DNA from: Streptococcus bovimastitidis
Lineage (GTDB): Bacteria; Bacillota; Bacilli; Lactobacillales; Streptococcaceae
Direction: 5' to 3'
Assembly: GCF_001885095.1 (NCBI RefSeq)
Contig: NZ_LZDD01000003.1
Span: forward strand, 236,978 to 300,977
Length of the DNA: 64,000 nt
The notes beneath the pieces are model-generated. The model had not been told where the DNA came from. It made no database searches and saw nothing but the letters and a program-made list of their open reading frames with translations. The translations under genes were made by a program, and so were the position numbers. Numbering within the stretch: position 1 is the first letter of the stretch; each line of letters begins with the position of its first letter. Below are positions 1 to 64,000 of the stretch, in pieces.

Positions 1-1145
1 ATCAACTGCTCAACGATTTTAGATTGTGAAGCAAGGCGATAGATGGTGATTTTGATAGCACGACACTCGGGGTCTTCGGCCATCTCGCTTAAGAGTGCAA
101 CGAATCCTTCAATATCTTCATAAGGATAGGAAAGCAATTGGTCTTCTTGGCGAATCTTGTTGATAATGGAATGGGTGTATTTGAAGGGATTATAGGCGTT
201 AATCTTTGGATAGAGCAGGTCGTTTTTGACAGCAGAAGGCACGATATCCATCATTGGGAAAACAAAATCCATACTCAATGGTGTTTGGCTGACCATATAA
301 TGGGCATCATCTAGACCTAATTTCTCAAATAAGAAGGCCTTACTAGTCTCAGAAAGAGGACCTTGTGACTCCAGACGAACAATGTTGAGACGTTTGCGCT
401 TTTTAACAATGGCTTTCATAAAGTCTTTGTAATTGTCAAACAGGTCGTTGTTTTCATTATCCGTACTTAAGTCAGTATTACGAGTAACAGCAATGATTGT
501 CTTAGTAAGGACATTATAGCCTTCAAAAATCTTTTCAATTTTATGGAGAATCAGATTCTCAGTTAAGATGAAGTCCACCTGGTGGCCTGGCAAACTAAGG
601 ACCTGCTGGGATTTTTCTGACATTGGCAATAATCCAAACATGGTCTGACCATCACGTTCCAATTCTGTCAGTACATAACGCTTGTTATTTTCCAAGAAGG
701 GAAGTGGGTGGCTCATGTCAATGATTTGAGGCGACATCAATTCATCAACACGTTGCTTGAAGAATTTATTTGCAAATTGTTTTTGTTCCTGATTGAGTTC
801 TGGATAGGTTAAATGACGAATATGGTAATTTTTTAAATCTTCTAAGGTATCTTGATAAATTTGATCACGCTTTTGATAGAGGTCGGGCATCATGCTCAAG
901 ATTAAATCAACCTGTTGGGCAGCAGTCATATCTGACTTATTATCGATTTTATGCTTTTTCATCAACATTAAATCGTGGAGGGTTCCAACCCGAACCATAA
1001 AGAATTCATCTAAATTACTCGTAAAGATGGCAATGAATTTGAGTTTTTCTAAGAGGGGAACTTCTGAAGCTTGAGCTTCTAAAAGAACTCTCTCGTTAAA
1101 ATGTAACCATGCCACCTCGCGGTTTTGCATGTATTTGTTTGTCAT
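1..1145 (-). CDS. ppk: Polyphosphate kinase (PPK1), 3' part cut by window edge
   Basis: The reverse strand from an ATG at 1143-1145 reads open to the window edge, giving about 381 N-terminal residues of a family normally near 700 aa. The start matches PPK1: an N-terminal domain with NREVAWLHFNERVL and the conserved NLDEFFMVRVG stretch at about residues 44-54. Near the edge the IKITIYRLA segment of the first C-terminal domain appears. The catalytic histidine lies further on, outside the window. The enzyme makes inorganic polyphosphate from ATP, reversibly, in the cytoplasm. It follows the Ppx/GppA gene by 17 bp on the same strand, so the two probably form an operon that balances polyphosphate synthesis and breakdown. 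I see no frameshift in the visible part. Confidence 0.93.
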   Translation of the reverse strand, partial: MTNKYMQNREVAWLHFNERVLLEAQASEVPLLEKLKFIAIFTSNLDEFFMVRVGTLHDLMLMKKHKIDNKSDMTAAQQVDLILSMMPDLYQKRDQIYQDTLEDLKNYHIRHLTYPELNQEQKQFANKFFKQRVDELMSPQIIDMSHPLPFLENNKRYVLTELERDGQTMFGLLPMSEKSQQVLSLPGHQVDFILTENLILHKIEKIFEGYNVLTKTIIAVTRNTDLSTDNENNDLFDNYKDFMKAIVKKRKRLNIVRLESQGPLSETSKAFLFEKLGLDDAHYMVSQTPLSMDFVFPMMDIVPSAVKNDLLYPKINAYNPFKYTHSIINKIRQEDQLLSYPYEDIEGFVALLSEMAEDPECRAIKITIYRLASQSKIVEQL

Positions 1146-1162
1146 AGTAAAGCTCCTCTAGC

Positions 1163-2074
1163 TCAGGCCTTTGAGCTATTTTTCATTTCTTTGAGACTAT
1201 TAATGAGGTAACCTTCGCGGATACCTTTATTTGAAATACGGATTGTTTTGATGCCAAAGTCTTTGCAGACTTCCATTAAAATAATGACACCAGGTGTCAA
1301 GGTGTGAACACGATCAGGAGCCACTTTAAAGACATTAACCATGGTCTTTTTGTCTTTTTTCAGTAGTTTTTTCGAAAGTGTTTTTAGTTGATCTAGGCTA
1401 AATTCTAATGGGCTATCATTGTCTTCATTTTTCTGGATGACTTTACCAATGGCCCGCACACTACCCCCAATACCGATAATGGTGTCAAAGTTAGGGAGTT
1501 TATCACTAGTCTTTTTAAGTGTCTTTTTCACTTTTTCAGACATCTGGTTGCATTCGTCTTGGCTTGGTAAAATGTCATCGACATATTTTTTATAGAAAGA
1601 TAAGGAACCGTCTGAGAGGTTAAAGTCTTTAACAATGGCCTCATCTTTAAAAATGGCAATTTCAGTTGAGCCGCCCCCGATATCGATTGAAAGGCCGTCT
1701 GAGTGACCGTAAACTTCTTCAATCCCGATATGACCTAATCGTGCTTCCTCACTTTGTTTTAAAAGGTCAATTGTGATATCTAATTCGTCTTTAACTTCTT
1801 TGATGACAGCGTCTTGGTTACTAACATTACGAAGTGAAGCAGTAGCGAAGAAGTGAACAGCATCAAGTTTGACAAAAGTAGTAACTTTTTGAATGGATTT
1901 TAGGGTTGTTTTTAAGGTTTCAACACCATCCTTGTTTAATTGGTCATCTTCCACATAAGAAGCCAAACTTGCTGTGTATTTTTTGGTAAAAAGAATTGAA
2001 TAGTCTTTTCCTTCAAGATGGTAAATGTTCATCCGAATCGTATTAGATCCGATATCAATGATTGCAATATTCAT
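1163..2074 (-). CDS. Ppx/GppA family exopolyphosphatase (short form)
   Basis: The product is 303 aa with the two phosphate-binding motifs of the ASKHA-fold Ppx/GppA family: IDIGSNTIRM at residues 6-15 and IDIGGGSTEI in the middle. The family releases phosphate from polyphosphate or hydrolyses pppGpp. This is the short form without the C-terminal HD-like domain found in the 500 aa enzymes. It precedes ppk by 17 bp on the same strand, which favours a polyphosphate role over a stringent-response role. That choice is an inference, and the two activities cannot be separated from sequence. The ATG at 2072-2074 is followed closely upstream by a GGAG-type ribosome binding site (reverse complement of ctcc at about 2083-2086). 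Confidence 0.9.
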   Translation of the reverse strand: MNIAIIDIGSNTIRMNIYHLEGKDYSILFTKKYTASLASYVEDDQLNKDGVETLKTTLKSIQKVTTFVKLDAVHFFATASLRNVSNQDAVIKEVKDELDITIDLLKQSEEARLGHIGIEEVYGHSDGLSIDIGGGSTEIAIFKDEAIVKDFNLSDGSLSFYKKYVDDILPSQDECNQMSEKVKKTLKKTSDKLPNFDTIIGIGGSVRAIGKVIQKNEDNDSPLEFSLDQLKTLSKKLLKKDKKTMVNVFKVAPDRVHTLTPGVIILMEVCKDFGIKTIRISNKGIREGYLINSLKEMKNSSKA

Positions 2075-2162
2075 AGTATTCTCCTTTATATATTATTATA
2101 GATGAAAAATAGAATGTATTGTTCGGTTTTATCTAATTTTTACAAAAATTTTACAATTGAAA

Positions 2163-2186
2163 GCACCCACTTTTTCAAGGGGTGCC
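2163..2186 (-). terminator. Possible terminator of the Crp/Fnr gene
   Basis: On the minus strand GCACCC pairs with GGGTGC around a loop of about 11 nt, followed by TTTC. It lies 70 bp past the stop codon of the regulator gene. The U tract is short, so efficiency is uncertain. Confidence 0.4.
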
Positions 2187-2257
2187 TATTTTCATAAAAT
2201 AATCCTAGATGGCACAAGGAAAGCTTTTAATAGGAGCAAAGCTAAAGTTAGTTCGCA

Positions 2258-2923
2258 TTAGTCCCATTCAGCCATTTCTGTTAGTGCCTTTGGATTTAGA
2301 ATCTGATAGTTCTTAAAAGACTTGGTTTCGATGATTTCCGCCTGTTTTAATTGATTAATGACACGGTGCAGATGGCGATAACTGGTGCCAAAAGAATCGG
2401 CTAACAGTGGTAAGTTCAATTGGAAATGGCCATCTGACTGACTTTCTAAGATGTGTTTAGCTAAGCGTTCTTTGACCGTATAGGTGACATTTTGGGTGCT
2501 TTTAATATTCTGTTTGTAAAAATTTTTAGCCAATTCATGGCTAATTTGGTATAAAAAGTTGGGGTTTGCCAATAACTTTTCTTTGGTGATATTGTTTAAT
2601 TGGATGACATAGGTCTCCTCAAGGGCAATGACCGAAGTGACGGCTTTTTGATTGGTTAGGATTTCAATATTGCCAATGATACAGGGTTGTTTATAGCTCT
2701 CTAAGACATGTTCCTTGCCATTAGAAAGGCGTCTAACTATTTTGACATTGCCGCCAAGGGCATAGGCTAAAAATGATATTTTTTGATCTTGATGGCAGAT
2801 GATTTGCCCTTTCTGATAGCGCAAAAGTGTCAATTCTGAACGCAAAGATGGAGGGAAAAAATCTTCCAAGTCATATTCTTTCAGTAGTTGCTCTAATATT
2901 TCTTGATTTGTAATCGTCTTCAT
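2258..2923 (-). CDS. Crp/Fnr-family transcriptional regulator
   Basis: The 221 aa protein has a cyclic-nucleotide-binding-like beta-roll (about residues 20-120, containing the GNVKIVRRLSNGKE turn), a connecting helix, and a C-terminal winged helix with LADSFGTSYRHLHRVI as the recognition helix region. There is no cysteine cluster at the N terminus of the Fnr iron-sulfur type, and the phosphate-binding pocket residues of cAMP-binding Crp are not evident, so the ligand is unknown. It is divergent from an MFS exporter gene with 90 bp between the two starts. This is the classic layout for a regulator controlling its neighbour, but that role is inferred. The overall form resembles YeiL-like regulators of Firmicutes. 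Confidence 0.85.
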   Translation of the reverse strand: MKTITNQEILEQLLKEYDLEDFFPPSLRSELTLLRYQKGQIICHQDQKISFLAYALGGNVKIVRRLSNGKEHVLESYKQPCIIGNIEILTNQKAVTSVIALEETYVIQLNNITKEKLLANPNFLYQISHELAKNFYKQNIKSTQNVTYTVKERLAKHILESQSDGHFQLNLPLLADSFGTSYRHLHRVINQLKQAEIIETKSFKNYQILNPKALTEMAEWD

Positions 2924-3013
2924 GTTAATTTTGTGACCTTGGTCCTATTTTTATTTGTCGCTTTTGATTATACTGAAGTAAATGAGAATTAACAAGAAAA
3001 AGGACGGTAATAC

Positions 3014-4171
3014 GTGAAAGCATTTTTAGAAAAAGTCTCATTATTAAGTCTTTCCTTAATGATGATTTCCCCCTTCTCAGTAGCGCCAGCAATTCCACGG
3101 ATGCTACTATTTTTCGAAAAGCAGGGCTATGGTGAAAGCAGTGTTAATATTTTATTCTCGCTCTCATCTTTCGCAATCTTAGCTGTTCTATTGGCCAATC
3201 CCTTGCTCAGTAAATACCTTAAAGAAAAGCAAACCATAATTCTAGGCTTACTGATGATTGCCTTAGGTGGTGGTAGTCCTGTATTGATTCAAGCTTACCC
3301 GGTGCTTTTCTTATCTCGGATTCTGCTTGGTCTAGGGATTGGACTCATTAACGCTAAGGCTATTAATATTATAAGTGAGCGTTATTCTGGCAAAGAAAAA
3401 ATTACCCTCCTAGGTTATCGGGGATCGGCGGAAGTTCTGGGTTCAGCGGCCTTCACCTTTTTGGCTGGTTTCCTGATTACCTTCGGTTGGTCCAAAGCCT
3501 ACGCTATCTACTTTTTTGCTCTCATTATTTTGGGGCTCTACCTCTTGTTTGTTCCCCAGATTCCGGAGGTCATTCATGAGCAGAAAAGTCCGAAAAGCCA
3601 GAAGTTTACCTTCCAACAATTGCTGATGATTATTGGTCTGGCCATTTATGCTGGTTTTGTGATTATCGTTAATACCTCTATCACCATGCGGATTCCATTA
3701 GTTGTAGCCCTGCAAAGCCTTGGTTCGCCAGCAGCTGCCAGCCTGGTCCTCAGTCTAATGATGCTGATGGGCATCTTGGCAGGCATTAGCTTCAGTGCTT
3801 TCTTGGCGCGTTTTAAGGAGAGCCTACCGGCAATAGTGGCCATTTTACTAGGTTTAGGAACCTTGATCTTGTGGCTAGCGAATAGCTTGTTCCTGATTGC
3901 TATCGGAGCTTTGCTGACAGGATTTGTTTATAGTCTGGGGGTTACCTATGTTTTCCATCACGTGTCAGAAAAAATTCCTGCCCAGCAACTGACCAATGCT
4001 ACAACCTTAGTTTTACTTGGCTGTAACATTGGTGGTGGTGGCGCAGCCTTGATACTACAAGTCTTTTCTTACTTATCACCATCGTTGGTTCTCCCTTACT
4101 TAGTTTATGGCTTGCTCAGTTTAGGACTTGGTATCCTGCTCACTGTCAGAAGATTAGGGAAAACAAACTAG
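3014..4171 (+). CDS. MFS transporter (exporter-like)
   Basis: The 385 aa polytopic protein has about twelve hydrophobic segments and a charged loop in the middle (about residues 185-205), as in major facilitator superfamily carriers. The segment LSRILLGLGIGLINAKAINI resembles the conserved fourth helix and following loop. The start is a GTG at 3014 preceded by AAGGACGG, which fits better than any ATG downstream. A TATACT at 2969-2974 could be the -10 element. Substrate cannot be read from the sequence; distant resemblance is to CynX/drug-exporter types. It is divergent from the Crp/Fnr gene, which may regulate it. Confidence 0.85.
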   Translation: MKAFLEKVSLLSLSLMMISPFSVAPAIPRMLLFFEKQGYGESSVNILFSLSSFAILAVLLANPLLSKYLKEKQTIILGLLMIALGGGSPVLIQAYPVLFLSRILLGLGIGLINAKAINIISERYSGKEKITLLGYRGSAEVLGSAAFTFLAGFLITFGWSKAYAIYFFALIILGLYLLFVPQIPEVIHEQKSPKSQKFTFQQLLMIIGLAIYAGFVIIVNTSITMRIPLVVALQSLGSPAAASLVLSLMMLMGILAGISFSAFLARFKESLPAIVAILLGLGTLILWLANSLFLIAIGALLTGFVYSLGVTYVFHHVSEKIPAQQLTNATTLVLLGCNIGGGGAALILQVFSYLSPSLVLPYLVYGLLSLGLGILLTVRRLGKTN

Positions 4172-4320
4172 ACTGGCCACTATTTAAAAAAAGAAAGCCA
4201 ACCTTGACCAAGCTAAATGAATCTGATAAAATAGAGAGGTCGAAAGACATACCAACTTTTTCTTGGTTTCAGGAGTGCCAATCCTAAGACTCGGATTAAG
4301 CAAAAAAAGGAGAAAATATT

Positions 4321-4590
4321 ATGGCAATCTCAAAAGAGAAAAAAAATGAAATCATCGCTCAATATGCACGTCATGAAGGCGATACTGGTTCAGTTGAAGT
4401 TCAAGTAGCAGTACTTACTTGGGAAATCAATCACCTTAACGGACACATCAAAGAACATAAAAAAGACCACGCTACTTACCGTGGGTTGATGAAAAAAATT
4501 GGTCACCGTCGTAACTTATTAGGTTACCTACGTCGTACAGACGTTAACCGTTACCGCGAGCTTATCCAATCTCTTGGTTTACGTCGTTAA
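4321..4590 (+). CDS. rpsO: 30S ribosomal protein S15
   Basis: The 89 aa product is a full-length S15, with the family hallmarks [11 protein letters not shown] near residue 20, [19 protein letters not shown], and the C-terminal [13 protein letters not shown]15 binds 16S rRNA early in assembly of the 30S platform. An AAAAAAGGAG ribosome binding site sits 6 nt before the ATG. The 100-nt leader has a small AATCC/GGATT hairpin that could be part of an autoregulatory S15 site, but I cannot match it to a known leader class. It lies next to pnp, as in many bacteria, with terminators in between. Confidence 0.98.
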
Positions 4591-4601
4591 TTTCAAGTTT
4601 T

Positions 4602-4684
4602 AAAAGCCCTCTGCCGTCGTTAGCTGCGATAAGGTAATCCTAAGATTAACCTTATCTTGCTGTCTAGGCAGTGGGCTTTTTAAT
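4602..4684 (+). terminator. rpsO terminator (long nested hairpin)
   Basis: Nested inverted repeats: AAAAGCCC (4602-4609) with GGGCTTTT (4673-4680), CTGCC (4611-4615) with GGCAG (4667-4671), and GATAAGGT (4628-4635) with ACCTTATC (4649-4656), ending in a T tract. The outer stem plus T run fits a factor-independent terminator for rpsO. Confidence 0.8.
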
Positions 4685-4757
4685 TCTTGGAATGTTTCAT
4701 AACTTAAGTTATGCCTGCGACAGGCAAACTTGTCAGAAAGAGATTTTAAATTTAATC

Positions 4758-4791
4758 AAAAGGACAGTTCATTTTTGAACTGTCCTTTTAT
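4758..4791 (+). terminator. Second terminator between rpsO and pnp
   Basis: A perfect 14-bp stem (4758-4771 with 4776-4789, loop TTTT) begins with AAAAGGACAGTTCA and ends in TTTT. It is nearly symmetrical and could stop transcription from either side. The remaining 4795-5203 stretch holds a partial copy of the rpsO terminator region (4795-4870) and the presumed pnp promoter region. I see no gene there. Confidence 0.75.
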
Positions 4792-5203
4792 TATGCCGTC
4801 GTTAGTTGAAATAAAGTAATCCTAAGATTAACCGAGTGGGGCAGTGAGTTTTTTTATTTTTTGAAATGTTTAAATATTTTAAGTGTGTTTTTTCTGAATT
4901 TGACTGACTGTTTTTTTATGGTAGATGTTCTAATCTAAAAAATCATTAATAATAGGCGAAAGAAGCCCATTTGCTGACAGCTTTTTTCTTCTTGGGAAAC
5001 CTTTGTATCCGTGCTATTTTCCGTTTTTTGTGGTAAAATCATAGAGATACGACTGTTTGATACAAAGAGGAGTTTAAGAGTTTTTCTTAGGTTGCTTTTT
5101 GTAGCAAAATCAGACCGTATCACAAAAAGATATTTTGAAAGGAAGAATAAGTTTTGCTGGGGATTAACGACTTTCTTCAAGACTTATTTTAGGAACACAA
5201 TTT

Positions 5204-7375
5204 ATGTCAAAACAAACATTTACAACAACTTTTGCTGGTAAACCTTTAGTTGTTGAAATTGGTCAAGTTGCCAAACAAGCTAACGGCGCAACAATTGTTC
5301 GCTATGGAGAATCAACTGTCCTTACAGCTGCTGTTATGTCTAAGAAAATGGCAACTGGCGATTTTTTCCCATTACAAGTTAATTATGAGGAAAAAATGTA
5401 TGCTGCAGGAAAATTCCCTGGTGGCTTCATGAAACGTGAAGGTCGACCGTCAACAGATGCGACTTTAACTGCTCGTTTAATTGACCGCCCAATCCGTCCA
5501 ATGTTTGCGGAAGGTTTCCGTAACGAAATCCAAGTTATTAATACTGTTCTTTCTTATGATGAAAATGCTAGCGCTCCGATGGCTGCCATGTTTGGCTCAT
5601 CACTTGCTCTTTCAATCTCAGATATTCCATTTAACGGCCCAATTGCTGGGGTTCAAGTGGGATACATTGATGGCGAATTCATCATCAACCCGGACAAGGC
5701 TCAACTTGAAGCTTCGCTATTAGAATTAACAGTTGCTGGTAGTAAAGAAGCTATCAACATGGTTGAATCTGGTGCTAAAGAACTTTCTGAAGATATCATG
5801 TTGGAAGCTCTTCTTAAAGGACATCAAGCGATTCAAGAATTGATTGCCTTCCAAGAAGAGATTGTCGCTGCAGTTGGTAAAGAAAAAGCAGAAGTTGAAT
5901 TGCTTCAAGTTGATGCTGACTTACAAGCTGAAATTGTTGCAAAATATAATGGACAATTACAAGCAGCTGTTCAAGTTGAAGAGAAAAAAGCGCGTGAAGC
6001 GGCAACTGAAGCGGTTAAAGATATTGTTAAAGCTGAATACGAAGCAAAATTTGCCGAAGATGACAACTTTGCTATTATCATGCGTGACGTAGTTGAAATT
6101 CTTGAACAAATGGAACACGCTGAAGTTCGCCGTTTAATTACTGAAGATAAAATTCGCCCAGATGGTCGTAAAATCGATGAAATTCGTCCGCTTGATGCTG
6201 TTATTGACTTCTTGCCAAAAGTTCATGGTTCAGGTCTCTTTACCCGTGGACAAACTCAAGCCTTGTCAGTATTGACCCTCGCACCTATGGGTGAAACTCA
6301 AATTATTGATGGTTTGGATACTGAGTACAAAAAACGCTTTATGCACCATTACAACTTCCCACAATATTCAGTTGGGGAAACTGGTCGTTATGGTGCTGCA
6401 GGACGTCGTGAAATTGGTCACGGTGCCTTAGGCGAACGTGCCCTTGAGCAAGTTTTACCAAGCTTAGAAGACTTCCCATATGCAATCCGTTTGGTTGCTG
6501 AAGTTCTAGAATCAAATGGTTCATCTTCACAAGCATCTATCTGTGCTGGTACCCTTGCCTTGATGGCTGGTGGTGTACCAATCAAAGCTCCAGTTGCTGG
6601 TATTGCTATGGGTCTTATCTCAGACGGTACTAACTATACTGTTTTAACTGACATTCAAGGTCTTGAAGACCATTTTGGTGATATGGATTTTAAAGTAGCT
6701 GGTACTCGCGATGGTATCACTGCCCTTCAAATGGATATCAAGATTGCTGGTATTACGCCGCAAATTTTGGAAGAAGCGCTAGCTCAAGCTAAGAAAGCCC
6801 GCTTTGAAATTCTTGACTTGATTGAAGCAACTATTCCGGCACCACGTCCCGAATTGGCCCCAACAGCTCCAAAAATTGACACCATTCAAATTGATGTTGA
6901 TAAAATCAAGATCGTTATCGGTAAAGGTGGCGAAACCATCGATAAAATCATTGCTGAAACAGGCGTTAAAATTGATATCGACGATGAAGGGATGGTTCAA
7001 ATCTTCTCAAGCGACCAAGCTGCTATCAATCGCACAAAAGAAATAATTGCTGGTTTAGTGCGTGAAGCTAAAGTTGGTGAAGTTTACCATGCTAAAGTGG
7101 TTCGGGTTGAAAAATTCGGTGCTTTTGTTAACCTCTTTGACAAGACAGATGCCCTTGTTCACATTTCTGAAATCGCTTGGACAAGAACTGCAAATGTAGC
7201 CGACGTTCTTGAAGTTGGTGAAGAAGTTGATGTTAAGGTTATCAAAGTGGATGAAAAAGGCCGTGTTGATGCGTCAATGAAAGCCTTGATTCCACGCCCG
7301 CCAAAAGCAGAGAAAAAAGACTTTGACAAAGCTGTAACGCCAGCAACAGCTGAAAGAAAAGAAAAACAGGATTAA
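5204..7375 (+). CDS. pnp: Polyribonucleotide nucleotidyltransferase (PNPase)
   Basis: The 723 aa product has the full PNPase architecture: two RNase PH domains (about residues 5-215 and 310-545) joined by a helical linker, a KH domain with [10 protein letters not shown] at about 567-576, and an S1 domain beginning [28 protein letters not shown] in the first RNase PH domain is a conserved RNA-contact motif. The enzyme degrades RNA 3' to 5' by phosphorolysis and works in the degradosome-like network. The ATG at 5204 was chosen because the PNPase N terminus ([17 protein letters not shown]) starts there. An overlapping frame upstream (5011-5241) has no coding character. Confidence 0.98.
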
Positions 7376-7379
7376 GCAT

Positions 7380-8120
7380 ATGAATGAATTAGATAGACGC
7401 TTACGGGCTTTTATCAATGCCCCTGACAACTTTTTGGATAGTGTTGCCTTAGTCAATGCCCTTCACAACTTTCCAGTTTGGGCAGCCAAAGAACCATATG
7501 CCATTGAGATTGAGGGCCTTCAAGTAACCCCTGTCTTCACAGACAAAGATGATATGGCCTTCTTCAAGGATCAGCAAAAGAGTGCTCAAAGCCACTATTG
7601 GTTGGAGCGCTCTGCCGTCGCTGTCTTGGAAGAGGTCATCAAAGCGGGTGTTTCTGGCCTTGTCTTCAACCTTAAGAAAAAAGGGGACTTCGGCAATTCT
7701 ACCATTTTCAAAAGTAGCGATATGATTCAGTTTATCAACAACTATACCGCTATTTTGAACACCCTTATGGGCGACAAAAACTTGGCAGCTGACGCAATGG
7801 ACAAAGTCTACTTAGTACCGGCCTTTGTTCAGGTGCTTGGTGAAGATAAATATGATCGATTCTTCCCAACCATGTCAACCCCAGAAGGCAAGTCTTACAT
7901 TCCGGCCTTTTCTAATCTGGATTCATTTGCTAAGTGGTATAACCAAGAGGACTTTGGCGGAGCTTTCCGTAAAGCTCAAGGTGTTATCATGACTTGGAAG
8001 ATAGAAGACATTTACCAACCCCGCAATGGCGAAAATGAAATTGAAGAAACTGTCGGTGTAGCCGTCAATCCTTTTGACGAGCAACAAATCCTCATGGATT
8101 GGACCGACATTGAGAAATAA
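7380..8120 (+). CDS. SseB N-terminal-domain protein
   Basis: The 246 aa cytosolic protein resembles the SseB-like family found between pnp and cysE in many streptococci: an N-terminal half with LVNALHNFPVWAA and a PAFSNLDSFAKW segment near residues 177-188, followed by an acidic C terminus. The biochemical function of these Firmicute proteins is not established. The gene begins 4 bp after the pnp stop and is followed after 11 bp by cysE, so it is likely co-transcribed with both. Confidence 0.75.
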   Translation: MNELDRRLRAFINAPDNFLDSVALVNALHNFPVWAAKEPYAIEIEGLQVTPVFTDKDDMAFFKDQQKSAQSHYWLERSAVAVLEEVIKAGVSGLVFNLKKKGDFGNSTIFKSSDMIQFINNYTAILNTLMGDKNLAADAMDKVYLVPAFVQVLGEDKYDRFFPTMSTPEGKSYIPAFSNLDSFAKWYNQEDFGGAFRKAQGVIMTWKIEDIYQPRNGENEIEETVGVAVNPFDEQQILMDWTDIEK

Positions 8121-8131
8121 GAGGAGATGAA

Positions 8132-8716
8132 ATGGGCTGGTGGAAAAAAAGTATTGCTATTGTCAAAGAGTTAGACCCAGCCGCACGTAGCTCTTTAGAA
8201 GTAGTTTTAACATACCCAGGCATTAAGGCTTTAGCTGCCCACCGTCTATCCCATTTTTTATGGAATCACGGTTTTAAGCTTTTAGCCCGCATGCATAGCC
8301 AATTTTGGCGCTTTTTAACCAATATTGAAATTCATCCAGGAGCAAGTATTGCGGCCGGTGTCTTTATTGACCATGGTGCAGGACTTGTCATCGGAGAAAC
8401 AACTGAAATTGAAGAAGGTGTTATGCTTTATCATGGTGTAACGCTTGGTGGAACAGGAAAAGATTGTGGCAAACGCCATCCTACAGTACGTCGCGGAGCC
8501 CTAGTTTCTGCCCACGCACAGGTTATTGGACCTGTCGAAATCGGGGCCAACGCTAAAGTTGGTGCGGCAGCGGTAGTCCTTTCGGATGTTCCCGAAGATG
8601 TGACTGTTGTTGGGGTACCAGCAAAAGTCGTCCGAGTTCATGGGCAAAAGGATGTGATTCAAATCCAGTCCATCGAACATCAACGTGAGGAATCTTATTA
8701 TTCCTCAAAATTATAA
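8132..8716 (+). CDS. cysE: Serine O-acetyltransferase
   Basis: The 194 aa protein has a helical N-terminal part and a left-handed beta-helix of hexapeptide repeats. The signature DHGAGLVIGET and the active-site region YHGVTLGGTG with downstream GKRHPTV are all present. It transfers acetyl from acetyl-CoA to serine, giving O-acetylserine for cysteine synthesis. It is the shorter Gram-positive form. GAGGAG precedes the ATG by 6 nt. It sits 28 bp before cysS, linking cysteine supply with charging of tRNA-Cys. Confidence 0.95.
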   Translation: MGWWKKSIAIVKELDPAARSSLEVVLTYPGIKALAAHRLSHFLWNHGFKLLARMHSQFWRFLTNIEIHPGASIAAGVFIDHGAGLVIGETTEIEEGVMLYHGVTLGGTGKDCGKRHPTVRRGALVSAHAQVIGPVEIGANAKVGAAAVVLSDVPEDVTVVGVPAKVVRVHGQKDVIQIQSIEHQREESYYSSKL

Positions 8717-8744
8717 AAGACCATAGAAACCAAGGAAAGATTGA

Positions 8745-10088
8745 ATGATCAAAATATATGATACCCTGACCCGCAGCCTACGTGAATTTGTACCTTTAGT
8801 TGATAAAAAGGTCAGCATGTATGTTTGTGGACCAACTGTATATAATTATATTCATATCGGAAACGCTAGATCGGCGGTTGCTTTTGATACCATTCGTCGT
8901 TATTTTGAGTACCGTGGTTATCAGGTCAACTACATTTCCAACTTTACTGATGTTGATGATAAAATTATCAAGGCGGCAGCTGAAAATGACATGACGCCAA
9001 AGGCTTTGGCGGATCAATTTATTGCAGCCTTTATGGAAGATACCAAACAATTAGGCATTAAACCGGCTAACCAGAACCCACGGGTTATGGATTATATGGG
9101 GGAAATTATTGCTTTTGTGCAGGAGCTCATTCAAAAAGGCTTTGCCTATGAGTCGCAGGGTGATGTCTACTTCCGTGTTGTCAAATCAGAGAATTATGCA
9201 AGGCTTGCCAATAAAACCTTAGAAGACCTTGAAGTAGGGGCTAGTGGCAGAACAGATGCTGAGACAGAATTGAAGGAAAATCCTCTGGATTTTGCCCTTT
9301 GGAAATCAGCTAAGCCAGGTGAAATTTCTTGGCCAAGTCCTTGGAGTGATGGCCGTCCGGGCTGGCACATTGAGTGTTCGGTTATGGCGACGGAAATTTT
9401 AGGGGATACCATTGATATTCATGGTGGTGGTGTCGATTTAGAGTTCCCACATCATACCAATGAAATTGCTCAGTCAGAAGCTAAAACAGGGCACACCTTC
9501 GTTAATTACTGGATGCATAACGGTTTTGTTAATGTGGATAATGAGAAAATGTCTAAGTCCTTAGGGAATTTTGTCACTGTCCATGACATGTTAAAAACCG
9601 TCGATGGCCAAGTGTTGCGCTTTTTCTTAGCGACTCAACAATATCGCAAGCCCATTAATTTTACAGAAAAAGCCATTCATGATGCCGAAGTTAACCTTAA
9701 ATATTTAAAAAACACTTATACCTTACCGCTTCATGAAGCAGCAGAAAAAGCTCAGTTAGCTGACTTTGTGACTGCTTTTACGGAAGCCATGGATGATGAT
9801 TTTAATGCTGCTAATGGGATTACCGTTGTCTTTGATTTTGCCAAGTGGATAAATTCTGGTCATTTTGATCAAGAAATTAAAGAAGCCTTTGGTCAAATGC
9901 TTGAAGTCTTTGGTATTGTTTTCCAAGAAGAAGTCTTGGATGCGGATATCGAAGCCTTGATTGCAGATCGTCAAGCGGCGCGGGCGGCCCGTGATTTTGC
10001 CAAAGCAGATGCTATCAGAGACCAATTAGCTGCCCAAGGCATTAAATTGTTAGACACTAAAGAGGGTGTGAGGTGGACACGTGACTGA
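8745..10088 (+). CDS. cysS: Cysteinyl-tRNA synthetase
   Basis: The 447 aa class I synthetase carries the HIGH-type motif as HIGN in YNYIHIGNAR, zinc-ligand candidates (Cys in YVCGPT, Cys in HIECSVM, and the histidines of DLEFPHHTNE), and the KMSKS loop as EKMSKSLGN near residue 270. It charges tRNA-Cys. The last 8 bp overlap the start of mrnC, implying coupled translation. The length is normal for the family. Confidence 0.97.
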   Translation: MIKIYDTLTRSLREFVPLVDKKVSMYVCGPTVYNYIHIGNARSAVAFDTIRRYFEYRGYQVNYISNFTDVDDKIIKAAAENDMTPKALADQFIAAFMEDTKQLGIKPANQNPRVMDYMGEIIAFVQELIQKGFAYESQGDVYFRVVKSENYARLANKTLEDLEVGASGRTDAETELKENPLDFALWKSAKPGEISWPSPWSDGRPGWHIECSVMATEILGDTIDIHGGGVDLEFPHHTNEIAQSEAKTGHTFVNYWMHNGFVNVDNEKMSKSLGNFVTVHDMLKTVDGQVLRFFLATQQYRKPINFTEKAIHDAEVNLKYLKNTYTLPLHEAAEKAQLADFVTAFTEAMDDDFNAANGITVVFDFAKWINSGHFDQEIKEAFGQMLEVFGIVFQEEVLDADIEALIADRQAARAARDFAKADAIRDQLAAQGIKLLDTKEGVRWTRD

Positions 10089-10491
10089 TTTAGATGTCAA
10101 TCTTATTAATGGGATTGCCCTAGCTTTTGAAGGGGATGCGGTCTATTCTTATTATATCCGCCGCCACTTGATTTTTACAGGGCAAACCAAGCCTAGTCAG
10201 TTACACCACTTGGCGACCCACTATGTCTCTGCTAAAGCACAGGCAAGTCTGATTCAAAAAATGTTAGAAGCTCAGCTATTAACCGAAAAAGAAGAAGATA
10301 TCTACCGTCGAGGGCGCAATACCAATAGTCATACCAAGGCCAAAAATGCTGATGTGGTAACTTATCGCATGTCGACAGGCTTTGAAGCTGTCATGGGTTT
10401 TCTTGATATGACTGGTCAGACGGAAAGACTTGAAGAATTGATTGCTTGGTGTATCCAAGAAGTCGAAACCAATATGGAAAAAGGGAGATGA
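10081..10491 (+). CDS. mrnC: Mini-ribonuclease III (23S rRNA maturation)
   Basis: The 136 aa protein is a single RNase III catalytic domain without a double-stranded RNA-binding domain. The signature NGIALAFEGDAVYSYYIRRH appears at the N terminus with the catalytic acidic residues, and RRGRNTNSHTKAKNADVVTY is the second conserved block. The enzyme trims the ends of 23S rRNA precursors. The start is GTG at 10081, inside the cysS end, as usual for this operon in Firmicutes. A weak hairpin (GGGAGATG with CATCCC, then seven T) overlaps the stop codon and may end the operon. Confidence 0.94.
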   Translation: MTDLDVNLINGIALAFEGDAVYSYYIRRHLIFTGQTKPSQLHHLATHYVSAKAQASLIQKMLEAQLLTEKEEDIYRRGRNTNSHTKAKNADVVTYRMSTGFEAVMGFLDMTGQTERLEELIAWCIQEVETNMEKGR

Positions 10492-10530
10492 AAACATCCC
10501 TTTTTTTCATTGCTACTAAAAGGAGGATGA

Positions 10531-11574
10531 ATGTCACAATCTTATTTGAAACCAATGGGAGCAACACTGGCTAACGGTATTGTGCTCTATTTTGCCCTAG
10601 CTATGGGGCACTTAAGTATCGGAACACTTGGAGCTTTGGGATCCTTTTCCTTTCTTGCCTTCCAAAGCCGTTCTTTTACCTATAATCTCAAAGCTATTTT
10701 CCTCCATGGCCTAGCCCTTTGGTTAGCCTTCCTACTTGGTGCTGCAACATCACTAGCACCCTGGCTTCTTCCCTTTGTCACAGCAAGCCTGACCTTTGTT
10801 GCCTTTATCGTTACAAAACTCTACCGCATTCCCAAACCCGACTATTTCTTCGTCATTATGGTTTATGCGACTGGCTACAATTTCCAAGAACCCTTCTAAA
10901 TCAGCTTTGAGTGTGGAACAATAGGCTTGTCTTTAGGAATAATCGTCTCCTTGCTGGTGTCTTTACTAATCTCCAAAGCCCTCAACCTACCATGGCAGGA
11001 GCAGAACCAGAGCTTGCGCTACCAGAATCTACGTGACAGATACCAGGCTGCCCTGACAGAAGATCCAACTGTTATTGTCAAGGCTGGCCACTTCGCCAGC
11101 ATCCTTTTTGTGACATCTTACTTAGCCTATCTATTGATAAATCAAGATGGTTATTGGGTCCTTATCTTGTCAGCCGCTGTTTTGTCGGGGGAACACTTGC
11201 AGCGAATCAAAAGTCGGACCTTTGGTCGGGTGCTGGGCACGATTGTTGGAATCGGTCTAGGTGTTTTAATCCTACAAATAAATCCTCCAGTCACCCTACT
11301 GATTCTGATTTTGGTTATTTCCAACTTCCTAACCGAACTCTTCATGCCCAAGAACTATACCATTGCTAATTTCTTTACCAATCCCCAAGTAATTATCCTA
11401 ATGACCTTATCACACTCTTTCAAACATTGAGTTCCAACCATGCGTTTTGTCGGCGTTTTCCTAGGCTCTTTCGTGGCTCTAGCCATCATTCTTATCTTGG
11501 AATATGCCCTTCAAACCATGATTGACCATAAAGAAACCCTGGCCTTGGAAGAATCAAACAGAGAAAACCTCTAA
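10531..11574 (+). pseudogene. FUSC-family membrane protein, two in-frame stops
   Basis: One reading frame runs from the ATG at 10531 (preceded by AAAAGGAGG) to TAA at 11572-11574, but is interrupted by TAA at 10897-10899 and TGA at 11428-11430. Ignoring the stops gives about 347 residues with two groups of hydrophobic segments around a cytosolic stretch, as in FUSC/aromatic acid exporter-like proteins. Both stops would revert to sense codons (CAA and CGA) by a single T-to-C change, and the flanking protein sequence stays coherent. I therefore read it as a recently inactivated gene and not as three genes. The substrate is unknown. Confidence 0.8.
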
Positions 11575-11586
11575 AAATGATAGATT

Positions 11587-11616
11587 AAAAACTGACCTCT
11601 CAGAGTGTCAGTTTTG
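11587..11616 (+). terminator. Terminator-like hairpin
   Basis: AAAACTGAC pairs perfectly with GTCAGTTTT around a loop of about 10 nt, just after the FUSC pseudogene. It has four T at the end of the stem. Confidence 0.55.
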
Positions 11617-11709
11617 CTATATACTTGATGCTTTACCAATCCCCAAAGGAGGAGACTAGCTAGTTAAAGAGCGAGAGACCACCTATAATAGTTGAGCTAT
11701 GGTTTTTCC

Positions 11710-11738
11710 TTGAAATATCTTTTTTATTACTATACAAT
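11710..11738 (+). promoter_or_regulatory. Promoter of the small secreted protein gene
   Basis: TTGAAA (11710-11715) and TACAAT (11733-11738) are spaced by 17 bp, 31 bp before the chosen ATG at 11770. A further TATAAT at 11684-11689 could be a second start region. Confidence 0.55.
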
Positions 11739-11769
11739 GGCAGTAGTAGGAGAAAAAGGAGAAAAAAAG

Positions 11770-12192
11770 ATGAAAAAAATGAGAAATCGCAAGACAATTA
11801 CCCTCATTGCCACTCTTACCCTAGCTGCTAGTGGCTTACTAATGGCACCACAAGTAGCTGCTCAAGAGACAGGAACAGCCCCTCAAGCAAGCACTAGCCA
11901 GACAAACACTTCTGGCTTAAGCATAAATGCGCAAATGCGCAAAGATACTGTCATTATTGACTGCCAATTAGGCATAAGCTCTGAATTGGCAAAAGGTGGG
12001 CAGGCCATGCTTCAATTGGTGGACAGCCAAGGCAATGTCTTAGCAACTATCCCATATGAGTTAAAAGCCGGCTGGCAAAGTATGACTGCCTGGTTTGACC
12101 TGACAGGTTACCCAAGTGGCGACTATAGTATCAAAGCTAGCTACAATGGTCAAACTGTTCAATCAGCGACCATTCACCACCAAGTAAAATAG
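11770..12192 (+). CDS. Small secreted protein of unknown function
   Basis: The open frame extends upstream to 11692, but the ATG at 11770 has the ribosome binding site (AAGGAG at 11756-11761) and begins a typical signal peptide: a basic head, a hydrophobic core and a VAAQ cleavage region near residues 29-32. The mature part is about 108 residues, starts with a Thr/Ser/Gln-rich linker, and ends in what looks like a single beta-sandwich (VTWRA-like strands such as TVIIDCQLG, MLQLVDSQGNVLATIPY, DYSIKASYNGQTV). There is no LPxTG, so it should be released. I do not recognise a family. It is probably a monocistronic unit with its own promoter and a strong terminator. Confidence 0.7.
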   Translation: MKKMRNRKTITLIATLTLAASGLLMAPQVAAQETGTAPQASTSQTNTSGLSINAQMRKDTVIIDCQLGISSELAKGGQAMLQLVDSQGNVLATIPYELKAGWQSMTAWFDLTGYPSGDYSIKASYNGQTVQSATIHHQVK

Positions 12193-12202
12193 AACCTCCT
12201 TG

Positions 12203-12235
12203 AAAAAAGCAGCTACTGAGCAGTAGCTGCTTTTT
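12203..12235 (+). terminator. Strong terminator after the secreted protein gene
   Basis: A perfect stem of about 13-15 bp (AAAAAGCAGCTACT with AGTAGCTGCTTTTT) with a very short loop and a T run, 11 bp past the stop codon. Confidence 0.88.
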
Positions 12236-12328
12236 GAATGACTACTTTGAGGTGTTTGACATAGAAGGAATTCTATCAAATTCTTTCCCATATATTCTTT
12301 CTTCCACTCCTCCCTTTCTTTGCTTTCG

Positions 12329-12337
12329 TGTTATAAT
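12329..12337 (+). promoter_or_regulatory. Extended -10 promoter for rlmB-yacP
   Basis: TGTTATAAT is a consensus extended -10 (TG-N-TATAAT). No good -35 is seen, which is common for this class. Transcription would begin at about 12344, right at or before the first ATG of rlmB. Confidence 0.6.
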
Positions 12338-12344
12338 AGGTCTT

Positions 12345-13106
12345 ATGAAAGATAAAGAAAAGTTTAATGATATGATGGAAACAAGTAATGATATGGTTTA
12401 CGGCGTGCATGCCGTTACCGAAAGTTTAAATGCCAATACTGGCAACAAGCTCTATATTCAAGAAGACCTGCGTGGCAAAAACGTGGATGCCATTAAGGCT
12501 TTAGCCACTGAGAAAAAGGTCTCCATTTCATGGACACCTAAGAAGACCTTGTCTGAAATGACAGAAGGGGCTGTCCACCAAGGATTTGTCTTGCGGGTTG
12601 CTGAATTCGCCTATGCTGATCTGGCAGAGCTGATAGCCAAAACTGAAGGGGAAGAAAACCCACTGATTCTGATTTTGGATGGTTTGACGGATCCTCACAA
12701 CTTTGGCTCAATCTTGAGAACGGCCGATGCTACGAAGGTTTCTGGAGTTATTATTCCCAAGCACCGCGCTGTCGGTGTCACACCGGTGGTTTCTAAGACG
12801 TCAACAGGTGCGGTGGAGCACGTTCCCATTGCCCGGGTCACCAATTTAAGCCAAACCTTAGACAAACTTAAGGAAGCAGGTTTCTGGATTTTCGGCACGG
12901 ATATGGACGGTACGCCGGTTCATAAATGGAATACCTCAGGCAAGCTGGCGCTGATTATCGGTAGTGAGGGCAAGGGCATTTCGGCCAATATCAAGAAGCA
13001 GGTGGACGAGATGATTACCATTCCTATGGATGGTCATGTGCAGAGCTTAAATGCAGGTGTCGCTGCGGCTGTGCTCATGTATGAAGTTTTCCGCAATAAA
13101 CTCTAG
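12345..13106 (+). CDS. rlmB: 23S rRNA (guanosine 2'-O) methyltransferase, TrmH family
   Basis: The protein has the SpoU/TrmH knot-fold motifs: LILDGLTDPHNFGSILRTAD (motif 1), LIIGSEGKGIS (motif 2) and IPMDGHVQSLNAGVAAAVLMYE (motif 3), preceded by an L7Ae-like substrate-binding domain. It would methylate a guanosine ribose in 23S rRNA. The frame is open upstream to 12234 but the -10 element at 12332-12337 rules that out. ATG 12345 would be nearly leaderless; ATG 12372 or 12375 just before the conserved NDMVYGVHAV stretch are real alternatives. An AGGAG at the gene end serves yacP, 7 bp downstream. Confidence 0.93.
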   Translation: MKDKEKFNDMMETSNDMVYGVHAVTESLNANTGNKLYIQEDLRGKNVDAIKALATEKKVSISWTPKKTLSEMTEGAVHQGFVLRVAEFAYADLAELIAKTEGEENPLILILDGLTDPHNFGSILRTADATKVSGVIIPKHRAVGVTPVVSKTSTGAVEHVPIARVTNLSQTLDKLKEAGFWIFGTDMDGTPVHKWNTSGKLALIIGSEGKGISANIKKQVDEMITIPMDGHVQSLNAGVAAAVLMYEVFRNKL

Positions 13107-13113
13107 GAGCGCC

Positions 13114-13629
13114 ATGAAGAAAAAAATACTCTTGGTAGATGGCTACAACATGATTGCCTTCTGGGAGGAGACTAAGCAACTCTTCAAAACCAACCAGTTG
13201 GATCAAGCCAGGACAGTTCTGCTTAACAAGCTCAATAACTACGCCCACTTTGAAAAGATTGACATCACCTGTGTTTTTGATGCCCAGTTTGTCCCAGGAG
13301 TACGCCAACGCTATGACCAGTATATGATTTCAGTGGTCTTCACCGAGGAAGAAGAAACAGCAGATTCCTATATTGAGCGGACGGCGGCAGAACTAAACAC
13401 GGTCCGCAATCTGGTCGAAGTAGCCACCAGTGACCTCAACGAACAATGGACTATCTTTTCGCAAGGAGCCTTGCGGGTCCCAGCGCGTGAACTGGAACGC
13501 CGGGTCAATACCGTCAAATCCGATTTAGACCAGATGTCCAAATCCATCGAAATGAAAAAACCAAAACTCCGCCCCTTTGAGGAAGGTAATATGCAAAAAC
13601 TCAAAGACTTTATGGATGATTTGGGGTAA
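13114..13629 (+). CDS. NYN-domain ribonuclease-like protein (YacP/Rae1 family)
   Basis: The 171 aa product starts ILLVDGYNMI, the conserved beta-strand with the metal-binding Asp of NYN (PIN-like) domains, and continues with DITCVFDAQ and TADSYIERTAAE, the other acidic clusters of this fold. B. subtilis Rae1 (YacP), a ribosome-associated endonuclease, belongs to this family and also lies next to the TrmH gene. The start at 13114 is set by AGGAG at 13105-13109 and removes an upstream in-frame extension. Translation is probably coupled to rlmB. Confidence 0.85.
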   Translation: MKKKILLVDGYNMIAFWEETKQLFKTNQLDQARTVLLNKLNNYAHFEKIDITCVFDAQFVPGVRQRYDQYMISVVFTEEEETADSYIERTAAELNTVRNLVEVATSDLNEQWTIFSQGALRVPARELERRVNTVKSDLDQMSKSIEMKKPKLRPFEEGNMQKLKDFMDDLG

Positions 13630-13645
13630 ATGAGTTAAAAGAAAG

Positions 13646-13665
13646 AAGCACTGAGGTGCTTTTTT
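13646..13665 (+). terminator. Terminator after yacP
   Basis: AAGCAC-TGAG-GTGCTT hairpin followed by T residues, 17 bp past the stop. Confidence 0.7.
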
Positions 13666-13974
13666 AGTTGCACTTGGAGAGGGAGAAAGAGAAGTAGTAG
13701 CCGAATGAAAAATTCAAACTTTTTTATAGTAGGAATAAGAATTTGCAACTATTAGATTATCGATTTGATAGCAAGTAGGATGAACTGATCCGAGTTCCAA
13801 GATGAAAATTTCAGCACATTTTATGATGAAAAATTCCAATTATCCTATTTCCGTAATGAGATTTACCCACTATTAAAACTCTAAAATTGTCAAAAAATAA
13901 AAGTAACTTTCAAGACTAAGCTTGCGCCCTCAGGCACTTTCTGCTAAAATAAATCAATTGTCAAAGGAGTTTTC
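13666..13974. other. Gene-free stretch before degV
   Basis: About 310 bp without a coding frame. It is AT-rich and contains loosely repeated phrases (GAAAAATTC, GATGAAAATTTC, GATGAAAAATTCC) that could be remnants of a decayed repeat or gene. A TAAAAT near 13946 may be the -10 of degV. I see nothing else. Confidence 0.4.
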
Positions 13975-14835
13975 ATGTCATTTTCCATACTTACGGATTC
14001 AACAGCTGATTTAGACCAAAGTTGGGCCCAAGAGCACCAAGTCGATATCTTAGGGTTGACCATTAATTGTGATGGTAAAACCTATGAAACAGTGGGTTCA
14101 GATGTCCTAAGCAGTTCTGAACTCTTAGCCATGATGAAGGCCGGCAGTAAACCGACAACCAGCCAAATCAACGTCGGTGAGTTCGAAAAGTATTTCCGTA
14201 AACATGCAGAAGCAGGACAAGATGTCCTCTATATCGCCTTTTCATCAGCTCTGTCTGGAACTTACCAGAGTGCGGTTATGGCGCGTGAAATGATCCTGGA
14301 GGACTATCCTGATGCGGTTATCGAAATTGTGGACACGCTAGCAGCCGCGGGCGGCGAAGGCTACCTGTCGATTCTGGCAGCGCAAGCCAGGGACCGAGGC
14401 CAGTCTATTCAGGCCGCCAAAGCCCTGGTTGAGGATTTTCACCCTCGTCTTCGCACATACTTCTTGGTGGACGATCTTTACCATCTTATGCGTGGCGGTC
14501 GCTTGTCGAAAAGCTCAGCGATTCTCGGAAGTCTAGCGAGTATCAAGCCTATTCTCTGGATTGACCAAGCCGGAAATTTGGTGCCCGTCGCAAAAGTTAG
14601 GGGGCGCAAAAAAGCCATGAAGGAAATCGTGAATCAGCTGACCTCTGACATCGGCCACTCCACTATGATTATTGGCTATTCAGACGATCAAGAAGCGGCA
14701 CAGGAGCTACGTGAGACCCTCTTAGAGCATGCGGAAGTGACCGATGTGCTGATCATGCCACTAGGTCCAGTTATTGCTGCCCACGTCGGTCCAAACACCC
14801 TAGCTGCCTTTGCCTTCGGTAAGGAAAAACGCTAA
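13975..14835 (+). CDS. DegV-family fatty-acid-binding protein
   Basis: The 286 aa protein has the DegV fold markers: [10 protein letters not shown] at the N terminus, a TSQ segment ([11 protein letters not shown]), [11 protein letters not shown] in the centre, and GGRLSKSSA. In Gram-positive bacteria the closest studied members (FakB) present fatty acids to the kinase FakA, and the Ser of the TSQ motif contacts the carboxylate. The role here is inferred from the family. It is a single gene with its own ribosome binding site AAAGGAG and a downstream terminator. Confidence 0.88.
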
Positions 14836-14886
14836 TCAGACTAGGCTTTGTAAGCTGTCAAAAAAAGAAAAATAAAAGAGAAAAAG

Positions 14887-14910
14887 TACTTGCTAGTGGC
14901 AAGTATTTTT
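14887..14910 (+). terminator. degV terminator
   Basis: TACTTGC (14887-14893) pairs with GCAAGTA (14899-14905), followed by five T. Confidence 0.75.
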
Positions 14911-14934
14911 GATATTATAGTAGGCGGTATTGTT

Positions 14935-15035
14935 TACCCCATTTGAAAGGCCCCGGAACCTTCCAAATACCTTCGATGGGACGGAACACCCATCAACCCT
15001 GTAAACAAATATTACGAATTCGTATAGGAGAAATC
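14935..15035 (+). promoter_or_regulatory. Likely L13 (rplM) autoregulatory leader
   Basis: The leader before rplM carries at least two small hairpins: AAGG/CCTT (14947-14950 with 14959-14962) and GATGGG (14975-14980) with CCCATC (14989-14994) around ACGGAACA. Structured leaders bound by L13 are known upstream of rplM-rpsI in Firmicutes. Assignment to that class is an inference from position and from the conserved-looking GGAACA loop. Confidence 0.5.
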
Positions 15036-15482
15036 ATGAACAAAACAACTTTTATGGCTAAAACTGGCCAAGTTGAACGCAAATGGTACGTTGTTGACGC
15101 AACAGATGTACCTCTTGGACGTCTTTCTGCAGTAGTTGCTAGCGTACTTCGCGGAAAAAACAAACCAACTTTCACACCACACACTGATACAGGTGACTTT
15201 GTAATTGTTATCAATGCTGAAAAAGTTAAATTAACTGGTAAAAAAGCAACTGATAAAATCTACTACACTCACTCAATGTACCCAGGTGGATTGAAACAAA
15301 TCTCAGCAGGTGAACTACGTTCTAAAAATGCTGTTCGTTTAATCGAAAAATCTGTTAAAGGCATGCTTCCACATAACACTCTTGGACGTGCACAAGGTAT
15401 GAAATTGAAAGTCTTCGTTGGCGGTGAGCACACTCACGCAGCACAACAACCAGAAGTACTTGACATCTCAGGACTTATCTAA
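15036..15482 (+). CDS. rplM: 50S ribosomal protein L13
   Basis: The 148 aa product is a complete L13: [25 protein letters not shown] at the start, [12 protein letters not shown], and [18 protein letters not shown] near the end. An upstream in-frame extension to 14943 lies in the structured leader and is rejected. ATAGGAG precedes ATG 15036 by 7 nt. It forms an operon with rpsI, 21 bp downstream. Confidence 0.98.
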
Positions 15483-15503
15483 GAGGAAAGGAGCACATAA
15501 ATA

Positions 15504-15896
15504 ATGGCACAAGCACAATATGCAGGAACTGGCCGTCGTAAAAACGCTGTTGCACGCGTTCGTTTACTCCCAGGAACTGGTAAAATCACAGTTAACAACA
15601 AAGATGTTGAAGAATACATCCCACACGCTGACTTACGTTTAGTCATCAACCAACCTTTCGCAGTAACATCTACTGAAGGTTCATACGACGTATTCGTAAA
15701 CGTAAACGGTGGTGGTTACGGTGGACAATCAGGAGCTATCCGTCATGGTATCGCTCGCGCATTGCTACAAGTAGACCCAGACTTCCGCGATTCATTAAAA
15801 CGCGCTGGACTTCTTACACGTGACGCACGTATGGTTGAACGTAAAAAACCAGGTCTTAAAAAAGCCCGTAAAGCATCACAATTCTCAAAACGTTAA
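15504..15896 (+). CDS. rpsI: 30S ribosomal protein S9
   Basis: The 130 aa S9 is complete: [16 protein letters not shown] at the start, [19 protein letters not shown] in the middle, and the basic tail ending in QFSKR, which reaches the decoding site. The last codons (from 15874) double as one arm of a 28-bp direct repeat found again at 16710, so the gene end serves as an insertion target while the protein is restored intact. Confidence 0.98.
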
Positions 15897-15901
15897 TATA
15901 C
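15874..15901 (+). repeat. attachment-site-like direct repeat, left copy (rpsI 3' end)
   Basis: 28 bp identical to 16710-16737, covering the last seven codons and stop of rpsI. A second block of about 38 nt (15951-15989) recurs with one indel at 16785-16822. This is the pattern left by a site-specific integration at a gene 3' end. To my knowledge, tyrosine-recombinase elements of streptococci use rpsI this way. Confidence 0.8.
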
Positions 15902-15920
15902 ACTGGTATATCAATTTTTC

Positions 15921-15956
15921 AAAGCACTCAAGGGTTTGCCCTACGGGTGCTTTTTT
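15921..15956 (+). terminator. rpsI terminator
   Basis: AAAGCAC at 15921-15927 pairs with GGTGCTTT around an inner GG/CC pair, followed by six T. Confidence 0.8.
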
Positions 15957-16183
15957 GATACATTTTTTGAGAATTTGCCCTAAAATGATACACAAAAATT
16001 TTTTGATTACGTATTCTCTAACTTTTCTTGTATATCCTATAATTTAATACAAGGATTTGTGTTTAAAATCTTCAAATACTATTTATGCAATAGTTTGACT
16101 TTAAGTAACAAATATTATATTTTTAATATGACAAAATGCCAAAATAATAAGAACAATAATAATTACTAATAAGGAGAAAAACA

Positions 16184-16684
16184 ATGGAAAATCAAGTTTC
16201 TGATGCACTGCTTAGAGCTGGCGTTGAATTAGGTGTACTAGCTGTTAAAGGTACAACAACTTTGGTAAATAGTAAAATTCAATCAATTAGAGATGAAAAG
16301 AGCGCAGAAAAGTTAAGAAATACATATGATGAAATTATAAATGAATTACTTTCAGAAAGAGAGCAAGCAATAAGAATAGCTCAAGCCTATAAAGAAGAAT
16401 ATGAAAAGGTCAATATTAATGATGAGGATATTGAATATTTACATAAAACTTTGACGCAGATGATTTCGCTGATTTCGTCTTTCACAAATGTTGATAGTGA
16501 ACAAGAAGCATCTATGACTCAGTTAGTGGAGCTCTTAAATAAAGATACATTAAAAACAATGCAGTTGCTTGGATTCAATTATAAAGAAGCAATTGGTGAA
16601 CCGCTAACTGAAGTATGTGCAACAACAATTAAATGTAAATTGAGTCCGTCACCTAAAAGGAATAATAAATCACAAAGGAAATAA
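16184..16684 (+). CDS. Unknown coiled-coil protein, sole gene of mini-island
   Basis: The 166 aa protein has an uncharged, mildly hydrophobic N terminus (DALLRAGVELGVLAVKGTTTLV), then a charged helical stretch with heptad-like spacing (about residues 35-90), and a short lysine/serine-rich tail. No signal peptide, catalytic motif or DNA-binding motif is evident. An AAGGAG ribosome binding site lies 6 nt before the ATG. It is the only gene between the two rpsI-end repeats, with base composition visibly richer in A and T than the ribosomal operon. I do not recognise it. Its position suggests cargo of a small integrated element; a defence or addiction role is possible but not shown. Confidence 0.7.
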   Translation: MENQVSDALLRAGVELGVLAVKGTTTLVNSKIQSIRDEKSAEKLRNTYDEIINELLSEREQAIRIAQAYKEEYEKVNINDEDIEYLHKTLTQMISLISSFTNVDSEQEASMTQLVELLNKDTLKTMQLLGFNYKEAIGEPLTEVCATTIKCKLSPSPKRNNKSQRK

Positions 16685-16709
16685 AAATATTTTTAAAAAA
16701 CCGGTAATA

Positions 16710-16737
16710 CATCACAATTCTCAAAACGTTAATATAC
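16710..16737 (+). repeat. attachment-site-like direct repeat, second copy
   Basis: Perfect copy of the rpsI 3' end (15874-15901), here without any coding context. It lies 836 bp downstream, marking the right edge of the mini-island and perhaps the left edge of the larger accessory segment that follows. Confidence 0.8.
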
Positions 16738-16755
16738 TGTTATATCAACAATTGG

Positions 16756-16791
16756 AAACACTTCATGGTTCACACTATGGAGTGTTTTTTG
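16756..16791 (+). terminator. Terminator of the second rpsI-end copy
   Basis: AAACACT pairs with AGTGTTT, then T residues. It occupies the same relative place as the rpsI terminator but with a different stem, so the element seems to supply its own terminator. Confidence 0.7.
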
Positions 16792-16866
16792 ATACTTTTT
16801 TGAGAATTTGCCCTAAAATGATGGTTGTGATGTTGCGTTTCCAAAAGTAAGATTCTAAACTAAAGT

Positions 16867-16907
16867 AAAAAAACACCCAAAAATGAAAAAGATCATTTTT
16901 GGGTGTT
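16867..16907 (-). terminator. Terminator for a minus-strand transcript
   Basis: Perfect 15-bp inverted repeat (16872-16886 with 16893-16907). Read on the minus strand, it is followed by a run of T (A tract at 16867-16873 on the plus strand). It directly follows the predicted small minus-strand peptide gene. Confidence 0.7.
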
Positions 16908-16913
16908 GGGTGA

Positions 16914-17009
16914 TTAGCAAAAGCAAATTTCTAGTAGAAGTTTATTAACAAGAATAAAGACGGTAGTTGTAATCAGGAAAGTGAAGTGATGCCTATGAAC
17001 AGAAATCAT
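16914..17009 (-). CDS. Predicted 31-aa hydrophobic peptide, toxin-like
   Basis: On the minus strand an ATG at 17009 opens 31 codons ending TAA at 16914-16916. After a His-rich head (MISVHRHHF) comes one hydrophobic segment (FLITTTVFILVNKLLLEICF). An AGGA lies 4 nt before the ATG. Part of this ribosome-binding region (TTAGGATT) is complementary to AATCCTAA about 35 nt upstream in the same RNA, so it could be masked. A strong terminator follows immediately. Size, single membrane segment, hidden ribosome binding site and compact unit resemble type I toxin genes, but no sequence family is recognised. A 47-codon frame on the plus strand (16990-17133) overlaps it and is an alternative reading. Confidence 0.4.
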   Translation of the reverse strand: MISVHRHHFTFLITTTVFILVNKLLLEICFC

Positions 17010-17378
17010 AAAATCCTAATAGAAAGGAGCAACCAAAATTTTTCACTGTTAGGATTGTCAATGCTCATGTTTAATAAGGGAAATTTCACCATTTCACTCG
17101 TGAAACGAAAACTTGATTTTTTTGAGTATTAAAAACTAAATAATTTATTTTGGCCAGTCTAGGGTTATTTTTAAAATGAATGCAACTACAGTCTTAATTG
17201 TATCTGAGATAAGCTCTTTACAACTTATTTATAATATTATTCTAACATTTAGTAAATAATATTACAACCGATACAGGAATTTTCAACATAAAAAAATTAT
17301 TTAAAGTAAAATCGAATGCTATAAAAATAGAAAATTCTTTTTAAAGTATTGGAATACTGATTAAGTGCAGTAATAAAA

Positions 17379-17387
17379 TGATATAAT
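17379..17387 (+). promoter_or_regulatory. Extended -10 promoter of the methyltransferase/nuclease operon
   Basis: TGATATAAT is a consensus extended -10, 33 bp before the TTG start at 17420. The stretch 17134-17378 is AT-rich without gene-like frames. Confidence 0.65.
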
Positions 17388-17419
17388 TGTAATAATAAAT
17401 AGATTTCAAGGAGAATACT

Positions 17420-18118
17420 TTGGAAGAGAGTTTAATTAAATCAAAACAACGAGTTCAAAAACATGGCGAGGTCTTTACACCATCTTGGATGGTTCAAAAA
17501 ATGCTAGATACCCCTGGTGTAAAAGAGGCTTGTGAAAATGTATCGGCAACGTTCTTAGAACCATCTGCTGGTGATGGAAACTTTTTACAAGCAATATTAG
17601 AGAGAAAGTTAGAGCATGTTGTTAAAAAATATGATAAAAGAAATTGGAAAACAAAATCTTTAATAGCCTTATCCTCAATATATGGTATAGAATTTCTTGA
17701 AGATAATCTAGAGGTAGCACGTTCTCGAGTATTCCTATATTATTTAGATTGGTATGAGAAAACTTTTAACATAAAGTTAACTAGTAAAAGTGACATCTAT
17801 AAATCCGCTCATTATCTTATTCATAAAAATATTGTAAGAGGTAACACACTCTCCCAGAAACATCCTATTACAGGAGATCCGATTGTCTTTTTTGAGTGGC
17901 GATTAGTGAAAGGTCATCATAGTTTTGTCAAAAAAATTCCATTTACTTTGTCTGAACTTCTAGGTGATACTGTTGAAAATGATAAAGGAGTTGTTGAAGG
18001 GCAAATGAGTTTCTTTGATATGGATGATGAATTTAGATTAGAGGAAGAGATTGTAGAAAAAACTAAAGTGGTAGAAGAAATAAATATTCAAAAGGTGTAT
18101 TTATTAGGAGATTTATAA
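17420..18118 (+). CDS. N6-adenine methyltransferase-like protein lacking catalytic motif
   Basis: The 232 aa protein starts with TTG at 17420, set by AAGGAG 6 nt upstream. An N-terminal HGEVFTPSWMVQKML stretch, typical of adenine DNA methyltransferases, leads to a clear SAM-binding motif I, FLEPSAGDGNF (residues 45-55), then a motif II-like IYGIEFLE and a motif III-like IVRGNTL. Where the catalytic (N/D/S)PP(Y/F) should follow, the sequence reads GDPIVFFEW, so the active-site tetrapeptide is missing. The very large downstream protein, which begins 1 bp after this stop, carries an NPPY motif but only a degenerate motif I. The two products may therefore act as one complementary enzyme, which is inferred and not shown. 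Confidence 0.8.
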   Translation: MEESLIKSKQRVQKHGEVFTPSWMVQKMLDTPGVKEACENVSATFLEPSAGDGNFLQAILERKLEHVVKKYDKRNWKTKSLIALSSIYGIEFLEDNLEVARSRVFLYYLDWYEKTFNIKLTSKSDIYKSAHYLIHKNIVRGNTLSQKHPITGDPIVFFEWRLVKGHHSFVKKIPFTLSELLGDTVENDKGVVEGQMSFFDMDDEFRLEEEIVEKTKVVEEINIQKVYLLGDL

Positions 18119-18119
18119 A

Positions 18120-21100
18120 ATGATTTCAAATTTTGAGTTTTTGACAATTGACATTGATACGGCAGAGCTTTTCAGAACAATAAATATGGCCGAAGAAAAT
18201 TATACTCACGGCGATTACGAAGGGACATTGATTAAGGTAAGAAAAGTAGCTGAAAATACAGCACGATTAATTGCTGATAGAGAGTATATAGATGTTCAAG
18301 AACGTACAACATTTAACGATATCCTTAAAGAAATAAGATACTTAATTTCTAATAAAACAATTGTGGATAATTTCTATGAAATTAAAGGTAAAGGAAATAG
18401 CTCTGCTCATGTCCTAAATCCAGAGAATGCTACAAAAGAAAACGCATTGAAATCTTTGGAGCAATTATTTGATATATTAGCATGGGTGATGCTGACTTAT
18501 ATTGATCCTGAAATTAAAAAAAGTGCAATTGGTCAGTTTTTAGAACCGAGAGCACAAGAAATGTATACAACGGCAGAGCGTAAATTCATCTATGTTCAAA
18601 CGGTAAATAATGAGAGTGGGTTATTTAGTGCATTTGAAGGAACACAAAAAATCGGGGAAGGAACGGTTTCCTCAGACGATATTGAGACAGATTGGTCTCC
18701 AAATAGTGACTTTTTAAGAAGGGTTGCTCCGAAGCGAATCAATCAATATATGAAAACATCTGGATTACCATATACCCTTGGGTGGGTAGAACTTGCTTAT
18801 AAAAAAGCAACAAAAACATGGTTTCATGATTATGACGTTCATAATGTTTTAAAACGATCAGGTATTGAACAGGCAAAACATTTGGAAGGAAATGAGTGGT
18901 ATAATACCGATATAGAAACTGCAAAGGCAGCAATAAAAGCTGTGAAAAATGGTATTAATTATCTTAATGATTCACAAAGGGTAACGATAGTAGAAGAATC
19001 GACCATTAATCTTCGACCGGAGCAAGATGAAGCTGTCAAACAGACGCAAAATGTATTTAAGAAAAAAGATAGGATGCTTTGGAATGCAAAAATGCGTTTT
19101 GGAAAAACATTAACCTCTCTGCAATTAGTCAAAAATGAAAAGTTTCAAAAGGTCTTAATAATGACACATAGACCGGTTGTAGCTGATTCATGGTTTGATG
19201 ATTTTAAAAAGATGAGTATGAACAAAGCTGGGTATAATTTTGGTTCTGTAAATAAAGGAGAAACTCTTGAAAATTTAAAGAAATCAAGGAAACCATTTAT
19301 TTACTTTGCCTCGATACAACTGCTGAGATACAATAATGGACAAACAAATCTTAAGGAATTTTCTGATATTGATTGGGATTTAATAATTATTGATGAAGCT
19401 CATGAAGGTACTCAAACTGAACTCAGCGATACTGTGATGAAAGAGCTTGTAAAAACCAAGACTAAGATACTAGAATTATCAGGGACACCCTTCAATCTTT
19501 TAGATCAATTTGACGATGAACAAGTTTACACTTGGGATTACGTTATGGAACAAACTGCGAAGAAAAAATGGGAACTTGAACGTCCTAATGAACCGAACCC
19601 TTATGAAACTTTACCAAAAGTATCCATGTATACTTTTGAAATGAAAAACAAAAATCGTTTTACAGATGAAAGTAAATCGTTCAACTTTAGGGAATTCTTC
19701 CGTGTGGGTGAAGATGGAAAACTTGTTCATAAGCATGATGTTCGACAATTTTTAGATAATATTACTAATCCTGATAGTAGTACTAACTATCCCTTTTCAA
19801 CGAAATCTTATAGAGATGAATTACGTCATACACTTTGGCTCATGCCAGGCGTCAAGGAAGCAAATGCATTTGAAGATTTACTTAAAGAACACCCAGTATT
19901 TGGTATGGATTACAAGATTGTTAATGTTGTAAAAGGTTCAAGTTCAGATGACGGTATCACAAATGAGGCGGATATTGAAAAAGTTAGAACAGCCATAACA
20001 AAAGACCCGTCACAAACAAAAACAATTACTTTGACTGTTCGTAAATTAACGACAGGTGTCAATATTCCCGAGTGGACCGCAGTTTTATTTCTTTCCAATA
20101 CAAATAGTGCAATGAATTATCTCCAAGCTGCTTTTCGTGCTCAAACTCCATTTTCACACGAAAAATTAGGAATGAAAACAAACTGCTATGTTTTTGACTT
20201 TGCTCCGGATAGAGCATTGACTGTTATGGCAGAAAGTGCCCAAATCAATTCAGGAGTAGGTAAGAAGAATACTCAAGAGCAAAAACAAGCCATGGCACGG
20301 CTTCTCAATTTTATGCCAATATTAGGCTCTACAGATAATGGTATGAAAACTTTTGATGTAGACAGAATGCTTACACAACTCAAAAAAGTGTATGCTGAAA
20401 AAGCTGTTCGATCTGGGTTTGAAGATGACAGTCTCTATAATGACAATCTTCTTACATTGACCGCTGAAGATGCGACAATGTTTAGCAAACTTAATACAAT
20501 TGTTGGAAAGTCACAAAATCAAAAAGCACCTAAAAAAGTTGTCGTTAATGATAATGGCTTTACCGATGAAGAGTATGAACAAGCCGAAAAAGCAAAGAAA
20601 AAACCTAAGGACAAACGGACACCAGAAGAGCTTGAAGCTATAGAAAAACAAAAAGAAGCCAAAAAACAACGTAAAAGCATGATTTCTATATTACGTGGAG
20701 TTTCTATCCGTATTCCAATGATGATTTACGGGATGGCAGTTGATTTATCAAAAGATATCACAATTCAAGAATTTATCCAACAAGTGGATGATGAGTCTTG
20801 GAAAGAATTTATGCCAAAAGGGTTTACCAAGGGGATGTTTAGTGACATCACAAAATATTATGATGCAGAAGTATTTATTGAAGCAGGACGTATCATTCGT
20901 CAAAGAGCAAAATCTTTTGATGATATGGATTTTATTGAAAGGGCAGAAAACATTGCTGCGCTGTTTAGTACCTTTAAAAATCCTGACAAAGAAACAGTAC
21001 TGACACCGTGGCGTGTTGTGAATCTTCAGGTCACGAAATCTGTCGGTGGATTGAACTTTTATGATGATAACTTTGAATCTGTGACAGACGGTGCGACGTC

Positions 21101-22484
21101 AAATCTTCATTGGGTGGAAAATGAGGTAACACCTTTAATCTATCAAAAAGAGACGAAAATCTTAGAAATCAATTCGAAGACTGGACTTTATCCACTTCAT
21201 AGTGCCATCAGTCTGTATTATCAAAGGGTTGCACAAAATGATGATAATCATTTTGAAGCTGACCAAGTCTATCAAGAAATTTTGGAAAACAATATCTACG
21301 CCATTGCGAAAACCCCTATGGCTAAAACCATTACTGAACGTACCCTGACAGGATATCGGAATTATAAGACAAATATTATCCATATTGATGATTTGACAGA
21401 TACACTAAAAACAGATCTAAAAAAAGGCAAAATGTTAGTAGAGGAGGCATTTAATAACGTGAAATTTGATGTTGTCATTGGTAATCCTCCATATCAAAAT
21501 GAGGGTTCAGGTGATGTAGCTCGTGATGAACCAATCTATCATAAATTTATGGATTTAGCTTACGAAGTTGCAGATAAAGCGGTCTTGATTACGCCGGCTC
21601 GCTTTCTTTTTAATGCTGGACAAACCCCGAAATCATGGAATAAGAAGATGTTAGAAGATACTCATCTCAAAGTAATTTATTTTGCACAGAAATCGGAAGA
21701 AGTGTTTCCAAATACAGACATCAAAGGTGGGGTTGTAGTTACATACCGAGACTCTATGCGAAATTTCGGGGCTATTGAGACATTTACACCGATTGAATGG
21801 TTAAATGACTTGTTCCATTTAATTCGTAATAAGGAAAAGAGATCATTTAATGAATATCTTTTCGGACGGAGCAGTTATAAACTTACTAAATTAGTTTACG
21901 AAGAGCATCCGGAATTAAAAGGTAGGATTAAACAAAGTGAAGAAAAGTCAATTGGTTCAAATATTTTTGACAAGTTACCTGAAATTTTTATAGATAGACC
22001 TTTAAATTCAGAATATATTCGTATTTTCGGTAGACAAAATAATGAACGTGTATATAAATGGATTAAGAAATCTTATGTTCAAGAACATGAAAACTTGAAC
22101 AAATACAAGGTCTTTCTTCCGAAGTCAAACGGAAGTGGGGCGATAGGTGAAGTATTATCGACCCCACTCGTGGGTACCCCACTCGTGGGTCACACACAAA
22201 CTTTTATTTCATTTGGGGCTTTTGACACTGAAATAGAAGCAGAAAACTGCTTGAAGTTTATTAAAACTGATATTGCTCGTGCTATGTTAGGTACATTAAA
22301 AATAACTCAGGATAATGCTACTAAAGAAGTTTGGGGGAATGTTCCGTGGTTTGATTTTAATGATTACTCAAAAATTGACTGGTCAAAAACAGTAGAAGAT
22401 ATTGAAAGACAACTTTATGATTATTTTAGTTTACCAGACTACATAATTGCTGAATTAAAAGCTAATGTAAGAAGGATGGACTAA
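18120..22484 (+). CDS. GIY-YIG nuclease / SF2 helicase / Eco57I-type methylase fusion
   Basis: The 1454 aa protein appears to hold: a DUF4145-like N-terminal domain (about 1-125); a T5orf172/GIY-YIG-like nuclease region (about 150-275, FIYVQTV, QKIGEGTV, a conserved Arg region RVAPKRINQYMK and NEWYNTD with the likely catalytic Glu); and an SF2 helicase with MRFGKT (325-330), DEAH (425-428), SGTPFN and a C-terminal LQAAFRAQ. After a charged linker comes a methylase part with LEINSKTGLYP as a possible degenerate motif I and FDVVIGNPPY (NPPY 1122-1125), then a presumed target-recognition region. The family is that of Eco57I-methylase-containing restriction enzymes. It is expressed with the upstream methyltransferase-like gene. 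A 15-bp tandem repeat lies at 22161-22190 in the presumed recognition region. Expected action: translocation-dependent restriction of unmodified DNA. Confidence 0.85.
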   Translation: MISNFEFLTIDIDTAELFRTINMAEENYTHGDYEGTLIKVRKVAENTARLIADREYIDVQERTTFNDILKEIRYLISNKTIVDNFYEIKGKGNSSAHVLNPENATKENALKSLEQLFDILAWVMLTYIDPEIKKSAIGQFLEPRAQEMYTTAERKFIYVQTVNNESGLFSAFEGTQKIGEGTVSSDDIETDWSPNSDFLRRVAPKRINQYMKTSGLPYTLGWVELAYKKATKTWFHDYDVHNVLKRSGIEQAKHLEGNEWYNTDIETAKAAIKAVKNGINYLNDSQRVTIVEESTINLRPEQDEAVKQTQNVFKKKDRMLWNAKMRFGKTLTSLQLVKNEKFQKVLIMTHRPVVADSWFDDFKKMSMNKAGYNFGSVNKGETLENLKKSRKPFIYFASIQLLRYNNGQTNLKEFSDIDWDLIIIDEAHEGTQTELSDTVMKELVKTKTKILELSGTPFNLLDQFDDEQVYTWDYVMEQTAKKKWELERPNEPNPYETLPKVSMYTFEMKNKNRFTDESKSFNFREFFRVGEDGKLVHKHDVRQFLDNITNPDSSTNYPFSTKSYRDELRHTLWLMPGVKEANAFEDLLKEHPVFGMDYKIVNVVKGSSSDDGITNEADIEKVRTAITKDPSQTKTITLTVRKLTTGVNIPEWTAVLFLSNTNSAMNYLQAAFRAQTPFSHEKLGMKTNCYVFDFAPDRALTVMAESAQINSGVGKKNTQEQKQAMARLLNFMPILGSTDNGMKTFDVDRMLTQLKKVYAEKAVRSGFEDDSLYNDNLLTLTAEDATMFSKLNTIVGKSQNQKAPKKVVVNDNGFTDEEYEQAEKAKKKPKDKRTPEELEAIEKQKEAKKQRKSMISILRGVSIRIPMMIYGMAVDLSKDITIQEFIQQVDDESWKEFMPKGFTKGMFSDITKYYDAEVFIEAGRIIRQRAKSFDDMDFIERAENIAALFSTFKNPDKETVLTPWRVVNLQVTKSVGGLNFYDDNFESVTDGATSNLHWVENEVTPLIYQKETKILEINSKTGLYPLHSAISLYYQRVAQNDDNHFEADQVYQEILENNIYAIAKTPMAKTITERTLTGYRNYKTNIIHIDDLTDTLKTDLKKGKMLVEEAFNNVKFDVVIGNPPYQNEGSGDVARDEPIYHKFMDLAYEVADKAVLITPARFLFNAGQTPKSWNKKMLEDTHLKVIYFAQKSEEVFPNTDIKGGVVVTYRDSMRNFGAIETFTPIEWLNDLFHLIRNKEKRSFNEYLFGRSSYKLTKLVYEEHPELKGRIKQSEEKSIGSNIFDKLPEIFIDRPLNSEYIRIFGRQNNERVYKWIKKSYVQEHENLNKYKVFLPKSNGSGAIGEVLSTPLVGTPLVGHTQTFISFGAFDTEIEAENCLKFIKTDIARAMLGTLKITQDNATKEVWGNVPWFDFNDYSKIDWSKTVEDIERQLYDYFSLPDYIIAELKANVRRMD

Positions 22485-22662
22485 TGGTTTATTACGTAGA
22501 AATAATTAATTCAACTCATATATAGATTCATAAAAATATTTAAGTTGCTCATTTGGCAAAATCTCAAATTGGTATTTTTGGTGTTGAAAAGTAATTCTAT
22601 TATATAAGTTAAAAGTGTAGCCTCGATAAAATTTGAATACAATCTAACGTGGGGGAAATAAA

Positions 22663-23931
22663 GTGGATATATTTTATTTAGTGCACAATTTTAAGGTTAT
22701 TGCAATTAATACTGAAGAAATTGATAGCTATAAACAATTAAGAAATATAAAAAATCAGGAAGAATTAAATACTAAGTTCGAAGAATTAGGTTTAGAAATT
22801 GAAGATGGTATAATCGAAGAAATTCAAGAAATTTTCGGTTTGGATAACACAGATGATGGAAATAGGAATGAAGAATTTAGAATCAAGCATTGGGTGAGTA
22901 ATAGATCATTTGGTGAACTAGTTGATATGTATAAACATGGAGAGATAAAAACTCCAGAAATGCAAAGGAAATTTGTGTGGAATTCTGTTAAAAGTTCTAG
23001 ATTAATTGAATCTATTATTTTGGGATTACCAATTCCTCCATTGTTTCTTTTGGAAGTTGATGATAATGAATATGAGATTATTGATGGGTATCAGCGATTA
23101 ACTACTCTTCATAATTTTATTGAAGGGTTACCTTGGGTTGGGTATAAAGAAGGAAAAAGAAAAGTTACTTCCCGATTGTCTAGAAAAAATATATTAAAAG
23201 ATATAGAAGGTAAGTGTTTTGATGAACTTTCTATTGATCATCAAACAAAATTAAGAAGAAGTACAATTCCTCTGGTAGAGTTTAAACAGTTAAGTCCAGG
23301 AGATTTTAGTTCAAAATATTTAATTTTTGAAAGAATAAACACTGGTTCTGAAAAGTTAAATGGAATGCAAATTCGAAAATCTCTTGCATATGGTCCATTT
23401 ATGGAAAATCTTTATGATGCGGCAAATTCAAATGATAATTATCTAAGCCTTTTCTCAACAACACAGATAAAAAAGGATATCCATGTTGAAGCCCTACTTC
23501 GAATTCTTGCTGTATCTGATTTAAATTTTGGAAGATTCTCTCCGAAAAGATATGGAATAAAAAATATTTTAGATGAATATGGTGAACTCTATCGTAATAC
23601 AGAGATAAGTCAAGATAGATTGAAAGCAATTTTTTCATATATTGAACAATTTGTTGATTTGTTTCAAAAAAATCATGTATTTAAGAGAGTTAATTCAGAA
23701 GGAGAGTTTGAAGGCATTATTAATATAGGGATATTGGAATCGTTAGTTGGAAGTTTTGTTGAAAGTAATAAAGTAATTCCGGATAAATTTATTGATATTT
23801 ATAAAAAAGAACTGACGAAACTATGGGATTCTTATGTTCTTGAGGAACAAGAAAATCCATTTTCTACAAATACTGGTAGTTTAGAGTCTATTCAAAAAAG
23901 ATATGAAATCTTTAAGTCCATGATAGGATAA
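22663..23931 (+). CDS. DUF262 (GmrS-like, ParB/sulfiredoxin fold) protein
   Basis: The 422 aa protein starts with GTG at 22663 behind GGGGGA. It has the DUF262 landmarks FGELVDMYKHGEIKTPEMQR, then RKFVW, GLPIPPLFLLE and IIDGYQRLTTL (D141-R145), where most members have DGQQR. This fold hydrolyses nucleotides in the GmrSD type IV restriction enzyme, which cuts glucosylated hydroxymethylcytosine DNA. The C-terminal HNH domain (DUF1524) that does the cutting in GmrD is not visible. A HEPN gene begins 3 bp after the stop and may supply the nuclease. An N-terminal extension of about 70 acidic residues precedes the domain. Confidence 0.85.
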   Translation: MDIFYLVHNFKVIAINTEEIDSYKQLRNIKNQEELNTKFEELGLEIEDGIIEEIQEIFGLDNTDDGNRNEEFRIKHWVSNRSFGELVDMYKHGEIKTPEMQRKFVWNSVKSSRLIESIILGLPIPPLFLLEVDDNEYEIIDGYQRLTTLHNFIEGLPWVGYKEGKRKVTSRLSRKNILKDIEGKCFDELSIDHQTKLRRSTIPLVEFKQLSPGDFSSKYLIFERINTGSEKLNGMQIRKSLAYGPFMENLYDAANSNDNYLSLFSTTQIKKDIHVEALLRILAVSDLNFGRFSPKRYGIKNILDEYGELYRNTEISQDRLKAIFSYIEQFVDLFQKNHVFKRVNSEGEFEGIINIGILESLVGSFVESNKVIPDKFIDIYKKELTKLWDSYVLEEQENPFSTNTGSLESIQKRYEIFKSMIG

Positions 23932-23934
23932 AGT

Positions 23935-24777
23935 ATGGATATTGAATTTTTTAATGAAAGATTTTCAAAAATTGAAGAATCTGTTAAACTGATAGATATT
24001 ATGGAGGATAGTATATCAAATGGTTCGGGTCCTCACAGAGAATTAGCGATTAAAATAGGTATTCCATATAGGGATCTACGTAGTATCTATAAAGCACAAG
24101 AACTGAAATTACTTGTCGACTATTATACTTTTTGTGAGCAACTAATGAAGCATTTTATTTATTCTGTATTGGATGTTCATGCTATAGATAGAAATATTCA
24201 TAGAAAGAAGTACTTAAATGATAATTTAAATCCTAGTACTTTTTCTCCAAGAGTAAAATATAAGGAGATAGAAGATAATCTTAATAAATACTTATATACT
24301 TCGCCAAGAAAGATAAAATTACTTTCGTTTTGTATTGAATCAGACATACGACATAAGCATGATGAATTAATATTAGCACGCCATACTTATGCGCATAAAG
24401 GAGAGGAACCTACATTTAGTATATTAGGTTATGTGAAATCAAATTTAGCACTTTTAAAGTATTTTTTGAATGATTTTCAAAATATAGAAGTAGACCTTTC
24501 AAATAGACTAGAATTACAGGAAGCAATAATACAAATACTTGAAGAACAAAAAAAATTGCAAAAACTTGATCTACGTAACAAAAATTGGAAAGAAAGGTTT
24601 GATAATCTAAGAAAAGTTGCTTCGGACACTCAAATGTTACTAAGTAAACTTGAAATAAATTCTGAAACTTATTTTTACTTAGAGTCACAGTTACGAGAAT
24701 TTCAAAAAATTGATTTACGACGGAGTTTGAGTAAAAACAAAGAAATTATTAGTATTATTAGTTTAGAGTCTTCGTGA
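23935..24777 (+). CDS. HEPN-domain protein, partner of DUF262
   Basis: The 280 aa, largely helical protein contains R-x4-H (R149, H154) in the segment LARHTYAHKGEE, the catalytic signature of HEPN ribonucleases. The layout resembles the MAE_28990/MAE_18760 group, whose genes often accompany DUF262 genes (from memory of that family, not searched). The C-terminal part (about 190-245) is a charged, probable coiled coil. It begins 3 bp after the DUF262 stop, so the two are translationally coupled. A role as an abortive-infection RNase is inferred from the family. Confidence 0.72.
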   Translation: MDIEFFNERFSKIEESVKLIDIMEDSISNGSGPHRELAIKIGIPYRDLRSIYKAQELKLLVDYYTFCEQLMKHFIYSVLDVHAIDRNIHRKKYLNDNLNPSTFSPRVKYKEIEDNLNKYLYTSPRKIKLLSFCIESDIRHKHDELILARHTYAHKGEEPTFSILGYVKSNLALLKYFLNDFQNIEVDLSNRLELQEAIIQILEEQKKLQKLDLRNKNWKERFDNLRKVASDTQMLLSKLEINSETYFYLESQLREFQKIDLRRSLSKNKEIISIISLESS

Positions 24778-25045
24778 ATTGATATAGTTATATGAGGAAA
24801 TGATAACCTACCATGTAAAAAGTTTAAATCGAAGTCAATGTTTGAAAGGTTATTAGGTATAACTATTATCATTATTAATCATTTTTTAATAAAGTAAAGA
24901 CGAAAATAATCGAGACTGGAATCGTCTGTTTTAGTATTATCAACAGATAGTTAATTCAATAAAAATATAATGTTATTAAGTTAATATTGATTATTTATTT
25001 GGTTTTGGTATTGTAGAAAAGTAAAGACAATTGGAGTTGCTCTAA

Positions 25046-25291
25046 ATGAGAAAAAATTCAACAATTGATTGCAAACTTGATAATATGTCGCCAGAAGATT
25101 TTGGCAAGATGATGGTAGTTGAATTTCAAGATGTAGAAAAAGGTGACTCAAGACTAGCAAAAGAGGTCTTCGGTGAGTATAAAAAGCTTGGGATCGGAAT
25201 AATAGAACTTCTAAATGGTAAGGCTAGTATGAATAGTAGTTATAGGAGTACTCCATTTCCAGCCAGCATATCATTGAGAAATATTAGTTAA
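25046..25291 (+). CDS. Small protein of unknown function
   Basis: The 81 aa product begins ATG at 25046 with a weak GGAG about 13 nt upstream. The first 50 residues look like a compact acidic/basic helical protein (MSPEDFGKMMVVEFQDVEKG), while the last 20 are low in order and Ser-rich. No family is recognised. It stands alone between the HEPN gene and a strong terminator. It could be a short protein or the 5' remnant of a longer gene; the abrupt change in character near residue 60 favours truncation. Confidence 0.45.
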   Translation: MRKNSTIDCKLDNMSPEDFGKMMVVEFQDVEKGDSRLAKEVFGEYKKLGIGIIELLNGKASMNSSYRSTPFPASISLRNIS

Positions 25292-25386
25292 GGCAGTCAA
25301 GAGGAATTACTAAACATCTTAAAAGGCTAAAGAATCTATTGGATATTATCTAGTTGAGTGGATGTATAACCAATCATTATTAAATA

Positions 25387-25427
25387 AAATGACTCAGTAA
25401 ATTGGAAATACTGAGTCATTTTTTTTA
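25387..25427 (+). terminator. Strong terminator
   Basis: Perfect 13-bp inverted repeat (AAATGACTCAGTA, 25387-25399, with its complement at 25409-25421) followed by T. It closes the unit containing the 81 aa gene. Confidence 0.88.
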
Positions 25428-25486
25428 ATTCGTTGAAAAATACAATCTTAAAAGGTTATAAAATACCATGAAAGCGATTTGAAAAG

Positions 25487-25495
25487 TGGTATAAT
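25487..25495 (+). promoter_or_regulatory. Extended -10 promoter of the XRE regulator
   Basis: TGGTATAAT is a consensus extended -10, about 60 bp before the ATG at 25557. Confidence 0.6.
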
Positions 25496-25556
25496 TGGTT
25501 CATAATAATAAATTTAAAAATATCAAACTAATAATAATAAATCTTTAAAATGAAAA

Positions 25557-26450
25557 ATGGAGAAACAGGAATTGGAAAGATTAGGGCAAAATTTAAAGCA
25601 AATTCGAGAAAAAAATGGTGAGACTATAACTGATTTGTCTGAAATATTAGGTAAAGCTATAAATACAATTTCACAATATGAGAATAATAAGAGGAAGCCG
25701 AATTATGAAGATTTGGAAAAAATATCGAATCATTATAATGTTAGTATAGATGATTTATTATACTCTGATTTATCTGATAGTTTAGAAACAGTTAAAATGT
25801 TAAATAACATAAAAAATAATTATGAATTTCTTAATAAAAAGTGTTTAATCATGTTTCCCATTTTATCTAGTACAGAAGCTAAACAAAATCAAAAGTTTAC
25901 AAGAGCAATAAAGTTACATAAAAGTTGGTTTAATAATTTTGAACATTTCACAGATCATGAAATGGATGAGTTATTTGATTTATACTTTGACTTATATTTT
26001 GAAACTGATCTTGCTGTTGTACGAGCAAATATACTAGGAATTATTTTTTTAGTAGCATCAATGGGGAACATGTCAGAAATTAGGGATGAATTTTTAAGTT
26101 TTATAAAGCATCAAGGAAAAACTAATAAGTATAATAACACTAAATTTTTTGTTTCAAATTTTTACTTAGACCGAAAAAAGACATCTTTGGACGAAATTAT
26201 TGATACATCAAAATCAGAAATAGATAATTTTATATTATTACTTTTATCCAATCTCAAAGGCAGTGAAACATTATATAATTTGAGAGAATATTATTTAGCC
26301 TTACGTTACATTTTTGGAATAATAAATAACAGTTTCAATGAGATAAATAATAATAATTTTGGCATTTTACTCATGCTAGATCTCGAAAAAATGGGAAATA
26401 AATACGCGAAAAATTATTTATCCTTAATAAGATTTGTCTACAATAATTGA
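25557..26450 (+). CDS. XRE-family regulator with long helical C-terminal domain
   Basis: The 297 aa protein has a classic N-terminal helix-turn-helix (about residues 8-65, LKQIREKNGETITDLSEIL ... NTISQYENNKRKPNYEDL). A 230-residue helical region rich in Asn, Lys and Phe follows and may be a TPR-like sensor. This size and arrangement recall Rgg-type peptide-responsive regulators of streptococci, but the conserved Rgg start is absent, so I only call the superfamily. The start lacks a clear ribosome binding site. Downstream lie several small genes on the same strand that it may control. Confidence 0.8.
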   Translation: MEKQELERLGQNLKQIREKNGETITDLSEILGKAINTISQYENNKRKPNYEDLEKISNHYNVSIDDLLYSDLSDSLETVKMLNNIKNNYEFLNKKCLIMFPILSSTEAKQNQKFTRAIKLHKSWFNNFEHFTDHEMDELFDLYFDLYFETDLAVVRANILGIIFLVASMGNMSEIRDEFLSFIKHQGKTNKYNNTKFFVSNFYLDRKKTSLDEIIDTSKSEIDNFILLLLSNLKGSETLYNLREYYLALRYIFGIINNSFNEINNNNFGILLMLDLEKMGNKYAKNYLSLIRFVYNN

Positions 26451-26527
26451 AATATTCTCAGAATGAGAAAGACTTTTTCTAGACAATTTGATATTATCAT
26501 CATAAATAAGAAGATGAGGTATCATTT

Positions 26528-26863
26528 ATGAACGAAATGTTAAATGAATTTTCAAATTTAATGAATAAAGATAGAGTTAATGAATTTGAATATGCAAAAT
26601 TAAGTAAATTAGCTAGTCAGGTTGGAGGTCCAGAAAAATTTATTGAAATTGTTTTTAGTGATGGATTTAGTGAAGGGGAAACAATTGGGTATAATAACGG
26701 GTTTGAAAAAGGATGCACACAAGGTAGGATAGAAGGGATAATTTTAACTACTGGATTAATATCAATAGGAACCTTCATCTTTTCGAGAGTTAGTTATTTT
26801 AAAAATAGAAAAAGAAAAAAAATATTAATGAGACAGTTAAGAGACGGGCAATATATTATGTAA
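26528..26863 (+). CDS. Small membrane-anchored protein, unknown
   Basis: The 111 aa product has a charged helical N-terminal half, a Gly-rich middle (DGFSEGETIGYNNGFEKG), one hydrophobic segment (about residues 74-92, IILTTGLISIGTFIF) and a basic tail (RKRKKILMRQ). The pattern suggests one transmembrane helix with a positive C-terminal side in the cytoplasm. No family is recognised. GATGAGG precedes the ATG. It follows the XRE gene by about 77 bp. Confidence 0.55.
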   Translation: MNEMLNEFSNLMNKDRVNEFEYAKLSKLASQVGGPEKFIEIVFSDGFSEGETIGYNNGFEKGCTQGRIEGIILTTGLISIGTFIFSRVSYFKNRKRKKILMRQLRDGQYIM

Positions 26864-26973
26864 ATGAGAAGTTCAAGACAATAAAAAATAACGAAAAAGA
26901 TTGTAATGATGGTAAAAAAATAAGTGAATTTGAAAGCTAAAATAGAAATCACAGCAAAAAGAAGGGACAAGAT

Positions 26974-27201
26974 ATGAGATATGTTTTTGAGGCAACACAA
27001 ATAGGATGGGATAAAAATGTTGATATTGTCTGGTTCAACAAATCAGCTTATACATATGAAGAAGCCGTTGCTGAGTTTAAAGAATATCAAGGAGAAACAA
27101 TTAATGGTTATTCTTATACTGGGTATGAATATGATGGTATAAAATACCATGATTTCAAATTTCTTGGAGAGTTTGAGGAAGATAAAATGCCTTATTTATA
27201 A
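26974..27201 (+). CDS. Small aromatic-rich protein, unknown
   Basis: The 75 aa product is rich in Tyr, Phe and Trp and acidic overall (YTYEEAVAEFKEYQG, GYSYTGYEYDGIKYHDFKF). GAAGGGA lies 10 nt before the ATG. It looks like a folded small beta-rich protein, perhaps an immunity or inhibitor-type protein, but that is a guess from composition. No family is recognised. Confidence 0.5.
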   Translation: MRYVFEATQIGWDKNVDIVWFNKSAYTYEEAVAEFKEYQGETINGYSYTGYEYDGIKYHDFKFLGEFEEDKMPYL

Positions 27202-27251
27202 GATGATTATTGTCTTAGTATAAATATTGAAAATATGAAAAGAGAACAAAA

Positions 27252-27710
27252 ATGTTAAATTCGAAAAAAGTTGATTTATATAAGATGTTGCTATTGGAAT
27301 TGAATACTTTTGCAGAAGATAAGTTTAAATATGAATATTCAGATAATGTTGCTCCTGAATTAGTTGCTGCCCTAAGTGGTATTGGCACAGGTATGCTAGG
27401 AATTGGAGCCGTTTATTCAGTTTTTGCTGGTATGTCGGGTGCACAAATAATGTCTACTCTTGCAGGATTCGGTGTAGGAGGTACTGTTGGAGGGATAGCT
27501 AGTATTGCAGCCTTAGTTTCAGCACCAGTTCTACTTGTAGGTAGTGGTGCCTATACTTTTACGAAAAAAAGAAAATTAAAAAATGAGGTTAAACAATTAG
27601 GAGATATTTCCATTGACCTTAAACAAAAAATGAAAGAAGATGATAGAGGAAGAGTAAAAGAACTTTTAGTTGCTATAAATGATCTTGAAAAAGTATTGTT
27701 TAAAAAGTAA
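27252..27710 (+). CDS. Gly/Ala-rich hairpin membrane protein, unknown
   Basis: The 152 aa product has a soluble N terminus (about 35 residues), then about 65 residues of Gly/Ala-rich hydrophobic sequence (GIGTGMLGIGAVYSVF, GFGVGGTVGGIASIAALVSAPVLLVGSG) that could form two or three membrane helices, and a charged helical C terminus. Glycine-zipper-like stretches of this kind occur in pore-forming or membrane-inserting proteins and in some secreted effectors. The function cannot be read. It lies between two small genes on the same strand. Confidence 0.55.
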   Translation: MLNSKKVDLYKMLLLELNTFAEDKFKYEYSDNVAPELVAALSGIGTGMLGIGAVYSVFAGMSGAQIMSTLAGFGVGGTVGGIASIAALVSAPVLLVGSGAYTFTKKRKLKNEVKQLGDISIDLKQKMKEDDRGRVKELLVAINDLEKVLFKK

Positions 27711-27768
27711 GTTAAATCTTATATTTATCAATTATTTATTAATAATGTATACAAAGAAATGAGGAATT

Positions 27769-28116
27769 ATGGGAATTTTTGATTTTTTTATGAATTCGGA
27801 TAAGGATAAAGAGTCCGTAGAACAACGTCAATCGTATTTTGAGTTTACTAAAACTTATCCATTTACTGTTTTGATACCAGATTTTGAAATAGGACAAGAC
27901 TATTTTGAAGAGATATCTGGAGATATTACATACACTGCTGAAGTTGAATGGAATGAAACTACTGATCAATATGATGTTACAATATTAGATTGGGATGATA
28001 ATACTGGCAGATTTACGCATGATGGAAGTGCGCCAGCAAAAGAAGATGACTTTTATGAGGATTTAAAGGATTATTTAATCTCGCAAGGTGTTTCTGAATT
28101 TGATATTGATTGGTAG
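27769..28116 (+). CDS. Small acidic cytosolic protein, unknown
   Basis: The 115 aa product is strongly acidic, without a membrane segment, and includes a beta-rich stretch (DITYTAEVEWNETTDQYDVTILDW) and a C-terminal FYEDLKDYLISQG helix. AAATGAGGA precedes the ATG. An acidic protein next to a membrane-inserting one could be an immunity or antitoxin partner, which is an inference from the layout. A terminator follows at 28159. Confidence 0.5.
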   Translation: MGIFDFFMNSDKDKESVEQRQSYFEFTKTYPFTVLIPDFEIGQDYFEEISGDITYTAEVEWNETTDQYDVTILDWDDNTGRFTHDGSAPAKEDDFYEDLKDYLISQGVSEFDIDW

Positions 28117-28158
28117 TTGATTCTATTATGATTGAATACTCATTCAACTTTTATAAAA

Positions 28159-28195
28159 CCTATCTCCTTTAATATGGAGATGGGCTCTTTTTTTA
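28159..28195 (+). terminator. Terminator closing the small-gene cluster
   Basis: Stem ATCTCC/GGAGAT (with flanking pairs) and a run of seven T at about 28188-28194. Confidence 0.65.
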
Positions 28196-28331
28196 AAAAA
28201 AGATTTGAGTAGTTCATTTGTTTGGAGCTAAAATTCTTGTATTAACAAAAAAAGAATAAATCTCCTTAGCAGTCTTCTGAACAAACTAGAAGGGGATTCA
28301 TTCATCTTATTTTTTAAATTAATTCAGTTTT

Positions 28332-28622
28332 CTAATTACCTAGGAAGGCGGGTAACAATCCAAAGATTAGATTGAATTGAATCCAAAATGCAAAAATACA
28401 TATGAAGCCAAGAAAAATATATTTCAATTCTTTGGTGATCAATGTTAGCAATAAAGAAAATACGCAACAAATTGGTAAGATTAGATTAACAATAATAAAA
28501 TAGGGGTAATACCCCATAATCTCGCAGTCCCATGGAATAAGTAAACTACTAAACCAGATCAAGGCAATTAAAATAAAATAGAATCTTCTAAATTGATTTA
28601 TGTTTTTTCTCAACTTTAACAT
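28332..28622 (-). CDS. Small polytopic membrane protein, unknown
   Basis: The 96 aa product on the minus strand has about three hydrophobic segments with a basic N terminus (MLKLRKNINQFRR). There is no recognised family. The surrounding region is AT-rich and lies at the boundary between the accessory segment and the following, more GC-rich core genes. The coding call rests on length and membrane pattern only; no clear ribosome binding site is seen upstream of its ATG. Confidence 0.4.
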   Translation of the reverse strand: MLKLRKNINQFRRFYFILIALIWFSSLLIPWDCEIMGYYPYFIIVNLILPICCVFSLLLTLITKELKYIFLGFICIFAFWIQFNLIFGLLPAFLGN

Positions 28623-28909
28623 TCGATCAGCCCTCTGACATCATCTTTGATAATTTTTCTTTCATGATTCGATATAGTCAAATAATCTTATTGAAAAAAG
28701 ATTTGGAAGTCAAAACAACTTTTTGAATTCAATTTAAAAAATTGAATAGTGTCTTTGTAGAAGACCTCCTCCCGAACTTTTTGTTCATCTTTCCCCCACA
28801 TTTTTCAATCAATTTGTGACCTTTTGACCGCTTTGGGGTTGAGGGGTCTTTTTGGTCTTGGGCTGTGGTAAAATTGAGCTAGTTAAATAAGAAGAAGTGA
28901 GGGTTTAGC

Positions 28910-29386
28910 ATGGAATTTAAGTCTTTGATGCATATTGCTTTCTACACGGATCAGCTGGATCAGATGTTGGATTTTTACGTCAACAAGTTGGGTATGACTA
29001 AGAAGTCTGAGGTTAACTATTCTATTTATTTGGATCGGGATGACCGGCCGGCTTTGCAGAAGATTGCGCGTGAGGAGCCTGACAGAATTTTTAATATTTA
29101 CCTTGAGGCTGCTCCAGGTCAGTTTATTGAACTTTTTACGGCTCATGCGACTCAGAAGGAGCACACGCAGTGGGATGAGCATAAGGGTTATTCGCATTTT
29201 GCCCTTTTGGTGGACGACATTTTCAAGACGCGTGATCAGCTGTTAGCCGCTGGTGTGGAGCTGGTTCACGATATTTCCAAGGGTCCGTCTGAGACTTACC
29301 AGATGTGGCTTCGTGATCCGGATGGCAACTATTTTGAAGTTATGCAGTATACTGAAAAGTCCATTCAGCTTGTTGGTAACTGCTAG
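28910..29386 (+). CDS. VOC-family (glyoxalase/dioxygenase fold) protein
   Basis: The 158 aa protein shows the paired beta-alpha-beta-beta-beta units of the vicinal oxygen chelate fold: LMHIAFYTDQLDQMLDFYVNKLGM at the start and GYSHFALLVDDIFKTRDQLLAAGV in the middle, ending in the typical MWLRDPDGNYFEVMQY. His in the first strand, His in the second unit and Glu near the end are candidate metal ligands. Members include lactoylglutathione lyases and dioxygenases; substrate is not predictable. It is followed after 69 bp by a UPF0303-type gene. Confidence 0.85.
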   Translation: MEFKSLMHIAFYTDQLDQMLDFYVNKLGMTKKSEVNYSIYLDRDDRPALQKIAREEPDRIFNIYLEAAPGQFIELFTAHATQKEHTQWDEHKGYSHFALLVDDIFKTRDQLLAAGVELVHDISKGPSETYQMWLRDPDGNYFEVMQYTEKSIQLVGNC

Positions 29387-29455
29387 TCGGTTTTGAAGTC
29401 AAAAACAAATTCTGTCTGATGAAGGCTCTGGCAGAATCGAAGGGAGTAAATAAGA

Positions 29456-29968
29456 ATGTCTCACAATTTAATGGAATTAGCGCAGCAATTCTCTAAAGAA
29501 GACAAGGAAATCTTAGCAAGCATTGAAGAAAATTTGATTTTCCAGTCTTTCGATAGTCAGGCGGCTCTGGCTTTGGGGGCGCTTTTGGTGGAGGAAGCGG
29601 TGGCTTTTGGCGAGGAGCCGGCCATTCGGATTGAGCGCTTATCTGATGGGGCGGCCATTTTCCAATACATTGGTAATTCTGGCGGGGAGCGCAATATTGG
29701 TTTTGCTCTGCGCAAGATGGCTGCTGTCAGAGTGACGGGATTCTCTAGTCTCTATTCTCTAGCTTTGTTAGGCGAGGATCCGCAACTTTTGGATTTGGAG
29801 CGCATTTTGCCAGTTGCGGGTGCCTTTCCCATTAAGGTGGCTGGAGAAATGGTGGCAATTTTAGGCATTTCCGGTTTGCATCATGGCAATGATCATCGCC
29901 TTTTGATGCTAGCTTTATCTAAATTCTTGGGTCTTGACCTTCCGGAATACCAAGGTTTGATTATTTGA
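29456..29968 (+). CDS. UPF0303 / heme-degrading-domain (HbpS-like) protein
   Basis: The 170 aa protein matches the UPF0303 pattern: an N-terminal helical stretch, SFDSQAALALGALLVEEAV, a central GGERNIGFALRKMAAVRVTGFSS, then PVAGAFPIKVAGEMVAILGISGLHHGNDHRLLM. The last part is the typical GAFPI...G..V..IGVSGL loop of the HbpS/DUF336 family, some members of which bind heme or oligomerise. The exact function is unknown. GGGAG precedes the ATG by 10 nt. It probably forms a unit with the VOC gene and ends in a strong terminator. Confidence 0.8.
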   Translation: MSHNLMELAQQFSKEDKEILASIEENLIFQSFDSQAALALGALLVEEAVAFGEEPAIRIERLSDGAAIFQYIGNSGGERNIGFALRKMAAVRVTGFSSLYSLALLGEDPQLLDLERILPVAGAFPIKVAGEMVAILGISGLHHGNDHRLLMLALSKFLGLDLPEYQGLII

Positions 29969-29974
29969 GTATAG

Positions 29975-29999
29975 TAAAAGCATCCGAGGATGCTTTTTT
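29975..29999 (+). terminator. Terminator after UPF0303 gene
   Basis: AAAAGCATCC pairs with GGATGCTTTT around a very small loop, followed by T. It reaches the stop codon of the convergent gene. Confidence 0.8.
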
Positions 30000-30938
30000 T
30001 TATTCATAATCTGTTGGGTATTCAATCAGATTGATTTTCCCATCTTTGACCTCAACGCCGAAAAGCAGATCGTAACTATCATAGGAGTCTTTATCCTTTG
30101 TGTATTCAAAGTCAACCTCATAATAACCATCTGGGCACTGGGAGACATTTAATTGGTCCAATTGACCTGTCATACGATCGATTTCTGCTTTAAGGGAAGT
30201 TCCCTGTTTCACTTTTCCGTAAATCGGTGACATGTAGATTTTATAGGTATAGAAATAATTAGCTAAATAGGATTTTAATTTTAGGTCATAGATTCCAAGA
30301 AGCGGTTTCTTTTTTGCTTCTTCAAGGGGACCAATATCTTTGATTAATTGTTGTTTGACCGCTTTCTGGTCGTAATCTCTTGAAGTAGGTCTATCATAAT
30401 AGAGAGCTATTCCACTTGGGTTAATTAACCTTCCTTTTTCATCACTGATTGTTTTTGAAAAAGAATACTTGATCTTTTGGTTATATTCTTTGGCCTCTTG
30501 TCCGTGGCCTAAGGTTTTGTCAAATAAATAAGCGATATGTTCATCATATTTAAAGAGGTGATTTGAAATCAAGTCTTCTGTGCTGGTCACTGGGGGCAAT
30601 GATTCGATTCCTCCAGCCGGTAATCGATAATCTCTAAATTTATAGGTCACTTTGTGGCCATTAATGTTTTCAACATAATCATATGAGTATAAGTAATAAC
30701 TCTCAAAGGCATCAAGCTCAATATTAAAATTTTTAATTTTCCCATTGAAACCACTCTTTTTATAGTAAGAGATTAACAGGGGTTTGAATTTGTTTTCATC
30801 ATATAAACTATCCGTTTTATCTTGATACGTAAAGATATCATACAAGGTGAAGGCGACAAAACCAAAGAAGATAACCCCTGGTAAGGTGACAAGGATACAA
30901 GCTAAAACGATTAGGACTTGTTTTACTCTTTCAGACAT
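30000..30938 (-). CDS. Membrane-anchored extracellular protein, unknown
   Basis: The 312 aa product has a basic start (MSERVKQ) and one hydrophobic segment (about residues 8-34, LIVLACILVTLPGVIFFGFVAFTLY). An extracytoplasmic region of about 275 residues rich in Tyr, Lys and Asp follows. No LPxTG or lipobox is present, so a signal anchor is likely. It resembles the large set of streptococcal anchored lipoprotein-like proteins without known role. It is convergent with the UPF0303 gene and divergent from the Ser-rich surface protein. Confidence 0.65.
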   Translation of the reverse strand: MSERVKQVLIVLACILVTLPGVIFFGFVAFTLYDIFTYQDKTDSLYDENKFKPLLISYYKKSGFNGKIKNFNIELDAFESYYLYSYDYVENINGHKVTYKFRDYRLPAGGIESLPPVTSTEDLISNHLFKYDEHIAYLFDKTLGHGQEAKEYNQKIKYSFSKTISDEKGRLINPSGIALYYDRPTSRDYDQKAVKQQLIKDIGPLEEAKKKPLLGIYDLKLKSYLANYFYTYKIYMSPIYGKVKQGTSLKAEIDRMTGQLDQLNVSQCPDGYYEVDFEYTKDKDSYDSYDLLFGVEVKDGKINLIEYPTDYE

Positions 30939-31262
30939 TTCTTTTTCCTCATTTTTCTTTAATTATTTTACCATAAAATCATGTCAAAAAGCCAAAAATT
31001 AATCATAATTATGAATTGAAATATTGTGCAAAGGGTGAAAAAACATCAAGATTTGAGCCTTTGTTAGTGAATTTAAAGATTGGTCAGTTTTATTGAACTA
31101 TTCTGTGAATTTGTGACATATTATGATTGACTATTTTTTTGAGTTATTGTAATATTAAAAATATTGTGAATGGATTAATTTTTTGATAATATTCAAACAT
31201 TTAGTCATTTTACTTTCATATTTTATAAAAGAGAGACCGACTTTGTTCGGTGGAGAGAAATT
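30939..31262. other. Intergenic region before the Ser-rich surface protein
   Basis: About 320 bp, very AT-rich, without a gene-like frame. It should hold divergent promoters. Just before the TTG start is a hairpin ACCGA/TCGGT (31234-31249) immediately upstream of the GGAGAG ribosome binding site; it may influence translation. I see no repeat or other feature. Confidence 0.5.
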
Positions 31263-32150
31263 TTGGGGAAAAATACTATTTTAAAAACACTGACGGCGCT
31301 TGGTGCTATTTCTGGTGCTTCAGCTCTTGTTCAAACAGTAGAGGCAGCTGATGCGACTACTCTTGGGCTAACGTCTGAAATGGCTCTAGATCAAACGACA
31401 CAATTGGATTCTAATGTCGTTGTTGCTGCGTCCGCAAATGCTGTGATTTCTGACTCTGCTTCAGCTTCAGCTAGCGTTATGCCATCTTTATCAGAGGCGA
31501 CTAGTGAATCAACTTATTACACTTACTCTAATTCAACTTTAAATAGTTCACAGCTAGCTTCATATTCTGAACAACAATCCTTATCCCTCTCAGAATCTGA
31601 AAGTATTTCAATGTCAGAATTCGAGTCTCTTTCTGATAGCATTACTAAGCCATACTTGGAATCTTCATCTATTAACTATTCCTTATCAATGAGTACTGAT
31701 TCAACTTTCTCAGCAACACCATCACAATCTGCTAGCTTATCTGGTTCAACAGTTGAAACAAGTTCATTCCCATCAGAATCAGCTTTTCCTTCTGAGTCAA
31801 CTTCAGCAAGTTTGACACAATCAGAGTCAACAACAGAAACTTATTATGAATATTCAAATTCATGGTCTCAATCAACAAGTGCAACATCAGAATCAGTGGC
31901 TTCAACTTCAGTTAGTCAAAGTCAAACAACAAGTCCAGTGGCAACATCAACTGCTAAACCAGTTTCACAAAAAGTTGCTCCAATGCCTGTTGCAACTGAG
32001 AACAAAGAAGTAAGTTCTCAATCAGCTCCACAAGCAGCCTTACCAAATACTGGTAGTCAATCTTCAAATAGTGCTTTAGCAGTAGTAGCAGCTAGCTTTA
32101 TGGGCGCATTTGCTCTATTAACTGGTAAAAATCGTAAAGAAAATAAATAA
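31263..32150 (+). CDS. Ser-rich LPxTG-anchored surface protein
   Basis: The 295 aa product starts at TTG 31263, 7 nt after GGAGAG; no ATG is available before the signal peptide. Residues 1-29 form a signal sequence (GAISGASALVQTVEA). The mature region is dominated by Ser, Thr and Glu (SASASASV, LSLSESESISMSEFESLS), with two short aromatic repeats of the form TYY-EYSNS. It ends in LPNTG, a hydrophobic helix and a KNRKENK tail for sortase A anchoring. It is much shorter than the large Ser-rich adhesins and has no folded binding domain. It looks like a stalk or a glycosylated surface coat. A terminator follows at 32174. Confidence 0.85.
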   Translation: MGKNTILKTLTALGAISGASALVQTVEAADATTLGLTSEMALDQTTQLDSNVVVAASANAVISDSASASASVMPSLSEATSESTYYTYSNSTLNSSQLASYSEQQSLSLSESESISMSEFESLSDSITKPYLESSSINYSLSMSTDSTFSATPSQSASLSGSTVETSSFPSESAFPSESTSASLTQSESTTETYYEYSNSWSQSTSATSESVASTSVSQSQTTSPVATSTAKPVSQKVAPMPVATENKEVSSQSAPQAALPNTGSQSSNSALAVVAASFMGAFALLTGKNRKENK

Positions 32151-32173
32151 GAAAAATACTCATACTTAAAAAT

Positions 32174-32200
32174 ATCACCTGAAAAGGTGATGTTTTTTTT
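32174..32200 (+). terminator. Terminator of surface protein gene
   Basis: ATCACCT-GAAA-AGGTGAT stem followed by a G and nine T. Confidence 0.85.
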
Positions 32201-32350
32201 GTTTTTTGGAATTTTTTTCGAATGTAATTAGTGAGATGGCTTATGGGTACCTTTAAAATAAAAAAATTCATCTCTAAAATCGAAAATTTCTTGCAAGAAA
32301 TTTTTTCCCATATCATTTATTTTTTTACGAAACAATTTAATCAGACTTCC

Positions 32351-32385
32351 CTGACATTGTCAGACTATTGAATAGGTGATATTCT
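32351..32385 (+). promoter_or_regulatory. Promoter with 13-bp palindrome before the bacteriocin-like operon
   Basis: CTGACATTGTCAG (32351-32363) is a perfect palindrome around one base. It overlaps a -35-like TTGTCA (32357-32362), which stands 17 bp from TATTCT (32380-32385). The placement suggests an operator for a repressor that would block RNA polymerase; the regulator is unknown. Confidence 0.5.
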
Positions 32386-32425
32386 AAATTAACTTATTTA
32401 AAAACTATAGAAGAGGAGAAAAAAT

Positions 32426-32671
32426 ATGAATACTGTACTAAAAAAATACAAAAATAATATGGAATTGGCTATATTACAATATACAGATTATTTAAATGAA
32501 AAGTATAAGAACACACTAGAAAACAAGTGGTTTTGGATTATTGTTGCCATGGTAACTCTTGCGGCAATTGGTCTTTATGCATGGTATTGTACAAGTAGAG
32601 GTTATGCCTTCGCGTTTAATATCAAATATAACTGGCCAAAATCTGGTCAAATGGGTATTGCATGTAAGTAG
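32426..32671 (+). CDS. Bacteriocin-like precursor peptide with two cysteines
   Basis: The 81 aa product has a charged amphipathic N terminus (residues 1-34), a hydrophobic helix (about 35-54) and a C-terminal 26-residue tail with Cys55 and Cys80 framing an aromatic, basic stretch (SRGYAFAFNIKYNW). There is no double-glycine leader. The downstream genes (ABC ATPase, permease, small membrane protein, M50-type protease, CPWC thioredoxin-like protein) are the kind that accompany small peptide antibiotics, and the thioredoxin-like protein fits formation of a Cys55-Cys80 disulfide. It could instead be a membrane protein sensed by the system. AGGAG lies 8 nt before the ATG. The identity as a bacteriocin is inferred from context. 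Confidence 0.55.
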   Translation: MNTVLKKYKNNMELAILQYTDYLNEKYKNTLENKWFWIIVAMVTLAAIGLYAWYCTSRGYAFAFNIKYNWPKSGQMGIACK

Positions 32672-32732
32672 TATAAAAGAACATTTTATGTGAGAAATAT
32701 TGTTTTTATTTATTTCCTAATTTGGAGGGGTA

Positions 32733-33461
32733 ATGTTTAATATAAATAATTTAGATCAATCTTTTAGTAGCAAAAGAATTTTACGAGAAATTTCTTGTCA
32801 ATTTCCAAATAGTGGAGTTAGTATTATCATCGGAACAAATGGATGTGGAAAATCCACTTTCATGAATGTATTATCTGAAATGATTCCATTTAGTTCTGGG
32901 GAAATTATATGCAATGGTTTTCCAATAAAGAGTAAAGAATATAATGAACAAATTTTCTATATTCCTTCGGATTTTTATTTACCAGAATTTATGACTGGAG
33001 AAGAATATATAAATTTTATTCTAAAACATTATAAAAATGCTGATTTTTTACTAGTTGAATTTTTGTTGAATCTTTTTGATCTTGCGGAATATAAAAATAC
33101 TTTAATAGAAAAATATTCTTTTGGTATGAAAAAGAAAATTCAAGTTATTGCTTCATTTTGTTCATTTACACCTTATATTTTAGCAGATGAAATATTTAGT
33201 GGTTTGGATTTTGACACGGTGATATTATTAGAAAGCTTAATTGACTATTTTAAAGAAAAAAGAAGTTTTATCATTGTATCACATGATATGGATACCCTTA
33301 AACGATTTCCGGAAAATATTTTTATCATGAATAAAGGTTGTATTACTCCATTTTTAGGAAATGTTAATGATAAGAACAATATTGTGAAATCTATAGGAGG
33401 AATCAGTGATAAAATCAATTCATTACATGAATATTTTGGAAATAGTAAAACTATTTATTAA
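32733..33461 (+). CDS. ABC transporter ATP-binding protein (export/immunity type)
   Basis: The 242 aa ATPase has Walker A GTNGCGKST (about residues 34-42), a signature YSFGMKKK, Walker B ILADEIFSGLD and the switch His in IVSHD. The signature SFGMKKK is typical of exporters of the bacitracin/lantibiotic immunity type (for example SkfE or LanF groups) and not of importers. It would drive the permease encoded next, whose start lies within this gene. Likely job: export of, or self-protection from, the 81 aa peptide product. Confidence 0.85.
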   Translation: MFNINNLDQSFSSKRILREISCQFPNSGVSIIIGTNGCGKSTFMNVLSEMIPFSSGEIICNGFPIKSKEYNEQIFYIPSDFYLPEFMTGEEYINFILKHYKNADFLLVEFLLNLFDLAEYKNTLIEKYSFGMKKKIQVIASFCSFTPYILADEIFSGLDFDTVILLESLIDYFKEKRSFIIVSHDMDTLKRFPENIFIMNKGCITPFLGNVNDKNNIVKSIGGISDKINSLHEYFGNSKTIY

Positions 33462-34758
33462 CGATTCCTTCCATGGATTTATTAAAAGACCAATATTCAA
33501 AAATAAAATTGGGATTTATGGTTTACTTACAACTTTCTTGATTCTCTATTGCTTTTATTTCTATATAAATGCAGTGGAGTTTGTAAACTTAGGTCAAAAT
33601 AGAGGGAATTATACATTTGAGGAGCTTAAAATTGCTCAAAAATTATCAATTACAAGTTATTCCGATTTATCATTTGTCTTTGGCATATTAATTTTCCATT
33701 TATCAGAAGCCATAATTCAGGTGAAAAGTAGCTCGTTATTTACGATTAAATCTCTTCCATATCATAAAAATGAATTAAAATATGCTGTGCAGTTTTTCAA
33801 ATTAGGGACATCGGCTATATTTTTTGAATTATTTTTCATCATAATGATGCCTGGGTTACAAATAATTGGAAATGTGATTATTTCAACTCTTTTATTTTTC
33901 ACCTGTCATTTTTCATTTTTTAACGGTTATATGCTGAGTTTGTTTTACTATAATTCATTTAATAAAATATTTATCTCATATTACTCCAAATTGAAAAATT
34001 TTCTAACAGTTGCATTTTTGTGTTTGACTTTTTATTTTTTTTACATTGGGAGATTTAAACTAGAGACTTTCTTATCAAAACTAATTAATCAACCTATCTA
34101 TTTGACAATAATTTGCTTTGTTTTCAATATTATTATTGTTTTTATTTTTTTAAGTATTCCTTATAGGAATATAGAAAATCAATTTTTAAAAAGCACTTAT
34201 TATTATTTGCCCTTCTCAAGATATCTTCCTAATGAGTACAAAGGTTTAATGAGAACAAAACTTTATATTGTTTCTCAGATTGTTTTAACTGTAACATGTT
34301 TATATTCATTGATAGTTGCTGATTTTATGACGATGTTATCTATATTTGGCCAACTCTTTCCATTTCTTAATGTTGTTTTTTTGCATTATTTTGATTCAAC
34401 TGCGAAAGTTCGAAAAATATATAATTTACTCAATGTTTCTATTTTGAAAGAATTATTTAAAGTATCAATTTGTGTTGTGGTCTTTCAAATTCCCTTAATT
34501 ATTTTGGGATTTTATTTGCCAGGTAGATATCATGACTTTTTATGGGGGATATTATTGGCGTTTGCAGCAATCATTATTGGAGCTTTATTTCCCAAAAGTA
34601 GTAGCACATTAAACGAAACTGTTTCAACATTTTTACTATTTCTAACAGTTGTCATGATATTGATTATGAAGAACTATCTATTGCCAATGATATTTGTAAT
34701 AGTAATATTTATAGCCATTATTCTTTATTTATTAAAAAAAGAAAGAAGTTTAGTATGA
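33406..34758 (+). CDS. ABC transporter permease, polytopic
   Basis: The 450 aa product has about ten to twelve hydrophobic segments and few charged loops. It begins at GTG 33406, placed 5 nt after AGGAGG, which lies inside the ATPase gene, so the overlap is 56 bp. ATG 33427 is an alternative start without its own ribosome binding site. No family motif is recognised, but the pairing with the ATPase makes it the membrane half of an exporter. The next gene overlaps its end by 4 bp (ATGA), indicating coupled translation. Confidence 0.75.
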   Translation: MIKSIHYMNILEIVKLFINDSFHGFIKRPIFKNKIGIYGLLTTFLILYCFYFYINAVEFVNLGQNRGNYTFEELKIAQKLSITSYSDLSFVFGILIFHLSEAIIQVKSSSLFTIKSLPYHKNELKYAVQFFKLGTSAIFFELFFIIMMPGLQIIGNVIISTLLFFTCHFSFFNGYMLSLFYYNSFNKIFISYYSKLKNFLTVAFLCLTFYFFYIGRFKLETFLSKLINQPIYLTIICFVFNIIIVFIFLSIPYRNIENQFLKSTYYYLPFSRYLPNEYKGLMRTKLYIVSQIVLTVTCLYSLIVADFMTMLSIFGQLFPFLNVVFLHYFDSTAKVRKIYNLLNVSILKELFKVSICVVVFQIPLIILGFYLPGRYHDFLWGILLAFAAIIIGALFPKSSSTLNETVSTFLLFLTVVMILIMKNYLLPMIFVIVIFIAIILYLLKKERSLV

Positions 34759-35030
34759 TTCAAAAGATGATAAAACAATTTTGTTATATTAATTTACTTT
34801 GGTTGATATTATTTCTAATTGACTATGGTATAGAATTATTTCAAGTAAATAATTCTGAAAGAATAACAGTAATGGGGTTGTATATAAAAAGTGCAGAAAA
34901 TAGTAATGGGCTTTATACCGTATTTGGATTGACTTATAAAATATTAATTATTTATCTCATTATGATTTTTGTTTGGTTAGGTATATATTATGTTTTACAA
35001 AAATGGAGGAAACGAAAATTATTGTTCTAA
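34755..35030 (+). CDS. Small two-helix membrane protein of the peptide operon
   Basis: The 91 aa product has two hydrophobic segments (about residues 12-27 and 64-85) separated by a polar outside loop. It begins in an ATGA overlap with the permease and overlaps the following protease gene. Small membrane proteins in such operons can be immunity proteins or transporter subunits. No motif decides. Confidence 0.55.
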   Translation: MIQKMIKQFCYINLLWLILFLIDYGIELFQVNNSERITVMGLYIKSAENSNGLYTVFGLTYKILIIYLIMIFVWLGIYYVLQKWRKRKLLF

Positions 35031-35371
35031 CATTTTTACTATTCTCAGTGATTACACTTTTGCTTGTGATTTTACATGAAAGTTTTCATTTTCTAACTGC
35101 GTATTTGCTCAATCTATCACCTGAAATAAAATTCAACTTTTGTTGTCCGTCAATAAAATATCAAAACCAAGAATCTAATTTTAAAAATCTACTTGTATCA
35201 GCACTTTCTCCGATAATAATAATTGGTTTGGGAGTAATTCTTCAAGATTATAGTATTTATGGATTTTATACAAAAGTATTATGTTTTTCCAATATAATAA
35301 ACTTATTTCCAGTTACTTCAGACGGTGAAGTCATTCTGATTTCAATAATAAGGTTGGTGAAGAAAATATGA
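35003..35371 (+). CDS. M50-like (site-2 protease type) membrane metalloprotease
   Basis: The protein (122 aa from the ATG at 35003) carries HESFH (residues 25-29), an HExxH zinc motif within the first membrane helix, and NLFPVTSDGE near the end, matching the NxxPxxxxDG motif that gives the third zinc ligand in site-2 proteases. The enzyme is short but has both motifs. Related membrane proteases occur in peptide operons such as skf and yyd of Bacillus. It may process the precursor in the membrane. The start is uncertain: a GGAGG at 35005-35009 lies after this ATG and could serve an ATT start near 35018. The last 4 bp overlap the next gene. Confidence 0.7.
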   Translation: MEETKIIVLTFLLFSVITLLLVILHESFHFLTAYLLNLSPEIKFNFCCPSIKYQNQESNFKNLLVSALSPIIIIGLGVILQDYSIYGFYTKVLCFSNIINLFPVTSDGEVILISIIRLVKKI

Positions 35372-35880
35372 AAAAAATTATTTCAAAGATATTCTTTCTA
35401 TTATTTTCGATTTCTTTTGTCTATTATATTGCAAACACAAAAACAGAAAGTAATTCAATTAGAATAGAAAACTCTATTAATTTTACTAAGGAACCATTTG
35501 GTCGTACAATGAAAATGATATCCTCGAAAAAACCTGGGATATATTATTTTGGTTATCAAAATTGTCCTTGGTGTGTAGAACTTCAGCCAATTCTTGATGA
35601 AGTTTTAGAACAAAACAAGATAAAAGCCAATTACACCAATATCAAAGACAAGAATTTTAAAGACAACTATAAAAATCAATTAAATAAATTGTATGCAAAA
35701 CATGTTGGAGGTAACTTAGAAGTTCCTTTTCTCGTAATCATCGATCCTGAAAGAAATATTTCTACTCACGTTGGCACTTTACCTAATCATAATGCAATCC
35801 AAAACAAATTAACTCACAATGAAAAGAATAAGTTAAAAAGTATATTGAACAAACTCGTAAGTCAAAATATTAGCAAGTAA
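35368..35880 (+). CDS. Thioredoxin-like disulfide protein (bacteriocin accessory type)
   Basis: The 170 aa product has an N-terminal hydrophobic segment (about residues 5-21) that anchors or exports it, then a thioredoxin fold with YQNCPWCVEL (C66, C69) as the active site and VPFLVII, which contains the cis-proline. Proteins of this type (PedC/bacteriocin transport accessory) help to form disulfides in secreted bacteriocins. The 81 aa peptide of this operon has exactly two cysteines in its tail. It begins in an ATGA overlap with the protease gene and ends the operon; no terminator is seen. Confidence 0.8.
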   Translation: MKKIISKIFFLLFSISFVYYIANTKTESNSIRIENSINFTKEPFGRTMKMISSKKPGIYYFGYQNCPWCVELQPILDEVLEQNKIKANYTNIKDKNFKDNYKNQLNKLYAKHVGGNLEVPFLVIIDPERNISTHVGTLPNHNAIQNKLTHNEKNKLKSILNKLVSQNISK

Positions 35881-35957
35881 TGAATCTTTTGACTTATTTA
35901 GAATATCAAGAATTAAAAGCAGAAAAAGAGTGATGTCAGCAATTAGTGATATAATGA

Positions 35958-36743
35958 ATGGAATCGTTGGAAAAATTAAAATCACCACCATTAGAATCAG
36001 GGCAGAATATGTATTTTACAAGTACCTCAGGGCAAAAGCTTTACTATGAAATTTATGGGATGGGTTATCCTATCGTCTTTTTCCATGGCAACAATCAGAC
36101 AGTGGCTTATTTCAAACCACAACTGCATTTGGCTGATAGCTATTAATTGATTTTGGTGGATAGTCCTGGTCATGGGCAATCGGGAGCTATGAAAAAGAAG
36201 ATAAGCTCTGCCAAAATGGCGAAAGATGTTTATGATTTACTAGAAACTTTACATTTGGATCAGTATGTTTTGGTCGGGCACTCTGATGGGGCTAATTTAG
36301 CCATTGCTTATGAGAATCTCTTTCCCCATAAGGTCGGTGGACTCCTCTTAAATGCTGGCAATATTACGTTCTTTGGCTTACTGCTTCATTATGTTTTTTC
36401 CATTTCAATCAAGGTCTTGAAACTGGCTTTAGGGAGCATCTTTTCCCCCAAAAAAAGAAATGCATATCATGTTGCTCAGTTAATGATGGCCCACCAGACC
36501 ATTGTGCCAAGTCATTTCTCTGACAGCATTCCGGTTTTTGTTCTGGTCGGCCAGAGGGACATGATTCGCCCTAGCCATTCTTTGAAAATTTCCCAGCAGT
36601 ACAGCAATAGTCGGCTGATTACCATTCCCAATATGGGTCATAACGTCAATAAAAAACCTGGTGTTCTTGATGCTGTGCTGGCAGAATTGATGGTAGAAGT
36701 GGAAAAAAGCAATCAGAAATTTATTCATAAAAACACTGAGTGA
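35958..36743 (+). pseudogene. Alpha/beta hydrolase, one in-frame stop
   Basis: One frame reads VFFHGNNQT (oxyanion region), a TAA at 36144-36146, then ILVDSPGHGQSG, VLVGHSDGANLAI (nucleophile elbow, S in GHSDG), RDMIRP, and MGHNVNKKPGVL with the catalytic His. Changing TAA to CAA restores DSYQLILVDS, a normal sequence for this place. Apart from the stop the gene looks intact at about 260 residues. The frame starts at ATG 35958, but the -10-like TATAAT at 35950-35955 suggests translation may really begin at ATG 36009. A recent nonsense mutation is the simplest reading; stop suppression or sequencing error are alternatives. Confidence 0.82.
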
Positions 36744-36820
36744 TTCGTTAGATATAGTAAACAATTCTAAAACGTGTTAAAATATGTTTAAATAATTTAG
36801 AGGAGGTGTGAAGCTCTGCT

Positions 36821-37804
36821 ATGATAAAAAAATCATATACAATGAAAGATGTTGCCAAGCAAGCTGGTGTAAGTGTAGGTACCGTTTCACGGGTTATCAA
36901 TCATGAACAAGGAATAAAAAAGGTTACGCTAGAAAAAGTAAACAAAGCAATTAAAGAATTAAATTATGTTCCAGATAATTATGCTAGAGGCATGAAAACT
37001 AATCGGACAGAAACAGTTGCGTTGATTGTACCAACAATATGGCATCCATTCTTTTCAGAATTTGCATTTTATGTTGAAAAAGAATTAAGTCAAATAAATT
37101 ACAAATTACTTTTATGTAATACTGATGGTTTTAAAAAAGAAGTAGAATATATCAATATGCTACAACAAAATAAAGTTGATGGTATCATTGCAATCACCTA
37201 TAGTCCAATTGAGGATTATTTAAATTCTAATATTCCATTTGTTAGTATTGATAGATCCTATGGAAGTAAAGATATTCCATGGGTAAGTTCTGATAACTTT
37301 TCTGGTGGACAAAAAGCAGCCCAAGTATTACTTGAAAATAATTGTAAAAATCTTCTCTTTGTTGGAAGTCATAATAAAACAGATAATGAAACAAAGAATA
37401 GAAGAAACGGTTTTGAGAGCTTTTTGAAAGAAAAAGATGTCATTCCTCGGGTATTTGATCTAGAAGAGCCTTTTGATGATTTTGTTAGACCCTTAACTTC
37501 TTATTTGGAGAACCATCTTGATATTGATGGGATTTTTGCGATAAACGATTTTACTGCACTTGATGTCATTGATATTTTGGAAAAATTGGGAAAAAAAGTT
37601 CCAAAAGATGTCCAGGTTATTGGTTATGATGGTATAAAACTCGCTAATGAGAAATCTTACCCTATTTCAACAATTAAACAACCACTTAAAGAAATGGCAA
37701 AAGAAGCAGTTCGTATTTTATTAAGTATTATTGAAAATGAGCCCCATAAATTACAAGTTACTTTACCAATTTCATTTATTGATGGGCCAACAACAAAAAA
37801 ATAA
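36821..37804 (+). CDS. susR: LacI-family regulator of the sucrose/fructan operon
   Basis: The 327 aa protein has an N-terminal LacI helix-turn-helix (MKDVAKQAGVSVGTVSRVIN, residues 8-27) and a hinge, followed by a periplasmic-binding-like sensor domain. Gene order and partners match the sus operon of S. pneumoniae (regulator, two permeases, binding lipoprotein, GH32 hydrolase). AGGAGGTG lies 13 nt before ATG 36821; ATG 36842 is a possible start that would give the more usual N terminus. The sites at 37855-37955 downstream are likely operators for it. Confidence 0.82.
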   Translation: MIKKSYTMKDVAKQAGVSVGTVSRVINHEQGIKKVTLEKVNKAIKELNYVPDNYARGMKTNRTETVALIVPTIWHPFFSEFAFYVEKELSQINYKLLLCNTDGFKKEVEYINMLQQNKVDGIIAITYSPIEDYLNSNIPFVSIDRSYGSKDIPWVSSDNFSGGQKAAQVLLENNCKNLLFVGSHNKTDNETKNRRNGFESFLKEKDVIPRVFDLEEPFDDFVRPLTSYLENHLDIDGIFAINDFTALDVIDILEKLGKKVPKDVQVIGYDGIKLANEKSYPISTIKQPLKEMAKEAVRILLSIIENEPHKLQVTLPISFIDGPTTKK

Positions 37805-37814
37805 AAAAATTCTG

Positions 37815-37843
37815 TTGACAGAAAGCGCTATCAATGGTAGAAT
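37815..37843 (+). promoter_or_regulatory. Promoter with embedded cre site (sus operon)
   Basis: TTGACA (37815-37820), 17 bp spacer, TAGAAT (37838-37843). The spacer holds AGAAAGCGCTATCA (37820-37833), a close match to the CcpA catabolite-responsive element. CcpA bound here would block the promoter when glucose is present. Confidence 0.75.
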
Positions 37844-37854
37844 TTATCTGTAAA

Positions 37855-37955
37855 TAAATCGATTTACTTTTTTTTAAAGGTGATAAATGAAACGTTTCAA
37901 ATAGAGTAGACTTATAAGTCACTCTATTATATTCCTATTAAAATGAAACGTTTCA
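37855..37955 (+). promoter_or_regulatory. LacI-type operators before the sus transport genes
   Basis: Three perfect palindromes with a central CG: TAAATCGATTTA (37855-37866) and two identical copies of TGAAACGTTTCA (37888-37899 and 37944-37955), 56 bp apart. They lie just after the promoter, where a bound LacI-family repressor (probably the upstream regulator) would block elongation or initiation. The second pair could allow DNA looping. Confidence 0.7.
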
Positions 37956-37970
37956 AAAAAGGAGAAAGAG

Positions 37971-38888
37971 ATGTCAATAAAAAATAACAAGTCGAATTTT
38001 TTAGCTAAAGTAAAACGACAACGATTATTATTACTTATGTTAGTACCAGGACTTTTATTAACTTTTATTTTTAAATATATACCAATGTATGGAGTATTAA
38101 TTGCTTTCAAGGATTATAATCCACTCTTAGGAATTTTAAAGAGTCCTTGGGTTGGATTTTTGGAATTTAAAAATTTTCTGGCTTCACCAAATTTTAATAT
38201 TCTACTTGGGAATACAATCAAGTTAAGTGTCTTTGGCTTGCTATTGGGTTTTTTTCCTCCAATTATTTTAGCTATTATGCTAAATCAATTAATAAGTGAG
38301 AAAGCAAAGAAAAGAATTCAATTAATTCTATATGCACCAAACTTTATTTCTGTAATAGTTATTGTCGGAATGATTTTTTTGTTTTTCTCAGTAGAGGGTC
38401 CAGTAAATGATATCTTAAAAAGTTTTGGGCTAAAAACCAATTTCATGACTAGTCCAGGATATTTTAGACCCTTGTATATTATTAGTGGTATTTGGCAAGG
38501 AATGGGATGGGCCTCAACTCTTTATACCGCTACTTTAGTAAATGTAGATACATCATTGATTGAAGCTGCTCAATTAGATGGGGCAAATATTTTCCAACGA
38601 ATTAGACATGTTGATTTACCAGCCCTTAAACCAATAATGGTAATACAATTTATCTTAGCTGCTGGTAATATTATGAATGTCGGTTATGAGAAAGCATTTT
38701 TAATGCAAACCTCTCTAAATTTACCAGCGTCAGAAATTATTTCAACTTATGTTTATAAAGTTGGTTTAGTTTCAGGTGATTATTCATATTCAACTGCTGT
38801 AGGTTTATTTAACTCAGTAATCAATATGATTCTACTATTCTCTGTAAATAAAATAGTAGAAAAAATCAATGATGGAGAAGGGATTTAG
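37971..38888 (+). CDS. susT1: Sugar ABC transporter permease (LplB type)
   Basis: The 305 aa protein has about six membrane helices and the binding-protein-dependent permease motif EAAQLDGANIFQRIRHVDLPALKP (EAA loop; residues about 198-221), which contacts the ATPase. The FKYIPMYGVLIAFKDYNP start is typical of LplB-type permeases of polysaccharide-derived sugars. No ATPase gene is in this operon, so a shared ATPase (MsmK type) encoded elsewhere must be used, as known for the pneumococcal sus system. AAAGGAG precedes the ATG. Confidence 0.88.
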   Translation: MSIKNNKSNFLAKVKRQRLLLLMLVPGLLLTFIFKYIPMYGVLIAFKDYNPLLGILKSPWVGFLEFKNFLASPNFNILLGNTIKLSVFGLLLGFFPPIILAIMLNQLISEKAKKRIQLILYAPNFISVIVIVGMIFLFFSVEGPVNDILKSFGLKTNFMTSPGYFRPLYIISGIWQGMGWASTLYTATLVNVDTSLIEAAQLDGANIFQRIRHVDLPALKPIMVIQFILAAGNIMNVGYEKAFLMQTSLNLPASEIISTYVYKVGLVSGDYSYSTAVGLFNSVINMILLFSVNKIVEKINDGEGI

Positions 38889-39784
38889 TGAGGATTATGA
38901 ATACTAATTTATATACTGATTTTGACAAAAGAGTGTTAGTCGTTAATAAAATCATTGTTGGTTTTTTGGTTTTAATCACTATCGTACCTATGGGTTATAT
39001 TTTGATTGCTTCTTTTATGGATCCTCAAGTTCTTGCAAATCAAGGACTCAGTTTAAACCCTCAAGATTGGACTATCGAAGGTTATCAACGTGTATTGGGA
39101 GATGGGGCAATTTTAAGAGGGTTTATCAACTCACTTATTTATTCGGTAACTTTTGCATTACTTACAGTTGCAATATCGGTTTTAACGGCTTATCCTCTTT
39201 CAAAAAAAGATCTAGTTGGTAGAAGATGGATTAATTATTTCTTAATATTTACTATGTTTTTTGGTGGTGGTCTAGTCCCAACTTATCTACTAATTAAAAA
39301 TTTAGGAATGTTGAATACGATGTGGTCAATTATTATCCCAGGAGCTGTAAATGTTTGGAATATTATATTAGCGAGAACATATTTCCAAAGTCTACCTGAA
39401 GAATTAGTTGAAGCTGCTGTAATTGATGGGGCAAATGATTTTCAAATTTTCTTGAAAATAATGCTTCCTCTTGCTAAACCAATTATGTTTGTCCTCTTTC
39501 TTTATGCATTTGTGGGTCAATGGAATTCTTACTTCGATGCAATGATTTATATTAAAGATCCAAATCTTGCTCCATTACAGCTGGTATTACGGAATATTTT
39601 GATTCAAAGCGAGGTGAGTCAAAATATGATTGGCGCGCAAGCAGCAATGAATGAGATGAAGAAAATTGCAGAGATGATAAAATATGCCACAATTATCATT
39701 TCTAGTTTGCCGCTTATTGTCATGTATCCTTTTTTCCAGAAATACTTTGACAAGGGAATTATGGCAGGCTCACTAAAAGGTTAA
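38888..39784 (+). CDS. susT2: Sugar ABC transporter permease (LplC type)
   Basis: The 298 aa protein has six membrane helices and an EAAVIDGANDFQIFLKIMLPLAKP motif. It is the second half of the permease pair. The first codon could be GTG 38888, which overlaps the previous stop, or ATG 38897 (preceded by GTGAGG at 5 nt); the latter looks better placed. Its length is standard. It continues directly to the lipoprotein gene. Confidence 0.87.
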   Translation: MRIMNTNLYTDFDKRVLVVNKIIVGFLVLITIVPMGYILIASFMDPQVLANQGLSLNPQDWTIEGYQRVLGDGAILRGFINSLIYSVTFALLTVAISVLTAYPLSKKDLVGRRWINYFLIFTMFFGGGLVPTYLLIKNLGMLNTMWSIIIPGAVNVWNIILARTYFQSLPEELVEAAVIDGANDFQIFLKIMLPLAKPIMFVLFLYAFVGQWNSYFDAMIYIKDPNLAPLQLVLRNILIQSEVSQNMIGAQAAMNEMKKIAEMIKYATIIISSLPLIVMYPFFQKYFDKGIMAGSLKG

Positions 39785-39811
39785 TAAAAATTTATTTATA
39801 GGAGAAATACA

Positions 39812-41431
39812 ATGAAAAAAAGATGGATTACATCGAGTGTTGTCGTGTTAGCAAGTGCAATTGTACTTGGTGCCTGTGGAGCAAAAAATACAGTTTCTAG
39901 CCCTGATTATGAACTAAAAAAAGTTTCATTCCCATTAAAGGATAAAGTAACATTGAAATTTATGACAGGTAGTTCAACTTTAGCTCCTAAAGATCCAAAT
40001 AAAAAATTAATTTTGAAACGGATGGAAAAAGAAACTGGTGTAAAAATTGAATGGACAAACTATCAATCGGATTTTGCTGAAAAACGTAATTTAGATATTT
40101 CAAGTGGTGACTTGCCAGACGCAATCCACAATGATGGTGCTTCGGATGTTGAGTTAATGTCATGGGCTAAACAAGGAGTTATCATTCCAGTTGATGATCT
40201 TATTGAAAAATATATGCCTAACTTGCAAAAAGTATTAGAAGAAAAACCTGAATATAAATCAATGATTACGGCTCCTGATGGTCACATTTATTCATTCCCT
40301 TGGATTGAAGAACTTGGTGAAGGAAAAGAATCTATTCATAGTGTTAATGATATGGCTTGGATTAATAAGGATTGGTTAGATAAACTCGGTTTGGAAATGC
40401 CACAAACAACAGAGGAACTAGTTAAAGTGCTGGAAGCATTTAAAACTAAAGATCCGAATGGAAATGGCAAAGCTGATGAAATTCCTATGTCATTCATTAA
40501 TAGTCCAGGGAATGAAGATTTCAAAGTTCTTCTAGGGTCATTTGGTGAAGGAGATAATGATGACCATCTTATTGTTAATAATGACAATAAGGTTGACTTT
40601 ACCGCAGATAATGATAGTTATAAAGAGGGTATTAAATTTATGCGTACTCTTCAAGAAAAGGGATTATTAGATAGTGAAGCCTTTGAACAAGATTGGAATT
40701 CATATGTAGCGAAGGGTGGAGAAAATAAATTTGGAGTCTACTTCACTTGGGATAAAAATAATGTAACAGGTGCTAAAAGTAATTATGAACTTCTTCCGGT
40801 ATTATCTGGTCCAAATGGCGAAAAAAATGTTACGAGAACAAACAATGTAGGTTTCTCAAGGGATCGTATGGTTATCACTAGTGCTAATAAGAATTTAGAG
40901 TTAACAGCTAAATGGATTGACCAACAGTATACACCACTGCAATCTGTTCAGAATAATTGGGGCACATTTGGGGATACAAAACAACAAAATATCTTTAAAT
41001 TTGATAAAGAAAAGAAAATGTTGAAACACTTACCACTTGAGGGAACTGCCCCAACTGAAATTCGCCAAAAAACAGAAGTTGGTGGACCATTAGCAATTCT
41101 TGATAGTTACTATGGTAAAGTAACAACAATGCCAGATGATGCAAAATGGCGTTTGGACTTGTTGAAAGAAAATTACGTACCATATATGAAAAATAATAAT
41201 ATTTATCCTAAAGTGTTCATGAAAGAGAAAGATCTTGATAAAACGGCACAAATTGAAGCTGATATGACAGATTATATCGCTCGTAAAAGAGCAGAATGGA
41301 TTACAAAAGGTGGAATTGACAAAGAATGGGACGCTTATAAAAAAGAATTAAGTCGTTATGGGTTGAATGATTGGCTCACAATTAAACAAAAATATTATGA
41401 CGATTACTTAAGTACAAAGAATAAGGAGTGA
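39812..41431 (+). CDS. susX: Sugar-binding lipoprotein of ABC transporter
   Basis: The 539 aa protein has a type II signal peptide with lipobox LGAC (cysteine near residue 22) and a large family 1 extracellular binding-protein body (ITAPDGHIYSFPWIEE, FGVYFTWDKNNVTGAKSNYELL). The size fits binders for oligosaccharides, compatible with sucrose, kestose or short fructans. GGAG lies 8 nt before the ATG. It captures the sugar outside the membrane for the two permeases. Confidence 0.88.
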   Translation: MKKRWITSSVVVLASAIVLGACGAKNTVSSPDYELKKVSFPLKDKVTLKFMTGSSTLAPKDPNKKLILKRMEKETGVKIEWTNYQSDFAEKRNLDISSGDLPDAIHNDGASDVELMSWAKQGVIIPVDDLIEKYMPNLQKVLEEKPEYKSMITAPDGHIYSFPWIEELGEGKESIHSVNDMAWINKDWLDKLGLEMPQTTEELVKVLEAFKTKDPNGNGKADEIPMSFINSPGNEDFKVLLGSFGEGDNDDHLIVNNDNKVDFTADNDSYKEGIKFMRTLQEKGLLDSEAFEQDWNSYVAKGGENKFGVYFTWDKNNVTGAKSNYELLPVLSGPNGEKNVTRTNNVGFSRDRMVITSANKNLELTAKWIDQQYTPLQSVQNNWGTFGDTKQQNIFKFDKEKKMLKHLPLEGTAPTEIRQKTEVGGPLAILDSYYGKVTTMPDDAKWRLDLLKENYVPYMKNNNIYPKVFMKEKDLDKTAQIEADMTDYIARKRAEWITKGGIDKEWDAYKKELSRYGLNDWLTIKQKYYDDYLSTKNKE

Positions 41432-41433
41432 AA

Positions 41434-42810
41434 ATGAGTCAATTCGAGTATTCAATTGAAAAAGCAAATGCGTTTATTAATAATAATCATAATGCCATTG
41501 TAAATAATACTTTCAAGCCTGAGGTGCATTTTTCAGCCCCAATTGGTTGGATAAACGATCCTAATGGATTTGTTTATTTCAGAGATGAATACCATCTTTT
41601 TTACCAATATTATCCTTATGATAGTGTTTGGGGTCCTATGCATTGGGGACATGCGAAAACAAAAGATTTTGTTGAGTGGGAACATTTACCCATTGCCCTA
41701 GCACCAGATATGCCATATGATAAGGATGGTTGTTTCTCAGGAAGTGCAATTGTAAAAGATGACACTTTGTGGATAATGTACACAGGAAATATAATTGATT
41801 CTAAAAATGGAAATCGTCAAGTTCAAAATATAGCATTTTCTAAAGATGGTATTCATTTTCAAAAATTAGCTTCAAATCCAGTAGCTACTGGAGAAATATT
41901 ACCTTCAGATTTAATACCTTCAGAATTTAGGGATCCTAAGTTATTTGAAAAAGATGGTTGTTATTATTCGGTTGTTGCTGCTCAACATAAAAATCAGGTA
42001 GGGTGTATTGTTTTACTTAGTTCAGAAAATTTAGTGGATTGGTCATTTGAATCTATTTTTCTTGAAGGTAAAAAGGGACAAGGTAAAATGTGGGAATGCC
42101 CAGACTACTTTGAAATTGATGGTGAATCTTACCTTGTTCTATCACCAATGCGATACCCCAAAGATGGGAATCACTACACAAATATTAATTCAGCAGTTAT
42201 TTTTAAAGGGAAAGTGGATTGGCAACAAAAAATCTTTCTGTTTGAATCCGTTAAAGAGTTAGATCAAGGCCATGATTTTTATGCTCCTCAAACCTTGATT
42301 GATGATAAAGGACGTCGACTGATGATTTCTTGGATGCATACATGGGGAAGGACCGTTGTTACTCATGAACTCAAACATCACTGGTCAGGGCAAATGACAA
42401 TACCTAGAGTGTTAAAAGTTGAAAATAATACTATTAAACAAGAGTTTATTGAGGAAGTCATTGAGAAATTGCCTATCATTGATGTAAATAAAGTATCAGA
42501 AGGACCAGGGGTCTTAACGATTGATATTGACGGCTCCTTTGAAATGAAATTGGGTTCTGAAGGTGACTATATTACTTTTGGATATACTGATAAATACAAT
42601 AGTGTTTACATTGATAGAAGTAAACAGGCGCTAAAAATTATTGGTGAAGAAGAATGGGATACATCGATAAAAGCAGTTAATATTAGTGCTGAGAAACTGA
42701 AAGTGGTTATTGATAAGTCTTCGATTGAAATATTAATTAATGATGGGGAAGCTGCCTTAACTTCAACCTACTTTATTCAAGGGGGGCACAAATTACAAAA
42801 GTTAATTTGA
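41434..42810 (+). CDS. susH: GH32 sucrose-6-phosphate hydrolase / beta-fructofuranosidase
   Basis: The 458 aa enzyme carries the GH32 triad: WINDPNG with the nucleophile Asp (near residue 42), FRDPKLF with the transition-state stabiliser Asp, and WECPDYF with the acid-base Glu. A C-terminal beta-sandwich (from about 350) completes the family. With an ABC importer the substrate is unphosphorylated sucrose or small fructans. There is no signal peptide, so it works in the cytoplasm. The start is ATG 41434, 5 nt after AAGGAG; a GTG at 41428 overlaps the ribosome binding site and is unlikely. Confidence 0.9.
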   Translation: MSQFEYSIEKANAFINNNHNAIVNNTFKPEVHFSAPIGWINDPNGFVYFRDEYHLFYQYYPYDSVWGPMHWGHAKTKDFVEWEHLPIALAPDMPYDKDGCFSGSAIVKDDTLWIMYTGNIIDSKNGNRQVQNIAFSKDGIHFQKLASNPVATGEILPSDLIPSEFRDPKLFEKDGCYYSVVAAQHKNQVGCIVLLSSENLVDWSFESIFLEGKKGQGKMWECPDYFEIDGESYLVLSPMRYPKDGNHYTNINSAVIFKGKVDWQQKIFLFESVKELDQGHDFYAPQTLIDDKGRRLMISWMHTWGRTVVTHELKHHWSGQMTIPRVLKVENNTIKQEFIEEVIEKLPIIDVNKVSEGPGVLTIDIDGSFEMKLGSEGDYITFGYTDKYNSVYIDRSKQALKIIGEEEWDTSIKAVNISAEKLKVVIDKSSIEILINDGEAALTSTYFIQGGHKLQKLI

Positions 42811-42821
42811 AGGAGATTTTA

Positions 42822-43703
42822 ATGACACGATTGTATGGAAGTATTGAAGCGGGTGGTACTAAATTTGTCTGCGCTATTGGTGATGATTCCTTTAGCGTTA
42901 TTGAACAGACGCAGTTTCCAACGACTAATCCGCAAGAGACTATTGCCAATTGCATTGCCTTTTTCAAGCCTTTTGCTAAAGATTTAGTAGGTTTAGGCAT
43001 TGGCTCGTTTGGTCCTATTGATATTGACCCTGATTCAGCCACTTATGGCTATATTACCAGCACTCCAAAACCAGGATGGGCTAATGTTGATTTGTTGGGT
43101 GGTCTTAGAAATGCCCTTAAACTGCCTATGTATTTCACGACAGACGTTAATAGTTCAGCCTATGGTGAAATAATGGCTCGGTCAGGTGTCGATAGCCTAG
43201 TTTATTACACAATCGGTACTGGAATTGGGGCTGGAGCTATTCAAGATGGTCAATTTGTTGGTGGTATGGGGCATACAGAAGCTGGTCATACCTATGTTAT
43301 GGCTCATCCGACTGATATAGAAAATGGTTTTACTGGAGTTTGCCCTTTCCATAAGGGCTGTCTCGAAGGGATGGGCGCAGGACCAAGTTTAGAAGCTAGA
43401 ACTGGTATTAAAGGAGAGCTTATTCCAATGGATTCACCAGTTTGGGATATTCAGGCCTTCTATATTGCGCAAGCGGCCCTTCAAGCAACCATGCTCTATC
43501 GCCCAGAGGTCATTGTATTCGGTGGTGGCGTTATGGCTCAAGCACATATGGTTGATAGAGTTCACTGTCAATTCGTAGAGCTGCTTAACGGCTATCTACC
43601 AGTGCCTGATCTTAAATCTTATATTGTTACCCCTGCTATTGAGAATAATGGCTCCGCAACACTTGGTAACTTTGCCTTAGCCAAAGCTGCCGCTGAAAAC
43701 TAA
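42822..43703 (+). CDS. scrK: ROK-family fructokinase
   Basis: The 293 aa kinase has the ROK markers: GSIEAGGTKFVCA (phosphate loop), GIGSFGPIDID, the zinc/catalytic signature CPFHKGCLEGMGAGPSLEAR and IVFGGGVMAQ. It phosphorylates fructose at C6 with ATP, giving fructose-6-phosphate for glycolysis. It starts at ATG 42822, preceded by AAGGAG 6 nt away inside the last codons of the GH32 gene. Having this gene in the operon lets fructose released by the hydrolase be used at once. It ends the operon. Confidence 0.9.
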   Translation: MTRLYGSIEAGGTKFVCAIGDDSFSVIEQTQFPTTNPQETIANCIAFFKPFAKDLVGLGIGSFGPIDIDPDSATYGYITSTPKPGWANVDLLGGLRNALKLPMYFTTDVNSSAYGEIMARSGVDSLVYYTIGTGIGAGAIQDGQFVGGMGHTEAGHTYVMAHPTDIENGFTGVCPFHKGCLEGMGAGPSLEARTGIKGELIPMDSPVWDIQAFYIAQAALQATMLYRPEVIVFGGGVMAQAHMVDRVHCQFVELLNGYLPVPDLKSYIVTPAIENNGSATLGNFALAKAAAEN

Positions 43704-43720
43704 AAATCTTCATGTTTTAC

Positions 43721-43751
43721 TTGCCTTGGAGTGGACTCCATAGTTTATAAT
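43721..43751 (+). promoter_or_regulatory. MerR-type promoter with 19-bp spacer
   Basis: TTGCCT (43721-43726) and TATAAT (43746-43751) are separated by 19 bp. The spacer contains a perfect dyad TGGAGT-GG-ACTCCA (43727-43740). A stretched spacer with such a dyad is the hallmark of MerR-family activation. No MerR gene is in the window. Confidence 0.75.
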
Positions 43752-43781
43752 GAACTTATTTAATGAAATGAGGGTAAGATA

Positions 43782-44717
43782 ATGGAATACACACGTTTAG
43801 GTCAGAGTGGTTTGTTGGTTTCGAAGGTTTGTCTGGGTACCATGGGTTTTGGGACTCCGGGAAAACTGTTCTCTTGGACAGTTGGTGAAGAAGAGGCTGA
43901 AAAGATTGTTAAGGAATGTCTGGATCTTGGCATTAACTTCTTTGATACGGCTAATATCTATACCGATGGTGAGTCTGAGGAAATACTGGGTCGGGCCTTG
44001 AAGAAATATGCTCAGCGTCAGGATGTGGTCGTTGCTAGTAAATGTGGCTTGAGCTATAGTCGCAAGCCCAATACCGAGGGTCTGTCGCGCAAGGTGATTT
44101 TTGATGAAGTCGAAAAATCCTTGAAACGATTAGGTACTGATTACCTTGATTTATATATTATTCACCGTCCAGACATGGAGACTCCGACTGAGGAAACCAT
44201 GAAAGCCTTGCATGACTTGGTGGAGATGGGTAAAGTCCGTTATATTGGGGCTTCCAACATGAAAGCATGGCAATTTGCTAAGTACCAGTATACGGCTAAA
44301 ATGCATGGTTGGACGCCTTTCATCTCCTTGCAAAATGAGCATCATATCCTATCGCGCAAAGCTGAAGAAGAATTATTCCCCATGCTGAAAGATATGGGTG
44401 TTTCCCTAACAGCCTATAAGGTTTTAGCAGGTGGACGTTTAACCCGCAAGGGAAATGAAGAAACAGTCCGTTCGAAAACACAGGTATTGTCTGATTTTGA
44501 AAAAGAAATTAGTCAAAGCTTGCAAGTTATAGCTGATCGTCACCATTGCTCCAAGGCGGATGTGCTCATTGCTTGGGAGCTGGCTAAAAAACCGATTGAC
44601 GTTGTTTTGGTTGGTACTACAAAAGCTGGTCGCATGACTGATACCGTTAAGGCTTTAGAGATTAAATTGTCTGAGGAAGATTTAGAAGAATTGGATAACT
44701 TTCTTCAAGGGAAATAG
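43782..44717 (+). CDS. Aldo/keto reductase
   Basis: The 311 aa protein is an NADPH-dependent aldo/keto reductase of the YajO/Kvbeta-like type. It shows FFDTANIY near residue 56 (catalytic Tyr), KCGLSY (catalytic Lys), LYIIHRPDMETP (catalytic His) and IGASNMKAWQ, with a C-terminal KPIDVVLVGTTKAG cofactor loop. Substrate is not predictable. The promoter upstream is of MerR type, so expression is probably induced by a reactive compound such as an aldehyde or metal. It is a single-gene unit with terminator at 44763. Confidence 0.88.
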   Translation: MEYTRLGQSGLLVSKVCLGTMGFGTPGKLFSWTVGEEEAEKIVKECLDLGINFFDTANIYTDGESEEILGRALKKYAQRQDVVVASKCGLSYSRKPNTEGLSRKVIFDEVEKSLKRLGTDYLDLYIIHRPDMETPTEETMKALHDLVEMGKVRYIGASNMKAWQFAKYQYTAKMHGWTPFISLQNEHHILSRKAEEELFPMLKDMGVSLTAYKVLAGGRLTRKGNEETVRSKTQVLSDFEKEISQSLQVIADRHHCSKADVLIAWELAKKPIDVVLVGTTKAGRMTDTVKALEIKLSEEDLEELDNFLQGK

Positions 44718-44762
44718 GTCAAGAGTGCTAGGATTCAATAATTAATTTCATCATTTTTAGCA

Positions 44763-44795
44763 TGACACTTCTCTAACAAGTGAGGTGTCTTTTTC
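44763..44795 (+). terminator. Terminator of aldo/keto reductase gene
   Basis: GACAC/GTGTC stem with internal pairing and a T tract (about 44790-44794). Confidence 0.65.
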
Positions 44796-44834
44796 TGTTT
44801 CATCTTGTTCGCATTAGAATTTCCCGAAAATTAG

Positions 44835-46358
<1,524 letters not shown>

Positions 46359-46397
46359 AGGTTAATGTTTATTGATGCAATATCAAAATCAGAAATA

Positions 46398-46411
46398 TTC
46401 ACGTTTGTGAA
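46398..46411 (+). promoter_or_regulatory. Putative SorC-type operator before sorR
   Basis: TTCAC-GTTT-GTGAA inverted repeat, sharing the half-site GTGAA(A) with the larger operator at 47482-47501. Suggests autoregulation. Confidence 0.45.
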
Positions 46412-46484
46412 AGTAATTAACATATGATTATATAAAAAAATATGCTACAATACTCTCAGACTAAATAATATAGAGGAAAACTAG

Positions 46485-47429
46485 ATGTCTGAAGATAAAT
46501 TATTAGTAAGAATTGCGGAAATGTATTATCAAGAAAATAAGACCCAAAGTCAAATTTCTAGGGAATTAGGAATTCATAGAACCACAATAAGTAGGTTACT
46601 TAAACAATCTAGAGACGAGGGAATCGTTACAATAACAATTAAGTATGATAAAGCAGGTACTTATAGTATTGAACAACAACTTGAGTCAAACTTTGGATTA
46701 CATAAAGCTATTGTTATCCCTACTGCGACTGATATGACTAGAAAACAAAAAGACTTATCCTTAGCTGAGGGGCTGTCATCATATCTAAAAGAACTTCTTC
46801 ATGATAAAATGATAATTGGATTTTCCTGGGGAGAAACAATGTCTGCGGTTTCAGAAAAAATGCCTAGCCTAAAACTAAAAGATATTATTTGTGTCCCAAT
46901 GATAGGTGGCCCCTCAGGGAGACTTATTAGTGATTACCATGTTAATACAATTGCTTATGAAGCAGCTAAAAAATTAAATGGCAAGGCTTTAATGATTGAC
47001 TCACCAGCAATTCTTGAAACAAGTTCTCTAAGGGAGCAACTCATGAAAAATGAATTCAATCAAGAATTTTTAACATATTGGGATAATTTAGATGTTGCAA
47101 TAATGGGTGTGGGTAGTCCAATTTTAATGAACAATCAAACGTGGCAGGACTTCTATGGTAAGGATATAATTGAAAAAATTAAAGAAAATGATATGGTCGG
47201 GGATGTTGTTTCAAGGTTTTATAATAGTATTGGTGATCATATTGAAAGTGAACTTGATGATAGAATTATTGGTATTTCAGTTGAAAAACTTAGAAAGTGT
47301 CCTTATCGGATTGGTATTGCTGAATCACGTGGTAAAGTTCCAGCATTGATTGGAGCCCTCAGGGGGAGATATATCAATATATTAGTCACAACAGAAGATA
47401 CTGCAAGAGATATGTTGAAACATATCTGA
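46485..47429 (+). CDS. sorR: SorC/DeoR-type sugar-binding transcriptional regulator
   Basis: The 314 aa protein has an N-terminal helix-turn-helix (MYYQENKTQSQISRELGIHRTTISRLLKQ, residues 13-41) and a C-terminal sugar-phosphate-binding domain (GFSWGETMSAV, VPMIGGPSG, ALMIDSPAILET). In L. casei the sorbose operon is controlled by SorR of this family. It lies immediately upstream of the sor operon on the same strand, with its own terminator between. Palindromes with a common half-site are found before both this gene and the operon. Confidence 0.87.
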   Translation: MSEDKLLVRIAEMYYQENKTQSQISRELGIHRTTISRLLKQSRDEGIVTITIKYDKAGTYSIEQQLESNFGLHKAIVIPTATDMTRKQKDLSLAEGLSSYLKELLHDKMIIGFSWGETMSAVSEKMPSLKLKDIICVPMIGGPSGRLISDYHVNTIAYEAAKKLNGKALMIDSPAILETSSLREQLMKNEFNQEFLTYWDNLDVAIMGVGSPILMNNQTWQDFYGKDIIEKIKENDMVGDVVSRFYNSIGDHIESELDDRIIGISVEKLRKCPYRIGIAESRGKVPALIGALRGRYINILVTTEDTARDMLKHI

Positions 47430-47460
47430 AAAGAGTTGATGGTAACCATCAACTCTTTTT
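47429..47460 (+). terminator. Terminator of sorR
   Basis: Perfect inverted repeat of about 15 bp (AAAAGAGTTGATGG with its complement) followed by T, starting at the stop codon. Confidence 0.88.
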
Positions 47461-47481
47461 ATTAACTCTTCTATTACAACA

Positions 47482-47534
47482 TTGTGAAATTGATTTCACA
47501 AAAGTGTTGACAAAATTAAAAAGGGTGTTATACT
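47482..47534 (+). promoter_or_regulatory. Operator and promoter of the sor operon
   Basis: A perfect 20-bp dyad, TTGTGAAAT-TG-ATTTCACAA (47482-47501), lies just upstream of TTGACA (47507-47512), which is spaced 16 bp from TATACT (47529-47534). A second small dyad TAACA-AA-TGTTA follows at 47542-47553. The position fits activation or repression by the SorC-type regulator. Confidence 0.75.
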
Positions 47535-47582
47535 AAACTTGTAACAAATGTTAAACCCAAGTCACAAATGAGAGGTTGAAAA

Positions 47583-48380
47583 ATGGATTGGTTAAATATT
47601 TCAGAAAAAGTAGCTATTGTAACAGGTGGTTCATCTGGTATCGGTAAGGCGATTGTAGAAGAATTGCTTGAAGATGGTGTTAAAGTCGCAAATTTTGATT
47701 TAACTACCCTAGATTTAACGGATGAAAATTTGCTATCAATAAAAGTTGACATTACTAATCGTCAGCAAGTTGAAGAAGCAGTTGATAAAGTTGTAACTAA
47801 ATTTGGTAAAGTTGATGCTCTTGTTAACAATGCTGGAATAAATGTACCTAGTTTACTAGTTGACGGTAAGTCACCACAAAGTATTTATGAAATTAGTGAT
47901 AAATTATTTGATAAGATCACAACAATTAACCAAAAAGGATTATTCATAATGAGTCAAATCGTAGGTAGAATATTCGTTGAGAATAAGTCAGGTGTAATTA
48001 TTAACATGTCATCAGAAGCTGGGCTTGAAGGTTCTGAAGGTCAAAGTGTTTACGCAGCTACTAAAGCAGCTGTTTATAGTTACACACGGTCTTGGTCAAA
48101 GGAGCTTGGAAAACATGGGATTCGAGTTGTTGGGATCGCTCCAGGAATTATGGAAGCAACTGGTCTAAGAACTCAATCCTATGAGGAAGCTTTAGCTTAT
48201 ACGAGAGGAAAAACTGTTAGCGACATTAGAGCTGGTTATTCATCTACTAGCACTACACCATTAGGACGGAGTGGAAAATTAAGCGAGGTCGCTAATTTAG
48301 TAGCTTACTATATTTCTGATAGATCTAGTTATATTACTGGTGTTACAACCAATGTAGCCGGTGGAAAGACCCGAGGATAA
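47583..48380 (+). CDS. sorF: Sorbitol-6-phosphate 2-dehydrogenase (SDR family)
   Basis: The 265 aa short-chain dehydrogenase has the NAD-binding glycines IVTGGSSGIGKAI (residues 12-24), NNAG, and the catalytic Ser/YAATK. The C-terminal AGGKTRG stretch is typical of the sorbitol-phosphate dehydrogenase branch. In the L-sorbose pathway it oxidises D-sorbitol-6-phosphate to fructose-6-phosphate. It is first in the operon, as sorF in L. casei. GAGAGG precedes the ATG by 7 nt. Confidence 0.85.
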   Translation: MDWLNISEKVAIVTGGSSGIGKAIVEELLEDGVKVANFDLTTLDLTDENLLSIKVDITNRQQVEEAVDKVVTKFGKVDALVNNAGINVPSLLVDGKSPQSIYEISDKLFDKITTINQKGLFIMSQIVGRIFVENKSGVIINMSSEAGLEGSEGQSVYAATKAAVYSYTRSWSKELGKHGIRVVGIAPGIMEATGLRTQSYEEALAYTRGKTVSDIRAGYSSTSTTPLGRSGKLSEVANLVAYYISDRSSYITGVTTNVAGGKTRG

Positions 48381-48385
48381 ATTGT

Positions 48386-48808
48386 ATGAATCATATCATT
48401 TTAATCGCCCATGGTAGATTGGCCTTAGAAATGAAGAATTCAGCTCAGATGTTATATGGAGAACTGCCAAATTTCCATGCCATTGAATTTTTAGCTGAGG
48501 AAGGATTAGATAATCTGCAAGAAAAGATTTCCAAAAAATTGGAAGCGCTTAAATCTCCTGTGCTTATTTTTGCAGACTTATTTTGCGGAACACCCTTTAA
48601 TGCAAGTTGTGCTGTATCTATGAAGAATCCAACTAGTTCAATTGAAATTATTTCAGGAATGTCACTTCCTTTGGTACTGGAAGCAGCTGTTTTAAATAAT
48701 AGTGGTAAATCGCTTAATGAGATTTCAAAAAGTCTTATTTCTATGGCTAGTGAAACTGTTAGAATCTTTGAACAAGATCAGAATCAAGATGAAGAGGATT
48801 TGTTATGA
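48386..48808 (+). CDS. sorA: PTS EIIA, mannose/sorbose family
   Basis: The 140 aa protein starts NHIILIAHGRLALEM, with His9 as the likely phosphorylation site, and contains IFADLFCGTPFNASC, typical of mannose-family EIIA domains. It passes phosphate from HPr to the EIIB encoded next. It begins 5 bp after sorF; its last 4 bp overlap sorB. Confidence 0.88.
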   Translation: MNHIILIAHGRLALEMKNSAQMLYGELPNFHAIEFLAEEGLDNLQEKISKKLEALKSPVLIFADLFCGTPFNASCAVSMKNPTSSIEIISGMSLPLVLEAAVLNNSGKSLNEISKSLISMASETVRIFEQDQNQDEEDLL

Positions 48809-49293
48809 AAATTAAATTAGCAAGAATTGATGACCGATTAATACATGGTCAAGTTGCAACTGTATGGGCAAAAGAAGCAAATGCTGAAAGAATCATCATT
48901 CCTAGTGATGAAGTTGCTAATGATGAGATCCGGAGGACTTTGGTTAAGCAGGCAGCACCTCCAGGTGTAAAAGTAAATGTTATTACAACTGAGAAAGCCA
49001 TTAAAGTTTTTCACAATCCCAAATATGAGAATGACACAGTCTTCTTTCTGTTTACAAAACCTAGTGAGGTTTTGGAATTAGTAAATGCAGGAATCCCTAT
49101 TCAGTCAATTAATATTGGTGGAATGCAATATAAAGAAGGAAGAGTTCAAATTACTAAAGCTATTTCTGTTTTTAAAGAAGATATTGATGCTTTTTATGAA
49201 CTTGAAAAACATGGTGTCAAATTAGACTGCCGAGTTGTTTCAACTGATACACCTAAGGATTTTAAAGCTTTACTCGATTCAGTAACTGTGTAA
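48805..49293 (+). CDS. sorB: PTS EIIB, mannose/sorbose family
   Basis: The 162 aa protein begins IKLARIDDRLIHGQVATVWA, with the active-site His14 of the mannose-family EIIB, and includes RIIIPSDEVANDEI. It accepts phosphate from EIIA and phosphorylates the incoming sugar, expected to be L-sorbose at C1. It overlaps sorA by 4 bp (ATGA). Confidence 0.9.
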   Translation: MKIKLARIDDRLIHGQVATVWAKEANAERIIIPSDEVANDEIRRTLVKQAAPPGVKVNVITTEKAIKVFHNPKYENDTVFFLFTKPSEVLELVNAGIPIQSINIGGMQYKEGRVQITKAISVFKEDIDAFYELEKHGVKLDCRVVSTDTPKDFKALLDSVTV

Positions 49294-49315
49294 ACATTTT
49301 AAAGGAGAATGAATA

Positions 49316-50119
49316 ATGGAATTATCATTGTTTCAAGTAGTTTTAGTATTTATTTGGTCTAGTATTACTGGTATGGGAAGTGTTCTAGACGAATTTCAAA
49401 CGCATAGACCACTAATTGCATGTACCGTAACGGGATTAATTTTAGGTGATTTAACAACGGGCATCATTTTAGGAGGAACATTAGAACTCATTGCCTTAGG
49501 ATGGATGAATATTGGAGCAGCTCAATCACCTGATTCAGCTTTAGCCAGTGTTATTTCTACTATTTTAGTTGTTGTCGGTAATCAAGATATTCAAAAAGGT
49601 ATTGCAATTGCATTACCAGTTGCTGTTGCAGGACAAGTTTTAACTGTACTCGTTCGTACAGTTACTGTTGCAATTCAACATGCCGCTGATAAGGAAGCAG
49701 AGAATGCTAATTTTAGAAAAATTATCTTCTTACATTTTTTCGCACTTATTTTTCAAGCAATGCGCGTTGCCATACCTGCTACAATGGTAGCAATTTTTGT
49801 AGATGCACGTGCTGTAATTACAATGTTAAATGCGATTCCTGAGGTAATAACGGGAGGGCTAGCTGTAGCTGGTGGCATGATTGTTGTAGTAGGTTATGCA
49901 ATGGTGCTTAATATGATGTATATTAAATACCTTCTTCCATTTTTCTTTGCAGGTTTTATCCTTGGAGGTTATCTTGACCTAAGTCTATTATCTTTTGGGA
50001 TTTTAGGGTTGATTATTGCTCTGATTTATGTACAATTAAATCCTAATTTTGCAAATAAGGTGCAAACTGTTTCATATGCTGGAACTAGTGTATTAGCAGA
50101 TGATGAATTAGAAGACTAA
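49316..50119 (+). CDS. sorC: PTS EIIC, mannose/sorbose family
   Basis: The 267 aa membrane protein shows FQTHRPLIACTVTGLILGDLTTGIILGGTLELIALGWMNIGAAQSPD-type sequence, which is diagnostic of mannose-family EIIC. It forms the translocation channel together with EIID. An AAAGGAG ribosome binding site lies 8 nt before the ATG. Confidence 0.92.
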   Translation: MELSLFQVVLVFIWSSITGMGSVLDEFQTHRPLIACTVTGLILGDLTTGIILGGTLELIALGWMNIGAAQSPDSALASVISTILVVVGNQDIQKGIAIALPVAVAGQVLTVLVRTVTVAIQHAADKEAENANFRKIIFLHFFALIFQAMRVAIPATMVAIFVDARAVITMLNAIPEVITGGLAVAGGMIVVVGYAMVLNMMYIKYLLPFFFAGFILGGYLDLSLLSFGILGLIIALIYVQLNPNFANKVQTVSYAGTSVLADDELED

Positions 50120-50132
50120 AGGGGTAAGAAAA

Positions 50133-50975
50133 ATGACAAGAGAAAAAAACATAAGAATGAATAGCATTACAAAAAAAGATATGTTCATGACCTTCATTTA
50201 TTCCAATTTCCAACAAGCATCGTTTAATTTTGAAAGAATCCATGCATTAGCTTTCTGTGTTGATATGATACCAACAATTAAACGTGTTTACACAAAAAAA
50301 GAGGATCAGGTTGCAGCATTAAGGAGACATTTAACCTTCTTTAACGTTACACCTGCTATGTGTGGTCCAGTAATTGGAGTCACAATGGCTATGGAAGAAG
50401 CTAAAGCAAATGGTGCAGACTTAGATGATGGAACAATTAGTAGTTTGAAAATTGGTTTAATGGGACCACTTTGTGGAGTTGGCGATCCGCTTGTTTGGGG
50501 AACCTTAAGACCAATACTTGCAGCTATTGGTGCTTCAATGGCTCTAACTGGACAAGTTCTTGGACCAATTATATTTTTCTTGGCATTTAATGCAGCTCGT
50601 ATGGCAATTAAATGGTATGGATTAACTTATGGCTTTAAACAAGGTTTGGGAATAGTGAAAAACTTGTCAGGGAATATTCTTCCAAAATTAACAGAAGGTG
50701 CTACTATTCTAGGTTTATTTATTATGGGAGTCCTTGTTACGAAATGGACGAGTATCAATGTTGCTCTAGCTGCATATAAAACAAAAGGTGAGGACGGTAA
50801 AATAATTACCACAACCATTCAAAATATCCTGGATCAACTTGTTCCTGGTTTATTACCCTTAATACTAACTTTCGCAATGATGTATCTTTTACGCAAAAAA
50901 GTTAGTCCAATTCTATTAATTTTTGCATTATTTGCAGTAGGAATTTTAGGATATGCCTTAGGAATTTTAAAATAA
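50133..50975 (+). CDS. sorD: PTS EIID, mannose/sorbose family
   Basis: The 280 aa protein begins with the EIID pattern (ITKKDMFMTFIYSNFQQASFNFERIHALAF), followed by HLTFFNVTP and LMGPLCGVGDPLVWGTLRPI, and ends in hydrophobic helices. EIID exists only in the mannose family, so the four genes form a complete permease. It begins 13 bp after the sorC stop and leads into the dehydrogenase gene. Confidence 0.92.
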   Translation: MTREKNIRMNSITKKDMFMTFIYSNFQQASFNFERIHALAFCVDMIPTIKRVYTKKEDQVAALRRHLTFFNVTPAMCGPVIGVTMAMEEAKANGADLDDGTISSLKIGLMGPLCGVGDPLVWGTLRPILAAIGASMALTGQVLGPIIFFLAFNAARMAIKWYGLTYGFKQGLGIVKNLSGNILPKLTEGATILGLFIMGVLVTKWTSINVALAAYKTKGEDGKIITTTIQNILDQLVPGLLPLILTFAMMYLLRKKVSPILLIFALFAVGILGYALGILK

Positions 50976-50987
50976 AGGAGATAAGTA

Positions 50988-52220
50988 ATGAAAACAAAAG
51001 CAGTTAGATTATATGGCAAAAACGATTTAAGACTTGAGGAATTTGAATTACCTGAAATTAGTAAAGATGAAATTTTGGCATCGGTAGTGACTGATAGTAT
51101 CTGTATGTCCTCATGGAAGCTAGCAAATCAAGGTGAGAACCACAAAAAGACGCCAAATGATTTATCTAATAACCCAATTATAATTGGTCATGAATTTTGT
51201 GGTGAAATTATTAGAGTAGGTGAAAATTGGAAGCATAAATTTAAAACTGGTCAAAAATATGTTGTTCAAGCAAACTTACAATTACCTGATAGACCAGATT
51301 GTCCAGGTTATTCCTATCCTTATACGGGTGGAGATGCTACCTATATCATTATTGATAAAGATGTTTTAAATCAAGATTGTTTAATCCCCTATGAAGGTGA
51401 CAGTTATTTTGAAGGGTCTCTTCTAGAACCCTTATCATGTGTTATTGGTGCTTTTGAGGCCAACTATCACTTGATTGAGGGTTCTTACAATCATAAAATG
51501 GGAATTAAAGAAAATGGAAATATGTTAATATTGGGTGGGACTGGTCCAATGGGATTATTAGCAATAGACTATGCCTTGCATGGACCAATTAATCCTAAAA
51601 ATCTTGTGATTACAGATATTAATCAAGATAAATTGGATCGTGCTAAAAGACTTTATCCATCAACAGAAAAAACAAAAGTATTCTTTGTAAATACAAAAGA
51701 TTTGGAAAATCAAGTTGATTCTTTAAAAAAAGTTCTTTCAGATGAATTATATGATGACATTTTTGTACTAGTTCCATCGGAATCTTTAGTAACAGATGCT
51801 TCAAAATTATTAGCTGCAGATGCTTGTTTAAATTTCTTTGCAGGACCACAAAACAAAGATTTCTTTGCACCAATCAATTTTTACGATATTCATTATTCAT
51901 TTACACACTATGTAGGAACTTCAGGTGGAAATATTAATGATATGAAGAAGGCTGTTAAAGCTGTAGAAAATGGGTCTGTGACCGTTGCAAATATTGTTAC
52001 TCACATTTTAGGACTAGATTCACTTGCTGAAACAACACAAAATCAACCTCAAATTGGTGGGGGCAAGAAACTTGTTTATACGCAGAAACAATTTGAAAGA
52101 ATGGCTTTAAGTGAAGTAGGCTGTTTTGATAAAGAATTAGCTGCTATTATTTCTGAAAATAATGGTATTTGGAGTAAAAAAGCAGAAGATTATATTATAG
52201 AAAATTATCGTGAAATTTAG
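50988..52220 (+). CDS. sorE: Zinc-type dehydrogenase, probable L-sorbose-1-phosphate reductase
   Basis: The 410 aa protein is a medium-chain dehydrogenase of the longer type: IIGHEFCGEIIRVG contains the His-Glu pair of the zinc site, a cofactor loop LGGTGPMGLLAIDYAL (residues about 180-195) follows, and YDDIFVLVPSE comes later. In L. casei SorE reduces L-sorbose-1-phosphate to sorbitol-6-phosphate, which SorF then oxidises. Its placement as last gene of the operon supports this. GGAG precedes ATG by 8 nt. A terminator overlaps the following relic. Confidence 0.82.
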   Translation: MKTKAVRLYGKNDLRLEEFELPEISKDEILASVVTDSICMSSWKLANQGENHKKTPNDLSNNPIIIGHEFCGEIIRVGENWKHKFKTGQKYVVQANLQLPDRPDCPGYSYPYTGGDATYIIIDKDVLNQDCLIPYEGDSYFEGSLLEPLSCVIGAFEANYHLIEGSYNHKMGIKENGNMLILGGTGPMGLLAIDYALHGPINPKNLVITDINQDKLDRAKRLYPSTEKTKVFFVNTKDLENQVDSLKKVLSDELYDDIFVLVPSESLVTDASKLLAADACLNFFAGPQNKDFFAPINFYDIHYSFTHYVGTSGGNINDMKKAVKAVENGSVTVANIVTHILGLDSLAETTQNQPQIGGGKKLVYTQKQFERMALSEVGCFDKELAAIISENNGIWSKKAEDYIIENYREI

Positions 52221-52238
52221 CTAATAAAAAATATATTC

Positions 52239-52268
52239 AAAAGAGCATTCGTATTGAATGCCCTTTTA
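52239..52268 (+). terminator. Terminator of the sor operon
   Basis: AAAAGAGCATTC pairs with GAATGCCCTTTT around GTATT, then ATTT. Confidence 0.75.
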
Positions 52269-52523
52269 TTTCAGAAGGAGCCATTCCATTTGATGCTAGG
52301 GGTTCTATTTAAGTCCTTCCATTTTGTATTGTTGGGTTGGTTCAGCTTAGCCGGTGCTTTATTCCTTGCTTTTAGCTGTACATTACGGACACCTCACGGA
52401 GGAATCTTTGTTCTACCAACAATTGGGCATACTTTAATGTATGCTTTAGCTATTTTAATTGGTTCGGTTGTGGGATGCTTAATCCTAGCAATCCTCAAAA
52501 AGCCATTACCTAACGAGGAATAA
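52269..52523 (+). pseudogene. Relic of a fructose-type PTS EIIC (C-terminal part)
   Basis: The frame holds only the last part of a fructose-family EIIC: two hydrophobic segments around SCTLRTPHGGIFVLPT, where the PHGG(I/L) turn is diagnostic. The open frame can only start at a TTG in the preceding terminator, no ribosome binding site is present, and the first several hundred codons are missing. It directly abuts an rpiA relic. It is most likely the end of a former sugar operon whose front was deleted or replaced by the sor operon. Confidence 0.75.
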
Positions 52524-53193
52524 TCAAGAAAGAAAAATGTGCTCAGCTAGCTTTTGAAATGATTGAAGATGGCATGTTGATTGGCCTAGGAGGTGGATCA
52601 ACAGTTGCTCTAATCATTGATAAACTAGCAAAAGCTCAAAAAATGTAACAGTTATCACGGCTTCCTATGAGACAAAAATGAGATGCAAAGAAAATGAGAT
52701 CCCTATTCAAGAACTTGAGGATACAGCTTTGGTTAGTTTAGCATTTGACGGCTGTGATGAAGTAGATGCTAATTTAAATGCCTTAAAATCTTGTGGTGGT
52801 AATCACACGAGGGAGAAAATACTAGCCCAAATGGCAGAGTCCTATATTCTCCTTGCAGATGACAGTAAATATCACGAGAAGCTTGCCTTTGCTTTTCCAA
52901 TCTGTTTAGAGGTTTTACCTTCATCGTATAGTTTTATCAAGAAAATTCTTAGGGAAAAAGCTATCAAGTTGGAATCACGAAAAGGTCAAGGAAAAGTCGG
53001 CTTAGTCATTAGTGATGATGGCAATTATTTAATGGATGCTTACTTTGAACAAGTTGATGATTTGGAAGATTTAGCTAAAACATTGGATAGTCTTCCAGGT
53101 CTTGTTGGACATTCTTTATTCTACAAAGTGGCTAGTAAAGTTATTATTGCCAAAGAAAATGATAAGATAATAAAAGAGAGGAAATCAAAATGA
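52523..53193 (+). pseudogene. rpiA: Ribose-5-phosphate isomerase A, frameshifted and start-less
   Basis: Two frames together match RpiA. The first reads CAQLAFEMIEDGMLIGLGGGST (the phosphate-binding GTGST region) and stops at 52647. After a shift it continues VTVITASYETK, FDGCDEVDANLNALKSCGGNHTREK (family DGADEVD ... KGGG ... REK), up to the normal C terminus. The break lies in a run of six A at 52638-52643, where seven would keep the frame. No start codon exists in the first frame, since it begins inside an upstream stop. Catalytic positions also differ (GCDE for GADE). The gene is therefore dead on two counts. Confidence 0.82.
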
Positions 53194-54161
53194 CAGAATT
53201 AAATTGGGGAATTTTAGGAACAGGTTGGATTGCACATGAAATGGGTAAGGCCTTGACTGAAGTTAAAGGCAGTATTTATGCCGTATGTGATGCTAATCTT
53301 GCTGGTGCTCAAAAATATGCTGAAGAATTTCAGGTTGAAAAAGCATATGCTAGTGCGGATGACATGATTGCAGATCCTAAAGTTGATATTGTTTATATTG
53401 CCACTCCACATAGTTTACACTACCAATTCATGCGTCAGGCTTTGCTTGCAGGAAAACATGTTTTTTGTGAAAAATCAATCACTGTTAACAGCCGTCAGCT
53501 TGAGGAATGCGTAGCCATTGCCAAAGAAAAGAACTTGGTTATTAGTGATGGGGTTACTCTGCTTCATATGCCACTTTACAAAAAATTGAAAACTATCGTA
53601 GAGAGCGGAGCTATTGGTCAGGTTAAAATGATACAAGTTAACTTTGGTTCATGTAAAGAATATGATATTAATAACCGTTTCTTCTCCAAAGAATTGGCTG
53701 GTGGTGCCCTTCTAGATATCGGTGTCTATGCAACCAGTTTTGCTCGTTTCTTCATGAAGAGTAAGGCTAATGTTGTCCTTACAACGGCTAATTATTTTGA
53801 AACAGGTGTTGATGAAACATCAGGTATTATCTTGAAAAATCCTGATGGCGAGATGGCGGTTATGGCATTAACCATGCGCGCTAAACAACCAAAACGAGGA
53901 GTTATTGCTGGAGAAAAAGGCTATATCGAAATTGTTGAGTATCCAAGAGCTCATCAAGCAACTATTACCTACACAGAAGATGGTAGAACTGAAGTTATCG
54001 AAGATGGTGTTTCAGACAAGGCTCTTCAATATGAAGTAGAAGATATGGAATCCTATATTCGACTAGGAAATGGCCAAGAAAATTTAGAGATTGTAAGAGA
54101 TGTAATGGCAACTTTAACTGCCATTCGTCAACAATGGGGGATGGAATATCCATTTGAATAA
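53190..54161 (+). CDS. Gfo/Idh/MocA-family oxidoreductase
   Basis: The 323 aa protein has an N-terminal Rossmann fold (WGILGTGWIAHEMGKAL), the conserved IATPHSLHY turn, and CEKSITVN, a variant of the usual EKP cofactor loop. The C-terminal part (FGSCKEYDINNRFFSKELAGGALLDIGVYATSF) is the substrate domain with the catalytic Asp-x3-Tyr-like D-IGVY element. These enzymes oxidise or reduce sugars and inositols; the substrate is unknown. It overlaps the rpiA relic by 4 bp, so it was once translationally coupled to it, and is followed by a HAD phosphatase. Confidence 0.88.
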   Translation: MTELNWGILGTGWIAHEMGKALTEVKGSIYAVCDANLAGAQKYAEEFQVEKAYASADDMIADPKVDIVYIATPHSLHYQFMRQALLAGKHVFCEKSITVNSRQLEECVAIAKEKNLVISDGVTLLHMPLYKKLKTIVESGAIGQVKMIQVNFGSCKEYDINNRFFSKELAGGALLDIGVYATSFARFFMKSKANVVLTTANYFETGVDETSGIILKNPDGEMAVMALTMRAKQPKRGVIAGEKGYIEIVEYPRAHQATITYTEDGRTEVIEDGVSDKALQYEVEDMESYIRLGNGQENLEIVRDVMATLTAIRQQWGMEYPFE

Positions 54162-54162
54162 G

Positions 54163-54942
54163 ATGACAAAAAAATATTTTTTCATTGATATCGATGACAC
54201 TTTAACGGATCGAAGCACAGGTAAAGTAGTACCTTCAGCTTTGGAAGCACTCAAAAAGCTACGGGAAGCTGGACACTTTGTCGCTATTGCAACGGGGAGA
54301 GCCCATTATAAAGCTATTCATTTTATGAAGGATAATGGCTTTGATAACATGGTTTGTAATGGTGGCCATGGTATTGTTTTTAATGGTGAGCTCGTTGAAA
54401 ATAAAGGTTTAGATTTTGAAAAGGCTTATGCGGTCTATCAAGAAGCCAGAGATTTGGGTTATGGCATCTATACTGCAGTTGATGACAGTCATAAAGTCTA
54501 TGCCAATGATTTTCTTTTCCATGAGCAAGTCGGTATGCGTAAAGAACCATCTATCTATATTATCGACCCAGAATTTGATCCAAAGACCTTTAAAGAGATT
54601 TTTAAAATGTACGTGGCAGTACCTGAAAAAGAAGAAAAACTCCTCAAATCAAAAGAAGCTATCGGGCATTTGCGTTTTGAAAAAGAATACCTAATGTTCC
54701 AACCGGATGCTAAACTTGCAGGTATATATCGTCTTTTAGAAATTGCTGGCGCAGATAGTCAAGATGTCGTGGTATTTGGTGATGGACGAAATGACATCGA
54801 TATGTTCAATGACCATTTTTATCGCATTGCCATGGGAAATGCCTGTCCAGAGCTGAAAGAATTAGCTGACTACATTACCGACGACAACATTCAAGATGGG
54901 ATTTATAAGGCCTGCCAGGCCCATAATTGGTGGCTAGATTAA
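54163..54942 (+). CDS. HAD-superfamily phosphatase (Cof type)
   Basis: The 259 aa protein has the HAD motifs: FIDIDDTLTD (motif I, nucleophile Asp), ATGRAHYKAI (motif II), a Lys in the KLAG region (III) and VFGDGRNDIDMF (IV), with a C2B cap domain in between. It would dephosphorylate a small sugar phosphate. The start is ATG 54163, directly after the upstream stop, rather than the TTG at 54154 in the same frame. It probably shares the mRNA with the oxidoreductase. Confidence 0.88.
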   Translation: MTKKYFFIDIDDTLTDRSTGKVVPSALEALKKLREAGHFVAIATGRAHYKAIHFMKDNGFDNMVCNGGHGIVFNGELVENKGLDFEKAYAVYQEARDLGYGIYTAVDDSHKVYANDFLFHEQVGMRKEPSIYIIDPEFDPKTFKEIFKMYVAVPEKEEKLLKSKEAIGHLRFEKEYLMFQPDAKLAGIYRLLEIAGADSQDVVVFGDGRNDIDMFNDHFYRIAMGNACPELKELADYITDDNIQDGIYKACQAHNWWLD

Positions 54943-55329
54943 TCTTTCTTACAAGGTAAAATAAAGAGAGCAGGACAAAATTCGGTGCTTTCAATGGAAT
55001 TACCGATTTTATCGTCTTATCTCCGCAATGTTGATTAGGATGGCTGTAGGACTTGTATTATCAATACATTAGGGTCCACTCCAGCTCATCGTTTTGTAAA
55101 CTAGACTATAACCATGAAGAGGCACAGGACATTTGTCCCAGTCTCTTTTTATTTTTTTGATTTTTTTAATAAGGATGATAAAAACACTCCAATACGTAAT
55201 ATTATTAAAAAAATTATACATTATTTTAAAATTTAGTTTACAATTAGATGTCTATATGATATCATTAAGTCACTTATGTAACACAAATGAAACAAAAGAA
55301 ATATTTCAGTAAACTTTATAGAGGTAAAT
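54943..55329. other. Gene-free region with terminator
   Basis: About 390 bp without a coding frame. A terminator-like hairpin lies at 55118-55155 (GGACA/TGTCC with outer pairs, then T). The phrases GAGAGCAGGACAAAA (54969) and GGCACAGGACATTTGTCCCAG (55120-55141) look like members of a small streptococcal intergenic repeat family, which I cannot verify. Downstream, an AT-rich part leads to the FemAB-type gene. Confidence 0.4.
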
Positions 55330-56553
55330 ATGACAGGGAAATATCATTTTAGAATTGGTATTAGTGCAGATGAACATGATGCCTTTGTTAAGGGGCATTC
55401 GCAAATCAATCTCCTACAGAGTAGTGCTTGGGCTCAAGTCAAATCTAATTGGGTCAATGAACGCATTGGTTTTTATGAGGATAATCAGCAAGTGGCCTCA
55501 TTGTCGTTGCTGATTAAGCCCTTGCCGTTTGGTTTGTCCATGATTTATGTCCCAAGAGGACCGGTAATGGATTATAGCTGTGCTGATTTGGTTGCCTTTG
55601 TCTTTTCTTATTTGAAGCGTTATGCCCGGGAAAAACATGCTTTGATGGTTAAATGTGATCCAGCTATCTTTTACAAGCAATATCGCTTGGGGGAGAATGT
55701 GCAAGATATTGAAGGTAGTGGGCAACAAGCCATTGACAACTTGAAAAAGGCTGGTTTGAAATGGGTTGGTCCGAGTCTTATGATTTATGAGACTATTCAA
55801 CCGCGCTTTCAGGCTAATCGTTACCTTTTTCCAGATTTTCAGGAAGATTTTCCGAAACACACTAAGCGTCTGATGGCTGATGCCCAAAAGAGAGGTGTTA
55901 CGGTTCACCGGGCTAAGGCAAGCGATCTTGCGGCCTTTGCTGATTTGATTTCCCTAACGGAAAACCGTAAGCAGATTCATTTAAGAGGGTTTGACTATTT
56001 TAATAATTTGATGACTATTTATGGGGATGATGCTTATTTGCATTTGGCTAAGGTAAATATTCCTTTACAGTTGGAGAAACTCCAGGCAGAATTTGCTATT
56101 GTGGAGCAAGAGTTGAGTCAATGTCAGCCACATCAGAAAAAGAAATTGCGGAAGTTATCGGACCAGCAAGCTTCGCTGAGTAAGTCGATCAAGTCTTATG
56201 AGGAGTATGCTAAGAAATATCCGGAAGAAGTTATGGTGGCGGGTATTCTGTCTATTGCCTACGGCCATTCCATGGAGATGCTCTATGCTGGGATGAATGA
56301 GGAATTTAAAACCTTCTATCCGCAATACTTGCTTTATCCTAAAGCATTTCAGGATGCCTATCAGAAGGGAATCAAGTGGGCCAATATGGGTGGTATTGAA
56401 GGGGATTTCTCTGATGGTCTAACCAAGTTTAAGTCCAATTTTAACCCGACCATTGATGAATATATCGGGGAATTTAATCTTCCAACTAGTCTCCTATATT
56501 ATCCTTTTAATGCTCTTTTCAAACTCAGAAAAAGCATGCATCACAAACATTAA
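55330..56553 (+). CDS. FemAB/MurM-type peptidoglycan branching transferase
   Basis: The 407 aa protein shows two GNAT-like domains and a coiled-coil hairpin (about residues 240-300) with QLEKLQAEFAIVEQEL, the arrangement of Fem transferases. SSAWAQVKSNW at the start and YVPRGPVMDY are conserved, as is WANMGGIEGDFSDGLTKFKSNF near the end. It transfers amino acids from charged tRNAs to the lipid II stem peptide to build cross-bridges. Which residue (Ser, Ala) cannot be told. Normally streptococci have two such enzymes in tandem (MurM/MurN); here it stands alone. A terminator follows at 56574. Confidence 0.88.
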   Translation: MTGKYHFRIGISADEHDAFVKGHSQINLLQSSAWAQVKSNWVNERIGFYEDNQQVASLSLLIKPLPFGLSMIYVPRGPVMDYSCADLVAFVFSYLKRYAREKHALMVKCDPAIFYKQYRLGENVQDIEGSGQQAIDNLKKAGLKWVGPSLMIYETIQPRFQANRYLFPDFQEDFPKHTKRLMADAQKRGVTVHRAKASDLAAFADLISLTENRKQIHLRGFDYFNNLMTIYGDDAYLHLAKVNIPLQLEKLQAEFAIVEQELSQCQPHQKKKLRKLSDQQASLSKSIKSYEEYAKKYPEEVMVAGILSIAYGHSMEMLYAGMNEEFKTFYPQYLLYPKAFQDAYQKGIKWANMGGIEGDFSDGLTKFKSNFNPTIDEYIGEFNLPTSLLYYPFNALFKLRKSMHHKH

Positions 56554-56573
56554 GTCCTATCTCTATCCCCCTT

Positions 56574-56602
56574 CACCAGTCACTGTTGGCTGGTGTTTTT
56601 TT
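56574..56602 (+). terminator. Terminator after FemAB-type gene
   Basis: CACCAG/CTGGTG stem with a loop of about 10 nt and seven T. Confidence 0.8.
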
Positions 56603-56743
56603 GTCTCTAAATGTGATAGACTGACTCCTTTATTCAATAAGGTGTCATTAACTTTTCTTATCCCAACGATAAAAAATACCTAATACCCAGCCTTCAGTCT
56701 TTGTGCTAAAATAAGCCTATTATCAAAAGGGAAGGGGCTTAGC

Positions 56744-57448
56744 ATGACAAAGAGACCGGTTATCGGCATTACAGGTAATATCAGTAAGGGCAAGAATCAA
56801 TATTCCTGGGAAAATGGCATTACCAGAACTTATTCTTCGACCATATTCTCTGATGTGGTCATGGAGCTGGGCGGTTTGCCCATGATGCTACCGATTGCCA
56901 ATGAGGACTTGGTGAAAGACTATGTCTCTATGATTGATAAGTTGATTCTAACTGGTGGTCAGCATGTTTCGCCGCACTTTTATGGTGAAAAGCAGAGCAT
57001 TGCCAGTGATGACTACAATGAAGACAGAGATATCTTTGAAAGCCAATTAGTCATGGAGGTCCTCAGACAGAATAAGCCGGTCCTGGCTATCTGCCGTGGG
57101 ACTCAGCTTGTCAATGTCGTACTAGGCGGGACTCTCAACCAATCCATTTCCAACCATTGGCAAGAAGAAGCCCCTCATCAGGCTAAGGACACAATTGTTT
57201 TGGACAAGGATAGTGTTTTGTATGGGATTTATGGTCAGGAAAGCAGGGTCAATTCCTTGCATATGCAGTCTATTAGGGAGTTGGCGCCTGATTTGAAGGC
57301 CATTGCCTGGGACCAGAAGGACAAGACTATTGAGGCAGTTTATAGTCACAAGTACCGGATTTTGGGTTTTCAGTGGCATCCGGAGTTGCTTTTGCCTAGT
57401 CATCCGGAAAGTAAGGCCAGTTTTGATTATTTTATTAACCACATGTAA
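56744..57448 (+). CDS. Gamma-glutamyl-gamma-aminobutyrate hydrolase-like (class I GATase)
   Basis: The 234 aa protein matches the PuuD-like branch of class I glutamine amidotransferases: PVIGITGNISKG at the start, LILTGGQHVSPHFYGE, the nucleophile elbow AICRGTQLVNVVLGG (catalytic Cys), and FQWHPELL with the catalytic His and Glu. The family cleaves gamma-glutamyl bonds, for instance in putrescine degradation. No polyamine genes are nearby, so the true substrate is open. It appears to be a single-gene unit. Confidence 0.87.
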   Translation: MTKRPVIGITGNISKGKNQYSWENGITRTYSSTIFSDVVMELGGLPMMLPIANEDLVKDYVSMIDKLILTGGQHVSPHFYGEKQSIASDDYNEDRDIFESQLVMEVLRQNKPVLAICRGTQLVNVVLGGTLNQSISNHWQEEAPHQAKDTIVLDKDSVLYGIYGQESRVNSLHMQSIRELAPDLKAIAWDQKDKTIEAVYSHKYRILGFQWHPELLLPSHPESKASFDYFINHM

Positions 57449-57644
57449 GTAAGAGATTTTTGGTAGGTGACTTTAGCTTAGTTTTTCTAAGTTAGAAATT
57501 GCTTTGGCAGGAGTCTCTTTTTTTGAGCCCATTTGTTGACAGTGCTTGCTGGCTAGGGTAAGCTTAGATAAGCAAAAAAACAGTAATAAAAAGTGAGAGA
57601 AGAGCTCATGACGCCTTTGGGAGTTGTGGCTGATGGAGTGAGAG

Positions 57645-58649
57645 ATGAGAGTTGCACAATTATTAAATTATTCAAAAGAGAAATTGGATTTAAGCCTTAA
57701 TGAAATTGCTAAACCAGTGGCAGGACCGGGTGAGGTTCTTGTAAAAGTGGCCTATGCTGGGGTTAATCCTTTAGACAACATGATTACTAGAGGAGAGGTT
57801 AAGTTAATTCTGCCTTACCAATTACCACTTGTGGCTGGTAATGAATTTTCAGGGCTTGTTGAAGAGCTGGGTCAAGGGGTAACTGATTTTGAAATTGGGC
57901 AAAGGGTTTATGCCCGTCTGCCTTTAGCTAAAACGGGTGCTTTTGGGGAATGGTTGGCTATTGATGCTAAGGCTCTTGCTCTTGTTCCGGATTATTTGTC
58001 ACTAGAAGAAGCAGCTGCGGTGCCTTTGACGGCTTTGACAGCTTTCCAAGCCTTGGACAAAATGCAGGTTGAGGCTGGTAAGAAACTCTTCATTTCTGGT
58101 GGCAGTGGTGGCTTCGGCGCTATGGCCATTCCTTTGGCTAAAGCCCGTGGTTTAGAGGTTTATACTAATGGGAGTGGTCGTAATGAGGCGCGTGTTCGGG
58201 CTCTTGGTGCTGACCATTATATCAATTATCAAGAGGTGGGCTTTAGTCAGGTTCTATCTGACATGGATTATGTCATTGATACGCTTGGTGGTCAGGAGCT
58301 TGAAAAGCAATTTGCGATTTTAAAAGAGGGTGGCCAGTTAGTCAGTCTTAAAGGTATGCCTAATAAGGCTTTTGCCAAAGAAATGGGCTTTTCTGCTTTC
58401 AAACAATTCTTGATGGGCTTAGTTGGTGCCAAGTATGATCGTTTGGCTAAGAAAAAAGGGCAAGTTTACCATTTCTTATTTGTGCAAGCTAGTGGTCAAC
58501 AATTGCGTCAGATTTCTCAAGTATTGCAAGAGAAGCAAGTTGCGGTGTCCATTGATCAGGTTTTTGCCTTTAATGATGTTAATAAGGCTTTGAAAAAGGT
58601 TGATCAGGGGTCTTCTCAAGGTAAAACGATTCTTAACATTGAAGCATAG
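57645..58649 (+). CDS. NADPH:quinone oxidoreductase-like (zinc-less MDR)
   Basis: The 334 aa protein is a medium-chain reductase without zinc ligands: PGEVLVKVAYAGVNPLD, GNEFSGLVEELG, then the cofactor domain FISGGSGGFGAMAIPLAKARG (residues about 146-166) and a C-terminal KTILNIEA. Family members reduce quinones or alkenals. No operon partner is apparent. GGAG lies 9 nt before the ATG. Confidence 0.87.
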   Translation: MRVAQLLNYSKEKLDLSLNEIAKPVAGPGEVLVKVAYAGVNPLDNMITRGEVKLILPYQLPLVAGNEFSGLVEELGQGVTDFEIGQRVYARLPLAKTGAFGEWLAIDAKALALVPDYLSLEEAAAVPLTALTAFQALDKMQVEAGKKLFISGGSGGFGAMAIPLAKARGLEVYTNGSGRNEARVRALGADHYINYQEVGFSQVLSDMDYVIDTLGGQELEKQFAILKEGGQLVSLKGMPNKAFAKEMGFSAFKQFLMGLVGAKYDRLAKKKGQVYHFLFVQASGQQLRQISQVLQEKQVAVSIDQVFAFNDVNKALKKVDQGSSQGKTILNIEA

Positions 58650-58651
58650 AA

Positions 58652-58690
58652 AAAAGGCTGGTCTTCCTTGGGAAGTCCAGCCTTTTGGCT
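58652..58690. terminator. Bidirectional terminator
   Basis: A long stem (AAAAGGCTGG with CCAGCCTTTT plus inner CTTCC/GGAAG) lies 3 bp after the oxidoreductase stop. It ends in T on the plus strand and in T on the minus strand, so it could also close the convergent ECF operon further right. Confidence 0.8.
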
Positions 58691-58772
58691 TGTTTATGGA
58701 GGTTTGATGCCTGAGTGGGTGGATGTTAACTGGGGTCCACTTGTCGCCATTTCTCTTTTGTTTTAAAAGGGA

Positions 58773-59603
58773 TTAGATAAATGGGTTGTAAAAGCGGCCT
58801 TGGTTGATAAAGAACAAGAAGATGGTTAGGCTGACAATGGTTAGGGCTAGGCCGATGGTTAATATGTCTAGCTTGCTGAATGGTTGGGCGCTGTACCAGC
58901 TTCTTTTTTTCTCCTTGCCGAAACGACGCAGTTCCATGGCTGTTGACACGGTGTCAATCCGGTCCAAAGATGAAAAAATCAATGGAATAATGATTTGCAG
59001 ATTGCCTTTAATTCGGTCAAGGAGTTTGGCCTTTTTGGATAATTCTAGGCCGCGGGCTTCTTGGGATGTCCGAATCATATAAAACTCTTCTTGCACATCA
59101 GGGATGTAGCGCAGGGTTAGGGAGATGGCATATGCCACTTTGTAGGGCATGCCAATCTGGTTTAGGCTTGAAGCGAACTGGCTGGGATGGGTTGTGGTCA
59201 AAAAAAGTATGGCCAAGGGAACGGTTGAGAAATATTTCAAGCTGAGGTTGAAAAGATAGAAGAGTTCCTGGCTGGTCAGATTGTAGTTGCCCCATCCTTT
59301 TAGCAAGATGGTTTGTGATTGGTAGATATCTTGTCCATAGTTTGGTGCGAAGAGGTAGACCATAATCACGTTCATGATGGCAAAAAAAGTCACAAAGGAA
59401 ATGACAAAGGAAATATTTTTCCAAGGAATCTTTGCTATTTTCAGTAAGATTAACGATAGCAAACTGATAAAAAGAATTAAGCGGGTATCATAGGTTGTCA
59501 TGCAGGCTACAGAGACAAGAATGAAATAGATTAACTTGCTGGCACCAGACAATTGATGAATAAAGGTTTTGTTAGCTTGGTAACCGATTAGTCTCTGAGG
59601 CAT
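58773..59603 (-). CDS. ECF transporter T component (transmembrane)
   Basis: The 276 aa membrane protein has about five hydrophobic segments and the coupling motif [17 protein letters not shown], which matches the first A-R-G signature of EcfT, with [13 protein letters not shown] as the second. These motifs bind the two ATPases. It belongs to the cobalt/energy-coupling factor class of importers. It overlaps the ATPase gene by 32 bp and is last in the minus-strand operon. Confidence 0.9.
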
Positions 59604-61284
59604 GTCTTTCCCTTTCTTTTGTCATATAGTAATTTGTGATTTGGATGGGATCACAGTCCAGTTTTTCCGCTAGGTGGAAGAGACTGGTTTTTTTCAAATA
59701 AGCTTGGTCCAAGATGCTTGGATTTGAAAGGATGGCCGCTGGCTGGTCGTCAGCAATCACTTGTCCCCGGCTTAAGACTATCGTTCTGTCTGCATATTCC
59801 ATCATCAATTGCATGTCATGGGTAATCATGATAATGGTATGTCCCTTTTGATTTAATTGGTCTAAGAAATTCATGATTTCACTATAGTTACGCTTGTCTT
59901 GTCCGGCAGTTGGTTCATCAAGAATGATGATTTCTGGTCCTAGAACAAGGATTGAAGCGATGGTAACGCGTTTTTTCTGACCAAAGGAAAGGGCAGAAAT
60001 CGGCCAATTACGGAAGGGATAAAGACCGCAGGTTTTGAGGGTTTCATCCACCTTGGTTTTGATTAATTCTTCTGGGATGCCACGGAGACGTAGACCTTCT
60101 GCCACTTCATCAAAAATAGCTGCTTTACTAATCATCTGATTAGGATTTTGCAGGACATAGCCAATTCTATCCGCTCGTTCCTTAATGGAATCCTGGGAAA
60201 TGTCCTTCCCCCGGTAGGTCACGCGGGCATCAGTTTCTAAGAATTGACACATGATTTTAGCCAAAGTTGACTTTCCTGCACCATTTTGCCCAACAATAGC
60301 CACTTTCTCGCCTTTGTTTAGGGTCAAATTGATATTTTTCAGGATCATTTGGTCGCTGTCATAGCCAAAATTAAGATTTTCAATTTTTAATAAAGGCTCT
60401 TTCTTCGTTACCGTTGCTTTCTCAGTTTGTTCTGGAAGTGTGATGGGACTTAGATCTAGGGCATCGAGATTGTTGAGTTCAGTTTCTCTTTCAATGAAAT
60501 ATCCAAGCTCTCTAAGGCAGGTGATGTAGAGAGGTTCGCGGATACCGTTTTGAACAAGCAGGTCGCTGGCCAGAAGCTGATCAGGGCTGCCGTCGAAGAG
60601 GACAATGCCGTCGTTGATGAGAATTATTTTATCCAAGTGACGATAAAGAACATCTTCAAGACGGTGTTCAATAATGACAGTTGTCGCCTTGGTTTCTTGA
60701 TGAAGGCGATCAATGAGATCGATAGCGTCCAGTCCGGTTTTGGGATCCAAGTTAGCTAAGGGCTCATCAAAAAGCAAGATGGGACTTTCGTCGACTAAGA
60801 CTCCAGCAAGACTGACTCTTTGTTTTTGTCCTCCAGATAAGTCTTGGGGACGTTTGGTTAAATGGTCTGTCAGTTCTAATTGGTGAGCCCAATAATTGAT
60901 TTTTTTTGACATCTCAGTCTGGTCTAGACAGTCGTTTTCAAGGGCGAAGGCAATATCTTCAGCAACCGATAAGCCGATAAATTGGCCATCTGGATCTTGC
61001 AAAACAGTTGAAACCATTTTGGATTTTTCGTAAATAGAAAGGTCGAAGGCATCAATGCCATTTATCAAAAGAAATCCACTATTCTCGCCTTTAAAATGAT
61101 TAGGGATAATACCATTTAGGCAGTTTCCGATAGTTGATTTCCCACTACCTGAAGGACCAATAATGAGAACTTTTTGTCCTTTTTCAATGCTGAGGTTGAG
61201 ATTTGTTATTGTAGGTGTCGACTGAGCGTCGTATTTGAAGGTGAAATTTTTGAATTGGATAGCAGTATTTTGTGAATTTTCCAA
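59572..61284 (-). CDS. ECF transporter double ATPase (YkoD type)
   Basis: The 570 aa protein contains two complete ABC ATPase domains in one chain: the first with [24 protein letters not shown] and [11 protein letters not shown], the second with [24 protein letters not shown] and [11 protein letters not shown]. The linker between them lies near residues 255-300. Fused EcfA1/A2 pairs occur in dedicated (group I-like) ECF systems. It energises the T component, with which the gene overlaps, and the S component upstream. An independent start is set by ATG 61282-61284, 4 bp after the S gene stop. Confidence 0.92.
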
Positions 61285-61288
61285 GTCT

Positions 61289-61834
61289 TTAGTCCTTTTT
61301 CAGGCTACCTGATTTAGTACGAGTGTTAGCGTAAGCAATGATTAATAGGGTACCACCGATACCGATAGTAAAAATATTAGCAATACCAGCAAAAATACCT
61401 TGGGTAAAGACTTTGTTTGCTGGCTCATGATAAACAAGGATATCACCTAAGGGTGCAACAATTCCCCAGGCAACAATATTAACAATCGCTTGTGTGGTGT
61501 TGAAAAGAATAATGTCTTTTTTATTGAAAACCCCATTAGCAACTTGAAGTTTCTTTTGGAGGAAACCGATGCCTAAACCAACTAAACCACTTGGGATAAC
61601 CCATGACCACCATACGGAACCGTATGAAAGCATGTCCTTAATCATGTGTCCGAAGAAACCAATAAAGAATCCTGCTAAAGGACCAAATAAAACAGCAAAT
61701 AAGGCTTGAACAGCATATTGTAAGGAAATAGTGGTATTGGTAAAGATAGTAATTGGTACAAAAATACCAATGATGATAAATAGGGCAGCACCAATACCGA
61801 TGGCAACGACAGTTTTAATGGATAAGTTATTCAT
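61289..61834 (-). CDS. ECF transporter S component (UPF0397 family)
   Basis: The 181 aa membrane protein has about six helices with the UPF0397 landmarks [43 protein letters not shown] and [15 protein letters not shown]. This small substrate-binding unit gives the transporter its specificity. The ligand for the family is not established. Here a SAM hydroxide adenosyltransferase gene lies 77 bp upstream in the same operon, which hints at an adenosine-, methionine- or thiamine-related ligand (inference). Confidence 0.88.
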
Positions 61835-61911
61835 AATTGTCTCTTTTCTATAAGATGTTTGATTTAGATAAAACGAGGATAACTGTAATAATATCTCTAA
61901 TAATGAGAATT

Positions 61912-62763
61912 TTAAATTTTCTTAATTTCTAAATGCCAGTTTTGTCCAACGCCGACATTATATGCTTTGGCAAAGGAGCCTTGATTGATGGCTAAACCAA
62001 CCCGGTAAAGAGAGTTGATGTAGATAATCGGCTGGCCAATACGAACATCAGCAAAGGATTTACCATAGGTAACTTGGTTTTGATAAACCAACATATCATT
62101 GTTGTAAATAGTTACTTCGAAACGGTCACTAAATTCAGGTTTAAAATGATGGAATTCTTCACGAGTAATAGAAGTCCAAAGGGAACCGAAACGGACATCA
62201 AGGATATCAATAACACCTCTGATGACATCATCTTCAATCACTGTATTAACGACAGGGACTTCAACAATCGCATCGACGGATAATTCTGGACCAACTTCTT
62301 CAAAAGTAATATGACCAGAAGCTAATTTAGCACCAGTGTAGGCGTAGACATCCCTTCCATGGAAAGTATAGGATAATTCGGTGTTTTTAAGACGATTTTT
62401 GACTTCTGAAATTTCACGAATAGCCTTAATACCAATATGCTTTTTAATGTAAGATAGCGTCCCATTATCTGGAGTTACAATATACTGATTGTTCTCGGTT
62501 AAGGCAACAACACTCTTACGCTTAGACCCTACTCCAGGATCAACTACTGAAACGAAAGTTGTTCCCTCAGGCCAATAGTTAACGGTTTGAAAGAGTCGGT
62601 AAGACGCTTCAAAAATGTTATAAGGCGTAATGTCATGGGTTAAATGGTGAATCTGTAATTGCCTATCTTCTTGAAGGGCTACACCTATCATGGCAGATAC
62701 AGCACCATCAACGAGACCAAAATCTGATTGTAAAACGAGCAAGTTATTATGCATTGGTGACAC
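61912..62763 (-). CDS. SAM hydroxide adenosyltransferase (DUF62 family)
   Basis: The 283 aa protein has the family signatures [20 protein letters not shown] near the start, [21 protein letters not shown] and FHGRDVYAY. Characterised relatives use a water molecule (hydroxide) to cleave SAM into adenosine and methionine, and halogenases share the fold. It is first in the ECF operon on the minus strand, so it may act on an imported or exported SAM-related compound. An AGGAGAG ribosome binding site precedes the ATG. Confidence 0.88.
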
Positions 62764-62923
62764 TCTCCTATTAGTTTAATACCTATATTTTAACATAAAG
62801 AGAGAACAAGCAAAATAAGGAATATTAATGAAATTGTAATAGTCTGAAACTATAAGGAATTTCAAAATGCTTTAAAAGAGCTGATCATTAAAAAGTCTTA
62901 TAATAAAGTTTAAAGGAGATAAT

Positions 62924-63742
62924 ATGTATAAACTAATCGCATTTGATATGGATGGCACACTTTTACAGTCAGATAAAACAATAGCAGAAACCAGTCTTTC
63001 TTCTATAAAAGAAGCATTTAATAATGGTAAAGAAGTTGTATTGGCGACGGGTCGTCCGAAATCAGAACTTCATATGTACGCTAATGAGTTAGCTAATATC
63101 CGATATGGTGTTTTGGAAAGTGGTGCGATTGTTTATGATTTTGAAAATGACAAAGTCTTAGACAAGCAAGTTATCCCAGCTGATGTTTCTAAAAGAATTA
63201 GTGCAATTGTTAAAGCCAATGATGTCATGGTCGTTTTAATGGTGGATGGTCAGGGCTATATTCAACAAAATCATTTTGATAATATTGCCGATTATCATAT
63301 GACTATATATGAAGACTTGTATCGTGACTCGGCTAATTTTGTTCCAGCTATTCTTCCAAAATTGGAGGCGGATATTGGAAATTTTGAAAAGATTAATCTC
63401 TATTTTAAGAATAATGACCTTCGTGACTTCTATTTCAACGAATTAAGTCAGGATAACATTACTCTTGCTAAGGCAGAAGAAACAGCCATTGAAATCACGG
63501 CAAAAGGTGTTGAAAAAGGTCAGGGTCTAAAAACACTTTGTTCCTTACTTGGTTATTCTATAGAAGAAGCCATCGCAGTTGGAGATGCTGATAATGATGA
63601 AAGCATAATCCGGGATGCTAGTCTAGGTGTGGCAATGGCAAACGCTAATGCAACTATTAGAGATTTGGCAGATGTTACAGTAGCCTCAAAAGATCAAGCT
63701 GGTATTCAAGAAGCTATCCAAAAATTCTTGTTAGAAAAATAA
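62924..63742 (+). CDS. HAD-superfamily phosphatase (Cof type)
   Basis: The 272 aa protein has AFDMDGTLLQSDKTI (motif I), ATGRPKSEL (II), a Lys before the GQGLK region (III) and VGDADNDESII (IV), with a C2 cap between. Members act on sugar phosphates, FMN or pyridoxal phosphate. It is divergent from the SAM enzyme gene with 160 bp between them. AAAGGAG precedes the ATG by 7 nt. It precedes the presumed rRNA operon. Confidence 0.9.
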   Translation: MYKLIAFDMDGTLLQSDKTIAETSLSSIKEAFNNGKEVVLATGRPKSELHMYANELANIRYGVLESGAIVYDFENDKVLDKQVIPADVSKRISAIVKANDVMVVLMVDGQGYIQQNHFDNIADYHMTIYEDLYRDSANFVPAILPKLEADIGNFEKINLYFKNNDLRDFYFNELSQDNITLAKAEETAIEITAKGVEKGQGLKTLCSLLGYSIEEAIAVGDADNDESIIRDASLGVAMANANATIRDLADVTVASKDQAGIQEAIQKFLLEK

Positions 63743-63752
63743 GTAAAAACTA

Positions 63753-63781
63753 TTGACAAGTTTATCTCTAGTGAGTATACT
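63753..63781 (+). promoter_or_regulatory. rRNA operon promoter P1 (putative)
   Basis: TTGACA (63753-63758), 17-bp spacer, TATACT (63776-63781). It directly follows the HAD gene. Confidence 0.65.
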
Positions 63782-63857
63782 AATAAAGCTGTCAAAAGCG
63801 TCGCTGGAAATGCTATAAAAAAGTAATAAAAATGTCAAAGAAAAGTCAAAAAAAGTA

Positions 63858-63886
63858 TTGACAAAGGCATAGTGACCTGATAGAAT
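63858..63886 (+). promoter_or_regulatory. rRNA operon promoter P2 (putative)
   Basis: TTGACA (63858-63863), 17-bp spacer, TAGAAT (63881-63886), running on into TATAAT. Two strong tandem promoters of this kind typically precede rRNA operons. Confidence 0.7.
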
Positions 63887-64000
63887 ATAATAGTTGTCTC
63901 GTAAGAGATGGCAAGACCTTTGAGAACTGAATAAGACAAGAAAAACCAAATGTGAGGGTGATATGTTAAGAAGCATATTATCCGTCAATGAAGTAAAAAA
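63887..64000 (+). ncRNA. 16S rRNA leader (start of an rRNA operon, truncated)
   Basis: The sequence after P2 includes GACCTTTGAGAACTGAATAA, which resembles the conserved leader before 16S rRNA in streptococci (antitermination and RNase III processing region). The mature 16S sequence is not reached before the window ends. The gene itself is therefore inferred. Confidence 0.6.

Follow-up and report, generated by a model that had tools for sequence, protein, structure and literature searches.

Two adjoining genes in the window, as we call the whole 64,000-nucleotide stretch of Streptococcus bovimastitidis DNA analysed here, probably encode a restriction–modification system whose adenine methyltransferase is divided between two proteins. 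The small protein, S, would bring the SAM-binding half, and the C-terminal module N of the large protein B, which runs from NPPY to the C terminus, would bring the NPPY motif and the target recognition domain (TRD). B also holds a degenerate SAM half (D) and a GIY-YIG nuclease joined to a helicase (R). In the model that we favour, S and N form the writer, D and N form a SAM-less reader, and the shared N sets both specificities. The composite writer is its firmest part and highly probable; for the reader we see the balance as even. S plus N would methylate host sites, as the predicted fold of a natural S-N fusion suggests, and D plus N would read the same site without methylating it and pass unmodified DNA to the nuclease–helicase. 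A conserved Lys in D may plug or replace the SAM site, and R would cut.

Both genes lie on the + strand, one base apart (Table 1), and the closest named relatives of B come from S. suis and other streptococci. The initial annotation had described this spacing together with a division of motifs between the proteins, and the translated reading frames bear out both. The 232 aa S carries FLEPSAGDGNF and no NPPY, and the 1454 aa B carries NPPY at residues 1122–1125, within KFDVVIGNPPYQ (1115–1126), with LEINSKTGLYP at residues 1015–1025, 107 residues ahead of NPPY. A complete active site in each protein, which the annotation named as evidence against its proposal, is not apparent, S being without NPPY and D without a canonical motif I. 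Upstream of the system (14943–16684) are genes that we take from their sequence to be rplM and rpsI, followed by one small ORF, and rpsI may border a variable defence spot. Downstream, a GmrSD N-terminal (DUF262-type) protein (22663–23931) scores PADLOC NsnA (E 1.3e-52), and a 280 aa protein without an above-cut-off family match comes next (23935–24777); the two are perhaps a second defence module adjoining the S/B system.

Table 1 Features of the S/B locus, in window coordinates.
Feature	Position	Strand	Residues	Characteristics
S gene	17420–18118	+		232 aa; TTG start after AAGGAG; SAM motifs X, I, II, III; NPPY absent from translation
Motif I of S	17552–17584	+		FLEPSAGDGNF; motif position in translation
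B gene (R-D-N protein)	18120–22484	+		1454 aa; GIY-YIG nuclease, SF2 helicase, degenerate SAM half, NPPY and TRD half
N-terminal HsdR-like (DUF4145-like) region	18126–18572	+	3–151	NCBIfam NF008521, below cut-off; match to DUF4145-annotated plasmid protein
GIY-YIG (T5orf172-like) nuclease region	18588–18902	+		Putative catalytic Y158, K177, R206, H241, E259; column counts in 66 R rows; T5orf172 in L043
SF2 helicase/translocase	19005–20459	+		Walker A 320–330, DEAH 425–428, SGTPF 454–458, QAAFRAQ 669–675; ResIII stretch 296–458; extent to ~780 from comparison with relatives
D	20997–21455	+	960–1112	Motif X LTP retained; motif I LEINSKTGLYP; motif II AIAKTPMA; profile match D/S1 96.9
K-S/T-G loop replacing GxG in D motif I	21162–21194	+		Conserved pattern in D modules
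N	21456–22481	+	1113–1454	NPPY, strands beta-4 to beta-7, TRD; exchangeable cassette
NPPY(Q)	21483–21497 (NPPY 21483–21494)	+		In relatives, commonest DNA breakpoint of cassette exchange at or just after NPPYQ

The motifs of S begin with motif X (HGEVFTP) at residue 15, motif I at residue 45 and motif II (IYGIEF) at residue 87, and a motif III-like stretch is also present. Pfam gives S a single, sub-threshold match, to MmeI_Mtase, and a direct sequence search of solved structures with S returned two weak, chance-level matches. In the scored loci, S modules fall into two types. Motif I is found in 38/38 S1-type modules and a variant motif, E-x-x-CGE-A/G-P, in 32/32 S2 modules, and NPPY occurs in neither type (0/38 and 0/32). 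S1 and S2 are homologous (hhalign probability 99.2). Loci with S2 (for example L026–L030, L032–L037, L039, L043 and L048) also have a conserved extended loop, CGEAPYLVSRYD...TGE...R-G-LDRKLR, after the motif I position.

D is in turn homologous to S1 (hhalign probability 96.9), and none of its 74 scored modules retains a canonical GxG motif I. In its place, 71 of the 74 read K-S/T-G followed by V/L/I/M and F/Y; the exceptions to the Lys pattern are L041 and L045, which read STAG and lack the Lys, and L185, which reads KSGE. The acidic residue of motif II is also gone (AIAKT, GLAPT, GIAIT). Within D-N alignment A5 (45 rows: the window, nine B-type proteins and 35 of 37 listed loci), T-P of motif X, the K and G of the loop, and NPPY are all invariant. 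The D modules of the three-gene form have a C-x-F/Y-C-G pattern before the NPPY half (3/3 rows: L050:1449-1991, L022:4029-4589 and L054:8329-8886) that is absent from the window D. Profiles of family alignments A4 and A5 gave zero matches to solved structures at E 0.01.

The natural S-N fusion is predicted by AlphaFold2 as a complete adenine methyltransferase fold (pLDDT 88, pTM 0.82), and the window D-N as a complete adenine methyltransferase-like fold (pLDDT 89, pTM 0.84). The structural matches of both models include MmeI and DrdV. By prediction, the natural fusion P0338 places motifs X, I, II and III, then NPPY and the TRD, in one fold, as in gamma-class N6-adenine methyltransferases; its Pfam MmeI_Mtase match begins in S and extends into N, scoring 25.2 bits, slightly under the cut-off of 27. 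As AlphaFold2 completes both pairs, it cannot tell which of them forms in the window system, and each fold may come easily because S and D are homologous halves. A natural S-D-N fusion is absent from five full-length S matches (398 genomes of the phylum) and from 120 relatives among the matches listed.

R is likely to be active, because its nuclease residues and helicase motifs are conserved across the aligned family. Residues 1–116 of B are matched by a plasmid protein annotated DUF4145, and NCBIfam NF008521 aligns to residues 3–151 (E 8e-24, 83.7 bits, cut-off 729). Pfam does not call GIY-YIG on B itself; T5orf172 scores above its cut-off in the aligned region of the relative L043. Of 66 R rows, 64 have Y158, 64 K177 and 64 R206 (two gaps), 56 have H241 and 63 E259, so that the rows carry the Tyr, Arg and Glu that are catalytic in GIY-YIG restriction enzymes and putatively so here (Y158, R206, E259). 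The same rows show almost no variation in Walker A, DE-x-H, SGTPF and Q-x-x-F-R-x-Q. The Pfam families above cut-off in B are ResIII, with ResIII/DEAD seen, and Eco57I. Solved structures searched directly with B gave no match.

Relatives distribute these parts over different chains, and we therefore defined S, D, N and R as separate modules. Among 299 same-phylum genomes searched with B, a 591 aa relative is 46% identical to S in its first part and 51% identical to B 1115–1454 in its second, and it adjoins a nuclease–helicase whose last part is a degenerate SAM half that lacks NPPY. A genome scan with R gave 78 loci, from which L026–L082 were kept by profile and 21 (L083–L103) were left out as too distant; with the window and 27 further loci, the scored set numbers 85. 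All four modules are present in 69 of the 85 loci, and 60 of these are unbroken. With a colon separating chains, the unbroken arrangements are S:R-D-N (19), R-D-N:S (1), S:D-N:R (22, some counted although a contig end cuts their genes), S-N:R-D (13) and S:R-D:N (5). Each unbroken locus has one N module. Where the arrangement is S-N:R-D, N is fused to S, and the R chain finishes in D with no NPPY. NPPY is present in 72 of 73 N modules, and the remaining one, in the broken frame of L046, reads NPAY. This pattern of complementary motifs is kept across the family, which argues against chance. In the other nine of the 69 loci a frame is broken or an additional piece is present (in L077, a second S fragment of 106 codons). 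Sixteen of the 85 loci are partial, most of them meeting a contig end; one, L078, has an S-N fusion with R cut off. At L052, D-N and R are present and S was not found despite 3.5 kb of upstream sequence.

By sequence comparison the family is modular and widespread, with hosts in Bacillota, Bacteroidota, Actinomycetota, Cyanobacteriota, Chloroflexota, Planctomycetota and others. The R tree, a quick tree of 66 rows that carries a warned long-branch join, requires six changes for the five arrangements. The R-D-N of L038 falls inside the S-N:R-D group; the R-D-N fusion therefore probably arose more than once. In 197 Streptococcus genomes searched with S and B, all 17 with an R-D-N matching B at E 0 have S adjacent, including G407, whose B is split between two frames. 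G384 carries a more distant R-D-N, with S2 alongside (L185). S occurs without R-D-N in two of these genomes as S:R-D:N and once as a fragment. Locus L188 (G350:C1:228000-238000), one of the partial loci, consists of an isolated S fragment of 114 aa that shares 75% identity with S; R, D and N were not found nearby, and its genome carries an S-N:R-D system elsewhere (L178). The best 15 plasmid matches to B listed, from Lactococcus, Enterococcus, Vagococcus, Latilactobacillus and Leuconostoc, all carry S. Several Enterococcus plasmids (NZ_MT874923.1, NC_014508.2 and kin) have an IS110 transposase inside the stretch matched by B. Viral contigs, searched with B alone, held no relative, and the 16 partial matches to B in phage records each cover no more than 80% of it.

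The alignments demonstrate that N is replaced as a block between related strains. When 118 B relatives are compared in pairs, the ten pairs with the sharpest contrast have 99–100% identity in the helicase and 98–100% in D, against 43–44% in the TRD. Of 3956 pairs with helicase identity above 92%, the TRD falls below 60% in 2348 and exceeds 90% in 1174. The opposite case also occurs: P0111, P0119 and P0120 are 80% identical to the window in the helicase and 90% in the TRD. In 15 of the 17 Streptococcus loci having both genes, identity matrices correlate strongly for S-R (0.87), S-D (0.71) and R-D (0.71), with p 0.0005, and poorly for S-N (0.07, p 0.28), R-N (0.10, p 0.22) and D-N (0.21, p 0.11), indicating that S, R and D evolve together in these loci and N apart. 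Loci L181 and L183 share 92.9% identity along 6.2 kb that start ahead of S and end near residue 1126, which is the first codon past NPPY provided no earlier indel intervenes; beyond it, nothing but two inverted matches (41 and 26 bases) is found before 95.6% identity resumes downstream of the gene. After thinning of the B relatives, 49 pairs place the best change point at 1120–1130 (26 pairs), 1050–1100 (11) or 1180–1250 (12), so that the commonest cassette breakpoint, one of several, lies at NPPY.

Since writer and reader would share one N, exchange of this cassette would change both specificities at once and so, we infer, reset the specificity of the system. As a test of pairing, co-variation of S and N gives no signal either way: an intimate interface might be expected to raise the S-N correlation, yet the covalently joined D-N barely co-varies too. 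N-like halves also occur in Fusobacterium phage FNU4 (OQ808964.1; 35.0% identity) and Tenacibaculum phage PTm1 (AP019524.1; 29.7%), possibly phage methyltransferases with related recognition halves. The N tree is a quick tree with long rows.

B alone could be an active methyltransferase that binds SAM unusually, through the K-S/T-G loop, with S as an accessory or regulator. D-N is indeed predicted as a complete fold in one chain, and the invariance of the loop K and G in A5 places the loop under selection. However, D has lost the motif II acidic residue, all full S modules scored have an intact SAM motif, and the S-N:R-D systems carry N on S and leave D without NPPY; we regard a B-only methyltransferase as unlikely. 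Somewhat more doubtful is a system without methylation that restricts by another cue, in which S is a SAM-bound sensor or allosteric subunit only. Such a role would suit the joining of N to D, not S, in the window, but natural fusions have S in the position expected of the SAM half in a methyltransferase, and the P0338 match to MmeI_Mtase, though sub-threshold, spans S into N. The initial annotation had posed composite methyltransferase and sensor as alternatives. The composite gains support from the S-N fusions and their predicted complete fold; the either/or does not, as the predicted fold of D-N points to another enzyme-like domain, one without SAM, and both are likelier to coexist.

We give very little credence to an ordinary type IIG enzyme beside an orphan methyltransferase fragment. 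In its favour, PADLOC-DB classes R-D-N under REase_MTase_IIG, and both S2 and stand-alone N under MTase_II. Against it stand the 17/17 linkage of S in Streptococcus, the placing of S on either flank by lineage together with the S-N fusions, and the lack of a canonical motif I in any D module. Within the favoured split-methyltransferase model, partner exchange offers a more specific and tentative picture. One NPPY/TRD half would be common to two SAM-half look-alikes, writing when docked to S, and reading and licensing cutting when docked to the Lys-bearing D; fusions have tied N to either, and strains would renew both specificities by recombining at the catalytic motif.

We found no published description of the S/D/N/R split in the open-licence literature searched. 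To our knowledge, the natural split methyltransferases described are C5 enzymes. M.AquI and M.EcoHK31I are natural two-polypeptide C5-methyltransferases, each with one methyltransferase domain from two genes; M.AquI is split within the variable region, and the M.EcoHK31I small subunit carries motif IX only (PMC3404938). They differ from the present family in being cytosine-5 enzymes, and the accessible part of that source mentions neither a second degenerate half nor a nuclease–helicase for them (PMC3404938). In S. thermophilus, a study of 27 genomes reports 11 type II m6A motifs and a cloned type II system (motif CAGRAG) that restricts phage (PMC11514479). If our model is correct, assignment of methylome motifs to genes would have to consider S, D, N and R together. 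Methyltransferases and type IIG enzymes that are at present catalogued apart, each looking complete, would belong to a single, widespread split-adenine-methyltransferase system. It would also represent a natural design in which a single cassette sets writing and cutting, answering how matched specificities co-evolve, and would offer a way to study a methyltransferase fold built from interchangeable halves.

The initial annotation considered the combination unlike classical restriction systems. The architecture supports this. The family itself is widely distributed, however, and plasmid annotation and PADLOC-DB both list its pieces under ordinary methyltransferases or type IIG enzymes; in PADLOC-DB, N alone (PDLC03375), S2 (PDLC03390) and R-D-N (PDLC03626) are each named as a whole enzyme. 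Type I systems, like the present one, have separate subunits and an exchangeable specificity module, and their M subunit holds the SAM motif and NPPY in one chain. The HsdR-like N terminus of B, below cut-off, is a further resemblance to type I (HsdM, HsdS, HsdR). In contrast to type I, neither window protein is a complete M subunit, and what is exchanged is not a separate specificity subunit but a module with one half of the catalytic domain, among it the strands that follow NPPY. Type ISP enzymes are single polypeptides with an Mrr-like nuclease, helicase, coupler, gamma-methyltransferase and TRD, all on one chain in LlaGI. Compared with LlaGI and LlaBIII, the present system has a GIY-YIG-like nuclease, its SAM half on a separate protein with its own gene, and an extra degenerate SAM half. 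Type IIG enzymes (MmeI, DrdV, BpuSI) likewise join restriction and modification parts in one chain, and the REase_MTase_IIG model matches R-D-N. Unlike them, the nuclease chain here has an SF2 helicase and lacks the canonical SAM motif of a complete methyltransferase, the SAM half being separate. Functionally, the S/B system would resemble a type ISP or IIG enzyme whose TRD is shared, but it departs from the one-chain definition of both.
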